Below are positions 1-64,000 of a stretch of DNA of 64,000 nucleotides, one piece after another. Position numbers and translations under genes: made by a program. The stretch is from contig NZ_CP039291.1 of NCBI RefSeq assembly GCF_004798685.1, positions 806,001-870,000 of the forward strand, in the 5' to 3' direction. This DNA comes from Cellulomonas shaoxiangyii. GTDB lineage: Bacteria > Actinomycetota > Actinomycetes > Actinomycetales > Cellulomonadaceae. The notes beneath the pieces were generated by a model that was not told where the DNA came from, ran no database searches, and saw only the letters and a list, made by a program, of their open reading frames with translations. The first letter of the stretch is position 1; every line of letters starts with the position of its first letter.

Positions 1-341
1 CTGATCGCCTCGAGCACCTGCCGGGGGGACAGCCCCGACGCGGCCGTGACGGCGATGCCGGTCGCGATGCGGCGCTTGAGCCCGGCCACGCGGACCATGA
101 AGAACTCGTCGAGGTTGGACGCGAAGATCGCGAGGAACCGCACGCGCTCCAGCAGCGGCTGCTCCGGGTCCTCCGCGAGCTCGAGGACACGCTGGTTGAA
201 CGCGAGCCACGAGAGCTCGCGGTCGAGGAACCGGTCGTCGGGGAGCGGCGTGGGCGCGGGCAGCTCCCGCGGGTCCTCGGTGTCGACGTGCTCGGCGATG
301 CTCGCGGCGAGCTGCGGGTCGATCGCAGGGGCGTCGGTCAT
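1..341 (-). CDS. ppk: Polyphosphate kinase 1, N-terminal part (runs off the window)
   Basis: PPK1 makes long-chain polyphosphate from ATP. Only the first ~113 residues are visible. After a short acidic leader they read [20 protein letters not shown], then [19 protein letters not shown], the signature start of the PPK1 N-terminal domain. The ATG at 341 is chosen because the ATG at 349 hits a stop after three codons. The catalytic histidine domains lie outside the window. The gene follows mshD in the same direction with about 100 bp between, so the two may share a transcript; mshD-ppk neighbourhoods are common in actinobacteria. A second, unrelated polyphosphate kinase (PPK2) lies near 53 kb. 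Confidence 0.93.
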
Positions 342-444
342 GTGCCCATGGTGGCACCGCCGGGTGAACCCGTCGTGTCGTCGTGGCGGAGCGTCACGTG
401 CGGGGAACGTCACCTCCGCGGGGCGTCGGCACGAGGGCGGGGCG

Positions 445-1416
445 TCAGCGCGCGGGAGGCGCGCCGTCCGGCGCGGGGCCGTACATGACGTCGACGGCGG
501 CGCGCCGGAAGCCCGCCCGCTCGTACGTGTGCACGGCCACCGTGTTCTCGGCGCCCGTGTAGAGGATCGCCGTGCGCAGCCCGCGCTCGCGCAGGTGCGC
601 GAGCCCGAGCGCGGTCAGCGCGCGTCCCAGGCCGAGGCCCTGTGCGTCCGGGTCGACGCCGACGACGTAGATCTCGCCGACCTCCTCGTCGGCCCCCGCG
701 TCGGGCGCCGCACCGCGCGGGTGGACCTTGGTCCACACCGAGCCGAGCAGCTGGCCGTCGCGCTCGGCGAGCAGGAAGCCGGCCGGGTCGAACCACGGCT
801 CGTCCTCCCGCGCGCGCAGGTCGGCCGACGTCATGCGGCCCTGCTCCGGGTGGTGCGCGAACGCGCGCGCGTTGACGCGCCGCCACGCCTCCTCGTCCTG
901 GCCGGGCACGAACGGGCGCACCGTGACGCCCGCGGGCAGCGCGGCCGGCGCGGGCGGGTGCGCCTCGAGGTCGACGGCCATCCGCAGCAGCTCGCGCACG
1001 ACGACCAGGCCGGCGGCGTCCGCCGTCGCGCGCGCGGCCGGGACGTCCCCGTGCGCCCACACCGAGAGGCGGCGGCCGGGCACGGTGGCGGTCTCCGCCT
1101 GCGCGGCCACGAGCAGCGCCGACGCCACGCCGCGCCGCCGGTGGTCGGGGTGGACGACGACCTCGCCGCTCACCCGCGTCGACGTGCCCACGTCGAGCTG
1201 CGCGTAGCCGACGAGCGTCCCGTCGGCGGCGTGCGCGAGCAGGTGCACGACCGGCGCCTCGGGCTCGGTGAGCCACAGCAGCGGCTGCTCGGACAGGGGC
1301 GCCACGCCGTCGGCACGGGTCGCGTCGTGGTGCAGGCGCCCGACCGCGTCCGCCGTGGCGGGGTCCAGGGGCCCCGCGACGGCCGTCACGAGCGTCGCGT
1401 CGGTGTCGGACGTCAT
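445..1416 (-). CDS. mshD: Mycothiol synthase
   Basis: MshD acetylates Cys-GlcN-Ins with acetyl-CoA, the last step of mycothiol synthesis in actinobacteria. The 323-residue protein has the expected two tandem GNAT domains. The first holds [18 protein letters not shown] (acetyl-CoA loop, about residues 85-102). The second holds [20 protein letters not shown] near residue 240, followed by [21 protein letters not shown], typical of MshD. The ATG at 1416 gives a normal family length. It is cytoplasmic, with no signal peptide. It lies upstream of ppk and is divergent from the oxidoreductase at 1573. Mycothiol synthesis supports placement in the Actinobacteria. Confidence 0.92.
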
Positions 1417-1572
1417 GCGCCCATCCCATCACGCGACGGTCCGGTGCGGGGCGGGTGGGCCAGGAGGGCCCTCCCGCTCGTCGGCGGCGTGTGGAGGCCT
1501 CGTGCACGTGGGCCCTCCGACGCTGACGCACCCGTCCCGGACGCGGGGTCCGCCGGTACCGTGGACGCCGCC

Positions 1573-2847
1573 ATGGACTCTCCCGCCAGCGCCACCCCCG
1601 CCCTGCGCGGGCGGCGCGCGCGCCGGGCGACGCGCGGTCCCCGCACGGTCGAGGTCGACGTCGTCGTGATCGGTGCGGGCCAGGCCGGCCTCTCCGCCGC
1701 CTACCACCTGCAGCGGACCGGGCTCGTGGCCGTCGGGTCGCGGGGCTGGGAGCAGGCGGCGGGCACGTTCGTCGTCCTGGACGACAACGCGCGGGCCGGC
1801 GGTGCGTGGCAGCACCGCTGGCGCAGCCTGACGATGGCCGACGCGCACGGGATCCACGACCTGCCCGGCATGCCGCTCGTGGTCGTCGACCCGGCCGAGC
1901 CCGCCGCCGACGCCGTGCCCTACTACTTCGCGCAGTACGAGGACGCCTACGGGCTGAACGTGCAGCGGCCCGTGCGCGTCGAGCGCCTCGAGCGCGCCCG
2001 CGACGGCGGGCCCGAGCCCCGCTTCCTCGTCACCACCCGCCACGCCGAGCACCCCGGCGAGGTCGTCGTGTGGGCCGCCCGGGGCGTGGTGAGCGCGTCC
2101 GGCACGTGGCAGCGGCCGTTCTGGCCCTCGTACCCCGGCCGGGCGACGTTCCGCGGCCGCCAGCTGCACACGCACGACTACCGGGACGCGAAGGACCTCG
2201 CCGACGGTCACGTCGTCGTCGTCGGCGGCGGCACGTCGGCCGTCCAGCTGCTGCTGCAGCTCGCGGAGGTCACGACGACGACCTGGGTGACGCGCCGCCC
2301 GCCGCGGTGGTCCGACGCCGAGTTCACGCCCGAGCTCGGCCGCGAGGCGGTGTCCCGCGTCGACGAGCGGACGCGCGCGGGGCTGCCGCCGCGCTCGGTC
2401 GTCAGCGTCACCGGCCTGCCGCTGACGCCCGCGTACCGGGCCGGCATCGCGTCCGGCGTGCTGCGCGCGCGCTGCGTGTTCGACCGCATCGAGCCCGACG
2501 GCGTGGCCTGGGACGCGTCCGCGCCCGCCGTGGTCGAGGACGACCCCGGCCCCGACCTGCCGCCGGACCTGCCGGGCGCCGTGCCCGAGCTCGGCGGCTG
2601 GGTCGAGGGGCCGCCGTTCGTCGCGGCGCGCACGATCCTGTGGGCGACGGGCTTCCGCGCGACGCTCGACCACCTCGCCCCGCTCGGGCTGCGCGCACCC
2701 GGCGGCGGCATCCGGATGGACGGCACCGAGGTCGTCGGCGAGCCGCGCCTGCAGCTGGTCGGCTACGGCCCGAGCGCGTCGACCGTCGGCGCGAACCGCG
2801 CGGGGCGCGAGGCCGTCCGCCGGCTGCGCCGCACGCTGAGCTGGTAG
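1573..2847 (+). CDS. FAD/NAD(P)-dependent oxidoreductase, flavin monooxygenase-like
   Basis: The 424-residue protein has two dinucleotide-binding motifs: VVVIGAGQAGLSAAYHL near the N-terminus for FAD, and HVVVVGGGTSAVQLLLQL about 190 residues later for NAD(P)H. A late ILWATGFR motif is typical of class B flavoprotein monooxygenases and the CzcO/trimethylamine-monooxygenase-like group. The substrate cannot be told from sequence; members oxidise sulfides, amines or ketones, or act only as reductases. The reading frame is open far upstream, but recognisable protein begins at the ATG at 1573, just before the FAD motif; a GTG at 1561 is an alternative. The gene diverges from mshD and converges on the GH5 gene across a strong hairpin. 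Confidence 0.8.
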   Translation: MDSPASATPALRGRRARRATRGPRTVEVDVVVIGAGQAGLSAAYHLQRTGLVAVGSRGWEQAAGTFVVLDDNARAGGAWQHRWRSLTMADAHGIHDLPGMPLVVVDPAEPAADAVPYYFAQYEDAYGLNVQRPVRVERLERARDGGPEPRFLVTTRHAEHPGEVVVWAARGVVSASGTWQRPFWPSYPGRATFRGRQLHTHDYRDAKDLADGHVVVVGGGTSAVQLLLQLAEVTTTTWVTRRPPRWSDAEFTPELGREAVSRVDERTRAGLPPRSVVSVTGLPLTPAYRAGIASGVLRARCVFDRIEPDGVAWDASAPAVVEDDPGPDLPPDLPGAVPELGGWVEGPPFVAARTILWATGFRATLDHLAPLGLRAPGGGIRMDGTEVVGEPRLQLVGYGPSASTVGANRAGREAVRRLRRTLSW

Positions 2848-2883
2848 CCGCCGGGACGGTGCGCGACCGCGCCACGCGACGCG

Positions 2884-2922
2884 GACGACGGCCCCCGCCC
2901 GGTGCGGGCGGAGGCCGTCGTC
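2884..2922. terminator. Bidirectional terminator hairpin
   Basis: A long inverted repeat sits between the convergent oxidoreductase and GH5 genes. GACGACGGCC pairs with GGCCGTCGTC, and after one mismatch CCGCCC pairs with GGGCGG around a short loop. There is no T-tract, as usual in high-GC actinobacteria. Confidence 0.75.
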
Positions 2923-2961
2923 GTCACGCGGGTGCCGGGGTCTGCCCGGCGGGGTGCGGTG

Positions 2962-4398
2962 TCAGGAGCAGGACACCGCGACGGCACCGGTCGGGGCGGG
3001 GCCCGAGCCGATGAAGCCGTAGCTCGTCGTCTGCCCGGCACCGAGGGTGCCGTTCCACGCGGCGTTGGTCACCGTGACGGAGCTGCCGGAGCCGCTGAAC
3101 GCGCCGCTCCAGCCCTGCGAGACGGACGCGCCCGACGGGAGCGTGAACTGCGTGCGCCACGACGACGTGCCCGCCGAGCCGGCCCGCACGTCGACCGAGC
3201 CCTGGAAGCCGCCCGGCCACGAGCCGGTGATCCGCAGGGTCGCGGTGCAGGCGCCGGACGGGTTCTGCGTCGGCGTCGCGGTCGGCGTCGGCGTGGCCGT
3301 GGGAGTCGCGGTGGGCGTCGGCGTCCGTGTCGGCGTCGGCGTCGGCGTGGGGGTTCGTGTGGGCGTCGGCGTCGGCGTCGGCGTCGCGCCGCCGAAGAAC
3401 GTCGCCGTGCGCGCGGTGGCCCTGATGCCGTTCGCGCCGTCGAAGATCCGCGTGCCCCACGACGTCTTCCGCGCCGGGTCGAAGCCCGTGACCATGTCGA
3501 GGTACTCGACGCCGCCGCCGTTGCCCGACCACGACCAGCCGTAGTACCCGATGCCGCGGCGCTGCGCCTCGGCCATGATCGTGTCCTCGTCGGGGTTGCC
3601 GTCGGAGTGGTCGAACCCGAACTCGCCGATGACCAGCGGGAGGCCGTGCGCGGCGAACGCGTCGAGGTACGACGTGATCGTCGACGCCTGCGCGTAGACG
3701 CCGTACATGTGCACCGAGAAGAGCACGTTCCCGTCGGGGTCCGCCGCCGCGACCGTGGGCGCCTGGTCGCGCATGATGCCGCCCCAGTCCTGGCCCCACA
3801 TCGGGGCGTCCACGACGATGTTGTGCCGCAGACCGGCGGCGCGGATGGTCCGGATCGCGGCGGACGTGTCCGCCGCCCAGCCGGCCGACACCGACGCGGT
3901 GTTGCCGTAGGGCTCGTTGCCGATGTTGATCTGGATGAAGTCCTCGGTGCCCTGCAGGACCGACCTCAGGCCGGTCCAGTAGGTGGCGGCCTGGGCCAGC
4001 GTCGCGGCGCCGGACTGCTCGCCGTACCCCGTGGTGTCGTGGACCTCGAGCATGCAGACCAGCTGGTTCGCGCGGCACAGGGAGATGACGTTCGCGACGT
4101 CGGTCGCGTCGTTCCTCGTCCAGCGCGTGCCGTCGGAGAGCACGACGCGCAGGGCGTTGGCGCCGGCGGCGCGGATGGCGGGGATCGCCGTGGGCGTCTG
4201 CGACGCGTACCAGGTGTGCGCGTGGCTGACGCCGCGCGCGACGAACGGGGTGCCGTTCTCCTCGACGAGCCGGGCCCCCTCGATGTGGAGGCCGACCGGC
4301 TCCGCCGCCGAGGCGGAGGTCGCCGCGGCGGTGAGCCCGCCGAGTGCGAGCAGCGCGGCCGCGGAGGCCGCGACCGCGCGCGTGGACAGGTGCTTCAT
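2962..4398 (-). CDS. Secreted endo-beta-1,4-mannanase, GH5 (subfamily 8-like) with CBM2
   Basis: A 478-residue exo-enzyme predicted to cut mannan backbones. Order: Sec signal peptide (1-31, cleavage after SASA), GH5 catalytic domain (about 34-335), Thr-Pro-rich linker (339-380), and a C-terminal family 2 carbohydrate-binding module (383-478) with surface tryptophans in SWPGG, WRTQF, QGWSG and AAWNG and a terminal Cys pair. The acid/base is Glu162 in NIGNEPYGN and the nucleophile Glu259 in VIGEFG. The catalytic domain closely resembles streptomycete ManA-type mannanases (GVSHAHTWY, VHDTTGYGE). The ATG at 4398 has GAGG upstream; an open extension to 4485 lacks a signal. CBM2 usually binds cellulose or xylan, which would place the enzyme on plant cell walls. 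It shares an upstream motif with the GH26 gene near 40.2 kb. Confidence 0.93.
   Translation of the reverse strand: MKHLSTRAVAASAAALLALGGLTAAATSASAAEPVGLHIEGARLVEENGTPFVARGVSHAHTWYASQTPTAIPAIRAAGANALRVVLSDGTRWTRNDATDVANVISLCRANQLVCMLEVHDTTGYGEQSGAATLAQAATYWTGLRSVLQGTEDFIQINIGNEPYGNTASVSAGWAADTSAAIRTIRAAGLRHNIVVDAPMWGQDWGGIMRDQAPTVAAADPDGNVLFSVHMYGVYAQASTITSYLDAFAAHGLPLVIGEFGFDHSDGNPDEDTIMAEAQRRGIGYYGWSWSGNGGGVEYLDMVTGFDPARKTSWGTRIFDGANGIRATARTATFFGGATPTPTPTPTRTPTPTPTPTRTPTPTATPTATPTPTATPTQNPSGACTATLRITGSWPGGFQGSVDVRAGSAGTSSWRTQFTLPSGASVSQGWSGAFSGSGSSVTVTNAAWNGTLGAGQTTSYGFIGSGPAPTGAVAVSCS
3262..3390 (-). repeat. Thr-Pro linker microsatellite in the GH5 gene
   Basis: This stretch is built of GTCGGC/GTCGGT-like hexamers on the + strand and encodes the alternating Thr-Pro linker with occasional Arg or Ala. 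Such linkers keep catalytic and binding modules apart and are often O-glycosylated. The near-perfect DNA repeat makes the length prone to slippage. Confidence 0.85.
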
Positions 4399-4519
4399 GG
4401 GACGTCCTCGTTCCGCAGAAGTAGGTGCTGACGAGCACCCGCCCGCCTGTCCGCCGGCCGGGAGCGCGCGGGGTGCGCCGGTCACACAACCAGCAGCGCC
4501 GGGGCCGCTCCACGGCCTA

Positions 4520-4530
4520 AACGCTTCGCC
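4520..4530 (-). promoter_or_regulatory. Putative LacI-type operator upstream of the GH5 mannanase
   Basis: Read on the coding strand the site is GGCGAAGCGTTTAGG, about 122 bp before the start codon. It fits the loose LacI-family core GAAnCGnTT and matches the sequence about 100 bp before the GH26 mannanase (40297-40308). Inferred from two instances only. Confidence 0.4.
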
Positions 4531-4603
4531 GTCCCGGTGCCCACGCGGCCGCGGCCCGGCCCCCGTGGGGTACCGGGCCGCGGCCGTCGGCGGGCTCGCG
4601 CGC

Positions 4604-6697
4604 TCAGTCGCTGGACGCGGCCGGCGTCGCCAGACCTGCGGCGATGAGGTCCATGACCGACGCGTCCGCGAGCGTGGTCGCGTCGCCGACCGTGCGGTGC
4701 TCGGCCACGTCGCGCAGCAGGCGGCGCATGATCTTGCCGGACCGGGTCTTGGGCAGCTCCGCGACGACGAGGATCTGCCGCGGCTTGGCGATGGGGCCGA
4801 TCGCGCGGGCGACGTGGTCGCGCAGCGTCCTCTGCACGGTGGCGGCGTCGGAGCCGGCCGCCTCCGTGGCGTCGCCGCGCAGGATGACGAACGCGACGAC
4901 CGCCTGGCCGGTCGTCTCGTCGGTCGCGCCCACGACCGCGGCCTCCGCGACCCACGGGTGGGAGACGAGGGCCGACTCGATCTCGGTCGTCGACAGCCGG
5001 TGGCCGGAGACGTTCATGACGTCGTCGACGCGGCCCAGCAGCCAGATGTCCCCGTCGTCGTCCTTCTTCGCCCCGTCACCCGCGAAGTACACGTCCTTGA
5101 AGCGGGACCAGTAGGTGTCCTTGTACCGCTCGGGGTCGCCCCAGATCCCGCGCAGCATCGCGGGCCAGGGCTCGGTCAGCACCAGGTAGCCGCCGTGGCC
5201 GTCGGGCACCGGCTTGGCGTCGTCGTCCACCACGTCGGCCGCGATGCCGGGCAGCGGCACCTGCGCCGAGCCGGGCTTGGTCGTCGTCACCCCGGGCAGG
5301 GGGCTGATCATGATCGCGCCCGTCTCCGTCTGCCACCACGTGTCGACGATCGGCGTCCGGTCCCCGCCGATCACCCGGCGGTACCACATCCACGCCTCCG
5401 GGTTGATGGGCTCACCCACCGACCCGAGCACCCGCAGCGACGACAGGTCGAACTGCGCGGGGATGTCCTCGCCCCACTTCATGCACGTGCGGATCGCCGT
5501 CGGGGCCGTGTACAGGATCGACACCCCGTACTTCTGCACGATCTCCCACCAGCGCCCGCGGTGCGGCGTGTCCGGCGTGCCCTCGTAGATCACCTGCGTC
5601 GCACCGTTGACCAGCGGCCCGTAGACGACGTACGTGTGCCCGGTGACCCAGCCGATGTCGGCCGTGCACCAGTAGACGTCGGTCTCCGGCTTGAGGTCGA
5701 AGACGTTGAGGTGCGTGTACGCCGCCTGCGCCAGGTAGCCACCCGTCGTGTGGAAGATGCCCTTCGGCTTCCCGGTCGTGCCCGACGTGTAGAGGATGAA
5801 CAGCGGGTGCTCCGCCTCGACCTCCACCGGCGTGTGCTGCGCCGACGCGACGTCCACGGCCTCGTGCCACCAGACGTCCCGGCCCTGCGTCCACTCGACC
5901 GGCTGGCCCGTGCGGCGCACGACGAGCACGTGATCGACGGTGGGCGCGCCCTTGGCGAGGGCCTCGTCGACCGCCGGCTTGAGGGCGGTCGGGGCACCGC
6001 GGCGGAAGCCGCCGTCGGCCGTCACGACCAGCTTCGCCTCGGCGTCGAGGATCCGGGAGCTCAGCGCCTCGGCCGAGAACCCGCCGAAGACCACCGAGTG
6101 CGGCGCGCCGATGCGGGCGCACGCGAGCATCGTGATGACCGCCTCGGGGATCAGCGGCATGTAGATCGCGACGCGGTCGCCCGTGCGCACGCCGAGCGCG
6201 GCGATCGCGTTCGCGGCCTTCGACACCTCGCGCAGCAGGTCGGCGTACGTGAGCGTGCGGGTGTCGCCGCCCTCGCCCTCGAAGTGCAGCGCGACGCGGT
6301 CGCCGTGGCCCGCCTCGACGTGCCGGTCGACCGCGTTGTACGTCGCGTTCAGGCGTCCGTCGGCGAACCAGCGCGCGAACGGCGCGTCCGACCAGTCGAG
6401 GGTCTGCGTGAACGGCGTCGACCACGTGAGCAGGCTCCGTGCCTGGTCGCCCCAGAAGCCGGGCCGGTCCGCGTTCGCCCAGGCGTGGAGGTCGGCGGTC
6501 GCGTTCGCCTGTGCGGCGAACTCGGGCGTCGGCGGGAAGCGGCGGTCCTCCGTCAGGAGGTTCTCCAGGCCCGTCGACGCCGCCGCGGGCGCGCTCCCGG
6601 GTGCGGCAGGTGCGACGGGCGCGGCCTCGGTCGGGGTGGGGGCGGCGGACGGTTCGGTCACGGTGTCTCCCTGCGCAACGGCGTCGGTGCGGCTCAT
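4604..6697 (-). CDS. acs: Acetyl-CoA synthetase (AMP-forming)
   Basis: Activates acetate to acetyl-CoA with ATP through acetyl-AMP. The 697-residue protein carries all ANL-family hallmarks: the P-loop [11 protein letters not shown], the [18 protein letters not shown] segment typical of Acs, [26 protein letters not shown], and [14 protein letters not shown] with the catalytic lysine that protein acetyltransferases modify in many bacteria. The ATG at 6697 adds an Ala/Pro-rich leader of about 40 residues before the conserved start; a GTG 12 codons later is an alternative. An AcuC-type deacetylase, the usual partner of Acs regulation, is at 55.8 kb, but the two are not adjacent. Confidence 0.95.
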
Positions 6698-6822
6698 CGG
6701 TGCTGACCCGAGGGTCCTCGGCACGGACCTTAGCCCTGCGCACCGGCGACGCGCACGCCTCCGACGTGCCCGTCCGCGCCGTCCGCTCCGTCCGCTACGT
6801 CCCGGACCGCGGGCGGCGGGGG

Positions 6823-7746
6823 TCACACCGCCCGGTTGCGCTCCCGGAAGACGCCCAGGTGCACGCCGCGCCGCCGGGCGAGCGCCGCGACCACGCCCGC
6901 CACGAGCACCAGCACGCCGGCGACCAGCAGCGTCCCCGAGGTCGCCGCCACGGTCGTCTCCACGGTCGTGCGTGACCACGCCTCGCCGACGACCGCGAGC
7001 GCCTGCTGCCGGGCGATGCCCGGTGCGTACAGCGCCAGGCCGCCGAGCGCGGCGAGCGCCGTGCCGCCCGCCAGCGGCACGGCGGGCGTCCACAGCCCCA
7101 GCAGCACGACCGCCGCGAGCGCCAGCGCGCCGACGGAGACGAGCACGATGCCGAGCGTCTCGAGCGACGCGTCCCAGTCGCCCGCCTGGACCGTGAGCAC
7201 GCGCGACTGGCCGACGAGCGTCACGAGCGCCGCGACGGGGGCGAGCAGCAGCCCCACGAGCACGCCGAGCACGTGCGTGCCCGGGTGGACCGTGCGGGGT
7301 GCGTTCGGGTCCGGGAAGAGGTCGTCGTCGCCCTCCGGGTCGCTGCGGGTGCTCCGGTCGCTCCGGTCGCCGCGCGCGGTCGCCGGGCCGGCCGCCGCGT
7401 CGGCGCGGGCGTCGTGCGGGGGGCTCCCGCGCCCGGCGGCACCCGGTGCGCCGGCGGCGGTCGCGCCCGCGGGACGTGGCGGGGTCGCGGCCGCCGCCGG
7501 CGGGCTCGTCGCCGGGTGGGTCGCCGCGGTCGTCGGCCGGCCGGGCGCCGCGGGCGCCGGGCCCGCTGCCTCGTCGCCGGGTGCTCCTGCCCCCGGCGCG
7601 CCGGGGGACGTCGGGGCGGTGCCGACCGGCTCCGGCGGCGTGGGCGCGGGACGCGCGACGGCGTGCCGACCCGTGTCGGTGCCGGGCTCGCCGGAGTCGG
7701 AGTGCCCGGGGCCGTCCGTGGGCCGCTGGGCGTCGGACGTGCTCAT
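6823..7746 (-). CDS. Unknown Pro/Ala-rich membrane protein
   Basis: Not recognised. The 307-residue product has a low-complexity Pro/Ala/Gly N-terminal half (about 1-145) ending in the acidic patch [14 protein letters not shown] hydrophobic half follows with about four membrane segments (starting at [20 protein letters not shown]), ending in an Arg-rich cytoplasmic tail. There are no Cys or His motifs to suggest catalysis. It lies upstream of acs in the same direction, about 125 bp away, so it may be expressed with it. Many actinobacteria encode similar disordered-plus-four-helix proteins of unknown role. The protein is supported by its ATG start, length and clean hydrophobicity pattern. Confidence 0.7.
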
Positions 7747-7887
7747 GCGTGCTCCCCGGGTCGCGCCTCGGCGTCCGTGGACACCTCGTCACGTCCACGC
7801 TAGTGCCGTCCACGCGGCGTCGTCGCGCGGCGCGCGGCGGGCGGGCCGGGTCCGCGCGGTGGGGTCGCACGTTCGGCCCAGTCGACC

Positions 7888-7943
7888 GGGGTCAGCAGGC
7901 CGGGGTCAGCGCGCCGGGGTCAGCGCGCCGGGGTCAGCGCAGC
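7888..7943. repeat. Four 14-bp tandem repeats across the end of the FNT gene
   Basis: Four adjacent units of GGGGTCAGCGCGCC, the first and last with one or two changes. The stop codon of the formate/nitrite-type gene (TCA at 7934-7936 on the + strand) lies in the last unit, so the stop-bearing 3' end of the gene has been amplified outward. Confidence 0.85.
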
Positions 7944-8809
7944 GCTCCCTCGTCCGGCACCTCGGCCGGCACGGGCAGGGAGAGCAGCACGCCGGCCGGC
8001 ACGGGCGCCGGGGGAGCGAGGCGCGTGGCGGGTGCCACCGCCGGCCGCACGCCGTAGGCGTAGGCCGCGCCCACGAGCAGCGCGCCACCGACCGTGTTGC
8101 CGACACCGACCGCCAGCAGGTTCCGTCCCGCCTCGGCGAGCGTCGCGTGCGGCAGGTCGCCGTACAGCGCGAGCGAGAACGTCGTCATGTTCGCCACGAC
8201 GTGCTCGAAGCCGGAGGTGATGAAGACCATGACGCAGCCCACCACGACCGCGACGCCGGCGGTGCCGGCGCCGATCCGCCCCCAGCACCAGACGGCGAGG
8301 CAGACCAGCACGTTGCACAGGATGCCGCGCACGACGAGCTCGGACGTGGTCGCCTCGGCCTTGTGCGCGACCATGCGCGCGAGCGCCTCGCCCGCCGCGG
8401 TGCCCGGCCCGGCGACGCCCGAGGTGTGCACGAGCGCGGCGAACAGCATCGCCCCGAGCAGGTTGCCGGCCAGCGCCGCCAGGAGCGCGACGAGGGCGCG
8501 CCCCCAGCCGACGCGCCCCAGCAGGGCACCCTGCGTGAGGATCATCATCGCGCTCGTCGCCAGCTCGCCACCGGCCACCAGGACGATCGTCAGGGCGATG
8601 CCGAACACGAGCCCGTTGACGAGCGGCGCCCATGGCGACCCCGCCGCGACGAGCGGGCCGCCCGCGGTCACCATGACGAGGACGCCGATGCCGATCGCGG
8701 CGCCCGCGAGCATGGTCCGGACGAGGAGCAGTCCCGGCGTGCGCAGCAGGGCCACCTTGTGCACGGCCGCGTCGGCGTGCGCGGCGACGGTCTCGGGGAT
8801 GGTCAGCAC
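7934..8809 (-). CDS. Formate/nitrite transporter (FNT) family channel
   Basis: A 291-residue integral membrane protein of the FocA/NirC family, pentameric channels for formate, nitrite or related small anions. Visible features are six or more hydrophobic helices and the family loops LATSAMMILTQGALLG and ITSGFEHVVANM, the latter containing the conserved FEH...NM segment near the pore. The GTG start at 8809 is chosen because the ATG at 8817 is out of frame and stops after four codons. It is divergent from the LacI gene at 8965. The substrate is uncertain; nearby nrdDG (28.8 kb) hints at anaerobic metabolism, but there is no pyruvate formate-lyase or nitrite reductase here. Confidence 0.87.
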   Translation of the reverse strand: MLTIPETVAAHADAAVHKVALLRTPGLLLVRTMLAGAAIGIGVLVMVTAGGPLVAAGSPWAPLVNGLVFGIALTIVLVAGGELATSAMMILTQGALLGRVGWGRALVALLAALAGNLLGAMLFAALVHTSGVAGPGTAAGEALARMVAHKAEATTSELVVRGILCNVLVCLAVWCWGRIGAGTAGVAVVVGCVMVFITSGFEHVVANMTTFSLALYGDLPHATLAEAGRNLLAVGVGNTVGGALLVGAAYAYGVRPAVAPATRLAPPAPVPAGVLLSLPVPAEVPDEGALR

Positions 8810-8964
8810 GCGTCCATCGTGGTGCCGCGCAACGGGTGTCACCCAGGACGAAAGGGCGTCCTCGCGCGCCGACCCGGCCACCGATCGGGGCCGGGACTGA
8901 CACAGTTGGCCCCGCGGGACCCCGGGACGACCCGACGGCCGCCCCGGAGGCAGGAGGACCACAG

Positions 8965-10020
8965 GTGGGACCGTCGGTCGCAGGTGGCGCCCGTGTGGCG
9001 ACGATGAGCGACGTCGCGCGGCGCGCGGGGGTGTCGAAGATGACGGTCTCCAACGTCCTGAACGGTCGGACGCGGGTGGGCGAGGCGACGCGGCGCCGGG
9101 TGCTCGAGGCGGTCGACGAGCTGGGCTACGAGATCAACCTCACGGCCCGCCGGCTGCGTGCGGGTCGTGTCGACACGGTCGCGCTCATCGTGCCGAGGTT
9201 CGACCACACGTACTTCGCCGAGCTCGCCACCTCGTTCGCGACGGAGGTCGCGAACCACGGTCGGCACCTCGTCGTGGCGCAGTCGGGCGCGAGCAAGGAG
9301 GGGGAGCTGTCGGAGCTCTCCCTGGCCCGGCTGCGGCAGTACGACGCGGTGGTGCTCAGCGCCGTCGGCCTGACGTACGACGAGGTGGACTCGCTGAGCA
9401 GCACGCAGCCGCTGGTGCTCCTCGGCGAGCAGGACGTCCCGCAGCGGTTCGACCACGTCAGCATCGGGAACGCCGAGGGCGCGCGCCTGGCCGTGCGCCA
9501 CCTCCTGGGCCGGGGCGCGCGCCGCGTGGCCGTCGTCGACGGTCCGTCGGTGGGGCCCGCCGGGACGGGAGCGCCCGGGGGGCTGGACCCGACGTCCGGG
9601 TTGCGCACGCAGGGCTGGCGCACGGCGCACGCGGACGTGGGGCTCGTGCCGGACGAGCGCCTCGTGCTGGGCGGTGCGCTCTACACGGCCCAGGGTGCGC
9701 GCGAGGTGGTGCTGCGCGCGCTAGCCGCCGGCCTCGCCCCCGACGCCGTCTTCGCCGTCACGGACGACATGGCGTACGGGGTGCTGGCGGCGCTGCACGA
9801 CGCGGGCCTGCGCGTGCCGCAGGACGTCGCGGTCGTGGGGTTCGACAACCTGCGGGGCAGCGAGTTCGCCGTCCCGGGGCTGTCCTCGGTCGACCCGGGC
9901 CGGGACTGGATCGCCCGCCAGGCGGTGTCGGTGATCGAGCGGCGGCTCGCGGGCGAGGCGTTCGAGCCCGTCCGGCTGACCACGCCGGTGGAGCTCGTGG
10001 TCCGCGGCTCGAGCGCCTGA
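8965..10020 (+). CDS. LacI-family transcriptional regulator
   Basis: 351 residues. After a short leader come the LacI helix-turn-helix ATMSDVARRAGVSKMTVSNVLNG and hinge helix (LTARRLRAGR), then a periplasmic-binding-protein-like ligand domain ending in VAVVGFDNLRGSEFAVPGLSSV. The GTG at 8965 is preferred because AGGAGG lies 7 bp upstream; an ATG at 9004 would give 338 residues. The gene sits directly before a CUT1-type sugar importer with two copies of a TGTATCGATA palindrome in its leader, so it probably represses that importer until its sugar binds. Effector unknown. Confidence 0.92.
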   Translation: MGPSVAGGARVATMSDVARRAGVSKMTVSNVLNGRTRVGEATRRRVLEAVDELGYEINLTARRLRAGRVDTVALIVPRFDHTYFAELATSFATEVANHGRHLVVAQSGASKEGELSELSLARLRQYDAVVLSAVGLTYDEVDSLSSTQPLVLLGEQDVPQRFDHVSIGNAEGARLAVRHLLGRGARRVAVVDGPSVGPAGTGAPGGLDPTSGLRTQGWRTAHADVGLVPDERLVLGGALYTAQGAREVVLRALAAGLAPDAVFAVTDDMAYGVLAALHDAGLRVPQDVAVVGFDNLRGSEFAVPGLSSVDPGRDWIARQAVSVIERRLAGEAFEPVRLTTPVELVVRGSSA

Positions 10021-10132
10021 ACCGGGTCACCTCCCGCGCCGGTGCCGTCCTGGTGACGTGCCTGGCGGGGGGGCAATTCGGGCGCCGCCGTCGTCGCTGC
10101 GGACCGCCGGTGGACGCCGCGCCGGGGCGACA

Positions 10133-10162
10133 TTGACCGCGGGCCTGTCGGACGCATAGATT
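10133..10162 (+). promoter_or_regulatory. Probable promoter of the 10.3-14.0 kb importer operon
   Basis: A -35-like TTGACC at 10133-10138 is followed 18 bp later by a -10-like TAGATT at 10157-10162. The two LacI-type palindromes lie just downstream, where a bound repressor would block early elongation. Confidence 0.55.
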
Positions 10163-10180
10163 CCGGCCACGTCGGTGTGG

Positions 10181-10213
10181 TGTATCGATAATCCTGAGGG
10201 ATGTATCGATACA
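10181..10213. promoter_or_regulatory. Twin LacI-type operators, 21 bp apart
   Basis: TGTATCGATAAT at 10181-10192 and the perfect 12-bp palindrome TGTATCGATACA at 10202-10213. The 21-bp offset, about two helical turns, places both on the same DNA face, as expected for paired dimers. The sites lie between the LacI gene and the importer genes. A related palindrome, TACATCGATGTA, precedes the LacI gene at 58.2 kb. Confidence 0.75.
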
Positions 10214-10320
10214 CCTCCGACGGTCGCGACCCGAAGAGGGGGACGCGGACGACCGGCGGCGAACTACGCAGCAGGGTCCCGGGGTACGACCCCGGGACGG
10301 ATCTCGATGAGGAGAGCCAG

Positions 10321-11994
10321 ATGACACGTGCGGGCATCAACGGAGGGCGCCGGCCACGGACGACGCGTGCGGCTGCGGCCGTCGCGGCGGGCCTCGCCCT
10401 GACGCTGGCCGCGTGCAGCGGCGGCGGTGGCGACGGCGGCGACGCCACCGAGGAGCAGCGGACCGGTGCGATGGAGGGCTACGCCGCCGGTGATCAGTTC
10501 ACCGCGTCGGAGCCCCTGGAGCTCTCGATCCTGTGGACCGACTGGCCCGAGGTGACGGTCAAGGACGAGTGGCAGTTCTTCGACCTCCTGAAGGAGCAGA
10601 CCAACGTCACGCTGGAGACGACCCACATCCCGCTGAGCGACCACCTGGAGAAGCGGAGCCTGCTCATCAGCGCCGGCGACGCGCCGGACATCATCCCGCT
10701 GGTCTACACCGGTGAGGAGGAGCAGTTCGCCGCCTCGGGCGCCGTCGTCCCGCTGAGCAAGTACCTCGACGAGATGCCCCACTTCCAGAAGTACGTGGAG
10801 GAGTGGGACCTGCAGGAGATGGTGGACAACCTGCGCCAGGAGGACGGCGAGCTGTACATGCTCCCCGGCTTCCAGGAGGTGTCCGTGCCGATGTTCACGC
10901 TCCTCGTCCGCAAGGACAAGTTCGACGAGCTCGGCATCGAGATGCCCGACACGTGGGAGGACTTCCGCGAGGCGTTCGTCAAGCTGAAGGAGGCCTACCC
11001 GGACTCCTACCCGCTGCAGGACGGGTTCCAGGGCAACTCGCTGCTCAACTACGCGGCCCGCGGGTTCGGTACCCAGGCCGGCTGGGGCTTCGGCGACGGC
11101 ATGCAGTGGGACGAGGAGAAGGGCGAGTTCGAGTACGCCGCCACCTCCGAGGAGTACAAGGAGATGGTCGAGTACTTCCACGGCCTCGTCCAGGACGGCC
11201 TGTTCGACCCCGACTCGTTCACGGTGCAGGACCAGGAGGCGGTCGAGCGCGTCGAGCGCCTGATCTCCGAGGGCAAGGCGTTCGCCGGCTCCGGTGCCAG
11301 CGGCACGGCGATCGAGTGGGGGCAGGCGCTGGACGCCACCGTCGGTCCCGGCAACCACGAGGTCGTGCAGATCCCGCCGCCCGCCGGCCCGGCCGGTGCG
11401 CTCGTGGAGCCGCGCAACTTCTGGCACGGCTTCATGATCACGAAGGACGCCGAGAGCAAGCCCTACTTCACGGCGCTGCTGCAGTTCCTCGACTGGATGT
11501 ACTACTCGCCGGAGGCACGCGACATGCTCCGCTGGGGCGTCGAGGGCGAGACGTACACGAAGTCCGGTGACGAGTACACGCTCGACGCCGAGCACCGTCT
11601 CGACACCTTCAACCTCAACCCGGGTGCGCCGACGGACATCCAGAAGGACCTGGGCTTCAGCACGTTCCTGGCCGAGGCCACGGAGTCGCGGGCGCTGAAG
11701 GAGTCGTACTCCACCGACCAGGCCGTCGAGTACATCGACGCCGTGCTGTCGACGCGCACCCCGACCGACCCGCTGCCGCCGGCCCCGCTGTCGGAGGCGG
11801 ACCTGGAGCAGGCGTCGCTGCTGGGCACGCCGCTGAAGGACTCGGTCGACACCGCCACGCTCCGGTTCATCCTGGGCGAGCGGCCGCTGAGCGAGTGGGA
11901 CGCGTTCGTCGCCGAGCTCGAGTCGAAGGGTCTGCAGCAGTACGTGGACCTGTACAACGGCGCGCGCGAGCGCTTCGCCGAGAGCAACGGCTAG
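10321..11994 (+). CDS. Sugar ABC transporter substrate-binding lipoprotein (CUT1, LplA/YtcQ-like)
   Basis: A 557-residue extracellular binding protein for an oligosaccharide importer. It has a lipoprotein signal with lipobox LTLAAC (Cys32) and a Gly-rich spacer, then a family 1 solute-binding fold: the early LSILWTDWPEVTVKDEW segment, SAGDAPDIIPL, and the large C-terminal lobe typical of the ~550-residue LplA/YtcQ/YesO group. The ATG at 10321 has GAGGAG upstream; an earlier ATG at 10201 lies inside the operator. Two permease genes follow and no ATPase gene, so a shared MsmK/MsiK-type ATPase elsewhere is likely. The group usually takes up plant-derived oligosaccharides; the ligand here is unknown. 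Confidence 0.92.
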   Translation: MTRAGINGGRRPRTTRAAAAVAAGLALTLAACSGGGGDGGDATEEQRTGAMEGYAAGDQFTASEPLELSILWTDWPEVTVKDEWQFFDLLKEQTNVTLETTHIPLSDHLEKRSLLISAGDAPDIIPLVYTGEEEQFAASGAVVPLSKYLDEMPHFQKYVEEWDLQEMVDNLRQEDGELYMLPGFQEVSVPMFTLLVRKDKFDELGIEMPDTWEDFREAFVKLKEAYPDSYPLQDGFQGNSLLNYAARGFGTQAGWGFGDGMQWDEEKGEFEYAATSEEYKEMVEYFHGLVQDGLFDPDSFTVQDQEAVERVERLISEGKAFAGSGASGTAIEWGQALDATVGPGNHEVVQIPPPAGPAGALVEPRNFWHGFMITKDAESKPYFTALLQFLDWMYYSPEARDMLRWGVEGETYTKSGDEYTLDAEHRLDTFNLNPGAPTDIQKDLGFSTFLAEATESRALKESYSTDQAVEYIDAVLSTRTPTDPLPPAPLSEADLEQASLLGTPLKDSVDTATLRFILGERPLSEWDAFVAELESKGLQQYVDLYNGARERFAESNG

Positions 11995-12007
11995 GACCTC
12001 GGGTCAT

Positions 12008-12041
12008 CCGGTGGGCCGGGGCAACGTCCCCGGCCCACCGG
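12008..12041 (+). promoter_or_regulatory. Intercistronic hairpin between binding protein and permease
   Basis: A perfect 14-bp stem (CCGGTGGGCCGGGG with its complement) around a 6-nt loop, placed between the binding-protein stop and the permease ribosome site (AAGGAG). It may be a partial terminator or an mRNA-stabilising end that gives more binding protein than permease. The operon at 61-64 kb has the same arrangement. Confidence 0.75.
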
Positions 12042-12062
12042 GTCCGCACGAAGGAGTGATCC

Positions 12063-13094
12063 ATGAGATCGACCCGGGTCCTCGTACCCACCGACGGCGC
12101 AGCCGTCGACGAGCCGGCCACGCGCGCCGGCACCGCGGGTCCGCCCGCCGGGCAGCGTCCCGCAGGCAGGCGGGGCCGCGAGCGCGTCCGGTCCGTGCCG
12201 TGGCGCACGACGCTGCGGCGCGACTGGCCGCTGTACGCGCTCGCCGCCGCACCCGTGCTGTTCCTGCTCGTGTTCCGCTACCTGCCGATGGCCGGCAACG
12301 CCATCGCGTTCCGGCGGTTCCGGCCGGGCGGCAGCATCTTCGGCGACGAGTTCGTCGGGCTGCGCTACATCTCGATGTTCATGAACGACCCGACGTTCTG
12401 GGCGGTCTTCTCGAACACGATCATCCTCGGGGCGCTGACGCTGGTCTTCGCGTTCCCGCTCCCGATCATCCTGGCGCTCATGCTCAACGAGCTGCGGGCG
12501 CAGAAGTTCAAGCGGTTCGTGCAGTCCGTGTCCTACCTGCCGCACTTCCTGTCGATCGTCATCATCGTCGGCATGCTCATGCAGATGCTCTCGCTGCAGG
12601 GCACGGTCAACCAGGTGATCGAGGCGCTCGGCGGTGAGTCGATCCCGTTCCTGCAGCGGCCGGAGTGGTTCCGCACCATCTACGTCGGCTCCGAGGTCTG
12701 GCAGACCGTCGGGTGGGGCACGATCCTCTACCTCGCGGCCCTGACCACGGTCGACTCCTCGCTCTACGAGGCGGCGCGCATCGACGGGGCCAACCGCTGG
12801 CAGCAGACGTGGCACGTGACCCTGCCGGGCATCCGCCCGACGATGGTCACGCTGCTCATCCTCAACGTCGGCACCTTCCTCAACGTCGGCTTCGAGAAGG
12901 TCCTGCTGCTCTACAACCCCTTGACCTACGAGACGGCGGACGTGATCTCGACCTACCTGTACCGGGTGGGCCTGATCTCGAACAACCTGTCCTACGCGGC
13001 GGCGATCGGTCTGTTCCAGGCCGTGATCGGCCTGGTCATGATCCTGTCGGCGAACATGATCTCCAAGCGAGCGGTGGGAGCGAGCCTGTGGTGA
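12063..13094 (+). CDS. Sugar ABC transporter permease (LplB-like)
   Basis: 343-residue inner-membrane permease, first of a pair. A cytoplasmic leader of about 50 residues rich in Arg/Pro precedes six predicted helices. The conserved loop that docks the ATPase reads YEAARIDGANRWQQTWHVTLPGI (EAA motif). ATG at 12063 with AAGGAG 7 bp upstream. It overlaps the next permease by 4 bp (GTGA), so the two are translationally coupled. The family (MalF/LplB) works as a heterodimer with the downstream permease. Confidence 0.93.
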   Translation: MRSTRVLVPTDGAAVDEPATRAGTAGPPAGQRPAGRRGRERVRSVPWRTTLRRDWPLYALAAAPVLFLLVFRYLPMAGNAIAFRRFRPGGSIFGDEFVGLRYISMFMNDPTFWAVFSNTIILGALTLVFAFPLPIILALMLNELRAQKFKRFVQSVSYLPHFLSIVIIVGMLMQMLSLQGTVNQVIEALGGESIPFLQRPEWFRTIYVGSEVWQTVGWGTILYLAALTTVDSSLYEAARIDGANRWQQTWHVTLPGIRPTMVTLLILNVGTFLNVGFEKVLLLYNPLTYETADVISTYLYRVGLISNNLSYAAAIGLFQAVIGLVMILSANMISKRAVGASLW

Positions 13095-14017
13095 CGCAGA
13101 TGACGGCGCCGAAGCCGTCCGCACCGGTCCGGCCCGTCGGTGCGCGCGACACGCGGGGCTACCGCGTGTTCACGTGGGTCAACATCACCGCCCTCCTGCT
13201 GGTCATGGGCGTGATGCTGTACCCCTTCCTCACGGTCGTGGCCCAGTCCTTCAGCAGCGAGGACGCGATCCGCTCCGGCGAGGTCAGCTTCTGGCCCGTG
13301 GGGTTCAACCTCAACACCTACCGCGCGGTGGCGGAGAACTCCCTCTTCTGGGGGAACTACCGCAACACGGTGGTGTACACCGTCGTCGGCACGACCATCG
13401 CGATGGTGCTGACGACCACGTACGCCTACGTGCTGTCCAAGCGGCACCTGCGCGGCCGCGGGCTCCTCATCGGCTTCGCGGTCTTCACGATGTTCTTCAA
13501 CGGCGGCATCATCCCGAACTACGTCCTCATCTCGTCGCTCGGGCTGAAGAACACCCTCTGGGCCGTGGTCCTGCCGGGTGCGATCTCGATCTTCAACCTG
13601 CTCGTCATGAAGTCGTTCTTCGAGAACCTGCCCTCCGAGCTCGAGGAGGCCGCGCAGATCGACGGCCTCGGGTGGTTCGGCATCTTCGGCCGCATCGTGC
13701 TGCCGCTGTCGAAGGCCGTGGTCGCGACGATGGTGCTGTTCTACTCGGTGCAGTACTGGAACGACTGGTTCAGCGCGTTCCTCTACCTGGACCGGCAGGA
13801 CCTGCAGCCCGTCACGCTGTTCCTGCGCAACCTCATCGCGGGGGCGTCGTCCGCCGCGTCGGAGGGGGCCGCCTCGCAGAGCGCCGCCACGGGGTCGATC
13901 TCCGTGAACATCCAGGCGGTGACCATGGTGCTCACGGTGCTGCCGATCCTGTGCGTCTACCCGTTCGTGCAGCGGTACTTCGTGTCCGGCGTCATGCTCG
14001 GCTCCGTCAAGGGCTGA
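13091..14017 (+). CDS. Sugar ABC transporter permease (LplC-like)
   Basis: 308-residue second permease, MalG/LplC type. Six helices are visible, with the EAA loop LEEAAQIDGLGWFGIFGRIVLPL and the NGGIIPNYVLISSLGL segment typical of the LplC/YtcP branch. The GTG at 13091 overlaps the previous stop as GTGA; GTG 13088 and ATG 13100 are in frame too. It ends just before a strong hairpin (14049-14078). There is no ATP-binding subunit in the operon. Confidence 0.93.
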   Translation: MTQMTAPKPSAPVRPVGARDTRGYRVFTWVNITALLLVMGVMLYPFLTVVAQSFSSEDAIRSGEVSFWPVGFNLNTYRAVAENSLFWGNYRNTVVYTVVGTTIAMVLTTTYAYVLSKRHLRGRGLLIGFAVFTMFFNGGIIPNYVLISSLGLKNTLWAVVLPGAISIFNLLVMKSFFENLPSELEEAAQIDGLGWFGIFGRIVLPLSKAVVATMVLFYSVQYWNDWFSAFLYLDRQDLQPVTLFLRNLIAGASSAASEGAASQSAATGSISVNIQAVTMVLTVLPILCVYPFVQRYFVSGVMLGSVKG

Positions 14018-14048
14018 GCGCTCCCGCCGGCCGTCGGCCCGGCCCTTC

Positions 14049-14078
14049 GGCCCGTCCGCCCCTCGGGGCGGGCGGGCC
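14049..14078. terminator. Bidirectional terminator hairpin
   Basis: A 14-bp stem, with one G-T wobble, around a minimal loop between the convergent permease and malic enzyme genes. Just beside it GGGCGGGCGGGCCGTTC occurs twice (near 14067 and 14090), the second copy holding the malic enzyme stop codon. Confidence 0.7.
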
Positions 14079-14105
14079 GTTCGGCGTTACGGGCGGGCGG
14101 GCCGT

Positions 14106-15557
14106 TCAGCGCTCGACCCGCCGGACCTGCGCGATCTCGCCCGTGGTCGGGGCGGGGGACGCCGCGACGCCCTCCGCGCCGGCGGCCGCGCGCACGGCCG
14201 CGGCGACGACCGTCGTCACCTCGGGGTTGAACACGCTCGGCACGATGTACGTCGGGTTCAGCTCCTCCGGGCGCACGACCGACGCGAGGGCCTCCGCCGC
14301 GGCCAGCAGCATGGGCTCGGTGATCGTGTGCGACTGCGCGTCGAGCAGCCCGCGGAAGACGCCGGGGAACGCGAGCACGTTGTTGATCTGGTTCGCGAAG
14401 TCGGAGCGGCCCGTGCCCACGACGGCCGCGTGCTTCGCCGCCTCGTCGGGGTCGATCTCCGGGCGGGGGTTGGCCAGCGCGAACACGATCGCGTCGTCGG
14501 CCATGCGCGCGACGTCGTCGGCCGTGATGACGTCCGGCGCGGACACGCCCACGAAGACGTCGGCACCCACGATCGCGTCGTGCACCGTGCCCGTGGCGCC
14601 CCGCGGGTTGGTGTGCGCGGCCGTCCACCGCAGCGACGGAGTCAGCCCCGGGCGGTCGGCGTGCACCACGCCGTCGATGTCCGTGACGACGACGTCGCGG
14701 ACCCCCGCGGCGAGCAGCAGCTTGAGCACGGCCGTCCCGGCCGCACCCGCACCCGACATGACGACCCGCACGTCGCCGATCCGCTTGCCCACCACGGTGA
14801 GCGCGTTCGTCAGCGCCGCGACCACGACGATCGCCGTCCCGTGCTGGTCGTCGTGGAACACCGGGATGTCGAGCGCCTCGCGCAGGCGGCGCTCCACCTC
14901 GAAGCAGCGCGGCGCGGAGATGTCCTCGAGGTTGATGCCGGCGAACACCGGCGCGATCGCGCAGACCGTCCGGACGATCTCGTCGACGTCCGTCGTGTCG
15001 AGGCAGATGGGGAACGCGTCGATGTCCGCGAACCGCTTGAAGAGCACGGCCTTGCCCTCCATCACGGGCAGCGCGGCGAGCGGGCCGATGTCGCCGAGCC
15101 CCAGCACGGCCGTGCCGTCCGTCACGACCGCGATGGTGTTGCGCTTGATGGTGAGCCGGCGCGCGTCGTCCGGGCGCTCCGCGATCGCCTGGGACACCCG
15201 TGCGACGCCCGGCGTGTACGCCATCGACAGGTCGTCGCGGTTGCGCAGCGGCACCTTCGACTCGATCGACAGCTTGCCGCCGAGGTGCATGAGGAACGTG
15301 CGGTCGGACACGCGCTTGACGGTGACCCCGTCGAGCTCCTCGAGCGCCGCGACGACGTCGGACGCGTGGTCCACGTCCCGCGTCGCGCACGTGACGTCGA
15401 CCGTCATCGCCTCGTGGAACGACGCGGTGACGTCGAGCGCCGTGACGATGCCGCCGGCGCGCTCGATGGCGGTCGTGAGGTCCGAGACGGCCGTGGGGCT
15501 GGCCCGCACCTCCAGCCGGGCGGTGATCGACGACGACACGGAGGGGGCGGTGACCAT
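14106..15557 (-). CDS. NAD(P)-dependent malic enzyme with N-terminal ACT-like domain
   Basis: Oxidatively decarboxylates malate to pyruvate. The 483-residue protein starts with an ACT-like regulatory domain of about 75 residues (SITARLEVRASPTAVSDLT...). The catalytic part follows with AYTPGVARVSQAI, DGTAVLGLGDIGPLAALPVMEGKA, the metal-binding FHDDQHGTAIV, and a Rossmann GAGAAGTAV. This is the short bacterial type without a phosphotransacetylase fusion. The ATG at 15557 begins directly before the ACT-like strand. ACT domains usually bind small ligands such as amino acids, so allosteric control is likely but the effector is unknown. The gene is divergent from the Nudix gene and converges on the importer operon. 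Confidence 0.92.
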   Translation of the reverse strand: MVTAPSVSSSITARLEVRASPTAVSDLTTAIERAGGIVTALDVTASFHEAMTVDVTCATRDVDHASDVVAALEELDGVTVKRVSDRTFLMHLGGKLSIESKVPLRNRDDLSMAYTPGVARVSQAIAERPDDARRLTIKRNTIAVVTDGTAVLGLGDIGPLAALPVMEGKAVLFKRFADIDAFPICLDTTDVDEIVRTVCAIAPVFAGINLEDISAPRCFEVERRLREALDIPVFHDDQHGTAIVVVAALTNALTVVGKRIGDVRVVMSGAGAAGTAVLKLLLAAGVRDVVVTDIDGVVHADRPGLTPSLRWTAAHTNPRGATGTVHDAIVGADVFVGVSAPDVITADDVARMADDAIVFALANPRPEIDPDEAAKHAAVVGTGRSDFANQINNVLAFPGVFRGLLDAQSHTITEPMLLAAAEALASVVRPEELNPTYIVPSVFNPEVTTVVAAAVRAAAGAEGVAASPAPTTGEIAQVRRVER

Positions 15558-15647
15558 GCGGTCATCGTGGCACCGACCGCCGCGCGTGGCGCCCCGGCGG
15601 GCGCGCGGGCGCGCCGGCCGCTCCGCGTGCGGCCGTAGCATCGGGCC

Positions 15648-16127
15648 GTGCCCGTCCCGCCGTTCGTCCTGGCCCTGCGCGCGCACGTCGGGCACGACCT
15701 GCTCTGGATGCCCGGCGTGACCGCGGTGGTGCTGCGCGCGCACGCCGGCCGCGAGCAGGTGCTGCTCGTGCGCCGCGCCGACTCCGGCGCGTGGACCCCC
15801 GTGACCGGCATCGTCGACCCGGGCGAGGAGCCCGCGGTCGCGGCGGCGCGCGAGGTGCTGGAGGAGGCGGCCGTCGTCGCGGTCCCCGAGCGGCTCGCAC
15901 GCGTCGGGGTCGTCGGGCCCGTGACCTACGACAACGGCGACCGCTCGACCTACCTGGACCTCACGTTCCGCTTCCGCTGGGTCTCCGGGGACCCGTACCC
16001 CGCCGACGGCGAGAACACCGACGCCCGCTGGTACGACCTCGACGGCCTGCCGCCGATGTCCGCGGACATGACCGAACGGCTCGCCGCGGGGCTCGTCCCG
16101 CACGGCGAGGCGACGTTCGTGGCGTGA
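15648..16127 (+). CDS. Nudix hydrolase
   Basis: 159 residues. The Nudix box is visible as GIVDPGEEPAVAAAREVLEE with REVLEE intact, so metal and pyrophosphate chemistry is expected; the usual Gly after EE is Ala. The substrate cannot be assigned; relatives cleave nucleoside diphosphate derivatives or oxidised nucleotides. It starts at a GTG (15648) and its stop overlaps the next gene's GTG (GTGA at 16124), so it is coupled to the Fic-like gene. It is divergent from malic enzyme with about 90 bp between. Confidence 0.88.
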   Translation: MPVPPFVLALRAHVGHDLLWMPGVTAVVLRAHAGREQVLLVRRADSGAWTPVTGIVDPGEEPAVAAAREVLEEAAVVAVPERLARVGVVGPVTYDNGDRSTYLDLTFRFRWVSGDPYPADGENTDARWYDLDGLPPMSADMTERLAAGLVPHGEATFVA

Positions 16128-16969
16128 GCGACCCGCTCGCGACCCTCGCGGCCGCGCCCGCCGTAGCCGACGCCGTCGCGTCGGCGCGGACCGCGTGCGA
16201 GGCGCTGCGCTGGCACGAGGGGTTCCGCCGGCGGTGGCGCGAGGTGCGCGCGGAGACGGGGCTGCGCGCGGCCGCGGCGTCGGCCGCGCTGGACGGCGCC
16301 CCGGTCGGGGTCGACGTCCTGCGCGCCTGGGCCACGGGTGGCGGCGCGCCGGGCACCGGGGCGGACGTCGTGGCGGCGGGCGCGCTGCGCGCCCAGGCGG
16401 TCGTGGAGGCCGCGCTGCCCCCGCTGGGCGGCCGGGGCGGCCCGGTGGCGCTCCCGCTGCCGCAGCTGATCGCGCGCGTGCACGCCGCCGCCACGGCCGG
16501 CTTGCTGCCCCCGGCGGACCTGGGCCGGCCGCGCACGGGCGACGCGCACGACCTGCGCGGGCTCGGTGCGGCGCCCGCGCCCGCCGACGCCGGCGCGCGC
16601 CTCGCCGCGCTCACGGCCGCCGTCGCCGGGACGGCCGCCCCCGGGCTCGTCGTCGCGGCCGTCGTGCACGCCGAGCTGCTCGCCGCCCGGCCGTTCGCGG
16701 CCGCCAACGGCGTCACGGCCCGGGCGGTCGCGCGCTGGCTGACGACGACGACCGGCCTCGACCCCACCGGCACGGTGCTGCCCGAGCCCGCGTGGCAGTC
16801 CGCCCCGGCGCCCTACCTCGCCGCGGCGGCGCGCTACGCGACCGGCACACCGCAGGGCGTGACCGCGTGGCTGGTGGCGTACGCCGACGCGGTCCGCGCG
16901 GGGGCGCAGGCGGCACGCGACGTCGCGGACGAGGTGCTCGCGGGACGGCTGGGCCCGGCGGGGCGCTGA
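16124..16969 (+). CDS. Degenerate Fic-fold protein
   Basis: 281-residue, mostly alpha-helical, Ala-rich protein. Residues about 180-204 read VHAELLAARPFAAANGVTARAVAR, which lines up with the Fic motif HPFxxGNGRxxR. However the catalytic His is replaced by Arg (RPF) and GNGR by ANGV. If the Fic fold is right, classical AMP transfer is unlikely; the protein may bind nucleotides or act as a scaffold. Coupled by GTGA to the Nudix gene and followed by a terminator. Related proteins appear near the Tad/Ssd locus in other actinobacteria. Function unknown; the fold assignment rests on one motif plus helicity. Confidence 0.65.
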   Translation: MSDPLATLAAAPAVADAVASARTACEALRWHEGFRRRWREVRAETGLRAAAASAALDGAPVGVDVLRAWATGGGAPGTGADVVAAGALRAQAVVEAALPPLGGRGGPVALPLPQLIARVHAAATAGLLPPADLGRPRTGDAHDLRGLGAAPAPADAGARLAALTAAVAGTAAPGLVVAAVVHAELLAARPFAAANGVTARAVARWLTTTTGLDPTGTVLPEPAWQSAPAPYLAAAARYATGTPQGVTAWLVAYADAVRAGAQAARDVADEVLAGRLGPAGR

Positions 16970-17008
16970 CGAGGTCGGTGCAGCAGTGCCGGGCCTCGGC
17001 CGGCCGAC

Positions 17009-17071
17009 GGCGCCGGACACGGACGGCGGCGCCGGACACGGACGGCGGCGCCGGACACGGACGGCGGCGCC
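17009..17071. repeat. Three 19-bp tandem repeats
   Basis: Three perfect head-to-tail units of GGCGCCGGACACGGACGGC (17009-17027, 17028-17046, 17047-17065) and the first 6 bp of a fourth, which runs into the terminator stem. Intergenic. Confidence 0.9.
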
Positions 17072-17088
17072 CGTTCCCGGGCGCCGCC
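17063..17088 (+). terminator. Terminator hairpin after the Nudix/Fic-like pair
   Basis: A perfect 11-bp stem, GGCGGCGCCCG and its complement, around the loop TTCC. No T-tract. About 95 bp after the Fic-like stop codon. Confidence 0.75.
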
Positions 17089-17497
17089 GCCGCCTCGACG
17101 ACCCGGGTGATCAGGCGTGCTGCCGTGAAGAGGTTCGCTCCGGGACCAGCCCGGTCGACCTGCCGAAAGGTGGCGTCCTGCGCGTGGGTGCCCTGGTCGT
17201 GCTGTGCCCCGAGTGTGCACCCGGGACGCACGGAGCGGCAACGGCGCGGACCGTCGCCGCACGTGGGGCCGGCGTGGCGTCCGGCTGGCGGACCGGGCGT
17301 CCATCTCGTGGCACGGCGGCTGCGGTCACGCGAGGCCGCCCGCGTCCGCGGGCCTGCGCGCCCGGGCCGACCCGGGGGCCGGCCGGTCCTCCGGGGTCGA
17401 CCAGCCGGCGTCCACGGCACCGTCGTGCGCGAGGACCGCCGTGCCGCGTGTCGAGCGCCCGGCCGGCGCAGGCGGGGGCTCGGTCGGGGGAGGGGCG
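17089..17497. other. Intergenic stretch without a convincing gene
   Basis: About 410 bp between the terminator and the HAD gene. The short frames present have Arg/Pro/Gly-rich shadow composition, no ribosome site, and nothing I recognise. No hairpin or repeat stands out. It could hold a degraded gene end. Confidence 0.5.
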
Positions 17498-18283
17498 TCA
17501 GGCGGGGCGACGGGCACGGCGGCGCAGCAGCAGCGCCAGCACGACGACGGCCGCGAGCGCGGCGACGACCGCCCCCGCGGCGGCACCCACGCGGCGGTCG
17601 AGCGCCCGCAGCGGCACCGGGCGGCGGAACGTGAGCACGCCCCAGCCGCGCTCGGTCGCGAGCCGGCGCAGCGCCCGGTCGGGGTTCACCGCGAACCCGT
17701 GGCCCACGACCCCCAGCATCGGCGCGTCGGTGAGCGAGTCGGAGTACGCGTAGCTCGCGTCGAGGTCGTAGCCGCGTGCGGCGGCGAGCTCGCGGATCGC
17801 CGTGGCCTTGTTCTCGCCGTAGGCGTAGAACTCGATGTCGCCCGTGTACCGCCCCTCCGCCACGGCCATGCGCGTCGCGACGACACCGTCCGCGCCGAGC
17901 ATCTCCGCGATCGGCTCGACGACCTCCGAGCCCGAGGCCGAGACCACCACGACGTCGCGCCCGGCGGCGTGGTGCTCCGCGATGAGCTCGACCGCCTCGG
18001 CGTACACCGTGGGGTCGATCGACTCGTGCAGGGTCGCCCGCACGACGGCCGAGACCGTCGCGACGTCCCACCCCGTGACCGTCCGGGACAGCTGCGCGCG
18101 CAGGCGCTCCGTGGCGACCTCGTTCGCGCTGCCCAGCAGGTAGGCGAGCTGCGCGTACGCCGACGCCACGACGCTGCGCCGCGTCAGCAGCCCCTCGGCG
18201 AGGAAGCTCCGGGAGAACGCCGTCGCGGAGGACGTCGCGATGATCGTCTTGTCCAGGTCGAAGAACGCAGCGGCACGGACCAC
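17498..18283 (-). CDS. HAD-IB family phosphatase (SerB/CicA-like) with C-terminal membrane anchor
   Basis: 261 residues. HAD motif I is FFDLDKTII (Asp9, Asp11), motif II VVVSASGSEVV, and the late motifs are GENKATAI and YSDSLTDAPML. This is the HAD-IB subgroup related to phosphoserine phosphatase and Rv3661 of M. tuberculosis. A C-terminal helix (AGAVVAALAAVVVLALLL) followed by Arg residues suggests membrane anchoring. GTG at 18283 begins right before motif I. It is divergent from ssd, the same pairing as Rv3661/Rv3660c. The true substrate is unknown. Confidence 0.88.
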   Translation of the reverse strand: MVRAAAFFDLDKTIIATSSATAFSRSFLAEGLLTRRSVVASAYAQLAYLLGSANEVATERLRAQLSRTVTGWDVATVSAVVRATLHESIDPTVYAEAVELIAEHHAAGRDVVVVSASGSEVVEPIAEMLGADGVVATRMAVAEGRYTGDIEFYAYGENKATAIRELAAARGYDLDASYAYSDSLTDAPMLGVVGHGFAVNPDRALRRLATERGWGVLTFRRPVPLRALDRRVGAAAGAVVAALAAVVVLALLLRRRARRPA

Positions 18284-18383
18284 CCCGTGAGAGTAGTGCG
18301 CACCACCGACGGCTGCCGGGATACCGGTTCGCGGCGCGGCCGGTGAGCCGCCCCCAGCCCGCCCGCGGGACGCGTCCTCCCCG

Positions 18384-19187
18384 GTGCGCGCCGTCGTGGA
18401 CCCGCGGTGCGGCCGTCCCGCGGCAGCCTGTCCCGCGCAGGCGCCACCGGGCGCCGGAGGCGGAGGCGGTGCTGTGGTGCGGCAGGCGAGGCGGGCGGCG
18501 GTGGTCGGGGTCGTCGGTGCGGCGGGCGGCGTGGGGGCGTCGACGTTCGCGGCGCTCCTCGCGCGGCGCACGTCCCGGACGACGTCCACGGTCCTCGTCG
18601 ACCTCGTGCGCGGGGCCGGCGGGCTCGACGTCGTGCTCGGCGTCGAGGAGGCCGAGGGGGCGCGCTGGCCGGACCTGCGGGGTGCGGGTGGCGACGTGCG
18701 CGGCGAGGACGTCGTCGCGCTGCTGCCGCGGTGGGGGGCGTGCGCCGTGCTGTCGGCCGACCGCGAGCGCCCCGACCCCGTGGAGGCCGGCGTCCGGGTG
18801 GACGTGCTGCACGCCGTCTCGTGCGCCGTCGGCGCGGTCGTGCTCGACCTGGACCGCGGGGACGTGGTCGACGGGCACGCGCCGCTGCCCGCGTGCGACG
18901 CCGTGGTGGTGGTGGCGCGCTCCGACCTGCGGTGCGTCGCCGGGGCGCTGGCGCTCGGGCCGCGGCTCGCGGCGGCGCGGACGGGGGCGGGCCTCGTCGT
19001 GCTCGGCCGGCCGCCCGGTGGCCTCGCCGCCGCGGACGTCGGCGCCGCGACGGACCTGCCCGTCTGGGCGGTCGCCGGACGGGACCGCGCGCTCGCTGCG
19101 CGTGCCGAACGGGCCGGGCCGGGTGGGCGCGGACCCGCGGCCCGGGCGGCGGACGCGGTCGCGCGCCGGCTGGGGCTGGGAGCGTGA
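18384..19187 (+). CDS. Septum-site-determining-like P-loop protein (Ssd/CpaE-like)
   Basis: 267 residues with a deviant Walker A, VVGAAGGVGASTFAALLA, and the MinD/ParA-like LVDLVRGAGGLDVVLGVE strand. Proteins of this type (Rv3660c) open the actinobacterial Tad locus and are thought to place or regulate the secretion machine. It is shorter than many relatives because the usual N-terminal receiver-like half is nearly absent: only about 40 residues precede the P-loop. GTG 18384 is taken; GTG 18477 would start right before the P-loop. It overlaps tadA by 4 bp (GTGA). Confidence 0.78.
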   Translation: MRAVVDPRCGRPAAACPAQAPPGAGGGGGAVVRQARRAAVVGVVGAAGGVGASTFAALLARRTSRTTSTVLVDLVRGAGGLDVVLGVEEAEGARWPDLRGAGGDVRGEDVVALLPRWGACAVLSADRERPDPVEAGVRVDVLHAVSCAVGAVVLDLDRGDVVDGHAPLPACDAVVVVARSDLRCVAGALALGPRLAAARTGAGLVVLGRPPGGLAAADVGAATDLPVWAVAGRDRALAARAERAGPGGRGPAARAADAVARRLGLGA

Positions 19188-20488
19188 CGGCAGGGACGCC
19201 CGCACGCGTCGCGCCCGCACCGCTCGCAGCGGGCACGGCGACCGCGGGTCGCACCGCGGGCGGGGACCTCCGCCGCGCCGTGGCACCCGCCGTGCTCGAC
19301 GCCGTCCGCGAGGAGCTGCGCCGTCGGCCGGTGCCCGACGACCTCACCGCGGTGGTCGACGGCGCGCTGCGCGCGCACGGCACGCTGCTCGGCCCGGTCC
19401 CGCTCGCGCAGGCGGTGCGCGCGGTCGCCGACGAGCTGCTCGGTGCCGGCCCGCTGCAGCGCTGGCTCGACGCGCCCGACGTCACCGACGTGCTCGTGAA
19501 CGGTCCGCACGACGTGTGGGTCGAGCAGGCCGGGCGGTTGCGCCGCGTCGACGTCGACCTGGGGACGCCCGAGGCGGTGCGCGCGCTCGCGGTGCGGCTC
19601 GCGGCCGCCGCCGGACGCCGGCTCGACGACGCGGCGCCGACGGTCGACGCGCGGCTGCCCGACGGCACGCGCCTGCACGCGGTGCTGCCGCCGCTCGCCG
19701 ACGGGTGCGCGGCGCTGAGCCTGCGCGTCGTGCGGCCGCAGGCGTTCACGCTCGCCGAGCTGGTCGCGTCCGGATCGGTCGCCCCGGCGCTCGCCCCCGT
19801 GCTGGTGGCGCTGGTCGACCGCCGCGCGAACCTGCTCGTCTCCGGGCCGACGGGCGCCGGCAAGACGACGCTGCTCGCCGCGCTGCTGTCCCGCGTGCCG
19901 CCCGACCAGCGGATCGTCCTGGTCGAGGAGTCCGGGGAGATGCTGCCGGACCACCCGCACGTCGTGCGGCTCACGGCGCGGCGCGCGAACGTCGACGGCG
20001 CGGGCGGCGTCGGCCTCGCCGACCTCGTCCGCGAGGCGCTGCGCATGCGGCCCGACCGGCTCGTGCTCGGTGAGTGCCGTGGCGCCGAGGTGCGCGAGGT
20101 CCTCGCGGCGCTCAACACCGGCCACGAGGGCGGCTGCGCGACCCTGCACGCGAACACGGCCGCCGACGTACCCGCACGCCTCGAGGCCATGGCGGCGCTC
20201 GCCGGCCTCGACCGGGCGGCGGTCGCGGCGCAGGCCGTGAGCGCGATCGACGCGGTGCTGCACGTGCGACGCGGTCAGGACGGCGCCCGGCGCCGCCTCG
20301 CCGAGGTCGGCGTCGTGGGGCGCTCGCCCGGGGGCGAGCTCGAGGTCGCGACCGCGCTGCGCGTGGGCGACGACGGGCTGGTGCGCCGGGGACCGGGGTG
20401 GCCGCGGCTCGCCGAGCGCCTCGGCGTGCCCGCCGGTACGGCCGACCCCGCCGGGATGCTCGCCGTGCACGGCACGGGTGGGTCGTGA
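19184..20488 (+). CDS. tadA: TadA/CpaF secretion ATPase
   Basis: The motor ATPase of Tad-type (type IVc) pilus assembly and secretion. 434 residues: an N-terminal helical domain (to about 110), then VTDVLVNGPHDVWVEQAGRL, Walker A SGPTGAGKTTLLAAL, an Asp-box-like VLVEESGEML, Walker B RPDRLVLGECRG, and a His-box LNTGHEGGCATLHAN. All catalytic motifs are intact. It overlaps ssd and tadB by GTGA, so the cluster is one transcript. Orthologue of Rv3659c by context. Confidence 0.93.
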   Translation: MTAGTPARVAPAPLAAGTATAGRTAGGDLRRAVAPAVLDAVREELRRRPVPDDLTAVVDGALRAHGTLLGPVPLAQAVRAVADELLGAGPLQRWLDAPDVTDVLVNGPHDVWVEQAGRLRRVDVDLGTPEAVRALAVRLAAAAGRRLDDAAPTVDARLPDGTRLHAVLPPLADGCAALSLRVVRPQAFTLAELVASGSVAPALAPVLVALVDRRANLLVSGPTGAGKTTLLAALLSRVPPDQRIVLVEESGEMLPDHPHVVRLTARRANVDGAGGVGLADLVREALRMRPDRLVLGECRGAEVREVLAALNTGHEGGCATLHANTAADVPARLEAMAALAGLDRAAVAAQAVSAIDAVLHVRRGQDGARRRLAEVGVVGRSPGGELEVATALRVGDDGLVRRGPGWPRLAERLGVPAGTADPAGMLAVHGTGGS

Positions 20489-21205
20489 CGGCCGTCGTGG
20501 CGGTCGCGGTCGCGCTCGCCGTGCTCGCCGGCGCGGGGCCACCGGGGCGGCCGGTGCCGGGACGGGGGAGGACCGGGGGACGCCGTGCCCGCGCGTTCGC
20601 GGCTCCGTCGCGTCGTCGCGTCGCACGCGCCCCGGGGGCCGACCTCGCCGGGGTGCTGCTCGCCGTGGCGGCGCGGTTGCGCGCGGGGGCCGCCGGGCGC
20701 CGCGTGGGCCGCGGTGCTCGGCACCGCGCCCGGAGGTCACGGGGGCGGCGGGGGAGGCGGTGCCGGCGCGCCGGCGCTGGGGGACGTCGTGCCGCCCGCG
20801 TCGGTCCTGCTGGCCGCCGTGCGCCCCGGCCGCCGGGGCCGCGACGACGGCGTGACCGGCCGCGTGCACGCCGTCGTGACCGGTGCGCGGACGGCCGCCG
20901 AGCTCGGCGCGCCGCTCGCGGCGGTGCTCGAGGACCTGGCGGCCGCGACCGCCGCCGACGTCGAGCACGCGGGCGAGGTGACCGCGGCGCTGGCCGGTCC
21001 GCGGGCGACCGCGCGCGTGCTGGTGGCGCTCCCCGCGCTCGGCCTGCTCGTCGGCACGGCCCTGGGGGCCCGGCCGTGGGAGGTGCTGGCCTCGGGTGGT
21101 GTCGGGACCGCCGCGGCGGTCCTCGGTGCCCTGCTCGTGGCCGCCGGACGTGCCTGGGTGGGTGCGCTGCTGCGGCGGGCCCGCGCCGCCGGGGGCACGT
21201 CGTGA
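20485..21205 (+). CDS. tadB: TadB-like inner-membrane protein, apparent frameshift
   Basis: Polytopic GspF/TadB-type platform protein of the Tad system. The first part reads from GTG 20485 in one frame: a membrane helix TAVVAVAVALAVLAG and then ADLAGVLLAVAARLRAGA, the usual TadB start. The rest is in the next frame: AAWAAVLGTAPGG..., GARTAAELGAPLAAVLEDLAAA, TARVLVALPALGLLVGTALG, ending at 21205. The switch falls in or just after the G5 run at 20685-20689. Starting the second frame at GTG 20585 gives a Cys/Arg-rich, non-membrane N-terminus. Either a sequencing error or a real frameshift (inactivated or recoded gene). It overlaps tadA and tadC by GTGA. Confidence 0.7.
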
Positions 21206-21810
21206 GCGCGGCGGCACTCGTCGCCGGCCTCGTCACCGGGGTCGCGACGATGGTCGGGGCGTCGCCGTGGTGGGTCGCGCGGCGCCGGGCCGGGCGCGTG
21301 CCCGCCGCGGGGTGGCGTGCCGGCCGGCGCCGTCGTGGCCTGCGCGGGCGGGCCCTCGGTGCGCGCCGGGCCGTGCCACCGCCCGCGGTGGACGCGGCGT
21401 TCCTGCTGGACCTCTGCGCCGCGGCGCTCGCAGCCGGCGCGGCGCTGCCGCGCACGCTCGGCGTGGTCGGGCGGCACCTCGGCGGCGCGGACGGCGACGC
21501 GCTCGTGCGCGCGGGCTCGACCCTCGAGCTGGGCGGCGCGTGGGCGTCTGCCTGGACCGACGCGCCCGCCGGTGCCGCGGCCGTCGGTGCCGCCCTCGCC
21601 ACGGGGTGGGAGGCCGGTGCGTCGCCGGGGCCGCAGCTGCGCGCAGCGGCCGACCGGCTGCGCCGGGACCGGCGGGCAGCCGTCCGGACCGCTGCGGGCA
21701 GCCTCGCGGTCCGGCTGACGCTGCCGCTGGGCCTGTGCTTCCTGCCGGCGTTCGCGCTGCTCGGGCTGGTCCCGGTGGTCCTCGGACTGGCCGCGGGGAT
21801 CGGGTGGTGA
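21202..21810 (+). CDS. tadC: TadC-like inner-membrane protein
   Basis: 202-residue second platform protein of the Tad machine. It shows an N-terminal helix (SAAALVAGLVTGVATMV), the VDAAFLLDLCAAALAAGAALPRTL helix, the GspF-like segment with two-residue spaced Gly/Ala, and a C-terminal hairpin of helices (LTLPLGLCFLPAFALLGLVPVVLGL). GTG at 21202 overlaps the tadB stop. About 190 bp separate it from the DUF4244 gene, the only sizeable gap in the cluster. Confidence 0.87.
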   Translation: MSAAALVAGLVTGVATMVGASPWWVARRRAGRVPAAGWRAGRRRRGLRGRALGARRAVPPPAVDAAFLLDLCAAALAAGAALPRTLGVVGRHLGGADGDALVRAGSTLELGGAWASAWTDAPAGAAAVGAALATGWEAGASPGPQLRAAADRLRRDRRAAVRTAAGSLAVRLTLPLGLCFLPAFALLGLVPVVLGLAAGIGW

Positions 21811-22004
21811 CGGGCCTGTCCGGGGGATGACGGGTTCGGGTGCTGCGGGGCCGCCGTCCGAGCCGACCACAGCCCGCCCCCGCGGTCGGACCGCCACCGT
21901 GACGGCCCGCGGGACCGCGGCGCCCGGCGTGCCGGCGCCACCCTCGTCGAGCGGCGCCCGCAGCGGGCCCCGTGCCGCGGACGCGGCCGACGGAAGGAGC
22001 AGGG

Positions 22005-22328
22005 ATGAGGACGATGCAGAGCACCGGTGCGACCGGTGCGGACGAGGGGCCGGCGACGCCGGGCCCGACGGCGGCGGACGACGCGGCGCCGGGCGGCGCG
22101 GGCGCGGGCCCCGGCACGGGCGCGACGCCGGCGTCGCACGGCGTGGACCCCGCCGGGGGCGTGCGCCGGCTGCGCCGGGTCGCCGGCGACGCGGGCATGG
22201 CCACCGCCGAGTACGCGATCGCGACGCTCGCCGCCGTGGGCTTCGCGGGCCTGCTGGTCGTGATCCTCAAGGGCAACGAGGTGAAGGGCCTGCTCACGGG
22301 CATCATCCGGCAGGCGCTGGGCGGATGA
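22005..22328 (+). CDS. DUF4244 protein, Flp-pilin-like subunit
   Basis: 107 residues. The last ~45 are the conserved part, GMATAEYAIATLAAVGFAGLLVVILKGNEVKGLL, a single helix preceded by a Gly and with Glu at position +5 after it, the layout of a prepilin cleavage site (G | M-A-T-A-E). This is the likely major pilin of the actinobacterial Tad system (Rv3656c equivalent). The first 60 residues are Gly/Ala/Pro-rich and would be removed as a long leader, which is unusual for pilins. ATG 22005 has AAGGAG 5 bp upstream. The stop overlaps the next ATG (ATGA). No prepilin peptidase gene is in the window. Confidence 0.88.
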   Translation: MRTMQSTGATGADEGPATPGPTAADDAAPGGAGAGPGTGATPASHGVDPAGGVRRLRRVAGDAGMATAEYAIATLAAVGFAGLLVVILKGNEVKGLLTGIIRQALGG

Positions 22329-22756
22329 GCGCCGGGCACCGCGGCCGTCGGCGGCGGCCGGTGCGTCCGACCGGCGACCGCGGTGCCGTCACGGCCGAGC
22401 TGGCCGTCGGCATGGTGGCGGTGGCCCTCGTGCTGCTGGCCGTGCTCGCCACCGGGGCGGCCGGGGTCGCGCAGCTGCGGTGCCTCGACGCGGCGCGCAC
22501 GGCTGCCCGGGTCGCGGCGCTCGGCGAGCCCGACGCGGCCGTCGTCGCCGCGGCGCACCGGGCGATCGGCGGGCGGTCGGCGCACGTGGAGGTCGCGCGG
22601 TCGCAGGGCTGGGTGACGGTGCGTGTGACGGCTCCGTTCGTCGGCTGGTCCGGCGCCGACGGGCTGCGGGCGCGCGCGTCCGCGACGTCGTGGGCCGAGC
22701 CCACGGGCGCCCACCCGACGGGCGCCGCCGCACCGCCGGTCGGGGCGGGCTCGTGA
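22325..22756 (+). CDS. TadE-family pseudopilin
   Basis: 143 residues. The N-terminus has Arg-rich cytoplasmic residues, then DRGAVTAELAVGMVAVALVLLAVLATGAA, the TadE signature with a Glu near the start of the membrane helix. The outer part has one Cys and the GWVTVRVTAPF strand. TadE-type minor pilins are processed like Flp pilins and prime or cap the fibre. It is linked by ATGA to DUF4244 and by GTGA to the next gene. Confidence 0.88.
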   Translation: MSAGHRGRRRRPVRPTGDRGAVTAELAVGMVAVALVLLAVLATGAAGVAQLRCLDAARTAARVAALGEPDAAVVAAAHRAIGGRSAHVEVARSQGWVTVRVTAPFVGWSGADGLRARASATSWAEPTGAHPTGAAAPPVGAGS

Positions 22757-23193
22757 CCCGGTGCGACGCCCCGGCCCGCGGCGGGAGCCGGGTGCCGACG
22801 GGGGACCGCGGGGCCGGGTCCGCCCTGCTGCTGGCGGTGGTGGCGGTCGCGCTCGCGCTCGTCGTCGGGGTCGGTGCCGTGGCGGCGGCGCACGTCGCGG
22901 CGGCGCGGGCGTCGGCCGCGGCGGACCTCGCCGCGCTCGCCGGCGCGCAGCGCGCGGTGGCCGGGGCGCTGGGCGCCCCCGGGGGCGAGCCCTGCGGCCT
23001 CGCGGCCGTCGCGGCGCGCCGCAACGGTGCGTCGCTGGTCGGCTGCGTGCCCGCACCGGACGGGTCCGTCACGGTGCACGTGCGGGTCGAGGCCGCCGCG
23101 GGTGGTGCGACGGACGAGGCCCGGGCCGGGCCGGCGTCGGCCCGCGCACCGCGCCGCGGTGGGCGCCGGCCGGGGCGGCGCGTCGCGGGTCCG
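22753..23193 (+). CDS. TadE-like protein of the helicase/secretion neighbourhood (Rv3654c type)
   Basis: Starts at GTG 22753, overlapping the previous stop. The N-terminal helix GAGSALLLAVVAVALALVVGVGAV is followed by RASAAADLAALAGAQ and the family's paired-Cys segment CGLAAVAARRNGASLVGC, ending in a typical ARAGP about residue 127 (position 23133). No stop codon follows: this frame stays open across the entire antisense helicase gene to 25929, and the other two + frames stop only at 23324 and 23788. The end given here is the last codon before the helicase gene, not a real stop. The family is named for exactly this position beside a DEAD/DECH helicase. Confidence 0.7.
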
Positions 23194-25845
23194 TCAGGCG
23201 GTGCCGCTGCGCGGCGCTCCCGGCGGCCCCGGCGCCAGGTCCGGTGTCTCGGCCCGTGCGGGACCGGCGCCCGGGTCGGCCCGCGCGACGGTCTCTCGTG
23301 GTGCGTGCGCGAGGACCGTCGTGAGCAGGCGCAGCGCGCCCGCCTTGTCGAGCGGCTCGTTGGCGTTGCCGCACTTCGGCGACTGCACGCAGGCGGGGCA
23401 GCCCGTGCCGCAGGGGCAGGCGGCGATCGCGTCCCGGGTCGCGCGCAGCCACGTCGGTCCCAGCTCGAAGCCCCGCTCGGCGAAGCCGGCGCCGCCCGGG
23501 TGGCCGTCGTGCACGAAGACGGTCGCCACGCCCGTGTCGGCGTGCACGACGGTGGACAGCCCGCCGAGGTCCCAGCGGTCGCACGTCGCCAGCAGCGGCA
23601 GGAGGCCGATGGACGCGTGCTCGGCGGCGTGCAGCGCGCCGGGTGCGACCTCGAGGGTCACGCCGGCCTCGGCCAGCACCTCGGGCGGGGCGGTCCACCA
23701 GACCGCCGCCGTGCGCAGCGTGCGGGCCGGCAGGTCGAGCTCGTGCGTCGACAGCACCCGCAGGTCCGGCAGCCGCTTGCGCTGGTAGCCGAGCACCTGC
23801 GTCGTCACGTCGACCTGACCGAACGACCACGTCAGCGGGCCCCACGTGACCTCGCGCTCGACCTCGACGACCTCCGTCGAGGTCACCCACCGCGCCCACG
23901 TGCCGAAGTCCACGTCGCGGCGCGTCGCGAGGGCGACCCCGTCCTCGAGGTGCAGCTCGTCCACGACGAACGTCGCGCCCAGGTGCACGTACACGGCGCC
24001 CGGGTGGACGGTCGCGTCGGCCGACGCGGCGTCGACCGTCCCGAGCAGGCGCCCGGTCGCGGTCTCGACGACGCGGACCGGCTGCCCGCCCGACCCGCGC
24101 AGGTCCGTCATGCGGCTCGCCGGCTCGGCGTGCGTCCAGTACCACCCCGACGGCCGGCGGCGCAGGATGCCGCGCTCGGTGAGCTCGGCGAGCAGCTCGG
24201 CGGCGCGCGGGCCGAAGAGGTCGAGCTCGTCGGCCCGCAGCGGCTGCTCGGCGGCGGCCGCGCACAGGTGCGGCGCGAGCACGTACGGGTTCTGCGGGTC
24301 GAACACGGTCGCCTCGACGGGCGCGTCCAGCGCCGCCTCGGGATGGTGGACGAGGAACGTGTCGAGCGGGTCCTCGCGCGCGACGAGCACGACCAGCCCG
24401 TCGGCACCCGCACGGCCGGCCCGGCCGGCCTGCTGCCACAGCGACACGCGCGTGCCCGGCCAGCCCGCGATGAGGACCGCGTCGAGCCCCGAGATGTCGA
24501 CGCCCAGCTCGAGCGCGTTCGTCGTCGCCAGGGCGCGCAGGTGGCCCGACCGGATCGCCTGCTCGAGCGCGCGCCGCTCCTCGGGCAGGTACCCGCCGCG
24601 GTAGGACGAGACCAGCGACGGCAGCGTCGGGTCGACCTCGGCGAGGTGGGCGCGGGTCGTGGTCGCCACGGACTCCGCGCCTCGGCGCGACCGGGTGAAC
24701 GCGAGCGTGCGGGCGCCCGCGATGACGAGGTCCGCGAGCAGCTCGGCGACCTCGGCCGTCGCCGTGCGCCGCGGCCGGTCCTGCGGGACGGCCACGAGCT
24801 GCTCACCCGTGCCGAGCGGGCCGGTGCCCTCGGCGGGCACGGCGCGCGCCGCGTCGCCGCCGGTGGTCGCGCCGTCCGCGCCGGCGCCGTCCGGGGCGTC
24901 CCGCCCCTCCGCGGTGTCCGCCGCGGGCACCGTCAGCACGGTCGCCCACGGGTCGTCGGCGGGCAGCAGCGAGGCCCACGGCCCGTCCGTGCCCGGCAGC
25001 TCGGGCGGCTGCCACAGCACGACGGTCTTGCGCCCCGCCGGGGACGCGTCGGCGGTGACGGCGTGCACCTCGGCGGGGTCCACACCGAGCAGCCGTCCCG
25101 CGCTCGCCGCGGGGTCGGCCGTCGTCGCGGACGCCATGACGACGACCGGCGACGCGCCGTACGCCGCGGCGAGCCGGCGCAGCCGGCGCAGCACCAGGCC
25201 CACGTGCGCGCCGAACACGCCACGGAACGCGTGGCACTCGTCGACCACCACGTACGCGAGCGAGGACAGGACCCGCGACCACGTCCGGTGCTGCGGCAGC
25301 AGCGCGAAGTGCAGGAAGTCGGGGTTGGTCAGCACGACGTCGGCGTGCTCGCGCACCCACCGGCGCTCGTCGCGGCCCGTGTCGCCGTCGCACGTGGCGA
25401 CCCGCACGTCGCTCGTCCCCGCCGCGTGCAGGAGCCGGTGCAGGCCCGCGAGCTGGTCGGCCGCCAGCGCTTTCGTCGGGCTCAGGTACAGGACGGTCGG
25501 GCGGCGGCGGGCCGACTCGATGCGGCCCGGGTCGAGGACCGCGTCCGCCGCGCCGGACCGCACCGCGGACAGCGCGGGCAGCCAGAACGCGAGCGACTTG
25601 CCCGAGCCGGTGGACGTCGCGAGGACCGTGTGCCGGCCGCCGTGCACGGACTCGGCCGCCTCGACCTGGTGGGCCCACGGCCGGTCCACCCCCAGCGCGC
25701 GGTAGCCGCGCACGAGGTCCGCGTCCGCCCACGCCGGCCACTCGGACCGGACGCCCGCACGGGCCGGGACGTGGCGCACGTGCGTGGCCCGCTCGGCGCG
25801 GCGACCGCCGGCGAGCAGCACGTCGAGCAGCTCGCCGGGACCCAC
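23194..25845 (-). CDS. DEAD/DECH-box helicase with C-terminal DUF1998/Cys cluster (Hrq1/SftH-like)
   Basis: 883-residue superfamily 2 DNA helicase. Motif I is STGSGKSLAFW, motif Ia YLSPTKALAADQ, motif II VVDECHAFRG (DECH), motif III MASATTA, motif V TTNALELGVDISGLD, and motif VI QQAGRAGRAG. The C-terminus has the metal-binding cluster CPCGTGCPACVQSPKCGN of the DUF1998 family. Homologues (Rv3649) unwind DNA and are linked to repair. GTG 25845 has GGGAGG upstream. It converges on the tad genes, a conserved arrangement. An insert of about 90 acidic/Ala-rich residues sits between the two RecA lobes (VPAADTAEGRDAPDGAGA...). Confidence 0.94.
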   Translation of the reverse strand: MGPGELLDVLLAGGRRAERATHVRHVPARAGVRSEWPAWADADLVRGYRALGVDRPWAHQVEAAESVHGGRHTVLATSTGSGKSLAFWLPALSAVRSGAADAVLDPGRIESARRRPTVLYLSPTKALAADQLAGLHRLLHAAGTSDVRVATCDGDTGRDERRWVREHADVVLTNPDFLHFALLPQHRTWSRVLSSLAYVVVDECHAFRGVFGAHVGLVLRRLRRLAAAYGASPVVVMASATTADPAASAGRLLGVDPAEVHAVTADASPAGRKTVVLWQPPELPGTDGPWASLLPADDPWATVLTVPAADTAEGRDAPDGAGADGATTGGDAARAVPAEGTGPLGTGEQLVAVPQDRPRRTATAEVAELLADLVIAGARTLAFTRSRRGAESVATTTRAHLAEVDPTLPSLVSSYRGGYLPEERRALEQAIRSGHLRALATTNALELGVDISGLDAVLIAGWPGTRVSLWQQAGRAGRAGADGLVVLVAREDPLDTFLVHHPEAALDAPVEATVFDPQNPYVLAPHLCAAAAEQPLRADELDLFGPRAAELLAELTERGILRRRPSGWYWTHAEPASRMTDLRGSGGQPVRVVETATGRLLGTVDAASADATVHPGAVYVHLGATFVVDELHLEDGVALATRRDVDFGTWARWVTSTEVVEVEREVTWGPLTWSFGQVDVTTQVLGYQRKRLPDLRVLSTHELDLPARTLRTAAVWWTAPPEVLAEAGVTLEVAPGALHAAEHASIGLLPLLATCDRWDLGGLSTVVHADTGVATVFVHDGHPGGAGFAERGFELGPTWLRATRDAIAACPCGTGCPACVQSPKCGNANEPLDKAGALRLLTTVLAHAPRETVARADPGAGPARAETPDLAPGPPGAPRSGTA

Positions 25846-25925
25846 CCGGCCATCCTCCCACCGCCCCGGACGTGCACCGGCGGCCCGGCTCGCCCGGTGC
25901 GGCCCCCGCCCGGCAGGATCGTCGG

Positions 25926-26741
25926 GTGACCGTCATCGACCTCAACGCGGACCTCGGCGAGGGCGACGGCCCGTGGCGGCGCGAGCCGCCCGCGGACGAC
26001 GCGCTCCTCGACCTCGTGTCGAGCGCGAACGTCGCGACGGCGTACCACGGCGGCGACGCCGTCACGATGGCCGTGACCTGTGCGGCCGCGCTCGTGCGCG
26101 GAGTCGCGCTCGGTGCGCACCCGTCGTACGACGACCGCGAGGGCTTCGGCCGGCGTGCGCGCGACGTGCCTGCCGACGTGCTGCGGGCGCAGGTGGTGCA
26201 CCAGGTCGGCGGGCTGGTCGCGGTGGCGCGGTCCGTGGGTGCGCGCGTGACGCACGTCAAGCCGCACGGTGCGCTGTACAACGCCGTGGTCCACGACGAG
26301 GCGCAGGCCGGTGCGGTCGTCGACGCGGTGCTCGCCGTCGACCCGACGCTGGCGGTGCTGGGCCTGCCCGGCTCGCGCGTGCTCGAGCTCGCCGCACGGG
26401 CGGGCCTGGCGACGGTGGTCGAGGCGTTCGTCGACCGCGGGTACGCGCCGGACGGCACGCTCGTCGGACGGGACCGTCCGGGCGCGCTCGTCACCGACCC
26501 CGACGAGGCGGGGGAGCGCGCGGTGCGGATGGCGGTCGAGGGGGTGGTGACGGCGGTCGACGGGACGCGCGTGGCGCTGCGGCCGGCGTCGTTGTGCCTG
26601 CACTCGGACACCCCCGGCGCGGTCGCGCTCGCCCGGGCCGTCCGCGCCGCGCTCGCCGCCGCGGGTGTCCACGTGCGGCCCTTCGTCGACGCGCCCGCGG
26701 GCGCGTCGGGCGCCCCGACGGCTGCGACCCGTGACGGCTGA
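25926..26741 (+). CDS. pxpA: 5-oxoprolinase subunit A (LamB/YcsF family)
   Basis: With PxpB and PxpC it opens 5-oxoproline (pyroglutamate) to glutamate using ATP. 271 residues with the family start DLNADLGEGDG, SSANVATAYHGGDAVTM, GAHPSYDDREGFGRR, VKPHGALYN, and EAFVDRGYAPDGTLVGR. The GTG at 25926 begins at the first conserved residue. The last 11 bp overlap the start of the fused pxpBC gene, so all three activities should be made together. It is divergent from the helicase. Confidence 0.94.
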   Translation: MTVIDLNADLGEGDGPWRREPPADDALLDLVSSANVATAYHGGDAVTMAVTCAAALVRGVALGAHPSYDDREGFGRRARDVPADVLRAQVVHQVGGLVAVARSVGARVTHVKPHGALYNAVVHDEAQAGAVVDAVLAVDPTLAVLGLPGSRVLELAARAGLATVVEAFVDRGYAPDGTLVGRDRPGALVTDPDEAGERAVRMAVEGVVTAVDGTRVALRPASLCLHSDTPGAVALARAVRAALAAAGVHVRPFVDAPAGASGAPTAATRDG

Positions 26742-28524
26742 CGCCCGGCCCGCGGTGCGCGCGCTGCCGTACGGCGACGACGGCCTCCTGCTCGAGCTGG
26801 CCGACCTGGCGGCGGTCCGTGCCGTCGACGCCGCGCTGCGCGCCGCGCCGCCGGACGGCGTGGTGGACGTCGTCCCGGCCGCGCGCACCGTGCTGGTGCG
26901 CGGCCGGTCCCGCACGCGCGCGCGGTGGGCCGACGCCGTCCGGGCGGTCGGCGTCGCGGCGGTGGCGGGCGCGGGCACCGGCGCCGGGCCGGGACGCGTC
27001 GTCGCGGTGCCGGTCGTCTACGACGGGCCGGACCTCGACGAGGTCGCCGCGCTGGCGGGCCGCTCGGCCGAGGAGGTCGTCGCGCGGCACCTCGCGGGCG
27101 GTCCGGACGGGTACCGCGTCGCGTTCGGCGGCTTCATGCCGGGGTTCGCCTACGTTGCCGGGCTGGACCCGGTGCTGCACGTCACGCGCCGCGACACGCC
27201 GCGCACGCGCGTGCCCACCGGCTCGGTCGCGGTGGCGGGCGAGTTCACCGCGGTGTACCCCGCGCCCACGCCCGGCGGCTGGCGCCTGCTGGGCACGACG
27301 ACGACGCGCCTGTTCGACCCCGCTCGGGGCCGCGCCGGCGCGGCGCTGCTGGCGCCGGGCGACGTCGTGCAGTTCGTCCGGGCGACCCCGCCCGCGGTGC
27401 ACGGCGGCGTCGGGCCGACGGCGACGGCCGACGCCCGGACGGTGGCCGCGCCCGGTGCCACGCCGCCCGGGGGTCCCCGAGCCCCCGACGGGGGGAGCGG
27501 CACGACGCCGGCCCCTCCGCCCGTGCCTGCACCCATCCCTGCGCCCGGGCGCCCCGGGGCGCCCGACGCACCGCCGCGCGTGCTGACCGTCGTCGCGACC
27601 GGACCCCTCGTGCTCGTCCAGGACCTCGGCCGGCCCGGGCTCGCGGGCGTGGGCGTACCACCCAGCGGCGCCGCCGACCCCGACGCGGCGCGTGCCGCGA
27701 ACCGGCTGGTCGGCAACGCGGCCGGCGCGGCCGTGCTCGAGGTGCTGCTCGGGGGGCTCGTCGTGACCTTCGCCGCGACCACGGCGGTCGCCCTCACGGG
27801 TGCGCCCGCACCGGCCCGGCTCGACGGCCGTCCCGTCGGGCACGGCGTGCCCGTGCGCGCCGCCGCGGGGACGACGCTCGCGCTCGCGGCCCCGCCCGAC
27901 GGCCTGCGCACGTGGGTCGCCGTGCGGGGCGGGCTCGACGTCCCACCGGTGCTGGGCTCGCGCGCGCACGACCAGCTCTCGGGGCTGGGGCCGGCGCCCG
28001 TCCGCGCCGGTGACGTCCTCGCGTACGGCACGGCGTTCGACGGGCTACCGGTCCCGCCCGGCCCGCCCGACCCGCGGCCGGCCGGCGTGACCCCGTCCAC
28101 CCGCGCCCCCACGGCCGCCTACGTCCCCGCCGCCGACGTGCCCTCCGCCGACGTCCCCGCCGCCGACGCGCCGGTCGTCGACCTCCCCGCCGTCGACGGT
28201 CCGCGCCTCGACCACCTCGACGCGGCCGGGCGCGCGGCGCTGCGGTCGACCGTCTGGACGGTGAGCCCGGCCAGCAACCGCGTCGCGGTCCGCCTCGACG
28301 GGTCGCCGCTGACGCGCGCCGCCACGGGCGAGCTGCCGTCGGAGGGCCTGGTGGCCGGTGCGGTGCAGGTGCCGCACGACGGTCGACCGGTGCTGTTCGG
28401 CGCCGACCACCCGGTGACCGGGGGCTACCCGGTCGTCGCGGTCCTCACGCGCGACGGGCGTGCCCGGGCCGCGCAGCTGCGCCCGGGCGACCGCGTGCGG
28501 CTCGCCCTGGCACCGCCCGGCTGA
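26731..28524 (+). CDS. 5-oxoprolinase subunits B and C fused
   Basis: 597 residues. Residues 1-~230 are PxpB (KipI-like): ALPYGDDGLLLEL, VAFGGFMPGFAYVAGLD, TRRDTPRTRVPTGSVAVAGEFTAVYP. A Pro-rich linker (~235-285) leads to PxpC (KipA-like, allophanate-hydrolase-like): [42 protein letters not shown], and the C-terminal SEGLVAGAVQVPHDGRPVLFGADHPVTGGYPV. Fusion of B and C is seen in other bacteria and fixes a 1:1 ratio. Inside PxpC an extra Ala/Asp/Val/Pro repeat (ADVPSADVPAADAPVVD) of about 25 residues interrupts the domain. Starts at GTG 26731 inside the end of pxpA. Confidence 0.92.
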   Translation: MTADARPAVRALPYGDDGLLLELADLAAVRAVDAALRAAPPDGVVDVVPAARTVLVRGRSRTRARWADAVRAVGVAAVAGAGTGAGPGRVVAVPVVYDGPDLDEVAALAGRSAEEVVARHLAGGPDGYRVAFGGFMPGFAYVAGLDPVLHVTRRDTPRTRVPTGSVAVAGEFTAVYPAPTPGGWRLLGTTTTRLFDPARGRAGAALLAPGDVVQFVRATPPAVHGGVGPTATADARTVAAPGATPPGGPRAPDGGSGTTPAPPPVPAPIPAPGRPGAPDAPPRVLTVVATGPLVLVQDLGRPGLAGVGVPPSGAADPDAARAANRLVGNAAGAAVLEVLLGGLVVTFAATTAVALTGAPAPARLDGRPVGHGVPVRAAAGTTLALAAPPDGLRTWVAVRGGLDVPPVLGSRAHDQLSGLGPAPVRAGDVLAYGTAFDGLPVPPGPPDPRPAGVTPSTRAPTAAYVPAADVPSADVPAADAPVVDLPAVDGPRLDHLDAAGRAALRSTVWTVSPASNRVAVRLDGSPLTRAATGELPSEGLVAGAVQVPHDGRPVLFGADHPVTGGYPVVAVLTRDGRARAAQLRPGDRVRLALAPPG

Positions 28525-28544
28525 CCGGCTCAGTTCCAGTCCCG

Positions 28545-28564
28545 GCCCGGCGGGCTCGCCGGGC
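28545..28564 (+). terminator. Terminator-like hairpin after the pxp genes
   Basis: GCCCGGCG and its complement around GGCT, a perfect 8-bp stem 20 bp past the pxpBC stop. No T-tract. Confidence 0.6.
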
Positions 28565-28699
28565 GGCGGTGCGTGCGGTCACGGTAGCGACCCGGCCACG
28601 CCGATGGGGCCGGCGGCGGGTGCCGGGAACGCGCCCCGTCGGCGACCGGGCGCCGGGACGAACGTCCCGCTCGCGCTCCCGAATCGGCCGACACGCCGG

Positions 28700-28739
28700 A
28701 ACATGTGGGCGGCGCGTGCGCGCCGCACCCCCACATGTT
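28700..28739 (+). promoter_or_regulatory. Probable NrdR box pair upstream of nrdDG
   Basis: A perfect 10-bp inverted repeat, AACATGTGGG at 28700-28709 and CCCACATGTT at 28730-28739. Each half carries an ACATGT core; the cores are 32 bp apart, about three helical turns. NrdR represses ribonucleotide reductase operons through paired boxes spaced by whole turns, and ACA-rich palindromes with an AT core fit. Between them GCGGCGCG/CGCGCCGC can form its own hairpin. The site ends about 55 bp before the nrdD start. Confidence 0.55.
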
Positions 28740-28794
28740 GTGGTCCGTGCGGTCGACTGGTCATCCGCGCACGACCGTCGAAGGAGCACCACCT

Positions 28795-30663
28795 ATGTCC
28801 CGCCCCGAGCAGCCCGCGCCCGCGCCGACCGCGCAGGACCGCCCCGTCGTCGAGGTCGGCTCGTCGATCGACGAGTACCTCGACCGCAGCGACTGGCGCG
28901 TCAACGCGAACGCGAACCAGGGCTACTCCCTGGGCGGGCTGATCCTCAACACCGCGGGCAAGGTCGTCGCGAACTACTGGCTCAGCCACGTGTACCCGCC
29001 GGAGGTCGGCCACGCGCACCGCGAGGGCGACCTGCACGTGCACGACCTGGACATGCTGTCCGGCTACTGCGCGGGCTGGTCGCTGCGCACGCTCCTGCAG
29101 GAGGGCCTCAACGGCGTCCCGGGCAAGGTCGAGGCGCGGCCGCCGAGGCACTTCAGCGCCGCGATCGGCCAGATCGTCAACTTCCTCGGCACGATGCAGA
29201 ACGAGTGGGCCGGCGCGCAGGCGTTCAGCGGGTTCGACACCTACCTCGCGCCGTACGTCCGCCTCGACGGCCTGTCGTACGCGCAGGTGCGCCAGGGCGT
29301 GCAGGAGCTGATCTACAACCTCAACGTGCCGTCGCGCTGGGGCACGCAGACGCCCTTCACGAACCTCACGTTCGACTGGGTCTGCCCGGACGACCTGCGC
29401 GACCAGGTGCCGTTCGTCGCCGACGCGCCGTGCGACTTCACGTACGGCGACCTGCAGGCGGAGATGGACCTGATCAACCGCGCGTACATGGAGGTCATGA
29501 CGGAGGGCGACGCCTCCGGCCGCGTGTTCACGTTCCCGATCCCCACGTACAACATCACGCCGGACTTCGACTGGGACTCCGAGAACGCGGACCGGCTGTT
29601 CGCCATGACCGCCAAGTACGGCCTGCCGTACTTCCAGAACTTCCTCAACTCGGAGATGAAGCCGGGCGACGTCCGGTCAATGTGCTGCCGCCTCCAGCTG
29701 GACCTGCGCGAGCTGCTCAAGCGCGGCAACGGCCTGTTCGGCTCGGGCGAGCAGACGGGGTCGATCGGCGTGGTGACGGTCAACTGCGCCCGCCTCGGCT
29801 TCCGGCACGCGGGCGACGAGGACGCGCTCCTGGCCGACCTCGACCGGCTGCTCGACCTCGCGCGCACGTCGCTCGAGCTCAAGCGCACGACGATCCAGCG
29901 CCTGATCGACGAGGGCCTGTTCCCGTACACCCGCCGCTACCTCGGCAGCCTCGAGAGCCACTTCTCGACGATCGGCGTCAACGGCGTCAACGAGATGGTC
30001 CGCAACTTCACGGGCGACGCGTACGACATCACGGACCCCCGCGGGCACGCGATGGCGCTGCGCCTGCTCGACCACGTGCGGGCGCGCATGGTCGAGTTCC
30101 AGGAGGCGACCGGGCACCTGTACAACCTCGAGGCGACGCCCGCGGAGGGCACGACGTACCGGTTCGCGAAGGAGGACCGCGCGCGCTTCCCCGGGATCCT
30201 GCAGGCCGGCACGGACGACCACCCGTACTACACGAACTCCTCGCAGCTGCCGGTCGGGTTCACGGACGACCCGTTCGAGGCGCTCGAGCGCCAGGACGAG
30301 CTGCAGACGCGCTACACGGGCGGCACGGTGCTGCACCTGTACATGCCGGAGCGGCTCTCGTCGGCCCAGGCGTGCAAGGAGCTGGTCCGGCGCGCGCTGG
30401 GCAGGTTCCGCCTGCCGTACCTGACCGTGACGCCGACGTTCTCCATCTGCCCGCGCCACGGGTACCTCGCGGGTGAGCACCCGCAGTGCCCGACGTGCGC
30501 CGAGGACGACGTCGTGACGACGTGCGAGGTGTGGACGCGCGTCATGGGCTACCACCGGCCCGTCAGCTCGTTCAACGTCGGCAAGCAGGGCGAGCACGCC
30601 GAGCGACTGCCGTTCCGCGAGCCGGCGCCCGAGCGCCCCGTCCTGGCCGGGGTGGCGGGATGA
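28795..30663 (+). CDS. nrdD: Anaerobic (class III) ribonucleoside-triphosphate reductase
   Basis: Reduces NTPs to dNTPs without oxygen using a glycyl radical. 622 residues: N-terminal SLGGLILNTAGKVVANYWLSHVYPPEV, HVHDLDMLSGYCAGW, the active-site SMCCRLQLDLREL, a Zn-finger-like pair (CPRHG... CPTC), and near the C-terminus WTRVMGYHRPV, where the Gly of RVMGY is the likely radical site. There is no recognisable ATP-cone at the N-terminus, so dATP feedback of the usual kind may be missing. ATG 28795 has AAGGAG 8 bp upstream. ATGA overlap with nrdG. Confidence 0.95.
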   Translation: MSRPEQPAPAPTAQDRPVVEVGSSIDEYLDRSDWRVNANANQGYSLGGLILNTAGKVVANYWLSHVYPPEVGHAHREGDLHVHDLDMLSGYCAGWSLRTLLQEGLNGVPGKVEARPPRHFSAAIGQIVNFLGTMQNEWAGAQAFSGFDTYLAPYVRLDGLSYAQVRQGVQELIYNLNVPSRWGTQTPFTNLTFDWVCPDDLRDQVPFVADAPCDFTYGDLQAEMDLINRAYMEVMTEGDASGRVFTFPIPTYNITPDFDWDSENADRLFAMTAKYGLPYFQNFLNSEMKPGDVRSMCCRLQLDLRELLKRGNGLFGSGEQTGSIGVVTVNCARLGFRHAGDEDALLADLDRLLDLARTSLELKRTTIQRLIDEGLFPYTRRYLGSLESHFSTIGVNGVNEMVRNFTGDAYDITDPRGHAMALRLLDHVRARMVEFQEATGHLYNLEATPAEGTTYRFAKEDRARFPGILQAGTDDHPYYTNSSQLPVGFTDDPFEALERQDELQTRYTGGTVLHLYMPERLSSAQACKELVRRALGRFRLPYLTVTPTFSICPRHGYLAGEHPQCPTCAEDDVVTTCEVWTRVMGYHRPVSSFNVGKQGEHAERLPFREPAPERPVLAGVAG

Positions 30664-31385
30664 CGACGCCGCTCGCGACGCCGCTCGCGCCGGCCGGCCC
30701 GCCCGGGTCGGCCGGCGGGCCCCGCCCCGGACCGCAGGCCGACACCCTCGCGATCGCCGGCCTGACCCGCCTGTCCACGGTCGACTGGCCGGGCCGGCTC
30801 GTCGCGACGGTGTTCCTGCAGGGGTGCCCGTGGCGCTGCACGTACTGCCACAACAGCGCGATCCTCGACCCGCGCGCCCCCGGGACGGTCCCGTGGCAGG
30901 ACGTGCGCGACCTGCTGGCGCGCCGGCGCGGGCTGCTGGACGGCGTCGTCCTCTCGGGCGGTGAGCCGACCCGGCAGGTGGGGGTCGTGGCGGCCGCCCG
31001 CGAGGTGCGCGAGGCCGGGTTCGGCGTCGGGCTGCACACGTCCGGCGCGTACCCGGCGCGCCTGCCCCTGCTGCTGCCGCACGTCGACTGGGTGGGGTTC
31101 GACGTCAAGGCGCCCGCGCGCCTGTACCGGGCGATCACGCGCACCGGCACGGGCACGACCAGTGCGGACCTGGCGTTCGCGTCCCTGCGCACGGTGCTCG
31201 ACAGCGGCGTCGACGTGCAGGTCCGCACGACCGTCGACCCGACCGTCCTCACCGGTGCCGACGTCGCCGAGCTCACGGCGGTGCTCGCGGACCTCGGGGT
31301 GCGCGACCACGTGCTCCAGCAGGTGCGACCGGACGGGACGACCGAGGAGTACCGCACCGCGCTGGCCGCGGTCGGCGCCGGCTGA
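30660..31385 (+). CDS. nrdG: Anaerobic ribonucleotide reductase activase (radical SAM)
   Basis: Makes the glycyl radical on NrdD from S-adenosylmethionine. 241 residues with the iron-sulfur motif CPWRCTYC within FLQGCPWRCTYCHNS, the SAM-binding SGGEP, and GLHTSGAYP. It is longer than classical NrdG (about 155) and of the kind once annotated as pyruvate formate-lyase-activating-like; the position directly after nrdD fixes the role. About 30 Pro/Ala-rich residues precede the domain. Starts inside the nrdD stop (ATGA). Confidence 0.93.
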   Translation: MTTPLATPLAPAGPPGSAGGPRPGPQADTLAIAGLTRLSTVDWPGRLVATVFLQGCPWRCTYCHNSAILDPRAPGTVPWQDVRDLLARRRGLLDGVVLSGGEPTRQVGVVAAAREVREAGFGVGLHTSGAYPARLPLLLPHVDWVGFDVKAPARLYRAITRTGTGTTSADLAFASLRTVLDSGVDVQVRTTVDPTVLTGADVAELTAVLADLGVRDHVLQQVRPDGTTEEYRTALAAVGAG

Positions 31386-31429
31386 GGCGCCCGGCCCGGG
31401 CCGACGCCGCGCCACGGCGCCGCCGGGGT

Positions 31430-32476
31430 TCAGCGGACCGGCTGCACGATGTAGACCACGGACGGCTCGCCGTCGGGGGTCGTCGACGCGTGCACGACCA
31501 CGTCCCACCCGGAGGGCGTGCGCTGCACGGGGTAGCTCTGGTTGCCGACCCGCTCGACGGCGCCCGCGTCGCGCAGGGCCTGCGCCGCCACGACGTCCCG
31601 GTCGTGGCCCTCGGCGGCCACCTCGACGCCCCAGCCGTCGCCGTGCGGCGCCACGGACACCAGCCGGTCGCCCACGACCGGAAGGTCGTGCGGGAAGTCC
31701 TCCGGCAGGCGGCTCAGCCCGCGCGGCGGCGGCGCGACGTCGATCGGCCACGGCCCGGCGAGCTCCTTCTGCGCGCCTGTACCCGGACCCCCGCCCGCGT
31801 CGGTGGACGCGCGCAGCGTCCACACCGCGTAGGGCCCGGCAGGCAGGCGCTCGCCCGTGTCGCACGCCTCCAGCGGGAGCAGCTGACCGCCCGAGCTCCA
31901 CGCCACGACCTGCGTCACCGCGCCGTCGTCGCCCGGTGCGACGTAGCTGTAGTCCACGAGCCGGTCCACGCTCGCGGTCATCGTGCTGACGACGAGGTCG
32001 CCGTGGGCCACGAGGACCTGGACCTCCGCGTCGCCCGGGGGCTCGACGTCACCGGGCTCGGCCGGCACCTCGAGGTCGACGGCGACGGTGCTGCCCGCCC
32101 ACGCACCGAGGTCGGTGCCGCGCGGACCCCCGCCGGCGCCACCCGACCCGGCCGGGAAGGTCTGCAGCGAGATGTCCGGCGAGGGGTCGACCGGCAGGTC
32201 CGCCAGGGTCGAGCCGCAGGTGCCCGCCGGCGCGTCGGGGCGGGCCGCCACGAGCGACGACGCACCGATCCCGGGTACCCCGAGCGCGACCGCGCCCACC
32301 GCGCTCGCGGCCACGGCGCCGCCGGCGGTGGCCCGCACGGCGCGCCGCCGCCGCACCCGCGCGGCGATGCGGTGCACCGTGGCCGCTCCCGTGGCGTCCC
32401 CCGGCTCGGCGAGGCGGGACGCGCGCCCCGCGGCGTCGGCGATGTCGGCGAGCGCCTGGTCCAGCCGTGTGCTCAT
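31430..32476 (-). CDS. Membrane protein paired with a sigma factor (possible anti-sigma)
   Basis: 348 residues, not recognised beyond its layout. It has a cytoplasmic N-terminus of about 45 residues (RLDQALADIADAAGRASRL...), a single membrane helix (about 50-75, AGGAVAASAVGAVALGV), and a large extracytoplasmic part with two Cys residues and strand-like repeats ending in SVVYIVQPVR. Its ATG overlaps the sigma gene's stop (ATGA), the classic layout of an ECF sigma factor and its membrane-bound regulator. No zinc-binding ZAS motif (HxxxCxxC) is present, so an anti-sigma role is inferred from context only. Confidence 0.75.
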   Translation of the reverse strand: MSTRLDQALADIADAAGRASRLAEPGDATGAATVHRIAARVRRRRAVRATAGGAVAASAVGAVALGVPGIGASSLVAARPDAPAGTCGSTLADLPVDPSPDISLQTFPAGSGGAGGGPRGTDLGAWAGSTVAVDLEVPAEPGDVEPPGDAEVQVLVAHGDLVVSTMTASVDRLVDYSYVAPGDDGAVTQVVAWSSGGQLLPLEACDTGERLPAGPYAVWTLRASTDAGGGPGTGAQKELAGPWPIDVAPPPRGLSRLPEDFPHDLPVVGDRLVSVAPHGDGWGVEVAAEGHDRDVVAAQALRDAGAVERVGNQSYPVQRTPSGWDVVVHASTTPDGEPSVVYIVQPVR

Positions 32477-33069
32477 CGTGACCTCCGGGGGGTGACGAGG
32501 ACGTCGTCGAGGTGGGCGGGGGTGTGCCCGGCCGGCACGTCGTCGCGGCCGAGGACGGGACCCAGCCGGGCCTCGAGGGCGCGCGTCCCGTCGTGGAGGT
32601 ACCGCTTCACGGCCCCGACGGACAGTGAGAGCGTCGCGGCGACCTCCGCGACCGGCAGGTCGTCGAAGTGCCGCAGGACGATGCACGCGCGCACCCGCGG
32701 CGGCAGCGTGGCCAGCGCCTGCTGGACGGCCACCCGCGTCGTGACGACGGACTCCGGCCCGGCCTGCGGCCCGTCGGCCGGCGTGACCGCCGGCACGGCC
32801 GTCAGGTGCCGGATCGTGGCCCAGTGCCGGCGGCGGCGGAAGCCGTCGACGTACGTCGTCAGGACGGCCCGGCGGACGTACGCCTCCGCGGACGCGACCT
32901 CCCGCACCGCCCGCCCGCGCGTGAACGACCGCACCAGCGCGTCCTGCACGAGGTCCTCCGCCTCGCGCATGTCGCCGGTGAGCAGGAACGCGTACCCGAC
33001 GAGCGCCCGCCCCCGGGTGCGGACGAGCTCGTCGAGCGCGTCCTCCCAGCTCGTCACGAGCGCCTCCAC
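32473..33069 (-). CDS. ECF RNA polymerase sigma factor, SigE family
   Basis: 198 residues with region 2 (ALVGYAFLLTGDMREAEDLVQDALVRSF) and region 4 (LATLPPRVRACIVLRHFDDLPVAEVAATLSLSVGAVKRYLHDGTRAL). Matches the actinobacterial SigE-family ECF group (often about 170 residues). A C-terminal tail of about 30 residues (GRDDVPAGHTPAHLDDVL) is extra. GTG 33069 is used; no ATG lies at the right place. Coupled to the downstream membrane protein by ATGA. The signal sensed is unknown. Confidence 0.92.
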   Translation of the reverse strand: MEALVTSWEDALDELVRTRGRALVGYAFLLTGDMREAEDLVQDALVRSFTRGRAVREVASAEAYVRRAVLTTYVDGFRRRRHWATIRHLTAVPAVTPADGPQAGPESVVTTRVAVQQALATLPPRVRACIVLRHFDDLPVAEVAATLSLSVGAVKRYLHDGTRALEARLGPVLGRDDVPAGHTPAHLDDVLVTPRRSR

Positions 33070-33242
33070 GGGTCGTGGCGGGACGTGGCAGTCCCGCTCC
33101 CGTGCTCAGACGGACGACGGGCCCGGAACGTTGGGTGGTCCATCCCCACGGGTGAACGCGGCCCCGGCCCGCCGCCTCGTGTGGCGATCTCGCGCGCGGG
33201 TGCTTGAATGCCGTGGGGCCGAGCGGGACCAGGAGGACGTCT

Positions 33243-33578
33243 GTGGATGTGCAGGTGGAGCAGGAGGTCGTCGGCACGCGCACCGTGGTGCACGTGGCCG
33301 GCGAGATCGACGTGGCCAGCGCCGACCGGCTGCGGGAGCGGCTGAACCGGACCGTCGCCGAGGGCGGCACCGACCTGGTCGTCGACCTCACGGGCGTGAC
33401 GTTCATGGACTCCACGGGCCTCGGCCTGCTCGTGGGCACGCTCAAGCGCGTGCGGACCGCCGGCGGGCGCATGGCGCTCGTGATCGACTCCGAGCAGCTG
33501 ATGAAGATCTTCCGCATCACCGGGCTGCACCAGGTGTTCTCGATCCACGAGACGCTCGAGGCCACGCTCGCGGACTGA
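33243..33578 (+). CDS. STAS-domain anti-sigma-factor antagonist
   Basis: 111 residues, a single STAS domain: VVHVAGEIDVASADRLRERL, VVDLTGVTFMDSTGLGLLVGTLKR, with the phosphorylatable Ser in MDSTG. Proteins like SpoIIAA/BldG bind an anti-sigma kinase and free a sigma factor when unphosphorylated. GTG 33243 has AGGAGG 6 bp upstream and starts at the first strand. No kinase partner is adjacent. It is divergent from the sigma factor at 33069, which is of a different type, so a direct link is unproven. Confidence 0.92.
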   Translation: MDVQVEQEVVGTRTVVHVAGEIDVASADRLRERLNRTVAEGGTDLVVDLTGVTFMDSTGLGLLVGTLKRVRTAGGRMALVIDSEQLMKIFRITGLHQVFSIHETLEATLAD

Positions 33579-33958
33579 CGCACGGGCCCACCCCGGCGTC
33601 ACGGTCGCCACGCGCGCGCGGTCCGGCCGGTGCCGGTCGGGCTCGTCGCCGCCCGGTCGGTGCCCATCCGCGTCCCCGTCCGTCGTCGCGTGCCCGCTCG
33701 CAGCCTGGCACACCGGCGCCCGCGTCCGAGCGGTGCGGGCGCGCCGGGCGCCGGGCCCGCCCCGTCTCCGAGCGTCTCGCGGGGTCCGCGCCGGGGCGCC
33801 GTCACCCGTCCGGGTGCACGCGCGCCCGGACGGGTGTCATGTCCCGGTGCGACCCACGTCACACGGTCTGGCTAGACTCGCCCGGTCCGCCGGCAACGGG
33901 GCCGGGCCGGGACGTGGCGCGCACAGGGGGTCCGCGCCGTATGTGTCGAGGAGGATGC
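33579..33958 (+). other. 380-bp leader region of hppA
   Basis: No gene seen. It contains the hairpin at 33803-33836 and, further on, a -10-like TAGACT at 33873-33878 that could be the hppA promoter; I cannot see a convincing -35. GAGGAGGA directly precedes the hppA start. Confidence 0.45.
33803..33836 (+). terminator. Hairpin between the STAS gene and hppA
   Basis: A perfect 12-bp stem, CACCCGTCCGGG and its complement, around a 10-nt loop. It probably ends the STAS transcript; a role in the hppA leader is possible. Confidence 0.6.
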
Positions 33959-36268
33959 ATGCAGCTCGGTGCCACGAGCATCACGATCGTCGCCGCCATC
34001 GCGGTGATCGCGATGGCCGCCCTGGTCGTCGCGGCGGTGCTCCGTCGTCAGGTCCTCGCCGCGGGCGAGGGCACGGTGTCCATGCAGCAGATCGCGCAAG
34101 CGGTGCAGGAGGGGGCGTCGGCGTACCTGCGGCGGCAGTTCCGCACCCTCGCCGTCTTCGCCGCCGTCGTGTGCGCGCTGCTCTTCCTCCTGCCGGGCGA
34201 CGGGGGCGTCAAGCTCGGGCGGTCGTTGTTCTTCCTGGTCGGCGCCGGGTTCTCGGCCGCCATCGGGTTCCTCGGCATGTGGCTCGCGACGCGCGCGAAC
34301 CTGCGCGTCGCCGCGGCGGCGTCGCTGCCGGGCGGCCGGGCCGAGGGTGCGCGGATCGCGATCCGCACGGGCGGCGTCGTCGGCATGTCCGTCGTCGGGC
34401 TCGGCCTGCTGGGCGCCGCGGCGGTCGTCCTCCTCTACGGGCAGGAGGCGCCGGCCGTGCTCGAGGGCTTCGGGTTCGGTGCGGCGCTGCTCGCCATGTT
34501 CATGCGGGTCGGCGGCGGCATCTTCACCAAGGCCGCCGACGTCGGCGCCGACCTGGTCGGCAAGGTCGAGCAGAACATCCCCGAGGACGACCCGCGCAAC
34601 GCGGCGACGATCGCCGACAACGTGGGCGACAACGTCGGCGACTGCGCCGGCATGGCGGCGGACCTGTTCGAGTCGTACGCGGTCATGCTGGTCGCCGCGC
34701 TCATCCTCGGCCGGGCGGCGTTCGGCGAGCAGGGCATGGTGTTCCCCCTGATCGTCACCGCGGTCGGCGCGCTCGTCGCCGGCCTCGGCGTGGCGATCAC
34801 GCGGGTGCGCGGGTCGGAGAGCGGCCTGACGGCGATCAACCGCGGGTTCTACGTCTCGGCGCTCGTGGGCGTCCTGCTGGCCGCCGTCGCGGCCTACCTG
34901 TACCTGCCGTCGTCGTTCACCGCCCTCACGGGCGGCACGGCCGGCCTCGAGACGCACGGCGGCGACCCGCGGCTCATCGCGTCGGTGGCCGTGCTCATCG
35001 GCGTCGTGCTGGCGGGCGTGATCCTCTGGGTCACGGGCTACTTCACCGGGACGACCAGCAAGCCCACGCTGCACGTCGCGCGGACCACCCTCACCGGTGC
35101 GGCCACCGTCGTCCTGTCCGGCATCGGCGTGGGGTTCGAGTCGGCGGTCTACACCGCGGGCATCATCGCGGCCGCGATCTGCGGCGTGTTCCTGCTCGCC
35201 GGCGGCTCCGTGCCGCTCGCGCTGTTCCTCATCGCGCTCGCCGGCTGCGGCCTGCTCACGACCGTCGGCGTCATCGTCGCGATGGACACCTTCGGCCCGG
35301 TCAGCGACAACGCGCAGGGCATCGCCGAGATGTCCGGCGACGTCACGCCGGAGGGCGCGCAGATCCTCACCGACCTCGACGCCGTCGGGAACACCACGAA
35401 GGCCGTCACCAAGGGCATCGCGATCGCGACCGCCGTCCTCGCGGCCACCGCGCTGTTCGGCTCGTACGCCGACGCGGTCGCGACCGCGCTGCGGGAGGTC
35501 ACCGGCGACGTCGGGGACGACCTGGCCGTCGCGATGATGTCGTACGACATCATCAGCCCGGTCACGCTCGTCGGGGTCATCCTCGGCGGCGCGGTCGTGT
35601 TCCTGTTCTCCGGGCTGGCCGTCGACGCGGTGACGCGGGCCGCCGGTGCGATCGTCTTCGAGGTGCGCCGCCAGTTCCGCGAGCACCCCGGCATCATGAC
35701 CGGCGAGGTGCGCCCCGAGTACGGCCGGGTCGTCGACATCTGCACGCGCGACTCCCTGCGGGAGCTCGCCACCCCGGGCCTGCTCGCCGCGTTCTCGCCC
35801 ATCGCGGTCGGCTTCGGCCTGGGCGTCGGCCCGCTCGCCGGGTTCCTCGCGGGCGCCATCGGCACCGGTGTCCTCATGGCCGTGTTCCTCGCGAACTCCG
35901 GCGGCACCTGGGACAACGCGAAGAAGATCATCGAGGACGGCAGCTACGGCGGGAAGGGCTCGCCCGCACACGCCGCGGCGGTCATCGGCGACACGGTCGG
36001 CGACCCGTTCAAGGACACCGCCGGCCCCGCCATCAACCCGCTCCTGAAGGTGATGAACCTGGTCGCCGTGCTCATCGCCCCGGCGATCGTGATGCTGTCC
36101 GCCGGCGACGAGGCCAACCACACCGCGCGCCTGGGCATCGCGGTCACCGCGACGCTCATCGCGTTCGGCGCGGTCGTCGCGTCCCGGCTCCGCGCGGCCC
36201 GCGTCGACCGCGAGGGGCGGCTCGAGCACGAGACGCACCTCCTGGAGGACGGACAGCGCGTCGGCTGA
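33959..36268 (+). CDS. hppA: Membrane H+-translocating pyrophosphatase (K+-independent type)
   Basis: Pumps protons outward using pyrophosphate hydrolysis. 769 residues with about 15-16 membrane helices. The pyrophosphate-binding loop reads DVGADLVGKVE, followed by IPEDDPRNAATIADNVGDNVGDCAGMAADLFESY; a second acidic motif is DNAQGIAEM, and a third is GDTVGDPFKDTAGPAINPLLK. GNTTKAVTKG has Lys at the position that marks the K+-independent subfamily. ATG 33959 is used (ATG 33955 is out of frame); GGAGG lies just upstream. A strong hairpin follows. Confidence 0.96.
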   Translation: MQLGATSITIVAAIAVIAMAALVVAAVLRRQVLAAGEGTVSMQQIAQAVQEGASAYLRRQFRTLAVFAAVVCALLFLLPGDGGVKLGRSLFFLVGAGFSAAIGFLGMWLATRANLRVAAAASLPGGRAEGARIAIRTGGVVGMSVVGLGLLGAAAVVLLYGQEAPAVLEGFGFGAALLAMFMRVGGGIFTKAADVGADLVGKVEQNIPEDDPRNAATIADNVGDNVGDCAGMAADLFESYAVMLVAALILGRAAFGEQGMVFPLIVTAVGALVAGLGVAITRVRGSESGLTAINRGFYVSALVGVLLAAVAAYLYLPSSFTALTGGTAGLETHGGDPRLIASVAVLIGVVLAGVILWVTGYFTGTTSKPTLHVARTTLTGAATVVLSGIGVGFESAVYTAGIIAAAICGVFLLAGGSVPLALFLIALAGCGLLTTVGVIVAMDTFGPVSDNAQGIAEMSGDVTPEGAQILTDLDAVGNTTKAVTKGIAIATAVLAATALFGSYADAVATALREVTGDVGDDLAVAMMSYDIISPVTLVGVILGGAVVFLFSGLAVDAVTRAAGAIVFEVRRQFREHPGIMTGEVRPEYGRVVDICTRDSLRELATPGLLAAFSPIAVGFGLGVGPLAGFLAGAIGTGVLMAVFLANSGGTWDNAKKIIEDGSYGGKGSPAHAAAVIGDTVGDPFKDTAGPAINPLLKVMNLVAVLIAPAIVMLSAGDEANHTARLGIAVTATLIAFGAVVASRLRAARVDREGRLEHETHLLEDGQRVG

Positions 36269-36307
36269 CGCGACATGCCCGGGCGGCGCCCGGGAGCACG
36301 GCCCCGA

Positions 36308-36356
36308 ACGCCAGGAGCGCCCGGCCCCCACGCGGGGGACCGGGCGCTCCTGGCGT
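36308..36356. terminator. Strong bidirectional terminator hairpin
   Basis: A 17-bp perfect arm (ACGCCAGGAGCGCCCGG) and then CCCCC/GGGGG around the loop ACGC, with one bulged A. Lies between the convergent hppA and lipoprotein genes. Confidence 0.88.
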
Positions 36357-36383
36357 GCGCGGCGGGACGGTGCCCGCCGGGTG

Positions 36384-37070
36384 TCACCGGCGCAGGGTGT
36401 AGGACAGGCTGACCGGCTCGCTGCTCTCGTCGACGGCGCTCGTCGTCGTGAGCGTCAGGGTGTCGTCCGTGCACGTGACGGTCGAGGCGGTCGGGGGAGC
36501 GGCCTCCATGCCGGCCTCCGTCGAGCCCTCGGGGATCTCGAGCGGCTCACCGTTCATCGAGCCGCTCGTGGTGACCGTCAGGCCGCTCGTGTCGATGTCG
36601 GCGAGCGTGAGCTGGTCGCCCTCGAGCGTCCACGACCCCGTCATCGTCCCGGTCGACGTCGACTCGGTGACGATCTCCATGCCCTCGGCCGCGATCGTCA
36701 CCCCGGAGGACATGTTCGCGGTGCTGGAGAACGCGCCGCCCTCGGCGAAGTCGTACGTGCCGTCGCCCGTGACGGACATCTGCAGGTCGCCGACCTCTTC
36801 CTCGCCGATGGCGAGCAGCTCGGTCATCGCCTCCTGCATCGCGGCCGTGTCGACGTTCCAGGTGCCCAGGATGCACTCCTGGAGGTCGCCGCCCGCGGCG
36901 GCCCCGGCGTCCGGCGTCTCCTCGGCGTCGCCCGTCTCCTCGGCGGACGGCGTGGACGACGCCGACGAGCCCGAGGCCGTGGGTGCCGGGTCGTCGCCAC
37001 CGCCCGTGCAGGCGGTGGTGAGCAGCAGGGCGGTCGCGGCCGTGGCGGCCAGCGCGAGCGGTCGTCGCAC
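36384..37070 (-). CDS. Putative lipoprotein of unknown function
   Basis: 228 residues. Signal with Arg-Arg, a hydrophobic stretch LALAATAATALLLTTAC and a lipobox Cys, then an acidic Ser/Thr/Glu/Ala-rich spacer (SSASSTPSAEETGDAEETP). The folded part has paired Cys (ECILGTW, VTCTDD) and many beta-strand-like Thr-rich segments (TGTMTGSWTLEGDQLTL). GTG 37070 has GAGGAG 6 bp upstream; a longer frame exists but would put residues before the signal. Probably anchored outside the membrane. No family recognised; repeated GTMTGSW-like strands suggest a beta-barrel or lipocalin-like fold. Confidence 0.8.
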   Translation of the reverse strand: MRRPLALAATAATALLLTTACTGGGDDPAPTASGSSASSTPSAEETGDAEETPDAGAAAGGDLQECILGTWNVDTAAMQEAMTELLAIGEEEVGDLQMSVTGDGTYDFAEGGAFSSTANMSSGVTIAAEGMEIVTESTSTGTMTGSWTLEGDQLTLADIDTSGLTVTTSGSMNGEPLEIPEGSTEAGMEAAPPTASTVTCTDDTLTLTTTSAVDESSEPVSLSYTLRR

Positions 37071-37200
37071 AGGTTCTCCTCGAGCAGGCTGCGCCCTCAC
37101 GGCCTCGGCCGGGCGCAGGGTGGGTTCGTCCGGGCCAACCTACGCGGAACCGCGGGACGGGTCACCCGAGCGGAGGCACGGCCGGGCCCCGCCGCGGTGC

Positions 37201-40197
37201 TCAGCGCACCTCGACGTCGTCGATCACGTGGTCGCCCGCGTTGAGGTAGAGGTGCAGGCCCTTGACGTCCGCGAGTCCGGCGGCGCACTCCGGGGACAGG
37301 GTGGTGAGGTCCACCACGACGTCCTGCGTCGGCCCGTCGACCCACCCGGCCTGGCCCGTCTCGCACCACTGCCACGACGGGCCGACCTGCAGCGCGAGCT
37401 TCGTGTCGAAGCCCGTGGTGGCGTCGGCGTCGAGGACGAGCCGGGTGCGCCCCGTCAGGTCGAGCGTGGCGTTCACCCCCACCCAGGTGCCGTCGGTCCC
37501 GGCGCTGACGGCCAGCGCGCCGTCGGCCGCGGTCGCCGTGCCGCTCATCGCCGACCAGCCCTGGGCGCCGTCCGCGAAGTCGAACAGCACGACGGGGTCG
37601 AGCGGCTCGGGCAGCGCGTCGAACCGGTACAGGTACCGGGCCAGCTCCTGGCGCAGCACGGGTCGCAGCAGCCCGAACCGCGTGGGTGACTCCGCCTCCA
37701 CCACCCCCGTCTGCGTCGCCCACAGCACCGCGTCGCGGGCCGCGCCCGGCACGTCGCGGTACGGCAGGTCACCCTCGACGTCGGGCTCGCCCGCGAGCCG
37801 GTACAGCCACACGGCCGCGGTCGTGCGGTCCAGCGGCAGCCAGGGCAGGAACAGCGGGAGCGGGCGGCTGTCCGCGACCTGCTCCGCCGCGAGCCACTCG
37901 ACCGGCGTGAAGGCCCGGTGCCCGCGGGGCACGTCCCAGAACGTCGGGTACCGCACGGACGGGGCCGCCGGGGCACCGGCGTACGCGTGCAGCAGCCTCG
38001 CCGCGTCGGCGCGCAGCACAGCGGACCGCGGGCGGAACGTGCCGTCGGCGTACCCGTCGTCCAGGCCGCGGGCGTGCAGCCACAGGATCTCCGCCTCGTA
38101 CGGGTGGCCCCTCGGCACGTCGGGGAACAGCGGGGGCGGCTCGGTGCCGGGCAGCGCGGCGATCGCGTCGACCACGATCGAGCCCGACGTCGCCCCGCCC
38201 TCGGCCGCGTTGACGTAGACGTTGAGCTGCTCGATCGCGCGCAGGTCGGCATCGCTGATGCGGCGGTCGGCGTTCGCCGTGTCCCAGGGCGCGGGGCGCC
38301 AGTCGACGAACGGGATCGTCACCTGCTGCGGCTCGTCGCCCGCCAGCGACGGGTACGCCTCGTAGGAGACGCCGCCGGCCTTGAGCTGCAGGACCATCCG
38401 GTTGCCCGACCCGTCCGGGGCGACCCACACGGTCAGCTCGTTGAAGTCCGACCAGTCGCCGCTGATCTGCTTGCCGATCCCGGTGTACGTCTGCGTCGCG
38501 AAGTCGTAGTCGAGCCGCAGCGCCTTGGCGCCCTGCCCGACGTCGTCCGTCTCGAGCGTCACGGTGTTCGCGCCGTAGGACACGTACTCGGCGCGCAGCG
38601 CCGTGTCGTCGCCGTAGCCCTCGAAGTCGTCGACCACGCCGGGCGCGAAGGTCGGGCGCGGCCCGAGGACGACCTCGGACGTCTCGGTGAGCAGCACCTC
38701 GCCGTCGACCGTGACGCGCGCCGTGAGCGTGCGCGTGCTGTTGTCGAGCCGGTCGGCGGGGACCGTGAGCTCCGCCGTCCACCACAGCCCCCCGTCGTGG
38801 GTCAGCTCGACCACCTGCTCCTCCTCGCCGCGCGCGACGGTCACCTGGACCGCGTCCGCCTCGACGTTGTCCACGGCGACGCGCAGGGTCGTCGGGCTCG
38901 TCGCGACGCGGGCGCCGTCGGCGGGGCTCACGACGTGCGCCAGCGGCGGCTGGGCCGTCGTGGCGAGGTCGCGCCCGAAGACGTCGTCGAGGTCGAGGTC
39001 GTCGGACATCGCCGTGAACGGGTCGTCGACGAACGCCTGGAAGTCCGGCACCAGCGGGTCGTCACCGACGGGCACGAAGTGCTGGCCCGCGTCGAAGTTC
39101 GCCCACGTCTGCATGTACGCGTTGCGGCGCGCGCCCGGGTCCGCGGCGATCGCCGCGAGCACCTTCGTGAACCACTGCTCCGGGCTCGAGCCGTTCGTGC
39201 CGACGCCCCCGGTCACGCCGAACTCCGTGAACGCCGAGACCTTGCCCTTCGCGTCGGCGACCCGCGCGATCATCGCGAGGTCCGCGACGAGGCCGTCGAG
39301 GAACGCCTGCGAGCCCGTGTCGTCGTACGTGTCGAGGCCGAGCACGTCGACGAACGCGTCCCCGGGGTAGGTGCGCAGGTAGACGTCCTCGTTGCCGCCG
39401 AACCCGCCGCCGGGCCCCCACGCGTAGAGGAAGTTCTCGACGCCCTTGACGTCGCGCAGGTACTCGACGGTGTAGCGGTAGAGCTCCTTGTACTCGCCCG
39501 GCGACCCGAACGCGGCGCCCCACCAGAACCACGAGCCCGCGTTCTCGTGCCACGGGCGGAAGATGATCGGGATGAGCTCGCCGTCCGCGCCGCGGGCCTG
39601 GCCGGCCAGCGTCGCGATGTCGTCGAGGTAGGCGTTGAGGTCGTCGTGGTGCGAGCCGCCCGGCAGCACCGCGCGCAGGGCGTCGCCCGACGTGTCGTAG
39701 AACGAGCCGCCGGTGACGAAGTTCTCGATGTGTGCGCTGATCGTGTTGACGCCCCCGATCGCGTGCGCCTTCTCGATGTGGTCGGCGAACGCCGCGACGT
39801 TCTCGGCGCGCGTGGCGTCGGCGCGGCCGGGGCGCTCGTCGCCCGCGATGATCAGGGTGTCCCACCCGAAGACCGCCGGGAAGTCGCCGTAGGTGTTCTC
39901 CAGGTCGGACGTCGTGCCGTCGGGCGTGCCGACGGTGAGGCCGAAGGACGTCGTGTGCTGGTGGCCGACGAGCACCTCCTCGCCGCGGACGTCGTCCAGG
40001 TAGGAGAAGAGCGACCGGGTCGCCGCGGTGGCGTCCGGGTCGACCACCGTGACGGTGCCGGGGGGTCCCGGGACGGCTGCGGGCCGTGGCGCCGCCGTGG
40101 CGGGCGCCGCGAGCAGCGCGGTGGTCAGGGCGGTGGCGACGGCGCAGGTGGCGGCCACGAGCCGCCGGGCGCGTGCGCGGGGTGCGGGGTTCGGCAT
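37201..40197 (-). CDS. Cell-surface modular beta-mannanase, GH26 with CBM23-like and SLH domains
   Basis: 998-residue exo-enzyme. Order: signal peptide (1-36), GH26 catalytic domain (about 45-400) with acid/base Glu218 in PWHENAG and nucleophile Glu325 in FTEFGV, an Ig-like module (415-510), a CBM23-like mannan-binding module (about 520-685, DDFEGYGDDTALRAEYVSYG), three SLH-type repeats (690-862, FPDVPRGHPYEAEILWLHARG, then FWDVPRGHRAFTPVEWLA, then YRDVPGAARDAVLWA), and a C-terminal beta-sandwich domain (about 868-998) of unknown function. This matches the module order of Cellulomonas fimi Man26A. SLH repeats usually anchor proteins to cell-wall polymers. ATG 40197 has a clear signal; an upstream motif is shared with the GH5 mannanase. 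Confidence 0.94.
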   Translation of the reverse strand: MPNPAPRARARRLVAATCAVATALTTALLAAPATAAPRPAAVPGPPGTVTVVDPDATAATRSLFSYLDDVRGEEVLVGHQHTTSFGLTVGTPDGTTSDLENTYGDFPAVFGWDTLIIAGDERPGRADATRAENVAAFADHIEKAHAIGGVNTISAHIENFVTGGSFYDTSGDALRAVLPGGSHHDDLNAYLDDIATLAGQARGADGELIPIIFRPWHENAGSWFWWGAAFGSPGEYKELYRYTVEYLRDVKGVENFLYAWGPGGGFGGNEDVYLRTYPGDAFVDVLGLDTYDDTGSQAFLDGLVADLAMIARVADAKGKVSAFTEFGVTGGVGTNGSSPEQWFTKVLAAIAADPGARRNAYMQTWANFDAGQHFVPVGDDPLVPDFQAFVDDPFTAMSDDLDLDDVFGRDLATTAQPPLAHVVSPADGARVATSPTTLRVAVDNVEADAVQVTVARGEEEQVVELTHDGGLWWTAELTVPADRLDNSTRTLTARVTVDGEVLLTETSEVVLGPRPTFAPGVVDDFEGYGDDTALRAEYVSYGANTVTLETDDVGQGAKALRLDYDFATQTYTGIGKQISGDWSDFNELTVWVAPDGSGNRMVLQLKAGGVSYEAYPSLAGDEPQQVTIPFVDWRPAPWDTANADRRISDADLRAIEQLNVYVNAAEGGATSGSIVVDAIAALPGTEPPPLFPDVPRGHPYEAEILWLHARGLDDGYADGTFRPRSAVLRADAARLLHAYAGAPAAPSVRYPTFWDVPRGHRAFTPVEWLAAEQVADSRPLPLFLPWLPLDRTTAAVWLYRLAGEPDVEGDLPYRDVPGAARDAVLWATQTGVVEAESPTRFGLLRPVLRQELARYLYRFDALPEPLDPVVLFDFADGAQGWSAMSGTATAADGALAVSAGTDGTWVGVNATLDLTGRTRLVLDADATTGFDTKLALQVGPSWQWCETGQAGWVDGPTQDVVVDLTTLSPECAAGLADVKGLHLYLNAGDHVIDDVEVR

Positions 40198-40296
40198 CGA
40201 CCCTCCCGGGGAGTGCCGGCCGCGCCGTCGCGACCGGACCGACTTCGTCAAGCTAGCAAACAAAGTCCGCGCGGGACAGAAGCCGTGAATCGCGCG

Positions 40297-40308
40297 AATC
40301 GCTTCGCC
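40297..40308 (-). promoter_or_regulatory. Putative LacI-type operator upstream of the GH26 mannanase
   Basis: On the coding strand GGCGAAGCGATTCGCGCGATTC, shown here in two pieces: GGCGAAGCGATT and a CGCGCGATTC continuation. GAAGCGATTC fits GAAnCGnTTC. It lies about 100 bp before the start and matches the GH5 upstream site (4520-4530). In the divergent direction it is about 55 bp before the phosphatase-like gene. Confidence 0.42.
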
Positions 40309-40362
40309 CGAGCGTCTAGCGTTCGGCCCCGGACGCACACGCCACGACCCGACGGAGGAGCC

Positions 40363-41067
40363 GTGCCCGGAGAGGACGTCCGCACCCTGCGCGTCATGAC
40401 GTACAACCTGCGCGGGCTGCGGCAGGAGGTCGACGCGCTCGTCGACGTCGTGCGCACCGCCCGCCCCGACGTGCTCGCGGTGCAGGAGCCGCCACGCCGC
40501 CTGCGGGGGCGGTGGCAGCTGCGGCGCTTCGCCGCCCGGACCGGCATGCGCGTCGCCGTCGCGGGCGGGGGAGCGCGCACGACCGCGCTCCTCGTCGCCC
40601 CGCACCGCTCCGTGCACGACGCGCACGCGCTGCGCCTGCCGTGGCGGCCCGGCCTCACGCGGCGCGGCGCGGCGACCGCACGCGTCGACGGCGTGCGGGT
40701 CGTCGTCGTGCACCTCGGGCTGCGCGCCGACGAGCGCGCGCGCCACGTGGCGCTGGTCTCCGGCCTGCTGGCCGCGCGGCGGGACGCCGACGCGCCCGTC
40801 CTGGTCGCGGGCGACCTCAACGAGCGGCCCGGCGGGCCGTCGTGGGCCACGCTGCTCTCCGCCGCGGGCGGTCTCCAGGACGCCGCGACCACCGCCGGCG
40901 CGGACCACCCGACGTACCCGGCCGACGCTCCCCGCGTCCGCATCGACGTCGTGCTCGTCGACGCACGGATGACCGTCCGCGGCGCGCGCGTGCCCGACGA
41001 CGCACCCGTGGGCGTCGCCAGCGACCACCGCCCGCTCGTCGTCGAGGTGGCGCTGCCGGCCGCGTGA
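40363..41067 (+). CDS. Endonuclease/exonuclease/phosphatase (EEP) family protein
   Basis: 234 residues, metal-dependent phosphoesterase fold. Motifs: RVMTYNLRG, VLAVQEPP, LVAGDLNERPGGPSW, RVRIDVVLVDA, and a terminal VASDHRPLVVEV; these hold the Asn, Glu, Asp, Asn, Asp and His of the EEP active site. The substrate may be nucleic acid, phosphoinositide-like lipid or another phosphodiester; the sequence does not say. No signal peptide. GTG 40363 follows GGAGGAG closely. It is divergent from the GH26 gene. Confidence 0.88.
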   Translation: MPGEDVRTLRVMTYNLRGLRQEVDALVDVVRTARPDVLAVQEPPRRLRGRWQLRRFAARTGMRVAVAGGGARTTALLVAPHRSVHDAHALRLPWRPGLTRRGAATARVDGVRVVVVHLGLRADERARHVALVSGLLAARRDADAPVLVAGDLNERPGGPSWATLLSAAGGLQDAATTAGADHPTYPADAPRVRIDVVLVDARMTVRGARVPDDAPVGVASDHRPLVVEVALPAA

Positions 41068-41191
41068 CGGGGGAGCCGCCGGTGGTGCGAGCGGTGCCCG
41101 GTGACGGGGGATGCCGTGGGGTGGCGTGTGGCGGCGCGACCGGTGACGGGGTGACCGGCCACGGCGGGACCGGTCGCCCGCGCCTGCGACG

Positions 41192-42760
41192 ATGGCGGGC
41201 GTGAACGAGCAGAGCACCCCGGACGCCCCTGTCGTCGACGACGCCCTCGTGGCCGCCCTGCGCGCCGACCTCGACTCCGCCGGGTACACCGTCGACGGCG
41301 TCGACACGCTGCTGGGACCCGTCGCCACCGGTGCGCTGCACCGCGGCGAGGCGGTCCCCGCCCTGCGCGCGACCGCCGACCACGACGACCCCGTCGCGAC
41401 GCTCGTGCGTGCCTTCGTGCTCGGCGCCGCCGTGCCCGGCCGCGCGCTCGCCGCGGCCCTGCCCCGCGTGGGCGTCGACGGCGCCCGGCGGCTGGGCCTG
41501 GTGACGACCGCCGGCACCGGCGCGGACGACGCCGTGCGTGCCGTCGTCGACCTGCGCCCGTACGCCGCCGTCGACGGCGCGGGCGAGGCGGCGTGGTGGG
41601 TCGTCTCCGACCTCGGTGAGCTCGCGACCGGGCGCGCCCTGCGCACCGACCACGTGCTCGGCGTGGGCGGGGCGTCGGTCACGCTCGCCCAGGCCACGGT
41701 GCGCGGCCCGCGCGGACGCGTGCTCGACGTCGGCACGGGGTGCGGGGTGCAGGCGCTGCACGCGGGCCGGCACGCCGAGCACGTCGTCGCCACGGACCTG
41801 TCGAGGCGTGCCCTGGCGTTCGCGCGTTTCACGACCGCGCTCGCGGGCCTCGGCCCGGACCGGGTCGAGCTGCGGCAGGGGTCGATGCTCGAACCCGTCG
41901 CCGGTGAGCAGTTCGACCTCGTCGTCAGCAACCCGCCGTTCGTCATCACCCCGCGCCGCCCGGACGTGCCGGCGTACGACTACCGCGACGGCGGGCGCTC
42001 CGGCGACGACCTCGTGCGCGACCTCGTCACCGGCGTCGGCGACGTGCTCGCTCCCGGCGGCGTGGCGCAGCTGCTCGCCAACTGGGAGGTCCGCCGCGGC
42101 GAGCGCTGGGACGAGCGCATCGGCGCGTGGCTCGACGCCGCCGGGCTCGACGCGTGGGTCGTCCGCCGCGACGAGCAGGACCCCGCCGAGTACGCCGAGA
42201 CGTGGATCCGCGACGGCGGCACCACGCCGGCGGACGGCGCCGCGTGGCGCGACCTGTACGGCGCCTGGCTCGACGACCTCGCGTCGCGGGACGTCGAGAG
42301 CGTCGCGTTCGGGATCGTCACGCTGCGCCGGCCCGTCACCGGGGCGCCGACGCTGCGCCGGCTCGAGGACCGCACGGGGCCCGTGCGTCAGCCGCTCGGC
42401 CCGGTGCTGGCCGCGGGGCTGGAGGCCCACGACGCGCTCGTTCGGCTCGACGACGAGGACCTCGCCGGCCTGCGGCTCTGCGTCGCCGGCGACGTCACCG
42501 AGGAGCGGTACCTCGAGCCCGGCGCGGTCGACCCGAACGTCGTGCTGCTGCGCCAGGGCGGCGGCTTCGGCGTCACCGTGCGCGCCGGCACCGCCCTCGC
42601 GGCGTTCGTCGGCGCGTGCGACGGCGAGCTCACCGCCGGGCAGATCATCGCCGCGCTCGGCTCCCTGCTCGACGTGCCGGCCGACGCGGTGGCGGCCGAC
42701 GTCCTCCCGGCCGCCCGCGGCCTGGTCGCCGACGGCCTCCTCCACCTCCCGACCCCCTGA
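41192..42760 (+). CDS. Class I SAM-dependent methyltransferase (N5-glutamine/N6-adenine type)
   Basis: 522 residues. An N-terminal helical region (1-~165) is followed by a Rossmann methyltransferase with the SAM loop VLDVGTGCGVQALHAG and the catalytic SNPPFV motif, typical of enzymes that methylate an amide or exocyclic amine nitrogen (HemK/PrmC-like or rRNA N2-guanine/N6-adenine). The C-terminal ~170 residues (from TLRRPVTGAPTLRRL) look like a separate winged-helix-type domain. Known actinobacterial proteins of this layout are uncharacterised. ATG 41192; GTG 41201 is possible. It ends right at a C-rich tract. Confidence 0.85.
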   Translation: MAGVNEQSTPDAPVVDDALVAALRADLDSAGYTVDGVDTLLGPVATGALHRGEAVPALRATADHDDPVATLVRAFVLGAAVPGRALAAALPRVGVDGARRLGLVTTAGTGADDAVRAVVDLRPYAAVDGAGEAAWWVVSDLGELATGRALRTDHVLGVGGASVTLAQATVRGPRGRVLDVGTGCGVQALHAGRHAEHVVATDLSRRALAFARFTTALAGLGPDRVELRQGSMLEPVAGEQFDLVVSNPPFVITPRRPDVPAYDYRDGGRSGDDLVRDLVTGVGDVLAPGGVAQLLANWEVRRGERWDERIGAWLDAAGLDAWVVRRDEQDPAEYAETWIRDGGTTPADGAAWRDLYGAWLDDLASRDVESVAFGIVTLRRPVTGAPTLRRLEDRTGPVRQPLGPVLAAGLEAHDALVRLDDEDLAGLRLCVAGDVTEERYLEPGAVDPNVVLLRQGGGFGVTVRAGTALAAFVGACDGELTAGQIIAALGSLLDVPADAVAADVLPAARGLVADGLLHLPTP

Positions 42761-42863
42761 CCCTCCTCCCACCGCCGCCCCCCTGCCCCCTCCCCGGCCC
42801 CCGCCGCCCCCTCGTCCCGCCCATTCGCCTCATCGCACCCCGTCCTCCCCCGTCACCCGCCGT
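42761..42863. other. C-rich tract left of the hairpin-bracketed gene
   Basis: About 100 bp, almost all C and T with scattered G on the + strand (runs such as CCCCCCTGCCCCCTCCCC), so G-rich on the other strand. It mirrors the G-rich tract at 44239-44310 on the far side of the DUF559 gene. No gene. Confidence 0.75.
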
Positions 42864-42919
42864 CGAACCCGGAGTTCCTCAGCACTCAGGGCTCGCGGTG
42901 CCCACCAAGTCCGGGTTCG
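42864..42919. repeat. 56-bp hairpin element, copy 1
   Basis: Arms of 22 nt (42864-42885 and 42898-42919) around a 12-nt loop. Outer part CGAACCCGGA pairs well with TCCGGGTTCG; the inner part near AGCAC/GTGC has several mismatches. The left arm is 21/22 identical to the reverse complement of the right arm of copy 3 (44217-44238). Confidence 0.88.
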
Positions 42920-43030
42920 GCGGACCGGTTCGGCGGTGGGCGGTGGACCGGGTCGGCGGGTGGGCGGCGGATGATCACGTCGGCGGTGGCAGACCACGCG
43001 GCGGTCCTCCCATCGCACCGAGGGGCCCGG

Positions 43031-43086
43031 CGAACCCCGAGTTGGTCAGCGCCTCGGCCGTTCGGTGCCCACCACGTCCGGGGTCG
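43031..43086. repeat. 56-bp hairpin element, copy 2
   Basis: Same geometry as copies 1 and 3: arms 43031-43052 and 43065-43086, loop 12 nt. Starts CGAACCCCGAGTTGGTCAGC and ends CGTCCGGGGTCG, with several mismatches between arms. It lies in the 5' region of the DUF559-like gene, upstream of the start chosen here. Confidence 0.85.
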
Positions 43087-43216
43087 CGACGTCGCATGCC
43101 GGCCGACGGATGACTCCGGAGCGTCGAGCCGACCCAAGCCCGGAGGACCCGTGGCGGCCTCCACCGGTGTGGCGCCGGCGGGACGCGGCCCGGGGTACGC
43201 GCGGTGTCCTGGAGCG

Positions 43217-44167
43217 GTGCCTGGTCGCCGCCCTCTCCCGCCCGTGCTCGTCGCCACGGCGCTCCGGCAGGAGGGACTGGTCTCGGCGGCGCAGTGCGAG
43301 GCGGCCGGCGTGGGCGCGGAACGTCGCCGGGCGCTGGCCCGCAGCGGCCGGGCCACGCCGGTACAGCGCGCGGTTCTCGACCTCGCGCCGTCGATCGTCT
43401 CCGTCGCGGCCTCGCGTGCCGACCCCGCCGCCCGGCGCCGACGTGCCGCATGGCTCGGCCTGCTCGCGGTCGGCCCCCGTGCTGTGGCCGTCGGCCCGTG
43501 CGCCCTCGCGCTGCTGGGCGTGGAGGGGCTGCCGGGAGACATCCGCCCGGAGGTGGCCCTCCCGGGCGCGAGCCACCGGCGGCCACGGGGCGGGGTGGTG
43601 GTGCGCTCGTTCGACCACGGCATGCCCGTGGTCCGGGTGGGGTCTGCCCGCGTCGCCGCGGCCCCGTGGGCACTGGCGCAGGCCGTCTGCGAGCTCGACC
43701 GGGCGCACGCCGTCGCGGTCCTCGACTCGGCGCTGCAGCGCGGCCTGCTGCCCGGAGGGCTCGATCCGGTCGACGCACTGGTGCGCGGACGGCGCGGCGC
43801 TGCGGCGGCACGGCCGTGGCTGCGGCTCGCCGACGGGCGTGCGCAGTCGCCCCTCGAGACGTGGGCGCGGCTGCAGTGCGCGGACGCCGGCATCCCGCCG
43901 CACGAGCTGCAGGTCGCGGTGCGCGACCTGCGCGGACGCATCGTCGCCCGCGGTGACCTGGGCTGGTGGCGGTGCGACGGGCGGCTGCTGGTTGTCGAGA
44001 TCGACGGCATCGGGCCGCACACCGACCCGACGGCGCTCTTCGCGGACCGGGTACGGCAGAACGCGGTCGTGGCGACCGGCACGGCCGACGTCCTGCGCTT
44101 CACCGCCAGGGACGTGGCACGGGGCGGTGTCATCCCGGCGGCGGTCCGCGACTACCTGACCCTCTGA
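43217..44167 (+). CDS. DUF559 nuclease-like protein with AbiEi-like N-terminus
   Basis: 316 residues. The N-terminal ~60 (ATALRQEGLVSAAQCEAAGVGAERRRALARSG) resemble the winged helix of AbiEi-type antitoxins. The C-terminal ~110 match DUF559, a Vsr/restriction-like PD-(D/E)xK fold: SPLETWARLQCADAGIPPHELQ, GRIVARGDLGWW, LLVVEIDGIGPH, FADRVRQNAVVATG, VLRFTARDV. The likely catalytic residues are Glu of SPLE, Asp of GDLGW and E-x-D. Cleavage activity is not proven for this family. The start is uncertain: GTG 43217 and GTG 43244 fit; the frame is open to 42971 through hairpin copy 2. Hairpin elements lie on both sides and it has no operon partner. Confidence 0.75.
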   Translation: MPGRRPLPPVLVATALRQEGLVSAAQCEAAGVGAERRRALARSGRATPVQRAVLDLAPSIVSVAASRADPAARRRRAAWLGLLAVGPRAVAVGPCALALLGVEGLPGDIRPEVALPGASHRRPRGGVVVRSFDHGMPVVRVGSARVAAAPWALAQAVCELDRAHAVAVLDSALQRGLLPGGLDPVDALVRGRRGAAAARPWLRLADGRAQSPLETWARLQCADAGIPPHELQVAVRDLRGRIVARGDLGWWRCDGRLLVVEIDGIGPHTDPTALFADRVRQNAVVATGTADVLRFTARDVARGGVIPAAVRDYLTL

Positions 44168-44182
44168 CGCCCGATCGGGCCG

Positions 44183-44238
44183 CCACCCCGGACTTCCTCA
44201 GCACGACTGCCGCCCGGTGCTGAGGAAGTCCGGGTTCG
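44183..44238. repeat. 56-bp hairpin element, copy 3 (near-perfect)
   Basis: Arms 44183-44204 and 44217-44238 around a 12-nt loop; the inner 18 bp (CCCGGACTTCCTCAGCAC and complement) pair perfectly. It begins 15 bp after the DUF559-like stop codon and could also terminate transcription. Confidence 0.92.
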
Positions 44239-44310
44239 CGGGGGTGGGGGGTGGGGAGGGGCCGGGTGGGGAGAGAGCGGTGGGGAGGGACGGGCGGCGG
44301 GTGGGGCGTC
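44239..44310 (+). other. G-rich, quadruplex-prone tract
   Basis: Runs of G3-G6 separated by one to a few bases (GGGGGTGGGGGGTGGGGAGGGG, then GGG and GGGG further on) give many ways to form a G-quadruplex on the + strand. It directly abuts hairpin copy 3 and ends about 85 bp before proC. It mirrors the C-rich tract at 42761-42863. Confidence 0.8.
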
Positions 44311-44395
44311 GGTAGGCTCCCGGAGTCGGTCCTCGAGTGTCGAGGGGCCGCCCGCGGCGCGGCGGAGCGCCGACGGTGATGCCACGGAGGGTGCG

Positions 44396-45232
44396 ATGAC
44401 CACGCAGGACACCGGGCGCACGCCCCGGGTGGCGGTGCTCGGGGCAGGGGTCATGGGCGGCACGCTCGTGGCGGGGCTGCGCGAGGCGGGCTGGCCCGGT
44501 GACCGGGTGTCGGTCGCGGACCAGGACACCGCGAAGGTCGGCGAGCTCGCCGACGCGCACGGCGTGACGGCGGCGTCCTCGAACGCCGAGGCGGTCGCCG
44601 GCGCCGACGTCGTGCTGCTGGCCGTGAAGCCCGGTGTGGTGCCCGCGGTGCTCGCCGAGCTGACGGCCGTGCTGGGCACCGGTGCGCTCGTCGTCAGCGT
44701 CGCCGCCGGGGTCGCGCTGCGCGCGTACGAGGACGCCCTGCCCGCCGGCACGCCGGTGGTCCGGGTCATGCCGAACACGCCCGCGCTGATCGGCCACGGT
44801 GCGAGCGCGATCGCGCCCGGCGCGGCGGCGCGCGAGGAGCACCTCGCGCTCGTCGAGCGGATGCTCGCCGCCACCGGTCTGGTCGTGCGGGTCGCGGAGA
44901 AGGACATGGACGCCGTCACGGCGCTCTCGGGGTCGGGGCCGGCCTACGTCTTCTACCTGGTCGACGCGCTGGCCGAGGCCGGCGTGCTGCTGGGCCTGAC
45001 GCGCGACCTCGCGACGCGCCTGGCCGTCGCGACCGTCGAGGGGTCCGCCGCGATGGTCGCGCAGACGGGGGAGCACCCCGCCGTGCTGCGCGAGCGCGTG
45101 TCGTCGCCGGGCGGGACGACCGTCGCGGGCGTCGCGGCGCTCGACGCGCACGCGGTCCGCGCGGGAGTGGTCGCCGCCGTGCGGGCCGCGGCGGAGCGTT
45201 CCCGCGAGCTCGGCCGCCCGGACGCGGGCTGA
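44396..45232 (+). CDS. proC: Pyrroline-5-carboxylate reductase
   Basis: Last step of proline synthesis, NAD(P)H-dependent. 278 residues: Rossmann VAVLGAGVMGGTLVAGL, VVLLAVKPGVVPAVL, VRVMPNTPALIGHGASAI, and the dimer domain with ALSGSGPAYVFYLVDALAEAGVLLGL and SPGGTTVAGVAALDAHAVR. All conserved residues are present. The ATG at 44396 has GGAGG 6 bp upstream. The next regulator gene follows closely. Confidence 0.96.
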   Translation: MTTQDTGRTPRVAVLGAGVMGGTLVAGLREAGWPGDRVSVADQDTAKVGELADAHGVTAASSNAEAVAGADVVLLAVKPGVVPAVLAELTAVLGTGALVVSVAAGVALRAYEDALPAGTPVVRVMPNTPALIGHGASAIAPGAAAREEHLALVERMLAATGLVVRVAEKDMDAVTALSGSGPAYVFYLVDALAEAGVLLGLTRDLATRLAVATVEGSAAMVAQTGEHPAVLRERVSSPGGTTVAGVAALDAHAVRAGVVAAVRAAAERSRELGRPDAG

Positions 45233-45286
45233 CCGTGACCGGCGACGGCCCGCCGTCCACGACGCCACCGGGGGCGTCCACCGCGA

Positions 45287-45386
45287 GCCGGGCTGAGGCC
45301 CGGCCCGGGCAGGGTCCGTCGCCGGCGCCGCCCACCCCGGGCCGGGCTGAGGTCCCGCCCGGGCCGGGTCCGTCGCCGGCGCCGTC
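45287..45386 (+). repeat. 54-bp direct repeat before the AraR-like gene
   Basis: Two copies with a 54-bp offset starting GCCGGGCTGAGG (45287 and 45341) and holding GGGTCCGTCGCCGGCGCCG. In the regulator's frame they encode an 18-residue Pro/Ala/Gly repeat, if translation begins as early as GTG 45235. Confidence 0.75.
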
Positions 45387-45408
45387 CGCAGCGGGCCGGC
45401 CGCCCGCC

Positions 45409-46380
45409 ATGAGCGACGTCGCCGTGGTCGCGGGCGTGTCGCACCAGACGGTGTCCCGGGTCCTCAACGACCACCCGAGCGTCCGCCCGGAGACGCGGGC
45501 GCGCGTGCTCGACGCGATCGCGGCCCTCGGCTACCGGCGGAACCTGGCGGCCCGTGCGCTGGTCACGCGGCGCACGGGCTCGATCGGGGTGATCACGCCG
45601 GGCTCGGCGCTGTTCGGCCCGACGAGCACGTTGGTCGCGCTCGAGCGGGCGGCACGCGACGCGGGCCGGTACGTCTCGGTGGCGACGCTGCGCTCGTTCG
45701 GGCCCGACGAGGTGGTGCCGGCGGTCGAGCACTTCCTCGCGCAGGGCGTCGACGGGGTGGTGGTGGTGGCGCCGCGCACGGACACGCTCGCGGCCGTGGG
45801 GTCGGTGCGTGCGCCCGTGCCCGTGGTCGTGATCTCGTCGGCGCCGGAGGTCGACGCGGGGCGCAGCGTGTCGGTCGACCAGGCCGCCGGCGGGGAGGTC
45901 GCGACGCGGCACCTGCTGGCGTCGGGACGGCGGACCGTGCTGCACGTCGCCGGGCCGCGGGAGTGGTTCGACGCGCAGGACCGGCTGCGGGGGTGGCACG
46001 CGGCGCTGACGGCGGCTGGGGTGCCGGTGCCGCCGCCCGTGCACGCGGGGTGGTCGGCGGCGGACGGGTACGAGGTCGGGCTGCGGCTGGTCGCCGAGGG
46101 CCTGCCGGACGCGGTGTTCGCGGCGAACGACCAGCTGGCCCTGGGGCTGCTGCACGCGTTCCGCGGGGCGGGCGTGCGCGTGCCGGACGACGTGGCGGTC
46201 GTGGGGTTCGACGACGAGCCGGGGTCGGCGTTCGCGGCACCGCCGTTGACGACGGTCCGGCAGGGGTTCGACGAGCTCGGCGAGCGCGCCGTCGCGGCTC
46301 TCGTGGCGGCGCTCGACGGCGCCCCGCCGGGTCGCGAGCTGATCGCCCCGGAGCTGGTGGTGCGTGGAAGCGCGCCGTGA
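45409..46380 (+). CDS. LacI-family regulator, probable arabinose repressor
   Basis: 323 residues from ATG 45409, which starts at the helix-turn-helix MSDVAVVAGVSHQTVSRVLNDH. The hinge helix (NLAARALVTRR) and ligand domain follow to VAVVGFDDEPGSAFAAPPLTTV. GTG 45235, 2 bp after the proC stop, would add 58 Pro/Ala-rich residues; I prefer the shorter form. It ends 32 bp before the palindrome TGTGAGCGCTAACA and about 115 bp before the arabinose genes, so it likely represses them and is released by arabinose or a pathway intermediate. Unlike B. subtilis AraR it is a pure LacI-type protein. Confidence 0.88.
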   Translation: MSDVAVVAGVSHQTVSRVLNDHPSVRPETRARVLDAIAALGYRRNLAARALVTRRTGSIGVITPGSALFGPTSTLVALERAARDAGRYVSVATLRSFGPDEVVPAVEHFLAQGVDGVVVVAPRTDTLAAVGSVRAPVPVVVISSAPEVDAGRSVSVDQAAGGEVATRHLLASGRRTVLHVAGPREWFDAQDRLRGWHAALTAAGVPVPPPVHAGWSAADGYEVGLRLVAEGLPDAVFAANDQLALGLLHAFRGAGVRVPDDVAVVGFDDEPGSAFAAPPLTTVRQGFDELGERAVAALVAALDGAPPGRELIAPELVVRGSAP

Positions 46381-46397
46381 CGGCGGCGGCGCGCGTG

Positions 46398-46426
46398 TTT
46401 CGCCCCGCCCGTGTGAGCGCTAACAT
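46398..46426 (+). promoter_or_regulatory. Promoter and operator of the arabinose operon
   Basis: The operator TGTGAGCGCTAACA (46412-46425) is a 14-bp LacI-type palindrome with one mismatch, centred on GCGC. Its right half overlaps a -10-like TAACAT (46421-46426), with TTTCGC 17 bp upstream as a poor -35. Repressor bound here would block RNA polymerase directly. Confidence 0.65.
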
Positions 46427-46495
46427 GAGACCGGTGACGGCGCCCTGCCGTCGCGGCGGCACCTCGCACGGTGCCCCACGTCCGCGCAAGGAACG

Positions 46496-48106
46496 GTGAC
46501 CGACATGGCCGTCGACGCCCCGCCCGACGCCGCCGCCGCCATCGCGGCCGGCCGCACCTCCCTCGGCATCGAGCTCGGCTCGACGCGCATCAAGGCCTGC
46601 CTCGTCGGCCCGGACGGCACGCCGCTCGCCGCGGGCGGGCACGCGTGGGAGAACGACTACGTCGACGGGCTGTGGACCTACTCCCTCGAGGCGGTCTGGG
46701 CCGGCCTGCAGGCGTGCGTCGCCGAGCTGCTCGCGGACGTCGAGACCCGCTACGGCACCCGGCTCGAGACCGTGGGCGCGCTCGGCGTCTCCGCGATGAT
46801 GCACGGCTACCTCGCGTTCGACGCCGACGGCGAGCTGCTCGTCCCGTTCCGGACGTGGCGCAACACGACGACCGAGCGTGCCGCCACCGAGCTCACCGAG
46901 CGCTTCGGGCACAACGTGCCGCTGCGCTGGTCGGTCGCGCACCTCTACCAGGCGGTGCTGGACGAGGAGCCCCACGTCCCGCGGATCGCGAGCATCACGA
47001 CGCTGGCGGGCTACGTGCACCGCGCCCTCACCGGCCGGCACGTCCTGGGCGTCGGCGACGCGTCCGGCGTCTTCCCGATCGACGCCGCCACGCGCGGCTA
47101 CGACGCGCGGATGCTCGCGCAGCTCGACGAGCTCGTGGCCGACCGCGCCCCGGGGCTGCGCGTGGCGGACCTGCTCCCCGAGGTGCTGCCGGCCGGGCAG
47201 GAGGCGGGGCGCCTCACCGACGCGGGCGCGGCGCTGCTCGACCCGAGCGGCACGCTGCGCGCGGGGGCACCGCTGTGCCCGCCCGAGGGCGACGCCGGCA
47301 CGGGCATGGTCGCGACCGCGTCCGTCGCGCCGCGCACGGGCAACGTCAGCGTGGGCACGAGCATCTTCGCGATGGTCGTGCTCGAGGACGCCCTCACGCG
47401 CGTGCACACCGAGATCGACCTCGTGACGACGCCGGCCGGCGACCCGGTCGCGATGGTGCACTGCAACAACGGCGCGAGCGAGCTCGGCGCGTGGGCGCAG
47501 GTGTTCGGCGAGCTGGTCGGGGCCCTCGGGCACGACGTCGACCCGGACGCGGTCTTCGGTGCCCTGCTGCGCTCGGCGCTCGACGGCGACGCGGACGGCG
47601 GCGGGCTGCTGGCCTACAACTACCTCGCGGGGGAGCCGGTGACCGGGCTGGCCGAGGGCCGCCCGCTCGTCGTGCGCACGCCCGGCAGCCGGCTCACGCT
47701 CGCGAACTTCGCGCGCACGCAGGTGTACGGCGCGTTCGGCACGCTGAGCCTCGGCATGCAGGTGCTCGCCGACGAGGGCGTCCGCGTCGACACGCTGTTC
47801 GCCCACGGCGGGCTGTTCCGCACCGCGGGCGTCGCGCAGCGCCTGCTCGCGGCGGCGCTGGACGTGCCGGTCGCGGTGGGGCGGACGGCGGGCGAGGGCG
47901 GCGCCTGGGGCATCGCGCTGCTCGCGGCCTACCTCGAGGCGGCACCGCACCAGGACCTCGCGACGTGGCTCCGCGAGCACGTGCTCGCCGGGGCGGACCT
48001 CGACGAGGTCGCGCCGGACGCCGACGACGTCGCCGGCTTCCGCGCGTTCCTCGAGCGCTACCGGGCCGGCCTCGCCGTCGAGCGCGCGGCCGTCGAGGCG
48101 CTGTGA
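46496..48106 (+). CDS. FGGY-family carbohydrate kinase, probable ribulokinase
   Basis: 536 residues. The N-terminal lobe starts SLGIELGSTRIKACLVGPDG; the second lobe has TGNVSVGTSIFAMVVL and the ATP-site segment FAHGGLFRTAGVAQRLLAAAL. It is followed directly by araD and araA, which process L-ribulose-5-phosphate and L-arabinose, so phosphorylation of L-ribulose is the expected role. It is not the enteric AraB type: the IELGSTRIKA start recalls the alternative ribulokinases of some Bacteroidetes and actinobacteria. GTG 46496 or ATG 46505 could be the start; AAGGAA lies just before. Confidence 0.85.
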   Translation: MTDMAVDAPPDAAAAIAAGRTSLGIELGSTRIKACLVGPDGTPLAAGGHAWENDYVDGLWTYSLEAVWAGLQACVAELLADVETRYGTRLETVGALGVSAMMHGYLAFDADGELLVPFRTWRNTTTERAATELTERFGHNVPLRWSVAHLYQAVLDEEPHVPRIASITTLAGYVHRALTGRHVLGVGDASGVFPIDAATRGYDARMLAQLDELVADRAPGLRVADLLPEVLPAGQEAGRLTDAGAALLDPSGTLRAGAPLCPPEGDAGTGMVATASVAPRTGNVSVGTSIFAMVVLEDALTRVHTEIDLVTTPAGDPVAMVHCNNGASELGAWAQVFGELVGALGHDVDPDAVFGALLRSALDGDADGGGLLAYNYLAGEPVTGLAEGRPLVVRTPGSRLTLANFARTQVYGAFGTLSLGMQVLADEGVRVDTLFAHGGLFRTAGVAQRLLAAALDVPVAVGRTAGEGGAWGIALLAAYLEAAPHQDLATWLREHVLAGADLDEVAPDADDVAGFRAFLERYRAGLAVERAAVEAL

Positions 48107-48188
48107 GCCGCCCGGAGGCAGGCGCCGCGACGTACGCGCCGACGAGCCACGACGTGCGCGCCCGCGCGGCGCGCGGAGGAGGAGCACG

Positions 48189-48908
48189 ATGACCGCCACG
48201 ACCCTGGACGCCTACCCGGACGCGGTGCGGGACGCCGTCGCCCGCGCACGGGAGCGCGTGAGCGCGCTGCACGCCGAGCTGCCCCGCTGGGGGCTGGTCG
48301 TGTGGACCGCCGGGAACGTCTCCGAGCGCGTCGTCGTCGACCCCGACGCCGGCCCGGGCGAGCGCGACCTGCTCGTCATCAAGCCGTCGGGCGTGACGTA
48401 CGACGAGCTGAGCCCGGCGGCGATGGTGGTGTGCGACCTCGACGGCACGCTCGTCGAGGGCACGCGCGCACCGTCGTCGGACACCGCCGCGCACGCGTAC
48501 GTCTACCGCCACATGCCGCACGTCGGCGGCGTCGTGCACACGCACTCGACGTACGCGACGGCGTGGGCGGCGCGGGCCGAGCCGGTCCCGTGCGTGCTCA
48601 CGATGATGGCCGACGAGTTCGGCGGTGACATCCCGGTCGGCCCGTTCGCGCTCATCGGCGACGACTCCATCGGCCGCGGCATCGTCGAGACGCTGCGGGA
48701 CTCGCGCAGCCCCGCGGTGCTCATGCGCAACCACGGACCCTTCACGATCGGCCGCGACGCGAAGGCCGCCGTCAAGGCCGCCGTCATGGTGGAGGAGGTC
48801 GCGCGCACCGTGCACATCAGCCGGCAGCTCGGCGAGCCGCTGCCGATCGCGGCCGAGCACGTCGACTCCCTCTACGCCCGCTACCAGAACGTCTACGGCC
48901 AGCGCTGA
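48189..48908 (+). CDS. araD: L-ribulose-5-phosphate 4-epimerase
   Basis: Converts L-ribulose-5-phosphate to D-xylulose-5-phosphate. 239 residues, class II aldolase fold: [22 protein letters not shown], and the zinc site [13 protein letters not shown], plus a third His in [11 protein letters not shown] and Tyr near the C-terminus ([10 protein letters not shown]). ATG 48189 has GAGGAGGAG upstream. Middle gene of the arabinose operon. Confidence 0.95.
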
Positions 48909-48931
48909 CGCCGGCCACCCGGAGGAATGAC

Positions 48932-50440
48932 ATGAGCAAGCCCTACGCCGACCGCGAGGTCTGGTTCCTCACCGGCTCGCAGGACCTGTACGGCGAGGAG
49001 ACCCTCCGCCAGGTCGCGGAGCAGTCGCAGCAGGTCGCCGAGCAGCTCGACGCGTCGGCCGACGTGCCGGTGCGCATCGTGTGGAAGCCCGTGCTCAAGG
49101 ACGCCGACGCGATCCGCCGCGCGATGCTCGACGCGAACGCGGACGACCGCGTCCTCGGCGTCGTCACGTGGATGCACACGTTCAGCCCGGCGAAGATGTG
49201 GATCACGGGCCTGGACCAGCTGCGCAAGCCGCTGCTGCACCTGCACACGCAGGCGAACGTCGAGCTGCCGTGGGACACGATCGACTTCGACTTCATGAAC
49301 CTCAACCAGGCCGCGCACGGCGACCGCGAGTACGCGTACGTCGCGACGCGCCTGGGCGTGCCGCGCACGACCGTCGCCGGTCACGTGTCGAACCCCGCCG
49401 TGACGCGGCGCGTGGGCACGTGGGTGCGCGCCGCCGCCGCCCGCCGCGCCGTGCAGGAGCTCCGGCTGGTCCGGTTCGGCGACAACATGCGCTACGTCGC
49501 GGTCACCGAGGGCGACAAGACCGAGGCGGAGCTGCGGTTCGGCGTCTCGGTGAACACGTGGGGCGTCAACGACCTGGTCGCGGCGGTCGAGGCCGTCGCG
49601 GACACGGACGTCGACGCGCTCGTCGCGGAGTACGAGGAGCTGTACGACGTCGTCCCCGAGCTGCGCCGCGACGGGGACCGGCACGAGTCGCTGCGCTACG
49701 CGGCGCGCCAGGAGCTCGCGATCGAGCGCTTCCTGACCGAGCGCGGGGCGACGGCGTTCACGACGAACTTCGAGGACCTGGGCGACCTGCGCCAGCTCCC
49801 GGGGCTCGCGGTGCAGCGCCTCATGGCCAAGGGCTACGGCTTCGGTGCCGAGGGCGACTGGAAGACGGCCGTGCTCGTGCGCGCCGCGAAGGTCATGGGC
49901 GAGGGGCTGCCCGGCGGGGCGTCCCTCATGGAGGACTACACCTACGACCTGACCCCGGGCGCCGAGCGCATCCTCGGTGCGCACATGCTGGAGATCTGCC
50001 CGAGCCTGACGACGCAGCAGCCGCGGGTGGAGATCCACCCGCTGGGCATCGGCGGCAAGGAGGACCCGGTCCGGATGGTCTTCGACGCGGACTCCGGCAC
50101 GGGGGTCGTCGTGTCGCTCGCCGACATGCGCGACCGGTTCCGCCTGACGGCGAACGTCGTGGACGTGGTGGCGCCGAGCGCGCCGCTGCCGCACCTGCCG
50201 GTCGCGCGGGCCGTGTGGGAGCCGCGCCCGGACTTCGCCACCTCGGCGGAGTGCTGGCTCACGGCCGGCGGCGCGCACCACACCGTGCTCGACACCGCCG
50301 TGGGCATCGAGGCGTGGGAGATGTTCGCCGAGATGACGCGGACCGAGCTGCTGGTGATCGACGAGTCCACGACGCGGCGCGGGTTCGCCGCCGAGGTGCG
50401 TGCGAACCAGGCGTACTACCGGCTGGCGCAGGGGTTCTGA
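48932..50440 (+). CDS. araA: L-arabinose isomerase
   Basis: Interconverts L-arabinose and L-ribulose. 502 residues, normal length. It starts [23 protein letters not shown] and contains [27 protein letters not shown], the metal-site Glu in [13 protein letters not shown] and [10 protein letters not shown], and later histidines (MLEICPSL..., GGAHHTVLD). ATG 48932 has GGAGGA upstream. Last gene of the operon; a strong hairpin follows 28 bp later. Confidence 0.97.
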
Positions 50441-50467
50441 CCCCGCTGCCCGCCTGACCTGCCCGGA

Positions 50468-50500
50468 CGCGGCCCGTCTCGCTCGGCGAGGCGGGCCGCG
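50468..50500 (+). terminator. Terminator of the arabinose operon
   Basis: A 15-bp stem CGCGGCCCGTCTCGC / GCGAGGCGGGCCGCG, one G-T wobble, loop TCG. Confidence 0.85.
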
Positions 50501-50638
50501 CCGTGCGTCGGGCGGTCACCCGTACGGAGCACGCCGCGTCCCCTTGCGGTTGCGGTGCCGCGCCCGTGGCTCCTACGGTCGGCTCCAGCGGGCGCCGACG
50601 ACGACGCCCGACGCACGACCTCGGGGGGTCGTCTGCAC

Positions 50639-51829
50639 ATGGACGTGCACCGGATGGCGCGACGCGTGGGGACCTGGCTGGTCCGCGCGGTGCTGACCGC
50701 CGCTGCCGCCGTGCTGTTCGTCCTCCTCGGAGCGGTCGTCGGCGGCCCGTACGACGCCCACGCGTCGCCCCGGCCGGCCGGCGCGGCCAGTGACGCGCTC
50801 GGCGTGCTGGTCGGCGGCGTGACCGCGCCGGTGGGTGCGGTGCTGGACCCCGTCGGCGAGGTCGTCGAGCGGGTCGTGGACCCCCTCGCGACCCGCGTCG
50901 TGGCCCCCGTCACCCAGGCGCTGGCGCCCGTCGTGGAGCCCGTGGCCGCCCCCGTCGCGCAGGTCGTGGCGCCGCCGGCCGCCGTCGTCGCCGCGCCGGT
51001 CACCGCGGTCGTCGAGCCCCTGGCGCCCGTCGTCGTCGACGTCCTCGACCCCGTCGTGGCCGCCGTGCAGCCCGTCACCGACGCCGCGGTCGCACCCGTC
51101 GCCGCGGCCGTCGCGCCCGTGACCGACCCCGTCGCCGGCCTCGTCGGCGACGCGGTCGGCGCCGTCGTCGCCCCCGTGCAGCCCGTGCTCGACGGCGTCG
51201 CGCCGGTGCTCGAGCCGCTGGCCCCGGTGGTCGGCGTGCCGGCCCCCGTCGTCGGTGCGCTGCCGGGCGTCCCGCCGGTCCTCGGCGCGCTCCCGCCGGG
51301 GCCGGACCCGGGCGCTGCCAGGCCCGCTCCGGCGGCGCCGGGCGGCCGGGCGCCCGACCTCCACGCCCCCGACCTCCACGCCCCCGACGCCCACGCTCCG
51401 GGCACGCCCGAGCCTGCCGTGGGCACCTCGCCCGCCGACGCGGTACCCCCGGGTCCCCTGGCCGGGCCGGCGGGCACCGGGACGCCCCGCCGCCTCACCG
51501 CCGCCACGACGGACCACCGCGTGCCCGGCCCGGCCGCCCGCGACCGTGCGGTACCCGCCGCACCGTCCGCGGCCGGGCAGCCCGCCGCCGCGCACGCGCC
51601 CGGCGACCCGACCCCGCCCGACGGTGGCACCGAGCACGCACCCGCCGGTCTCCCCGCCGGTGCCGCGACCGCGTCCGGCTCCGGCCCGGGCACCCCGCGC
51701 ACCGGCGCCGACGCCGCCCTCCCGACCACGGTCGCCCCCGCCGCGCTGCGGGCCGTCGTGACGCCGGCCCCGCTCGACCTCGCGTCCCCCGCGGGGCTCG
51801 TCCTGGAGATCCCCCACACCCCTGCCTGA
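50639..51829 (+). CDS. Unknown exported protein with V-x-x-P-V repeats
   Basis: 396 residues, no family recognised. An N-terminal signal or anchor helix (WLVRAVLTAAAAVLFVLLGAVVGG) is followed by about 170 residues made of loosely periodic units such as VVAPVTQALAPVVEPVAAPVA, giving strongly amphipathic, hydrophobic-plus-Pro segments every 4-11 residues. After residue 220 it becomes Pro/Ala/Gly-rich with HAPDLHAPDAHAPG, probably disordered. No Cys, no sorting signal. ATG 50639 has a poor ribosome site; ATG 50654 is an alternative. It might be a surface or cell-wall-associated stalk. Downstream lies another repeat protein in the same direction. Confidence 0.6.
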   Translation: MDVHRMARRVGTWLVRAVLTAAAAVLFVLLGAVVGGPYDAHASPRPAGAASDALGVLVGGVTAPVGAVLDPVGEVVERVVDPLATRVVAPVTQALAPVVEPVAAPVAQVVAPPAAVVAAPVTAVVEPLAPVVVDVLDPVVAAVQPVTDAAVAPVAAAVAPVTDPVAGLVGDAVGAVVAPVQPVLDGVAPVLEPLAPVVGVPAPVVGALPGVPPVLGALPPGPDPGAARPAPAAPGGRAPDLHAPDLHAPDAHAPGTPEPAVGTSPADAVPPGPLAGPAGTGTPRRLTAATTDHRVPGPAARDRAVPAAPSAAGQPAAAHAPGDPTPPDGGTEHAPAGLPAGAATASGSGPGTPRTGADAALPTTVAPAALRAVVTPAPLDLASPAGLVLEIPHTPA

Positions 51830-51912
51830 CCGGACCGGCGTCGCCGCGCGCGACGCACGCCCCCCACGCGCCCCCGTGGGCGCTCCGGTCCTTCGGCAGA
51901 GGAGCTCTCGAG

Positions 51913-52353
51913 ATGCACACCTACGTCCGTCGAGCGCTGCACGTCGCGCTCATGAGCGGCGGCCTCGTGGTCGCCGGTGCCTGCACGACGGCCGCCGCGG
52001 CGGCCGGCACGCCGGCGGCCGCGCCGTGGCTCCTGCCCGCGGCGCTCCTGCTGGTGACGGGCGGTGCGTGGCTGCGTGGCAGGGCGTCCCGCGACCCCGG
52101 GCGGCACGCCGCCTCGACACCGGCCCCGCCGCGGGACGGCCGGCACGCGGTGGCGGCCCGGGCCCGGAAGGGGGACGGCCGGCACCCGGCGGCGGCCCCG
52201 GCCCGGGAGCGGGACGGCCGGCACCCGGCGGCCCTGGCCCCGGCGCACGACGGCCGGCACGCGGTGGCGGCCCTGGCCCTGCGGCAGGAGGGCCGGCACG
52301 CGTCGTACGGCCTGGTCGTGCCGCAGCAGCGGCGTGCGAGCGACGCCTCGTGA
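51913..52353 (+). CDS. Unknown small membrane protein with GRH repeats
   Basis: 146 residues, not recognised. The N-terminus is a signal or helix (VALMSGGLVVAGACTTAAAAA), with a second helix (APWLLPAALLLVTGGAWLRG). The C-terminal 75 residues contain six copies of a 13-residue unit that starts (D)GRH(A/P). The tail is strongly basic and His-rich and should be cytoplasmic if both helices span. ATG 51913 has GAGGAG upstream. Possible roles are binding of nucleic acid, polyphosphate or metal, but this is a guess. It converges on the PPK2 gene. Confidence 0.65.
   Translation: MHTYVRRALHVALMSGGLVVAGACTTAAAAAGTPAAAPWLLPAALLLVTGGAWLRGRASRDPGRHAASTPAPPRDGRHAVAARARKGDGRHPAAAPARERDGRHPAALAPAHDGRHAVAALALRQEGRHASYGLVVPQQRRASDAS
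52096..52310 (+). repeat. 39-bp tandem repeat encoding GRH units
   Basis: GGCCGGCAC blocks recur at offsets of 39, 39, 36 and 39 bp (unit starts near 52135, 52174, 52213, 52249, 52288) with a diverged copy before. The offsets are multiples of three, so the frame is kept. Confidence 0.85.
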
Positions 52354-52365
52354 GGACCGGCGCGG

Positions 52366-52395
52366 CGGGGCGGTGGGCTCGACCGGCCCGCCCCG
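52366..52395. terminator. Terminator-like hairpin between convergent genes
   Basis: CGGGGCGG pairs with CCGCCCCG around an imperfect inner loop, between the GRH protein and PPK2 genes. Confidence 0.5.
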
Positions 52396-52521
52396 TCCAC
52401 CGCGTCCTACCGGTCGCTCGGCGCGGCGCCGACGGACGAGCAGATGGGCTACCGGCCCGGGGGCGACGCGCTGCGGGCCCTCGGCGGCCCGGGGGGCCCG
52501 CCGGGGACCGAGCGCCCCCGC

Positions 52522-53394
52522 TCACGCGCTCGCGTCCAGGCGGGCGAGCTCGGCCGCCACGTCGTAGGCCGGCTCCGGCCAGCCCAGGTGCAGGTCCGCG
52601 AGCGCCTCGAGCAGCAGTGCGCTCACGGCCAGGCGCGCGTACCACTTGCGGTCCGCGGGGACGACGTACCAGGGCGCGGCGTCGGTGGACGTGCGCGCGA
52701 GCAGGTCGGTGTACGCCTCCTCGTAGGCGGCGCGCTGCAGGCGCGCGTCGACGTCCTGCGGGTCGTACTTCCAGTGCTTCTCGGGCCGGGTGAGGCGTTC
52801 GCGCAGGCGCGCGTGCTGCTCGTCGCGGGACACCCACAGGAGCACCTTGACGACGGTCGTGCCGGCGGCGGCGACCTCGGTCTCGAACGCCGTCACGTCG
52901 GCGTACCGGGAGTCGACCTCGGCCGGGGTGAGCCGGCCCTGGACGCGCGGCACGAGCACGTCCTCGTAGTGCGAGCGGTCGAAGACGCCGATGCGCCCCG
53001 GGGCGGGCAGGGCGGCGCGGACGCGCGTGAGGAAGTGCTGCGCCCGTTCCTGCGGCGTCGGCACGCCGAAGGCGCGCAGCGCGACGCCCTGCGGGTCCAC
53101 CATGCCGAGCACGTGGCGGACGATGCCGCCCTTGCCGGCGGTGTCCAGCCCCTGCAGCACGAGCAGGACGGACCGGTCGCCGCCCGTGCGTCCGTGCGCG
53201 AACAGGCGCTCCTGCAGCTCCGAGAGCTCCTCGCCCGCGGCGGCGAGCGCCGGCTTCGCGTCGGCCTTGCGCCCGCCGAACCCCGGGGTCGCGCGGGCGT
53301 CGACGTCGGCGGGGGAGTCGCCCGGCCGCGCGCGCAGCAGCGTGCGCACGGGCGCCTCCCACGGCCCGGTCGTCCCCGTGCCCGCTGCCGCCAT
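52522..53394 (-). CDS. ppk2: Polyphosphate kinase 2 family protein
   Basis: PPK2 enzymes transfer phosphate between polyphosphate and nucleotides. 290 residues with Walker A VLQGLDTAGKGGIVRHVLG, Walker B GVFDRSHYEDVLVPRV, and the lid RLTRPEKHWKYD. The WKYDPQDVDAR and YVVPADRKWYAR segments fit the short PPK2 class that mostly phosphorylates NMP or NDP; the exact class is not certain. ATG 53394. It is downstream of the potassium uptake genes in the same direction, with about 50 bp between. Confidence 0.93.
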   Translation of the reverse strand: MAAAGTGTTGPWEAPVRTLLRARPGDSPADVDARATPGFGGRKADAKPALAAAGEELSELQERLFAHGRTGGDRSVLLVLQGLDTAGKGGIVRHVLGMVDPQGVALRAFGVPTPQERAQHFLTRVRAALPAPGRIGVFDRSHYEDVLVPRVQGRLTPAEVDSRYADVTAFETEVAAAGTTVVKVLLWVSRDEQHARLRERLTRPEKHWKYDPQDVDARLQRAAYEEAYTDLLARTSTDAAPWYVVPADRKWYARLAVSALLLEALADLHLGWPEPAYDVAAELARLDASA

Positions 53395-53446
53395 GTCCGC
53401 CTCCGGTGTGTCGCCTACCCGGCCCGTGGGTGCGGGCCGGTCCCCG

Positions 53447-54154
53447 TCAGGGGCGCGCCGAGAACCGCTCGAGCAGGTCGGCGTGCCCGCCCACGATGAT
53501 GAGGTCGTTCGACGAGATGCGCGTCTCGGGCGTCGCGTAGATGAACTCCACGCCCGGGCTCTTCACGCCGATCACGGTCACGCCGTACCGCTCGCGGATC
53601 TTCGACTGCGCGAGCGTGAACCCCTGCGTCTCCTTCGGCGGGCGCATCTTCACGACCGTGAACCCGTCCTCGACCTCGATGTAGTCGAGCATCTTGCCGG
53701 ACACGAGGTGCGCGACCCGGGCGCCCGCGTCCGCCTCGGGCAGCACGACGTGGTGCGCGCCGATCCGCTGCAGGATGCGCGCGTGCTCGCCCGAGACGGC
53801 CTTGGCCCAGATCTGCGGGACACCGATGTCGACCAGGTTGCCGGTGATGAGCACGGACGCCTCGAGGTAGGACCCGACGCCGACGACGGCGACGGGGAAC
53901 TCGCGCGCGCCGAGCTGCTCGAGCGCCTCGGGGTTGGTGGCGTCCGCCTCGACGAGCGGGACGCGGCCGGCCCACTGCGCGACGAGCTCGGGCTTCTGCT
54001 CGACCGCGAGCACGTCCTGGCCGAGTCGGTCGAGCGTCGCGGCGATCGACGACCCGAAGCGGCCGAGGCCGATGACGAGGATGCCCGAGCCCTTCTTCGG
54101 GGTCCGGGGGGCGTTGCGCGGCTCGCCGCCGCCGGCACGCAGGCTGTCAGCCAA
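53447..54154 (-). CDS. Potassium uptake regulator, KtrA/TrkA type (RCK)
   Basis: 235 residues. An RCK_N domain (GILVIGLGRFGSSIAATLDRLG binds nucleotide; VVGVGSYLEASVLITGNLVDIG) and a C-terminal RCK_C domain (GVTVIGVKSPGVEFIYATPETRIS) that in relatives binds c-di-AMP. A TTG at 54154 is the most likely start, giving 8 bp overlap with the trkH-type gene; the conserved part begins at residue 23. With the membrane subunit it forms a Ktr/Trk potassium channel gated by ATP/ADP. Confidence 0.92.
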   Translation of the reverse strand: MADSLRAGGGEPRNAPRTPKKGSGILVIGLGRFGSSIAATLDRLGQDVLAVEQKPELVAQWAGRVPLVEADATNPEALEQLGAREFPVAVVGVGSYLEASVLITGNLVDIGVPQIWAKAVSGEHARILQRIGAHHVVLPEADAGARVAHLVSGKMLDYIEVEDGFTVVKMRPPKETQGFTLAQSKIRERYGVTVIGVKSPGVEFIYATPETRISSNDLIIVGGHADLLERFSARP

Positions 54155-55520
54155 TGATCGGCCTCTCTTCCGGGTAGCGGACGACGCGACGACGGTTGCG
54201 CAGCGCGAGCGCCGCGGCGAGCGTGATCGTGCCGGTCCGGCCGATGAACATGAGCACGGCGAGCACGTACTTCGCCGGGTCGGGCAGGTCGGGGGTGATG
54301 CCGGTGGACAGCCCGCACGTGGCGAACGCCGAGATGACCTCGAACAGGATGACGTCGAGCGTGAGTCCCGTCATGGCGAGCAGCAGGAGCGCCGCGACCA
54401 GCACGAAGCTGGCGGAGACGAACGCCACCGCGATCGCCACCTGCAGCGTGTCGCGGGAGATGCGCCGGCCGAACGCCTCGACGTCCCGGTCGCCGCGGCC
54501 CTCGGCGACGATCGCGAGCAGCATGACGGCGAGCGTCGTCACCTTGATGCCGCCCGCGGTGCCGGCGGACCCGCCCCCGACGAACATGAGGGCGTCGAGC
54601 AGCAGCCACGTGCCCTCGTGCAGCTCGCCCACGTCGACCGTCGAGAACCCGCCCGAGCGTGGCATGACGCCGGCGAACAGCGACGCCAGCAGCGTCCCGC
54701 CCCAGTCGAGGGGCTTGAACGTGCCGGGGTTCGTCCACTCGAACGCGGCGACGACGACCGAGCCGAACACCACCAGGGCGAGGCTCGTCGTGACGGTCAG
54801 CTTGGTGTGCAGGTTCCACCGGCGCGGGTCGCGCAGGTGGTTGGCGACGTTGAGGATCACGGGGAAGCCCAGGGAGCCGATGAAGACGCCGATGATGATC
54901 GGCAGCAGCATCCACCAGTCCGAGACGAACGGTGCGAGCCCCTCCGGCGTGGGCACGAAGCCGGCGTTGTTGAACGCGGAGATGGCGTAGAACACGGCGT
55001 GCCACGCGGCCTGGCCGGGGTCGCCCTCGTGCTGCAGCAGGCGCGGGAAGAGGATCAGCGCGATGGCGACCTCGAGGGCGGTCGACGTCACGATGACGGT
55101 GCGGACCAGCGACCCGACCTCGCCCAGCCGCGTGACCTTCGTCTCCGACGACACCAGCAGGCGCTGCGTGAGGCCGATGCGCCGCGAGACCGCCATGCCG
55201 AGCAGGGAGGCGAGCGTCATGACGCCCAGCCCGCCGATCTTGATGGCGACGAGGATGACCACGAGCCCCCAGATCGACCAGTACTCGCCGGTCGGGACGG
55301 TGACGAGGCCGGTGACGGTCGTCGCGGAGGTCGCGGTGAAGAGCGCGTCGACGAACGGGGCGCGCTGCCCGTGCGCGGTGGCCCAGGGCGCGGAGAGCAG
55401 CGCCGTGACCAGGGCGATGACCAGCGCGAACACCGTCAGCGCGAGCCGCGCGGGGCCCTGGCGCGCGGCGCGGTCGACGTACTCGCGGACATGCCACAGC
55501 AGGCCCGGTCCTGCCGCCAT
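54147..55520 (-). CDS. Potassium uptake channel subunit, KtrB/TrkH type
   Basis: 457 residues, four MPM pore repeats. The selectivity segments are TSATTVTGLVT, SAFNNAGFV, MPRSGGFST, and SAFATCGLSTG; the last includes the central Gly expected. A late GRTGTITL motif is typical of TrkH/KtrB. ATG 55520 has GGGAGG upstream. It is coupled to the RCK gene and divergent from acuC. No signal for a c-di-AMP riboswitch was seen upstream. Confidence 0.94.
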   Translation of the reverse strand: MAAGPGLLWHVREYVDRAARQGPARLALTVFALVIALVTALLSAPWATAHGQRAPFVDALFTATSATTVTGLVTVPTGEYWSIWGLVVILVAIKIGGLGVMTLASLLGMAVSRRIGLTQRLLVSSETKVTRLGEVGSLVRTVIVTSTALEVAIALILFPRLLQHEGDPGQAAWHAVFYAISAFNNAGFVPTPEGLAPFVSDWWMLLPIIIGVFIGSLGFPVILNVANHLRDPRRWNLHTKLTVTTSLALVVFGSVVVAAFEWTNPGTFKPLDWGGTLLASLFAGVMPRSGGFSTVDVGELHEGTWLLLDALMFVGGGSAGTAGGIKVTTLAVMLLAIVAEGRGDRDVEAFGRRISRDTLQVAIAVAFVSASFVLVAALLLLAMTGLTLDVILFEVISAFATCGLSTGITPDLPDPAKYVLAVLMFIGRTGTITLAAALALRNRRRVVRYPEERPIIG

Positions 55521-55559
55521 GCCGCCTCCCGCCGTGCGCCGACCGTGACCCGCCGCCGG

Positions 55560-55579
55560 GACCACCGACGGCGGTGGTC
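55560..55579. promoter_or_regulatory. Hairpin in the trkH-acuC divergent region
   Basis: GACCACCG and its complement around ACGG, about 40 bp upstream of the potassium channel start. It could be an operator or leader hairpin; no family match known to me. Confidence 0.35.
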
Positions 55580-55764
55580 GGGTCCGGACGGCGGCCCGGC
55601 TCGCGCCGGACAAGGGCCCATGCTGGCACGCCCCGCCCACACCCGTGCGCCGCGACGCGGACCCCGCCCCGCCCCGGGGCCCGTCCGTGCGCCCGCCACC
55701 CGTCCGGCGCCCGGCCGGGGCCGTCCGGTCGACACGGCCCGCGGGGCGGTGGGACGGTGTGCCC

Positions 55765-56985
55765 ATGACGGCGACGGCCACGGACGCGGCCACCCCGGGT
55801 GCGGCCGCCGCCCCCGTGCGGGTGGTCTGGTCGACCGAGATGCTCGGGTACGACTTCGGCGTCGGGCACCCCATGACGTCCGACCGGATCGACCTCACCA
55901 TCGCGCTCGCCGCCGGCCTGGGCCTCCTCGACGAGCCGGGCGTCGAGGTCGTCGACGCCCAGCCCGCGAGCGACGCGCTGCTCGCCACCGTGCACGACCC
56001 CGCGTACGTCGCGGCGGTGCACGCCGCCGCCGAGCGCGGCGTGGCGGACCCCGACCGGGGCCTGGGCACGCGCGACGACCCGCTCTTCCCGCAGATGCAC
56101 GAGGCCGCGGCGCGCGTGGTCGCCGGCTCGGTCGACGCGGCGCTGGCGATCTGGGCGGGGCAGGCCCCGCACGCGGTCAACGTGGGCGGCGGGCTGCACC
56201 ACGCCATGCCGGGCGCGGCGTCGGGGTTCTGCGTCTACAACGACGCGGCCGTCGCGATCCGCGCGCTGCTCGCCGCGGGCGTGTCCCGCGTCGCCTACGT
56301 CGACATCGACGCGCACCACGGCGACGGGGTCCAGGCCGTCTTCTGGGACGACCCGCGGGTGATGACCGTGTCGCTGCACGAGACGGGTGCGGCGCTCTTC
56401 CCCGGCACCGGGCACCCGCGCGAGACCGGTGGTCCCGGCGCGGACGGGACGGCCGTCAACGTGGCGCTGCCGTCGCGCACGGGCGACGCCGGCTGGCTGC
56501 GCGCGTTCGACGCGGTGGTCCCGGCGGTGCTGCGGGCGTTCGAGCCGCAGGTGCTCGTGACGCAGCACGGGTGCGACACCCATCGCATGGACCCGCTGGC
56601 GTCCCTGCGCGTGAGCGTCGACGCGCAGCGGCTCGCGGCGGAGCGCCTGCACGTCCTCGCGCACGAGCTCTGCGACGGGCGCTGGCTCGCGCTGGGCGGC
56701 GGGGGCTACGCGGTCCTCGACGTCGTGCCGCGCGCGTGGGCGCACCTCATCGGGATCGCGACGCACCGGCCGGTCGCGCCGGCGACGCCGGTGCCGGACG
56801 CGTGGCTCGACGCCGTGCGGCAGCGCTACGGGCGCACGGCCGTGCCGGTGATGACGGACGGTGCGGTGGTGGAGGCGCGGCCGTGGTCGGCGGGCTACGA
56901 CCCCGCCGACGACGTCGACCGGGCGGTCCGGGCGACGCGCGCGGCGGTGTTCCCGTCGCTCGGGCTCGACCCCGAGCTCGACTGA
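55765..56985 (+). CDS. acuC: Acetoin utilisation AcuC-type protein deacetylase
   Basis: 406-residue member of the zinc-dependent arginase/histone deacetylase fold. Seen: GGGLHHAMPGAASGFCVYND (two active-site His), VAYVDIDAHHGDGVQAVF (zinc ligands Asp and His), SLHETG, VTQHGCDTHRMDPLA and ALGGGGYAV. In Bacillus, AcuC deacetylates and so activates acetyl-CoA synthetase; here acs is 49 kb away. ATG 55765. It is divergent from the potassium channel genes. Confidence 0.93.
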   Translation: MTATATDAATPGAAAAPVRVVWSTEMLGYDFGVGHPMTSDRIDLTIALAAGLGLLDEPGVEVVDAQPASDALLATVHDPAYVAAVHAAAERGVADPDRGLGTRDDPLFPQMHEAAARVVAGSVDAALAIWAGQAPHAVNVGGGLHHAMPGAASGFCVYNDAAVAIRALLAAGVSRVAYVDIDAHHGDGVQAVFWDDPRVMTVSLHETGAALFPGTGHPRETGGPGADGTAVNVALPSRTGDAGWLRAFDAVVPAVLRAFEPQVLVTQHGCDTHRMDPLASLRVSVDAQRLAAERLHVLAHELCDGRWLALGGGGYAVLDVVPRAWAHLIGIATHRPVAPATPVPDAWLDAVRQRYGRTAVPVMTDGAVVEARPWSAGYDPADDVDRAVRATRAAVFPSLGLDPELD

Positions 56986-57162
56986 CGCAGCGCGGGCCCA
57001 CCGGGCCGCGCCGAACTCGCCGCCGGCAGCGCGTGCCGGTTGCGTGCCCGTTCCGCCCCCGGCGCGTCCTTGGTCCCAGACCCGTCCGGGTGACCGCGGT
57101 GCGGAGGCGCCGTCCCGGCTTCCCCACCTGTCACACGCGCCACTACTGTGGAGGACGAGCAC

Positions 57163-57174
57163 CCCACCGGTGGG
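57163..57174 (+). promoter_or_regulatory. Perfect palindrome before the BldC-like gene
   Basis: CCCACCGGTGGG, 12 bp, about 45 bp before the start codon. It could be an autoregulatory site. Confidence 0.4.
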
Positions 57175-57218
57175 TGGCACGCCGCCGGTGCTTCACCGGC
57201 CATCGGGAGGGCCGGACC

Positions 57219-57455
57219 ATGGACGAGCCGCGACGCGATCCCCAGGACCGGGTCCGGTTCCTCACGGTCAACGAGGTCGCGGACCTCATGCGCGTGTCGC
57301 GGATGACGGTCTACCGCCTGGTGCACTCGGGCGAGCTGCCGGCCGTGCGCGTGGGCCGCTCGTTCCGCGTCCCGCAGGACGCCCTGGACGCCTACCTGCG
57401 CTCGTCCGCGACGGTGGACCCGGGTGCGGCCGAGGAGCACCGCCGCTCGTCCTGA
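57219..57455 (+). CDS. BldC-like helix-turn-helix regulator (excisionase/MerR fold)
   Basis: 78 residues: FLTVNEVADLMRVSRMTVYRLVHSGELPAVRVGRSFRVPQDALDAYL, the full winged helix of MerR/excisionase-type small regulators. The same fold is used by BldC of Streptomyces. ATG 57219 has GGGAGG upstream. The gene lies just before the bS22 gene, an arrangement common in actinobacteria, so it is a chromosomal housekeeping regulator rather than a phage excisionase. Confidence 0.9.
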   Translation: MDEPRRDPQDRVRFLTVNEVADLMRVSRMTVYRLVHSGELPAVRVGRSFRVPQDALDAYLRSSATVDPGAAEEHRRSS

Positions 57456-57656
57456 CCGGCGGCGCGGGCGCGCACCGCGTCCGCGGCGGGCCGGGGACGG
57501 CCGGTTCGCGGGGTCGCTGCCCGATCCCGTAAGGTGGGCCCCCGGACTTCTGCGTGCGTGGACCGGTCGGTCGTCTCGGATCCGCATCGCCGCGCGCGTC
57601 GGCCGACCACCTTCGCGGTCCTCACGGGCCGTGACCGGACACGAGTGAGGACCTCC

Positions 57657-57755
57657 ATGGGCTCCGTCATCAAGAAGCGCCGCAAGCGCATGGCGAAGAA
57701 GAAGCACCGCAAGCTGCTCCGCAAGACGCGTCACCAGCGCCGCAACAAGAAGTGA
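57657..57755 (+). CDS. Small ribosomal protein bS22 (AURKAIP1/COX24-like)
   Basis: A 32-residue, extremely basic protein: MGSVIKKRRKRMAKKKHRKL and on to a KK end. It binds 16S rRNA in mycobacterial ribosomes. The AAG/CGC codon use and lysine richness differ sharply from the window. ATG 57657, GAGG upstream. Followed by a terminator hairpin. Confidence 0.95.
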   Translation: MGSVIKKRRKRMAKKKHRKLLRKTRHQRRNKK

Positions 57756-57786
57756 GCTGAGCGCACCCGCGCAACGCAGCGCACCC

Positions 57787-57811
57787 CGGGCCCGGTCATC
57801 GACCGGGCCCG
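57787..57811 (+). terminator. Terminator after bS22
   Basis: A perfect 10-bp stem, CGGGCCCGGT and complement, loop CATCG, 30 bp past the stop. Confidence 0.85.
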
Positions 57812-57837
57812 ACGTGCGTCTGCGTCCGCGCGCCTTC

Positions 57838-57849
57838 TACATCGATGTA
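57838..57849. promoter_or_regulatory. Putative LacI-type operator, autoregulation
   Basis: TACATCGATGTA, a perfect 12-bp palindrome with the same ATCGAT core as the 10.2 kb operators. It lies about 390 bp before the regulator's chosen ATG but about 165 bp before GTG 58017, which supports the longer N-terminus or a long leader. Confidence 0.6.
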
Positions 57850-58235
57850 CTCTCGGTGGGTCGAAGGAGGCCCTCGATGACGTCGCCGTCGTCCTCGCCC
57901 CACCCGTCCCTGCCGGACGCTCCCGTCCCGGTCCGGCCGCGCGCCCACGCTGCGCGGACGCGGGACACGACGCCCGCCTCTCTGCCACGCTGTGCCCGGG
58001 GCGGGAGGGCCGCACGGTGAGCGGGGGCACGGCGGCCCGGCCGGGTGCCGGGGCCGTGCCGCCCGCAGGGGCGGGTGCGGGGCCGGCTCGCCCGGCGCCC
58101 GTCCGGGCGGGGGTCGACGCCCGGGAGGCGGACACCACGGCGGCGGACGCGGTCCGGGCAGGGCACGTCCCCGCCGGGCAGGTGCCACGGGGTGCCGCGG
58201 CCGCGGGGCCGACGACGAGGGCGAGGGCGGGCGGG

Positions 58236-59300
58236 ATGAACGGTCGACGGACCGGCACGGTGACGATGCACGACGTCGCCGCGCGGGCGGGCGTCTCGAT
58301 CAAGACGGTGTCGAACGTCGTCAACGGCTACCCGTACATCCGCGCGACGACGCGCGAGAAGGTCGAGTCCGCGATCGCCGAGCTCGGCTACCACGTCAAC
58401 GTCTCGGCGCGGAACCTGCGCCGCGGGCGCACGGGCCTCATCGGCCTCGCGGTGCCGGAGCTGTCGCTGCCGTACTTCGCGGAGCTCGCCGACTCGGTCA
58501 TCCGGGCGGCCGAGGCGCGCGGGGTCACCGTGCTGATCGAGCAGACCGGGTCCGTGCGCGAGCGCGAGCTCGAGGTGCTCGCCGGGCAGCGGCGGATGTT
58601 CACCGACGGGCTGATCTACTCGCCGCTGGCGCTCGGCCCCGACGACGTGGACCGGCTCGCCGCGGTGGACTACCCCATGGTCCTGCTCGGCGAGCGGATC
58701 TTCGGCGGTCCGGCCGACCACGTGACGATGAGCAACGTCGAGGCGGCGCGCGCCGCGACGCAGCACCTGCTCGACCTCGGCCGCCGGCGGATCGCCGTCA
58801 TCGGCGCCCACGCGGGGGAGACCGTGGGCTCGGCGGCGCTGCGGCTGCAGGGGTACCGGGAGGCGCTCGAGGCGAACGGCGTGCCGTTCGACCCGGCGCT
58901 CGTCGGCGAGGCCGGCCTGTGGCACCGGGCGACCGGTGCGGAGACCATGGCCCGCCTGCTCGACGCCGACCTGGGGATCGACGCCGTGTTCGGCCTCAAC
59001 GACGCGCTCGCCCTCGGGGCGCTGCACGTCCTGCACGCGCGCCGCGTCGACGTGCCGGGCCAGATCGCCGTCATGGGCTTCGACGACATCGACGAGACGG
59101 CATACTCCTCGCCGACGCTCTCGACCGTGCACCCCGGCCGCGAGCAGATCGCCCGGACGGCGGTCGACCTGCTGCTGGCGCGCATCGACGAGCCGGGGGC
59201 GGACCGCCCCTACCAGCAGGTGGTCGCGGACTTCTCGGTGGTGGCGCGCGAGTCGACGCTCGGGGACCAGGCGCCGGCGGAGCCGACGCCCGCGGGATAG
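58236..59300 (+). CDS. LacI-family regulator of the GH43/importer operon (inferred)
   Basis: 354 residues from ATG 58236: TVTMHDVAARAGVSIKTVSNVVNGYPYI, hinge NVSARNLRRGR, ligand domain to AVMGFDDIDETAYSSPTLSTV. The frame is open back to GTG 58017, adding 73 Ala/Gly/Pro-rich residues; the region 57812-58235 otherwise has only the operator. It is convergent with the GH43/importer operon and probably regulates it. The C-terminal tail PAEPTPAG and the TAG stop lie in the first unit of a tandem repeat. Confidence 0.9.
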   Translation: MNGRRTGTVTMHDVAARAGVSIKTVSNVVNGYPYIRATTREKVESAIAELGYHVNVSARNLRRGRTGLIGLAVPELSLPYFAELADSVIRAAEARGVTVLIEQTGSVRERELEVLAGQRRMFTDGLIYSPLALGPDDVDRLAAVDYPMVLLGERIFGGPADHVTMSNVEAARAATQHLLDLGRRRIAVIGAHAGETVGSAALRLQGYREALEANGVPFDPALVGEAGLWHRATGAETMARLLDADLGIDAVFGLNDALALGALHVLHARRVDVPGQIAVMGFDDIDETAYSSPTLSTVHPGREQIARTAVDLLLARIDEPGADRPYQQVVADFSVVARESTLGDQAPAEPTPAG

Positions 59301-59474
59301 GGCCGGCGGAGCCGGCGCCCGCGGGGTAGGGCCGGCGGAGCCGGCGCCCGCGGGATAGGGCCGGCGGAGCCGACGCCCGCGGGATAGGGCCGGCGGAGCC
59401 GACGCCCGCGGGATAGGGCCGGCGGAGCCGACGCCCGCGGGGTAGGGCCGGCGGAACCGGCGCCCGGGGGGACG
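59272..59474. repeat. 29-bp tandem repeat, about seven units
   Basis: Units of GGCCGGCGGAGCC + GACGCCCGCGGGATAG repeat six and a half to seven times (unit starts 59272, 59301, 59330, 59359, 59388, 59417, partial 59446) with only A/G changes. Unit 1 encodes the last residues and stop of the LacI gene. Because 29 is not a multiple of 3, successive TAGs stop all three + frames. GCCGGCGGAGCCGGC makes a small hairpin in several units. Confidence 0.95.
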
Positions 59475-59511
59475 CGGTCCCGTGGGCACGCCTGCGGGCC
59501 GGGGCGGCGCC

Positions 59512-60162
59512 TCAGCGCGCGTCGATGCGCCGCAGCCGCACGTCGACCAGCCACCCCGTGGCGAGCAGGGGTGCGGCCACGCCCGCGAGGGGCAGCAGAG
59601 CGGGCACCACGGCGCACGTCAGCGCCCACACCGCGACGGCGGCGAGCACGGCGACGGACGTGCCGGGGCTCACGGCCGGTGCGAGCAGCAGGAACCGCCA
59701 CGTGCGGGCGGGGGAGTCGTCGTAGCGGCGCGTGACCGGCGCGAGGTGCGCGAGGACCACGACGGTCCAGGCGCCGGCGAGCGCGAGGCCCAGCCCGGCG
59801 GCCGCGCGGACCGGTCCGGTGAGGACGCCCAGGGCGACGCCGTCGAGCCAGAGCAGGACCGCGACGGCCCACAACGGCGCCCCCAGGACGTTGAGCCGGC
59901 GCAGGGCGCCGCGCCAGGCGGCCCAGAAGTCCCGCCAGACGTGCTCGGACGGGGCGCCGTCGGCGACGCGGGCGAGGAGCGCCCCCGCCGCGTGGAGCGA
60001 CGGGAACAGCCCGAGCACGACGCCGCCGGCGAGCGTGCCGAGGACGAGGAGCAGCTGCGCGGCCACCACGTGCGCGACCGCGCGCAGCACGGTCATGACG
60101 CGGCCGGCCCAGCCGACGGGCTCGTCGGCCGTGGTGCGCACCGGTGCCCCGGCGTACGTCAC
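59512..60162 (-). CDS. DUF624 (YesL-like) membrane protein
   Basis: 216 residues with five predicted helices (VLRAVAHVVAAQLLLVLGTLAGGVVLGLF..., LNVLGAPLWAVAVLLWLDGVALGVL). DUF624 proteins are often found with CUT1 importers and glycosidases (YesL in the B. subtilis rhamnogalacturonan cluster); function unknown. GTG 60162 overlaps the GH43 stop by 4 bp (GTGA). Confidence 0.85.
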   Translation of the reverse strand: MTYAGAPVRTTADEPVGWAGRVMTVLRAVAHVVAAQLLLVLGTLAGGVVLGLFPSLHAAGALLARVADGAPSEHVWRDFWAAWRGALRRLNVLGAPLWAVAVLLWLDGVALGVLTGPVRAAAGLGLALAGAWTVVVLAHLAPVTRRYDDSPARTWRFLLLAPAVSPGTSVAVLAAVAVWALTCAVVPALLPLAGVAAPLLATGWLVDVRLRRIDAR

Positions 60163-61604
60163 GGGGCACCGCCGGCGTCGACGGCCGTGCCGTCGGCCGT
60201 GGACCGGATCGCGTCGGCGGGCGCGCCGCCGTCCACGCGGGTGCCCGTCGTGACGCGCCCGCGGTCGTCGAGCGCGACGAGCGCGAGCGTGGCGCGCGCG
60301 CGGACGGCGTCCCACGCGGGCAGGACGACCGCGGACGCGTGCGCGCCGTCGGACCACCGCCACGTGAAGCGCCCGGACCCGAGGGCACGGACGTCGTGCA
60401 GGTCGAGCGTGCGCAGCCGGCCCGCCTCGACGCCGCCCGGGTGGGTGCCGGGCTCGAGCGTCTCCCACGTGCCGGTGAGGACGCCGGCGTCGGCGGGCCA
60501 GCGGTCCACGTCGTCGTCCTCGTGCGCGGGGCCGGCCCAGGGCTGCGGGCTGACGAGCGGCCAGCCGTCGTGCGTCCACACCAGGCGCCGCACCTGGACG
60601 CGGTGCCGCGCGGGGTCGTCGGCATCGCGCACGTGGTGCACCAGCAGCTGGCGGCCGGGTGCGTCCGCCCGGGGCGGCTCGGTCAGCACGGACGCGTGGC
60701 CCGGTGCGCGCAGGCCCGGGCCGCCGGTGAGGCGGTGCCCGGCGAGCACGACCGTGCCGGCGTCGGCCGTGGTGTCCCGCAGGTCGCGCCCCCGGCGGTC
60801 GCGGTAGGGGCCGGTGACGGCGCCGGCGACGGCGGTGCGCACGTGGTAGGTCGAGAACAGGGAGTCCCACGACGCGAGCAGCGCCCACCCGCCGCCGGGG
60901 CGGGGGAGCACGTAGGCGCCCTCGACCGCGCCCTCCGCGGCGGCCGGGCGCCGGGCGAGCAGCACGCCGGGGCCCGGGCTCGGTGCGCCGGGTGCGGGCG
61001 CATCGAGCGCGAGGCCCGTCGCCGGGTCGAGCTCGAGGGCGTGCAGCCCGCCGAAGAACGACCCGTAGACGAGCCAGTGCCGGTCGCCGTCCACGGCCAC
61101 GGCCGCGTCGATCGCGTTGGGCGGGCCGTCGCCGTGCGGCGACCCCTCGGCGCCCGCGGGCACGGCGTCGCTCGTGACGACGAGCCCGCGGTCCTCCCAC
61201 GGGCCCGCGGGGTGCGGCGCGACGGCGAGGCCGATGGCGGACCGGCGCGACCCGAACGTCGAGGCGGACCAGTACATCCGCCACCCGCCGGCGACGCGCA
61301 CGACCTCGGGCGCCCACAGCCCGGCCGCGCCGGTCCAGGCGGCCGCCGCGGCGGGCACGCCGGGCAGCGCCCAGCCGTGGAAGTCCCAGTGCACGAGGTC
61401 GGTGGAGCGGCGCACCTGCACGCCGCCGCGCACGCTGCCGGTGCTCGACGCGTCGGTCGAGAACAGCCAGTAGACGCCGTCGTCGTCCCGCACCGCGGTC
61501 GGGTCGTGCGCGTGCTCGCCGCCCCACGCGGCCGTGTCGGGCACCGGGCCCGGCTCGGGCCCGGGGTCGAGGTCCGGGTCGACGGCCGGCCCCGTCGCGG
61601 TCAT
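60159..61604 (-). CDS. Intracellular glycoside hydrolase family 43 protein
   Basis: 481 residues, no signal peptide. GH43 five-bladed propeller with the base Asp in HDPTAVRDDDGVYWLF, the middle Asp in NAIDAAVAVDGDRHWLVYGSFFGGL, and the acid Glu in AVEGAYVLPRPGG. GSFFGGL is typical of endo-arabinanases and related arabinosidases. Beyond residue ~310 there is a beta-sandwich-like tail. In the importer operon it would cut imported arabino-oligosaccharides to arabinose for the araBDA operon. Galactan or xylo-oligosaccharides are possible too. Confidence 0.9.
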   Translation of the reverse strand: MTATGPAVDPDLDPGPEPGPVPDTAAWGGEHAHDPTAVRDDDGVYWLFSTDASSTGSVRGGVQVRRSTDLVHWDFHGWALPGVPAAAAAWTGAAGLWAPEVVRVAGGWRMYWSASTFGSRRSAIGLAVAPHPAGPWEDRGLVVTSDAVPAGAEGSPHGDGPPNAIDAAVAVDGDRHWLVYGSFFGGLHALELDPATGLALDAPAPGAPSPGPGVLLARRPAAAEGAVEGAYVLPRPGGGWALLASWDSLFSTYHVRTAVAGAVTGPYRDRRGRDLRDTTADAGTVVLAGHRLTGGPGLRAPGHASVLTEPPRADAPGRQLLVHHVRDADDPARHRVQVRRLVWTHDGWPLVSPQPWAGPAHEDDDVDRWPADAGVLTGTWETLEPGTHPGGVEAGRLRTLDLHDVRALGSGRFTWRWSDGAHASAVVLPAWDAVRARATLALVALDDRGRVTTGTRVDGGAPADAIRSTADGTAVDAGGAP

Positions 61605-61607
61605 CCG

Positions 61608-62507
61608 TCAGCCCTTGGTGCCGGTGAGCGCGACCGACTCGATGATCTGCCGCTGGAACACGAGGAACACGATGAGGATGGGCAGCAGCGCCACGAACGA
61701 GGCCGCCATGATGAGCGGGTAGTCGCGCTGCGTGGCGTACTCGACGTTGAGGTTGGCGATGACGACCTGCAGCGTCTGCTTCTGCGGCGAGTTCAGGTAG
61801 AGGATCGGCGACAGGTAGTCGTTCCACACCGCCATGAACCACAGGATGAACTGCGCCGCGATGGCGGGCCGGATCATCGGCACGATCATCCGGCCGAAGA
61901 CCGTCAGGTACGACGCGCCGTCGATCTTCGCCGCCTCGACGAGCGAGTCCGGGACGGACTCGAGGTACTGGCGGATGAAGAAGATCATGATGATGTTGCC
62001 GAACAGCAGCGGCACGATCAGGGGCAGCAGGGTGTCGACCCAGTGCAGCCGCGAGAACATGACGAACTGCGGGATCATGATCGTGGGGTAGGGGATCATC
62101 ATCCCGGACAGCAGCCCGAGGAAGATGACGTTCTTGCCCGGGAGCCGCATCTTCGCCAGTGCGAACGCCGCGAGCGCGGACGTCACCGAGCCGATCACGG
62201 TCACGGTGCCGGCCACGATGATCGAGTTCTTGAAGCCGGACAGGATCGGCGCCTCGGTCCACATGCGCGCGAACGTGTCCCACTGCGGGTCGCCGGGCCA
62301 CAGCACGGGCGGCAGCGCGAACACCTCGGGCTTGGTCTTCACCGCGGTGGTGAACATCCACAGCAGGGGCGCGAGCATCATGATCGCGAACAGCGAGAGC
62401 ACGACGAGGAGCACGGCGTTGACGACGCGGCTCTCGCGGTTCGCGCCGCTGCCGGACATGGCGGCGCCGGTGCCCGTGCGTCGGGGCAGGGTGGGGATGG
62501 TGGTCAT
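61608..62507 (-). CDS. Sugar ABC transporter permease, MalG type
   Basis: 299 residues, six helices, EAA loop LVEAAKIDGASYLTVFGRMIVPM. The first ~25 residues are Thr/Gly/Arg-rich. ATG 62507 with GAGGGG upstream, 11 bp after the previous stop; an ATG at codon 17 (MSGSGANRES) is possible. GH43 starts 3 bp after its stop. Confidence 0.94.
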   Translation of the reverse strand: MTTIPTLPRRTGTGAAMSGSGANRESRVVNAVLLVVLSLFAIMMLAPLLWMFTTAVKTKPEVFALPPVLWPGDPQWDTFARMWTEAPILSGFKNSIIVAGTVTVIGSVTSALAAFALAKMRLPGKNVIFLGLLSGMMIPYPTIMIPQFVMFSRLHWVDTLLPLIVPLLFGNIIMIFFIRQYLESVPDSLVEAAKIDGASYLTVFGRMIVPMIRPAIAAQFILWFMAVWNDYLSPILYLNSPQKQTLQVVIANLNVEYATQRDYPLIMAASFVALLPILIVFLVFQRQIIESVALTGTKG

Positions 62508-62518
62508 GGCGGTGCCCC

Positions 62519-63490
62519 TCAGTCGATGCTGAAGCTGTTGCGCCGGTTGAGGCGGAACTGGATCAGGGTGATGACGAGGACGAGGACGCCCAGCACGATC
62601 GCCATGGCCGTCGCGTACCCCATCTGCTGGTAGCGGAAGGCCTGGCGCCAGATGTACCAGACCACCGACGCGGAGCTGAACTCGGGCCCGCCCGCGGGCG
62701 TCATGATGTTGATCTCCGTGAACAGCTGGGCGCCGCCGATGATGTTCGTGACGACGAGGAAGAACGTCACGGGGCGGACCATCGGCAGCGTGATGTGCCG
62801 CAGCCGCTGCCACCACCCGGCGCCGTCGAGCGCCGCGGCCTCGTGCAACGAGGCCGGCACGGACTGGATCGCCGCCAGGTACAGCAGCATCGAGTACCCC
62901 AGGCCCTTCCAGACCATCATGAGGATGATCGCGGGCTTGACGGTCGCGGTGTCCTGGAGCCAGTTCGGGCCGTCGATCCCGAACCACGCGAGGACCTGGT
63001 TCACGAGGCCGAAGTCGCCGTTGTAGGCGAACTGCCACACGATCGCGATGGCGGCCAGCGACGAGATCACCGGGACGTAGTAGATGGTGCGGAACGCGGT
63101 GCGGCCCGGGATGCGCCGGTTGAGCGCGATCGCGAGCAGCAGGGCGAGCGCCAGGCCGATCGGGATGCCGATCATGTAGAAGAACGTGTTGAACAGCGAC
63201 TGGCGGAAGTACTCGTCGCCGAGCAGCCGCGTGTAGTTGTCGATGCCGATGAACCGCATCGGCCCGAGGCCGTTCCAGTTCGTCAGCGACGCGTACCCGG
63301 CGAACAGCACCGGGTACAGCGTGAACAGCAGGAACCCGATCACCGGCGGGGCGACGAACGCCATGGCCCACCGGTGCTCGGTGCGGTGCAGCTGCCGGCG
63401 CTCACGGGCCGTGCGCATCGGTGGACGGGCGTCCGACGGCTCCACGCCGGGCGTGGCCGGCAGTGCCTCGGGGGCCGCGGATCGCGACAT
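62519..63490 (-). CDS. Sugar ABC transporter permease, MalF/UgpA type
   Basis: 323 residues. A basic cytoplasmic leader of about 40 residues, then six helices (MAFVAPPVIGFLLFTLYPVLFAGY...). The EAA loop is LHEAAALDGAGWWQRLRHITLPM. ATG 63490 with GAGAGGA upstream. It pairs with the MalG-type permease. Confidence 0.94.
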   Translation of the reverse strand: MSRSAAPEALPATPGVEPSDARPPMRTARERRQLHRTEHRWAMAFVAPPVIGFLLFTLYPVLFAGYASLTNWNGLGPMRFIGIDNYTRLLGDEYFRQSLFNTFFYMIGIPIGLALALLLAIALNRRIPGRTAFRTIYYVPVISSLAAIAIVWQFAYNGDFGLVNQVLAWFGIDGPNWLQDTATVKPAIILMMVWKGLGYSMLLYLAAIQSVPASLHEAAALDGAGWWQRLRHITLPMVRPVTFFLVVTNIIGGAQLFTEINIMTPAGGPEFSSASVVWYIWRQAFRYQQMGYATAMAIVLGVLVLVITLIQFRLNRRNSFSID

Positions 63491-63513
63491 CGGGGGTCCT
63501 CTCGTGCGAAGGC

Positions 63514-63550
63514 GGGCCCGGCCGCCGCCGGAGGGGCGGCGGCCGGGCCC
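63514..63550 (-). promoter_or_regulatory. Intercistronic hairpin between binding protein and permease
   Basis: A perfect 16-bp stem (GGGCCCGGCCGCCGCC and complement) around GGAGG, 6 bp past the binding-protein stop. A partial terminator or mRNA stabiliser that would favour the binding protein, as at 12008-12041. Confidence 0.75.
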
Positions 63551-63556
63551 GGTCGG

Positions 63557-64000
63557 TCAGCTGCCGGCGAACGCCTGCTCGGCGTTGGCGTTGGACTCGT
63601 CGAGCAGCGCCTGCATGCGCGGCTGGACCTCGGCGAGGTAGTCGGCGGCGGTCTGCTCGCCGTCGAGGACCGGCTGGATGTTCGTCCACAGCTCGTCGTA
63701 CCAGGCGGCGCCGTACGTGAACGCGGCCGGCATCGCGCGGCCGTAGTCCTGCACGATGTCGAGGAACTCCTTGCGGTTGGCCGGCTCGGCGTCGGGCGCG
63801 GCGGCCCACTCCTCGGCCATGTCGATGAGGTTCGGCACCTGGATGTTCGCGTCGACCAGCGTCTGCTGGGCCTGCTCGTCCGCGGACAGGTAGGTGACGA
63901 GCTCGACCGCCTCGTCGGGCATGTCCGTGGTGCCGGACACGCCGATGCCGAGCGACCCGATCCACGCGCCGGCGCCGCCGTCGCCGAGGGTCGGCCAGGG
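63557..64000 (-). CDS. Extracellular sugar-binding protein, C-terminal part (runs off the window)
   Basis: The last ~147 residues of a family 1 solute-binding protein. The visible part begins PWPTLGDGGAGAWIGSLGIG and contains MPDEAVELVTYLSADEQAQQTL and YLAEVQPRMQALLDESNA, the usual C-terminal helices. The N-terminal signal and lipobox lie beyond the window. First gene of the importer/GH43/DUF624 operon. Confidence 0.9.
   Translation of the reverse strand, partial: PWPTLGDGGAGAWIGSLGIGVSGTTDMPDEAVELVTYLSADEQAQQTLVDANIQVPNLIDMAEEWAAAPDAEPANRKEFLDIVQDYGRAMPAAFTYGAAWYDELWTNIQPVLDGEQTAADYLAEVQPRMQALLDESNANAEQAFAGS

Follow-up and report, generated by a model that had tools for sequence, protein, structure and literature searches.

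A putative nuclease gene of Cellulomonas shaoxiangyii lies among three palindromes of one geometry, and the locus raises the question of whether the gene and the palindromes belong together, and by what relationship. The window, i.e., the whole stretch of DNA that was analysed (64,000 nucleotides), sits in a 3.91-Mb single-contig genome (G000), in which the dnaA domain begins at base 707. The gene belongs to a little-studied family that joins an AbiEi-type part to a probable nuclease, often beside palindromes that resemble target sites of its own. The features of the locus, in window coordinates, were as follows:

42864..42919, no strand: palindrome copy 1, upstream of the gene, with arms at 42864-42885 and 42898-42919 around a 12-bp centre
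43031..43086, no strand: palindrome copy 2, 15 of 22 positions paired, 158 bp before the inferred gene start
43244..44167, + strand: gene for a predicted AbiEi-Vsr type nuclease of 307 aa, its start placed by homology
43244..43834, + strand: predicted AbiEi-fold module that probably binds DNA (residues 1-197)
43835..44164, + strand: predicted Vsr-like nuclease domain, residues 198-307
44183..44238, no strand: palindrome copy 3, 20 of 22 positions paired, starting 16 bp after the stop codon

The window locus and its protein

All three palindromes were 56 bp in length (22 + 12 + 22), intergenic and strongly foldable, just where the initial annotation had placed three hairpin elements of this geometry. 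Re-reading the sequence confirmed complementarity at 21 of 22 positions between the outermost arms of the locus, the left one of copy 1 and the right one of copy 3. The outer end CGAACCC, described as shared by the elements, failed for copy 3, whose left outer end is CCACCCC. The arms of copy 1 paired at 17 of 22 positions, and this copy scored 69 bits against a covariance model in whose building it had itself been used. No Rfam match was found anywhere in the window.

The gene lies between mts and proC, identified from Pfam matches as a DUF7059/methyltransferase-type gene and a gene of the P5C reductase family, and neither of these two adjoining genes matched DUF1814. An alternative, longer ORF from 42971 would cross palindrome copy 2. 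The earlier description of the gene as DUF559/AbiEi-like was borne out by its relatives, while the window protein alone had no match at the Pfam cut-off. Within the A4 family alignment (43 of 50 genus homologs, leaving out L034, L215, L223, L224, L227, L230, and L234), members matched AbiEi_4 (27 of 43, best 8.8e-9), MTES_1575 REase (24 of 43, best 3e-5) and DUF559 (3 of 43, best 0.0055) at E ≤ 0.05. The homologs now carry the names hypothetical, DUF559, endonuclease domain, and AbiEi antitoxin domain proteins.

The gene product was modelled as an AbiEi-fold DNA-binding module (residues 1–197) followed by a Vsr-like nuclease (residues 198–307), the probable DNA-cutting part. In the model, the C-terminal domain has both the Vsr-like fold and the catalytic residues, a conserved E, D, H, D set named EDxHD. 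A Y1 HUH tyrosine transposase is not encoded, as both protein halves were assigned to these other folds. The predicted N-terminal fold is that of AbiEi of type IV AbiE systems and of Rv2827c (PDB 6y8q, 1zel), and the predicted C-terminal fold and its conserved residues are shared with Vsr-like nucleases and the homing endonuclease I-Bth0305I (PDB 1cw0, 3r3p) and with the MTES_1575 REase, described in PMC3710099 as HEPN-fusion proteins. All 100 orthologous pairs compared showed lower conservation of the nuclease than of the best neighbour on each flank, with a median identity of 61% vs. 89% and 86% for the neighbours (the pairs are not independent, and gene calls came from our own codon-usage script).

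Palindromes beside homologs and across chromosomes

Matches to the protein were found in 60 of 81 genus genomes, and 50 of the 54 strong matches were examined (three of G094, one of G021 and weaker matches, with E above 1e-28, were left out). Around these 50 loci, palindromes with at least 16 of 22 pairs peaked at spans of 55–56 bp, which occurred upstream at 31 loci, downstream at 30 and on both sides at 21; other spans (44, 57, 61, and 62 bp) had scattered counts of 1–3. Control stretches about 1 kb away yielded 0 and 1 of 50, and shuffles 0.1. At least one palindrome of 55–57 bp adjoined 40 of the 50 homologs, the other 10 having none at the thresholds used. Upstream palindromes ended 74–207 bp before the match start in 32 loci, a position similar to that of copy 2. 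When gaps between genes were compared, using gene calls from the same script, 61 of 98 gaps adjoining the gene held a palindrome vs. 2 of 55 other gaps; for genomes with no known dispersed copies the figures were 47 of 76 and 0 of 11, the latter a small control.

Beyond the genus, A4-like proteins (E ≤ 1e-20) occurred in 102 of 394 genomes and 48 of 138 genera of the class, own included. The best-scoring 48 loci outside Cellulomonas were searched with a looser test, based on hairpin strength rather than length, and 30 of them had a palindrome (16 upstream, 24 downstream, 10 both), with spans of 45–73 bp, many near 55–66; far stretches gave 0 and 0, and shuffles 0.2 and 0.2. Some of these positives may be ordinary terminator-like hairpins, and 18 of the 48 loci had no palindrome at the thresholds used. 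The initial annotation had named an absence of any link to DUF559 genes as evidence against its proposal; the link instead recurs at rates far exceeding those of the controls, both in the genus and, under the looser test, in the class as well. At locus L282 (G343), the homolog had very strong palindromes on both sides, with hairpin scores of 32 and 33; their spans of 68 and 72 bp exceed those of Cellulomonas.

A gene unrelated to the palindromes was suggested by the absence of any homolog of the window gene from a first set of G033 and G026 palindrome loci, and by a repeat search that saw no such palindrome at two own-genome paralogs. The sequence-independent palindrome searches around homologs overturned this reading. 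One of these paralogs (3349262, L112) has a palindrome of another sequence on each side, both with 17 of 22 pairs, and the other (579117, L034) has weak palindromes only (15 of 22). In Cellulomonas uda, two weak palindromes precede the gene (14 of 22 each) and six follow it (15–18 of 22), in pairs 72 bp apart. The second homolog of G081 (L196:4968-5887) looks frame-broken, with two overlapping partial matches, and retains palindromes up- and downstream.

Copies of the same palindrome were also dispersed elsewhere in the chromosomes. With a BLAST search by copy 3 as the starting point, a covariance model (R1) was built that matches 18 places in the own chromosome at E < 0.01, 16 of which were used in building it; this number of matches places the window palindromes beyond chance. 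A search of 58 genomes, own included, identified clear further copies in G033 and in G026 (C. gelida NBRC 3748), and matches in 14 other genomes were set aside. A broader model (R2) matched in 20 of the 81 genus genomes, with G033, G026, G099 (C. uda NBRC 3747), G025, and G000 the richest; the G099 count is a lower bound, at least the matches listed, and divergent families may be missed by this model. Arrays were frequent in G033, G026, and G099, where copies recurred about every 72 bp and neighbouring palindromes were separated by some 16 bp.

The 45 dispersed element groups, placed with our own simple gene caller, were located between convergent (16), tandem (18), and divergent (8) genes, 3 having no assigned orientation and one group overlapping a low-scoring ORF. 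In the own genome, dispersed palindromes lay at 49–850 kb and 3214–3684 kb of C1. All 15 own-genome loci fell in the origin half, defined as the part reaching a quarter of the genome to each side of dnaA, as did 30 of 36 G033 loci among the matches listed (binomial p 3e-5 in each of these two single-contig genomes). G033 holds dozens of palindromes and only a distant homolog (38% over 139 aa). A small protein is present there in two copies, 92% alike over 75 aa, each adjoining palindromes (L078:2499-2726 and L079:2395-2931).

Geometry, cognate matching and descent

When the centre was left free from 4 to 30 bp in a half-site profile, it was exactly 12 bp in 131 of 134 copies (60/60 in G033, 34/36 in G026, 20/20 in G099, 17/18 in G000), a constancy that is partly a selection effect, because loci had been gathered by BLAST (G000), by a 12-bp-centre model (G033, part of G026 and G099) or by a fixed-length pattern. 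The span profile around the 50 homologs is free of that selection. Between copies of one genome, arms were 78–85% identical and centres 36–44%, the latter slightly above the 29–37% expected from composition. Alike centres (≥75%) were rare (82/1770, 15/561, 7/190, and 3/136 copy pairs).

The arms of a copy paired no better with each other than arms dealt among copies in G033 (0.777 vs. 0.781), G026 (0.750 vs. 0.755), and G099 (0.786 vs. 0.808), in a test whose second step was not selected on pairing. A small excess was found in G000 (0.805 vs. 0.780, p 0.036), where a second test gave 84.7% pairing vs. 81.2% in shuffles (1 of 500; for the covariation score, 0 of 500). Copies beside the gene were often near-perfect palindromes, with a pairing of 0.803 vs. 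0.488 when shuffled between loci (47 loci), a strength that is partly due to selection because pairing was itself a criterion of their choice, along with CG ends, at least one of them CGA/TCG. These properties agree better with two protein half-sites at constant spacing on dsDNA than with a selected RNA or single-strand hairpin; a hairpin role at the often near-perfect gene-side copies is possible. The dispersed dyads of G033 and G099 were slightly oriented, with arm positions 21–22 and parts of the centre differing between sides.

Arm sequence was common to the up- and downstream copies of one locus and different between loci. The half-site profile of dispersed copies in G000, with the window copies left out, scored 23.1 at its own gene flanks vs. 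6.1 at the next locus; the corresponding values were 23.3 vs. 17.2 for G026 and 25.0 vs. 16.7 for G099. The G033 family profile was best at the gene flanks of its relative G099 (25.4). Dispersed copies were thus cognate with the flanks of their own gene in three genomes and with those of a sister in the fourth, and these are not four independent cases, as the G033, G099, and G026 families are alike; the window locus is only one of those in the cognate tests. Across 40 loci, protein similarity correlated with arm similarity, more for the N-terminal part (Mantel rho 0.39 for columns 1–100 and 0.47 for 101–200) than for the C-terminal half (0.25 for 201–373, a stretch that combines the last portion of the AbiEi part with the nuclease; p 0.001 for each), values that are not independent proof because both similarities follow ancestry. 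Together, the cognate match of dispersed copies and the recurring gene-palindrome link strongly suggest, at the level of sequence, that the palindromes are recognised by the nuclease-type protein, as had been proposed.

The notion of a mobile element with terminal inverted repeats fared less well. Each palindrome is a unit with its own centre, which argues against a single transposon ending in the left arm of copy 1 and the right arm of copy 3, and no homolog was found in a plasmid collection (E 1e-10) or a phage collection (E 1e-6). The 50 homologs, grouped with gene calls from the codon-usage script, formed 13 neighbourhoods when both sides were compared and 8 when one side sufficed, with 17 and 24 species, respectively, in the largest; therefore the gene looks mainly vertical, with palindromes changing in place. 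The close relative G081 has the gene at mts-proC with palindromes of its own sequence. The empty sites sought from the outset were found: mts and proC stood together without the nuclease gene in 10 of 30 mts loci examined, and in G033 the site of the C. uda gene is an 862-bp stretch that lacks both the gene and palindromes and has only 38 bp, at the left edge, in common with C. uda. Judged from these comparisons, gains or losses of the whole gene-palindrome unit exist. A different inverted-repeat family, GCGAGAGTGCAATCCAGTC and its complement, is present in several copies in the mts-proC gap at L122, L125, and L131 (G101, G102, G019). These loci have no nuclease gene, and the repeats are perhaps the site set of another nuclease.

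A REP-like reading and its alternatives

We consider it probable that the gene and its palindromes form a nuclease-palindrome system that resembles REP/RAYT and is built on unrelated protein domains. The resemblance to RAYT/REP, already remarked on in the initial annotation, gained support from the recurring gene-palindrome link and from cognate dispersed copies. In the account of RAYT, REP, and BIME given in PMC2817692, as here, a palindrome-flanked gene evolves faster than its neighbours, protein and palindromes diverge together, and intergenic copies are dispersed, with regularly spaced arrays; the window gene and 21 of 50 genus homologs are flanked on both sides. The systems differ in their protein, a Y1 transposase there and a predicted AbiEi fold with a Vsr-like nuclease here, and in their unit, 20–40 bp there and a 56-bp dyad with a 12-bp centre here. 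Unlike in REPs, there was no sign of selection for hairpin pairing among the dispersed copies of three genomes.

AbiEi, as characterised in PMC7319586, binds a pair of 23-bp inverted repeats separated by 3 bp, and Rv2827c binds two pairs of 23-bp repeats, the members of a pair being 13 bp apart; in the binding experiments described there, neither bound the other's sites. Paired inverted repeats of 22–23 bp upstream are thus common to both systems and the present one, whose 12-bp gap is near the 13 bp of Rv2827c, and the upstream dyads of 55–56 bp at 31 of 50 homologs may correspond to the promoter repeats of AbiE. Here, in contrast, the protein has a predicted fused nuclease domain, palindromes are also downstream and dispersed, and no DUF1814 nucleotidyltransferase toxin gene lies on either side at the window locus. 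Since 22-bp arms and a 12-bp gap fit the binding mode of AbiEi and Rv2827c, the palindromes are taken as putative sites of the AbiEi part. This part would bind each 22-bp arm, with two molecules per 56-bp dyad, and the Vsr-type part could cut DNA; the upstream palindrome would, by analogy with AbiEi systems, probably be an autoregulatory operator. Gene-side palindromes, dispersed copies, and 72-bp arrays would be one cognate site set evolving with the protein. Once DNA was cut at a bound site or close to it, repair that used a second copy as template would spread and homogenise the palindromes, as proposed for RAYT transposases and REPs (PMC2817692); we infer such nuclease-driven spread from this parallel, from the arrays, and from the way in which copies change in concert. 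Counting against this model are the G033 palindromes without a close homolog, the rarity of alike centres (a mark of recent copying), the homologs without palindromes within and outside the genus, and their mostly vertical descent.

Plain autoregulation, the least improbable of the alternatives, nevertheless seems unlikely. The protein would be an AbiEi-like repressor, the palindromes operators only and the dispersed copies its regulon, with the nuclease domain acting elsewhere. AbiEi and Rv2827c do autoregulate via 23-bp inverted repeats in promoters, according to PMC7319586, and the distance of the upstream palindromes from the match start would suit operators, but downstream palindromes are as frequent (30 vs. 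31 of 50) and 16 of 45 dispersed groups are flanked by convergent genes, an arrangement in which a promoter would be unexpected. A defence or addiction device, in which an AbiEi-type nuclease held on genomic palindromes is released or retargeted during phage infection, appears improbable: it draws on AbiEi homology (PADLOC AbiEi models included), a weak LmuA match (E 0.0015), and the fast evolution of the nuclease, and the neighbours of the window gene, a methyltransferase-type gene and proC without a DUF1814 match, speak against it.

A shade less probable still are host sites for chromosome organisation near the replication origin, with the nuclease gene incidental or adopted. The crowding of loci in the origin half agrees with such a role; however, the sequences turn over between species, R1/R2-type copies were found in only 20 of 81 genus genomes by models that may miss divergent families, and origin-near regions may simply preserve old copies. 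That transcription terminators or other RNA hairpins gathered near the gene by chance is hardly credible, despite the intergenic position, the foldability, the pairing above shuffles in G000 and the near-perfect gene-side copies, given that the centre is constant yet own arms pair no better in G033, G026, and G099, that 8 of 45 dispersed groups lie between divergent genes, and that the window has no Rfam match.

Returning to the nuclease-palindrome reading, a bolder form of it can be offered only tentatively: the actinobacterial AbiEi-Vsr nucleases of the whole class might be a second, independently evolved REP-like system, in which they cut their own 56-bp palindromes, repair copies these into new intergenic sites, copies are kept in step, and protein and sites race between species. 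Vsr-like nucleases act in mismatch repair and I-Bth0305I in intron homing, and we know of no Vsr-like, I-Bth0305I or MTES_1575 REase protein tied to cognate palindromes. Among chromosomal protein families, RAYT/REP is to our knowledge the main known example of one whose cognate palindromes are dispersed in the genome. Similar genomic behaviour in an unrelated nuclease would mean that such a lifestyle has more than one origin. The reading would also give a role to the proteins that databases call hypothetical, DUF559, endonuclease domain or AbiEi antitoxin domain, and account for one class of the intergenic repeats of Actinomycetes, and its dozens of natural protein-site pairs would serve the study of how DNA specificity changes.
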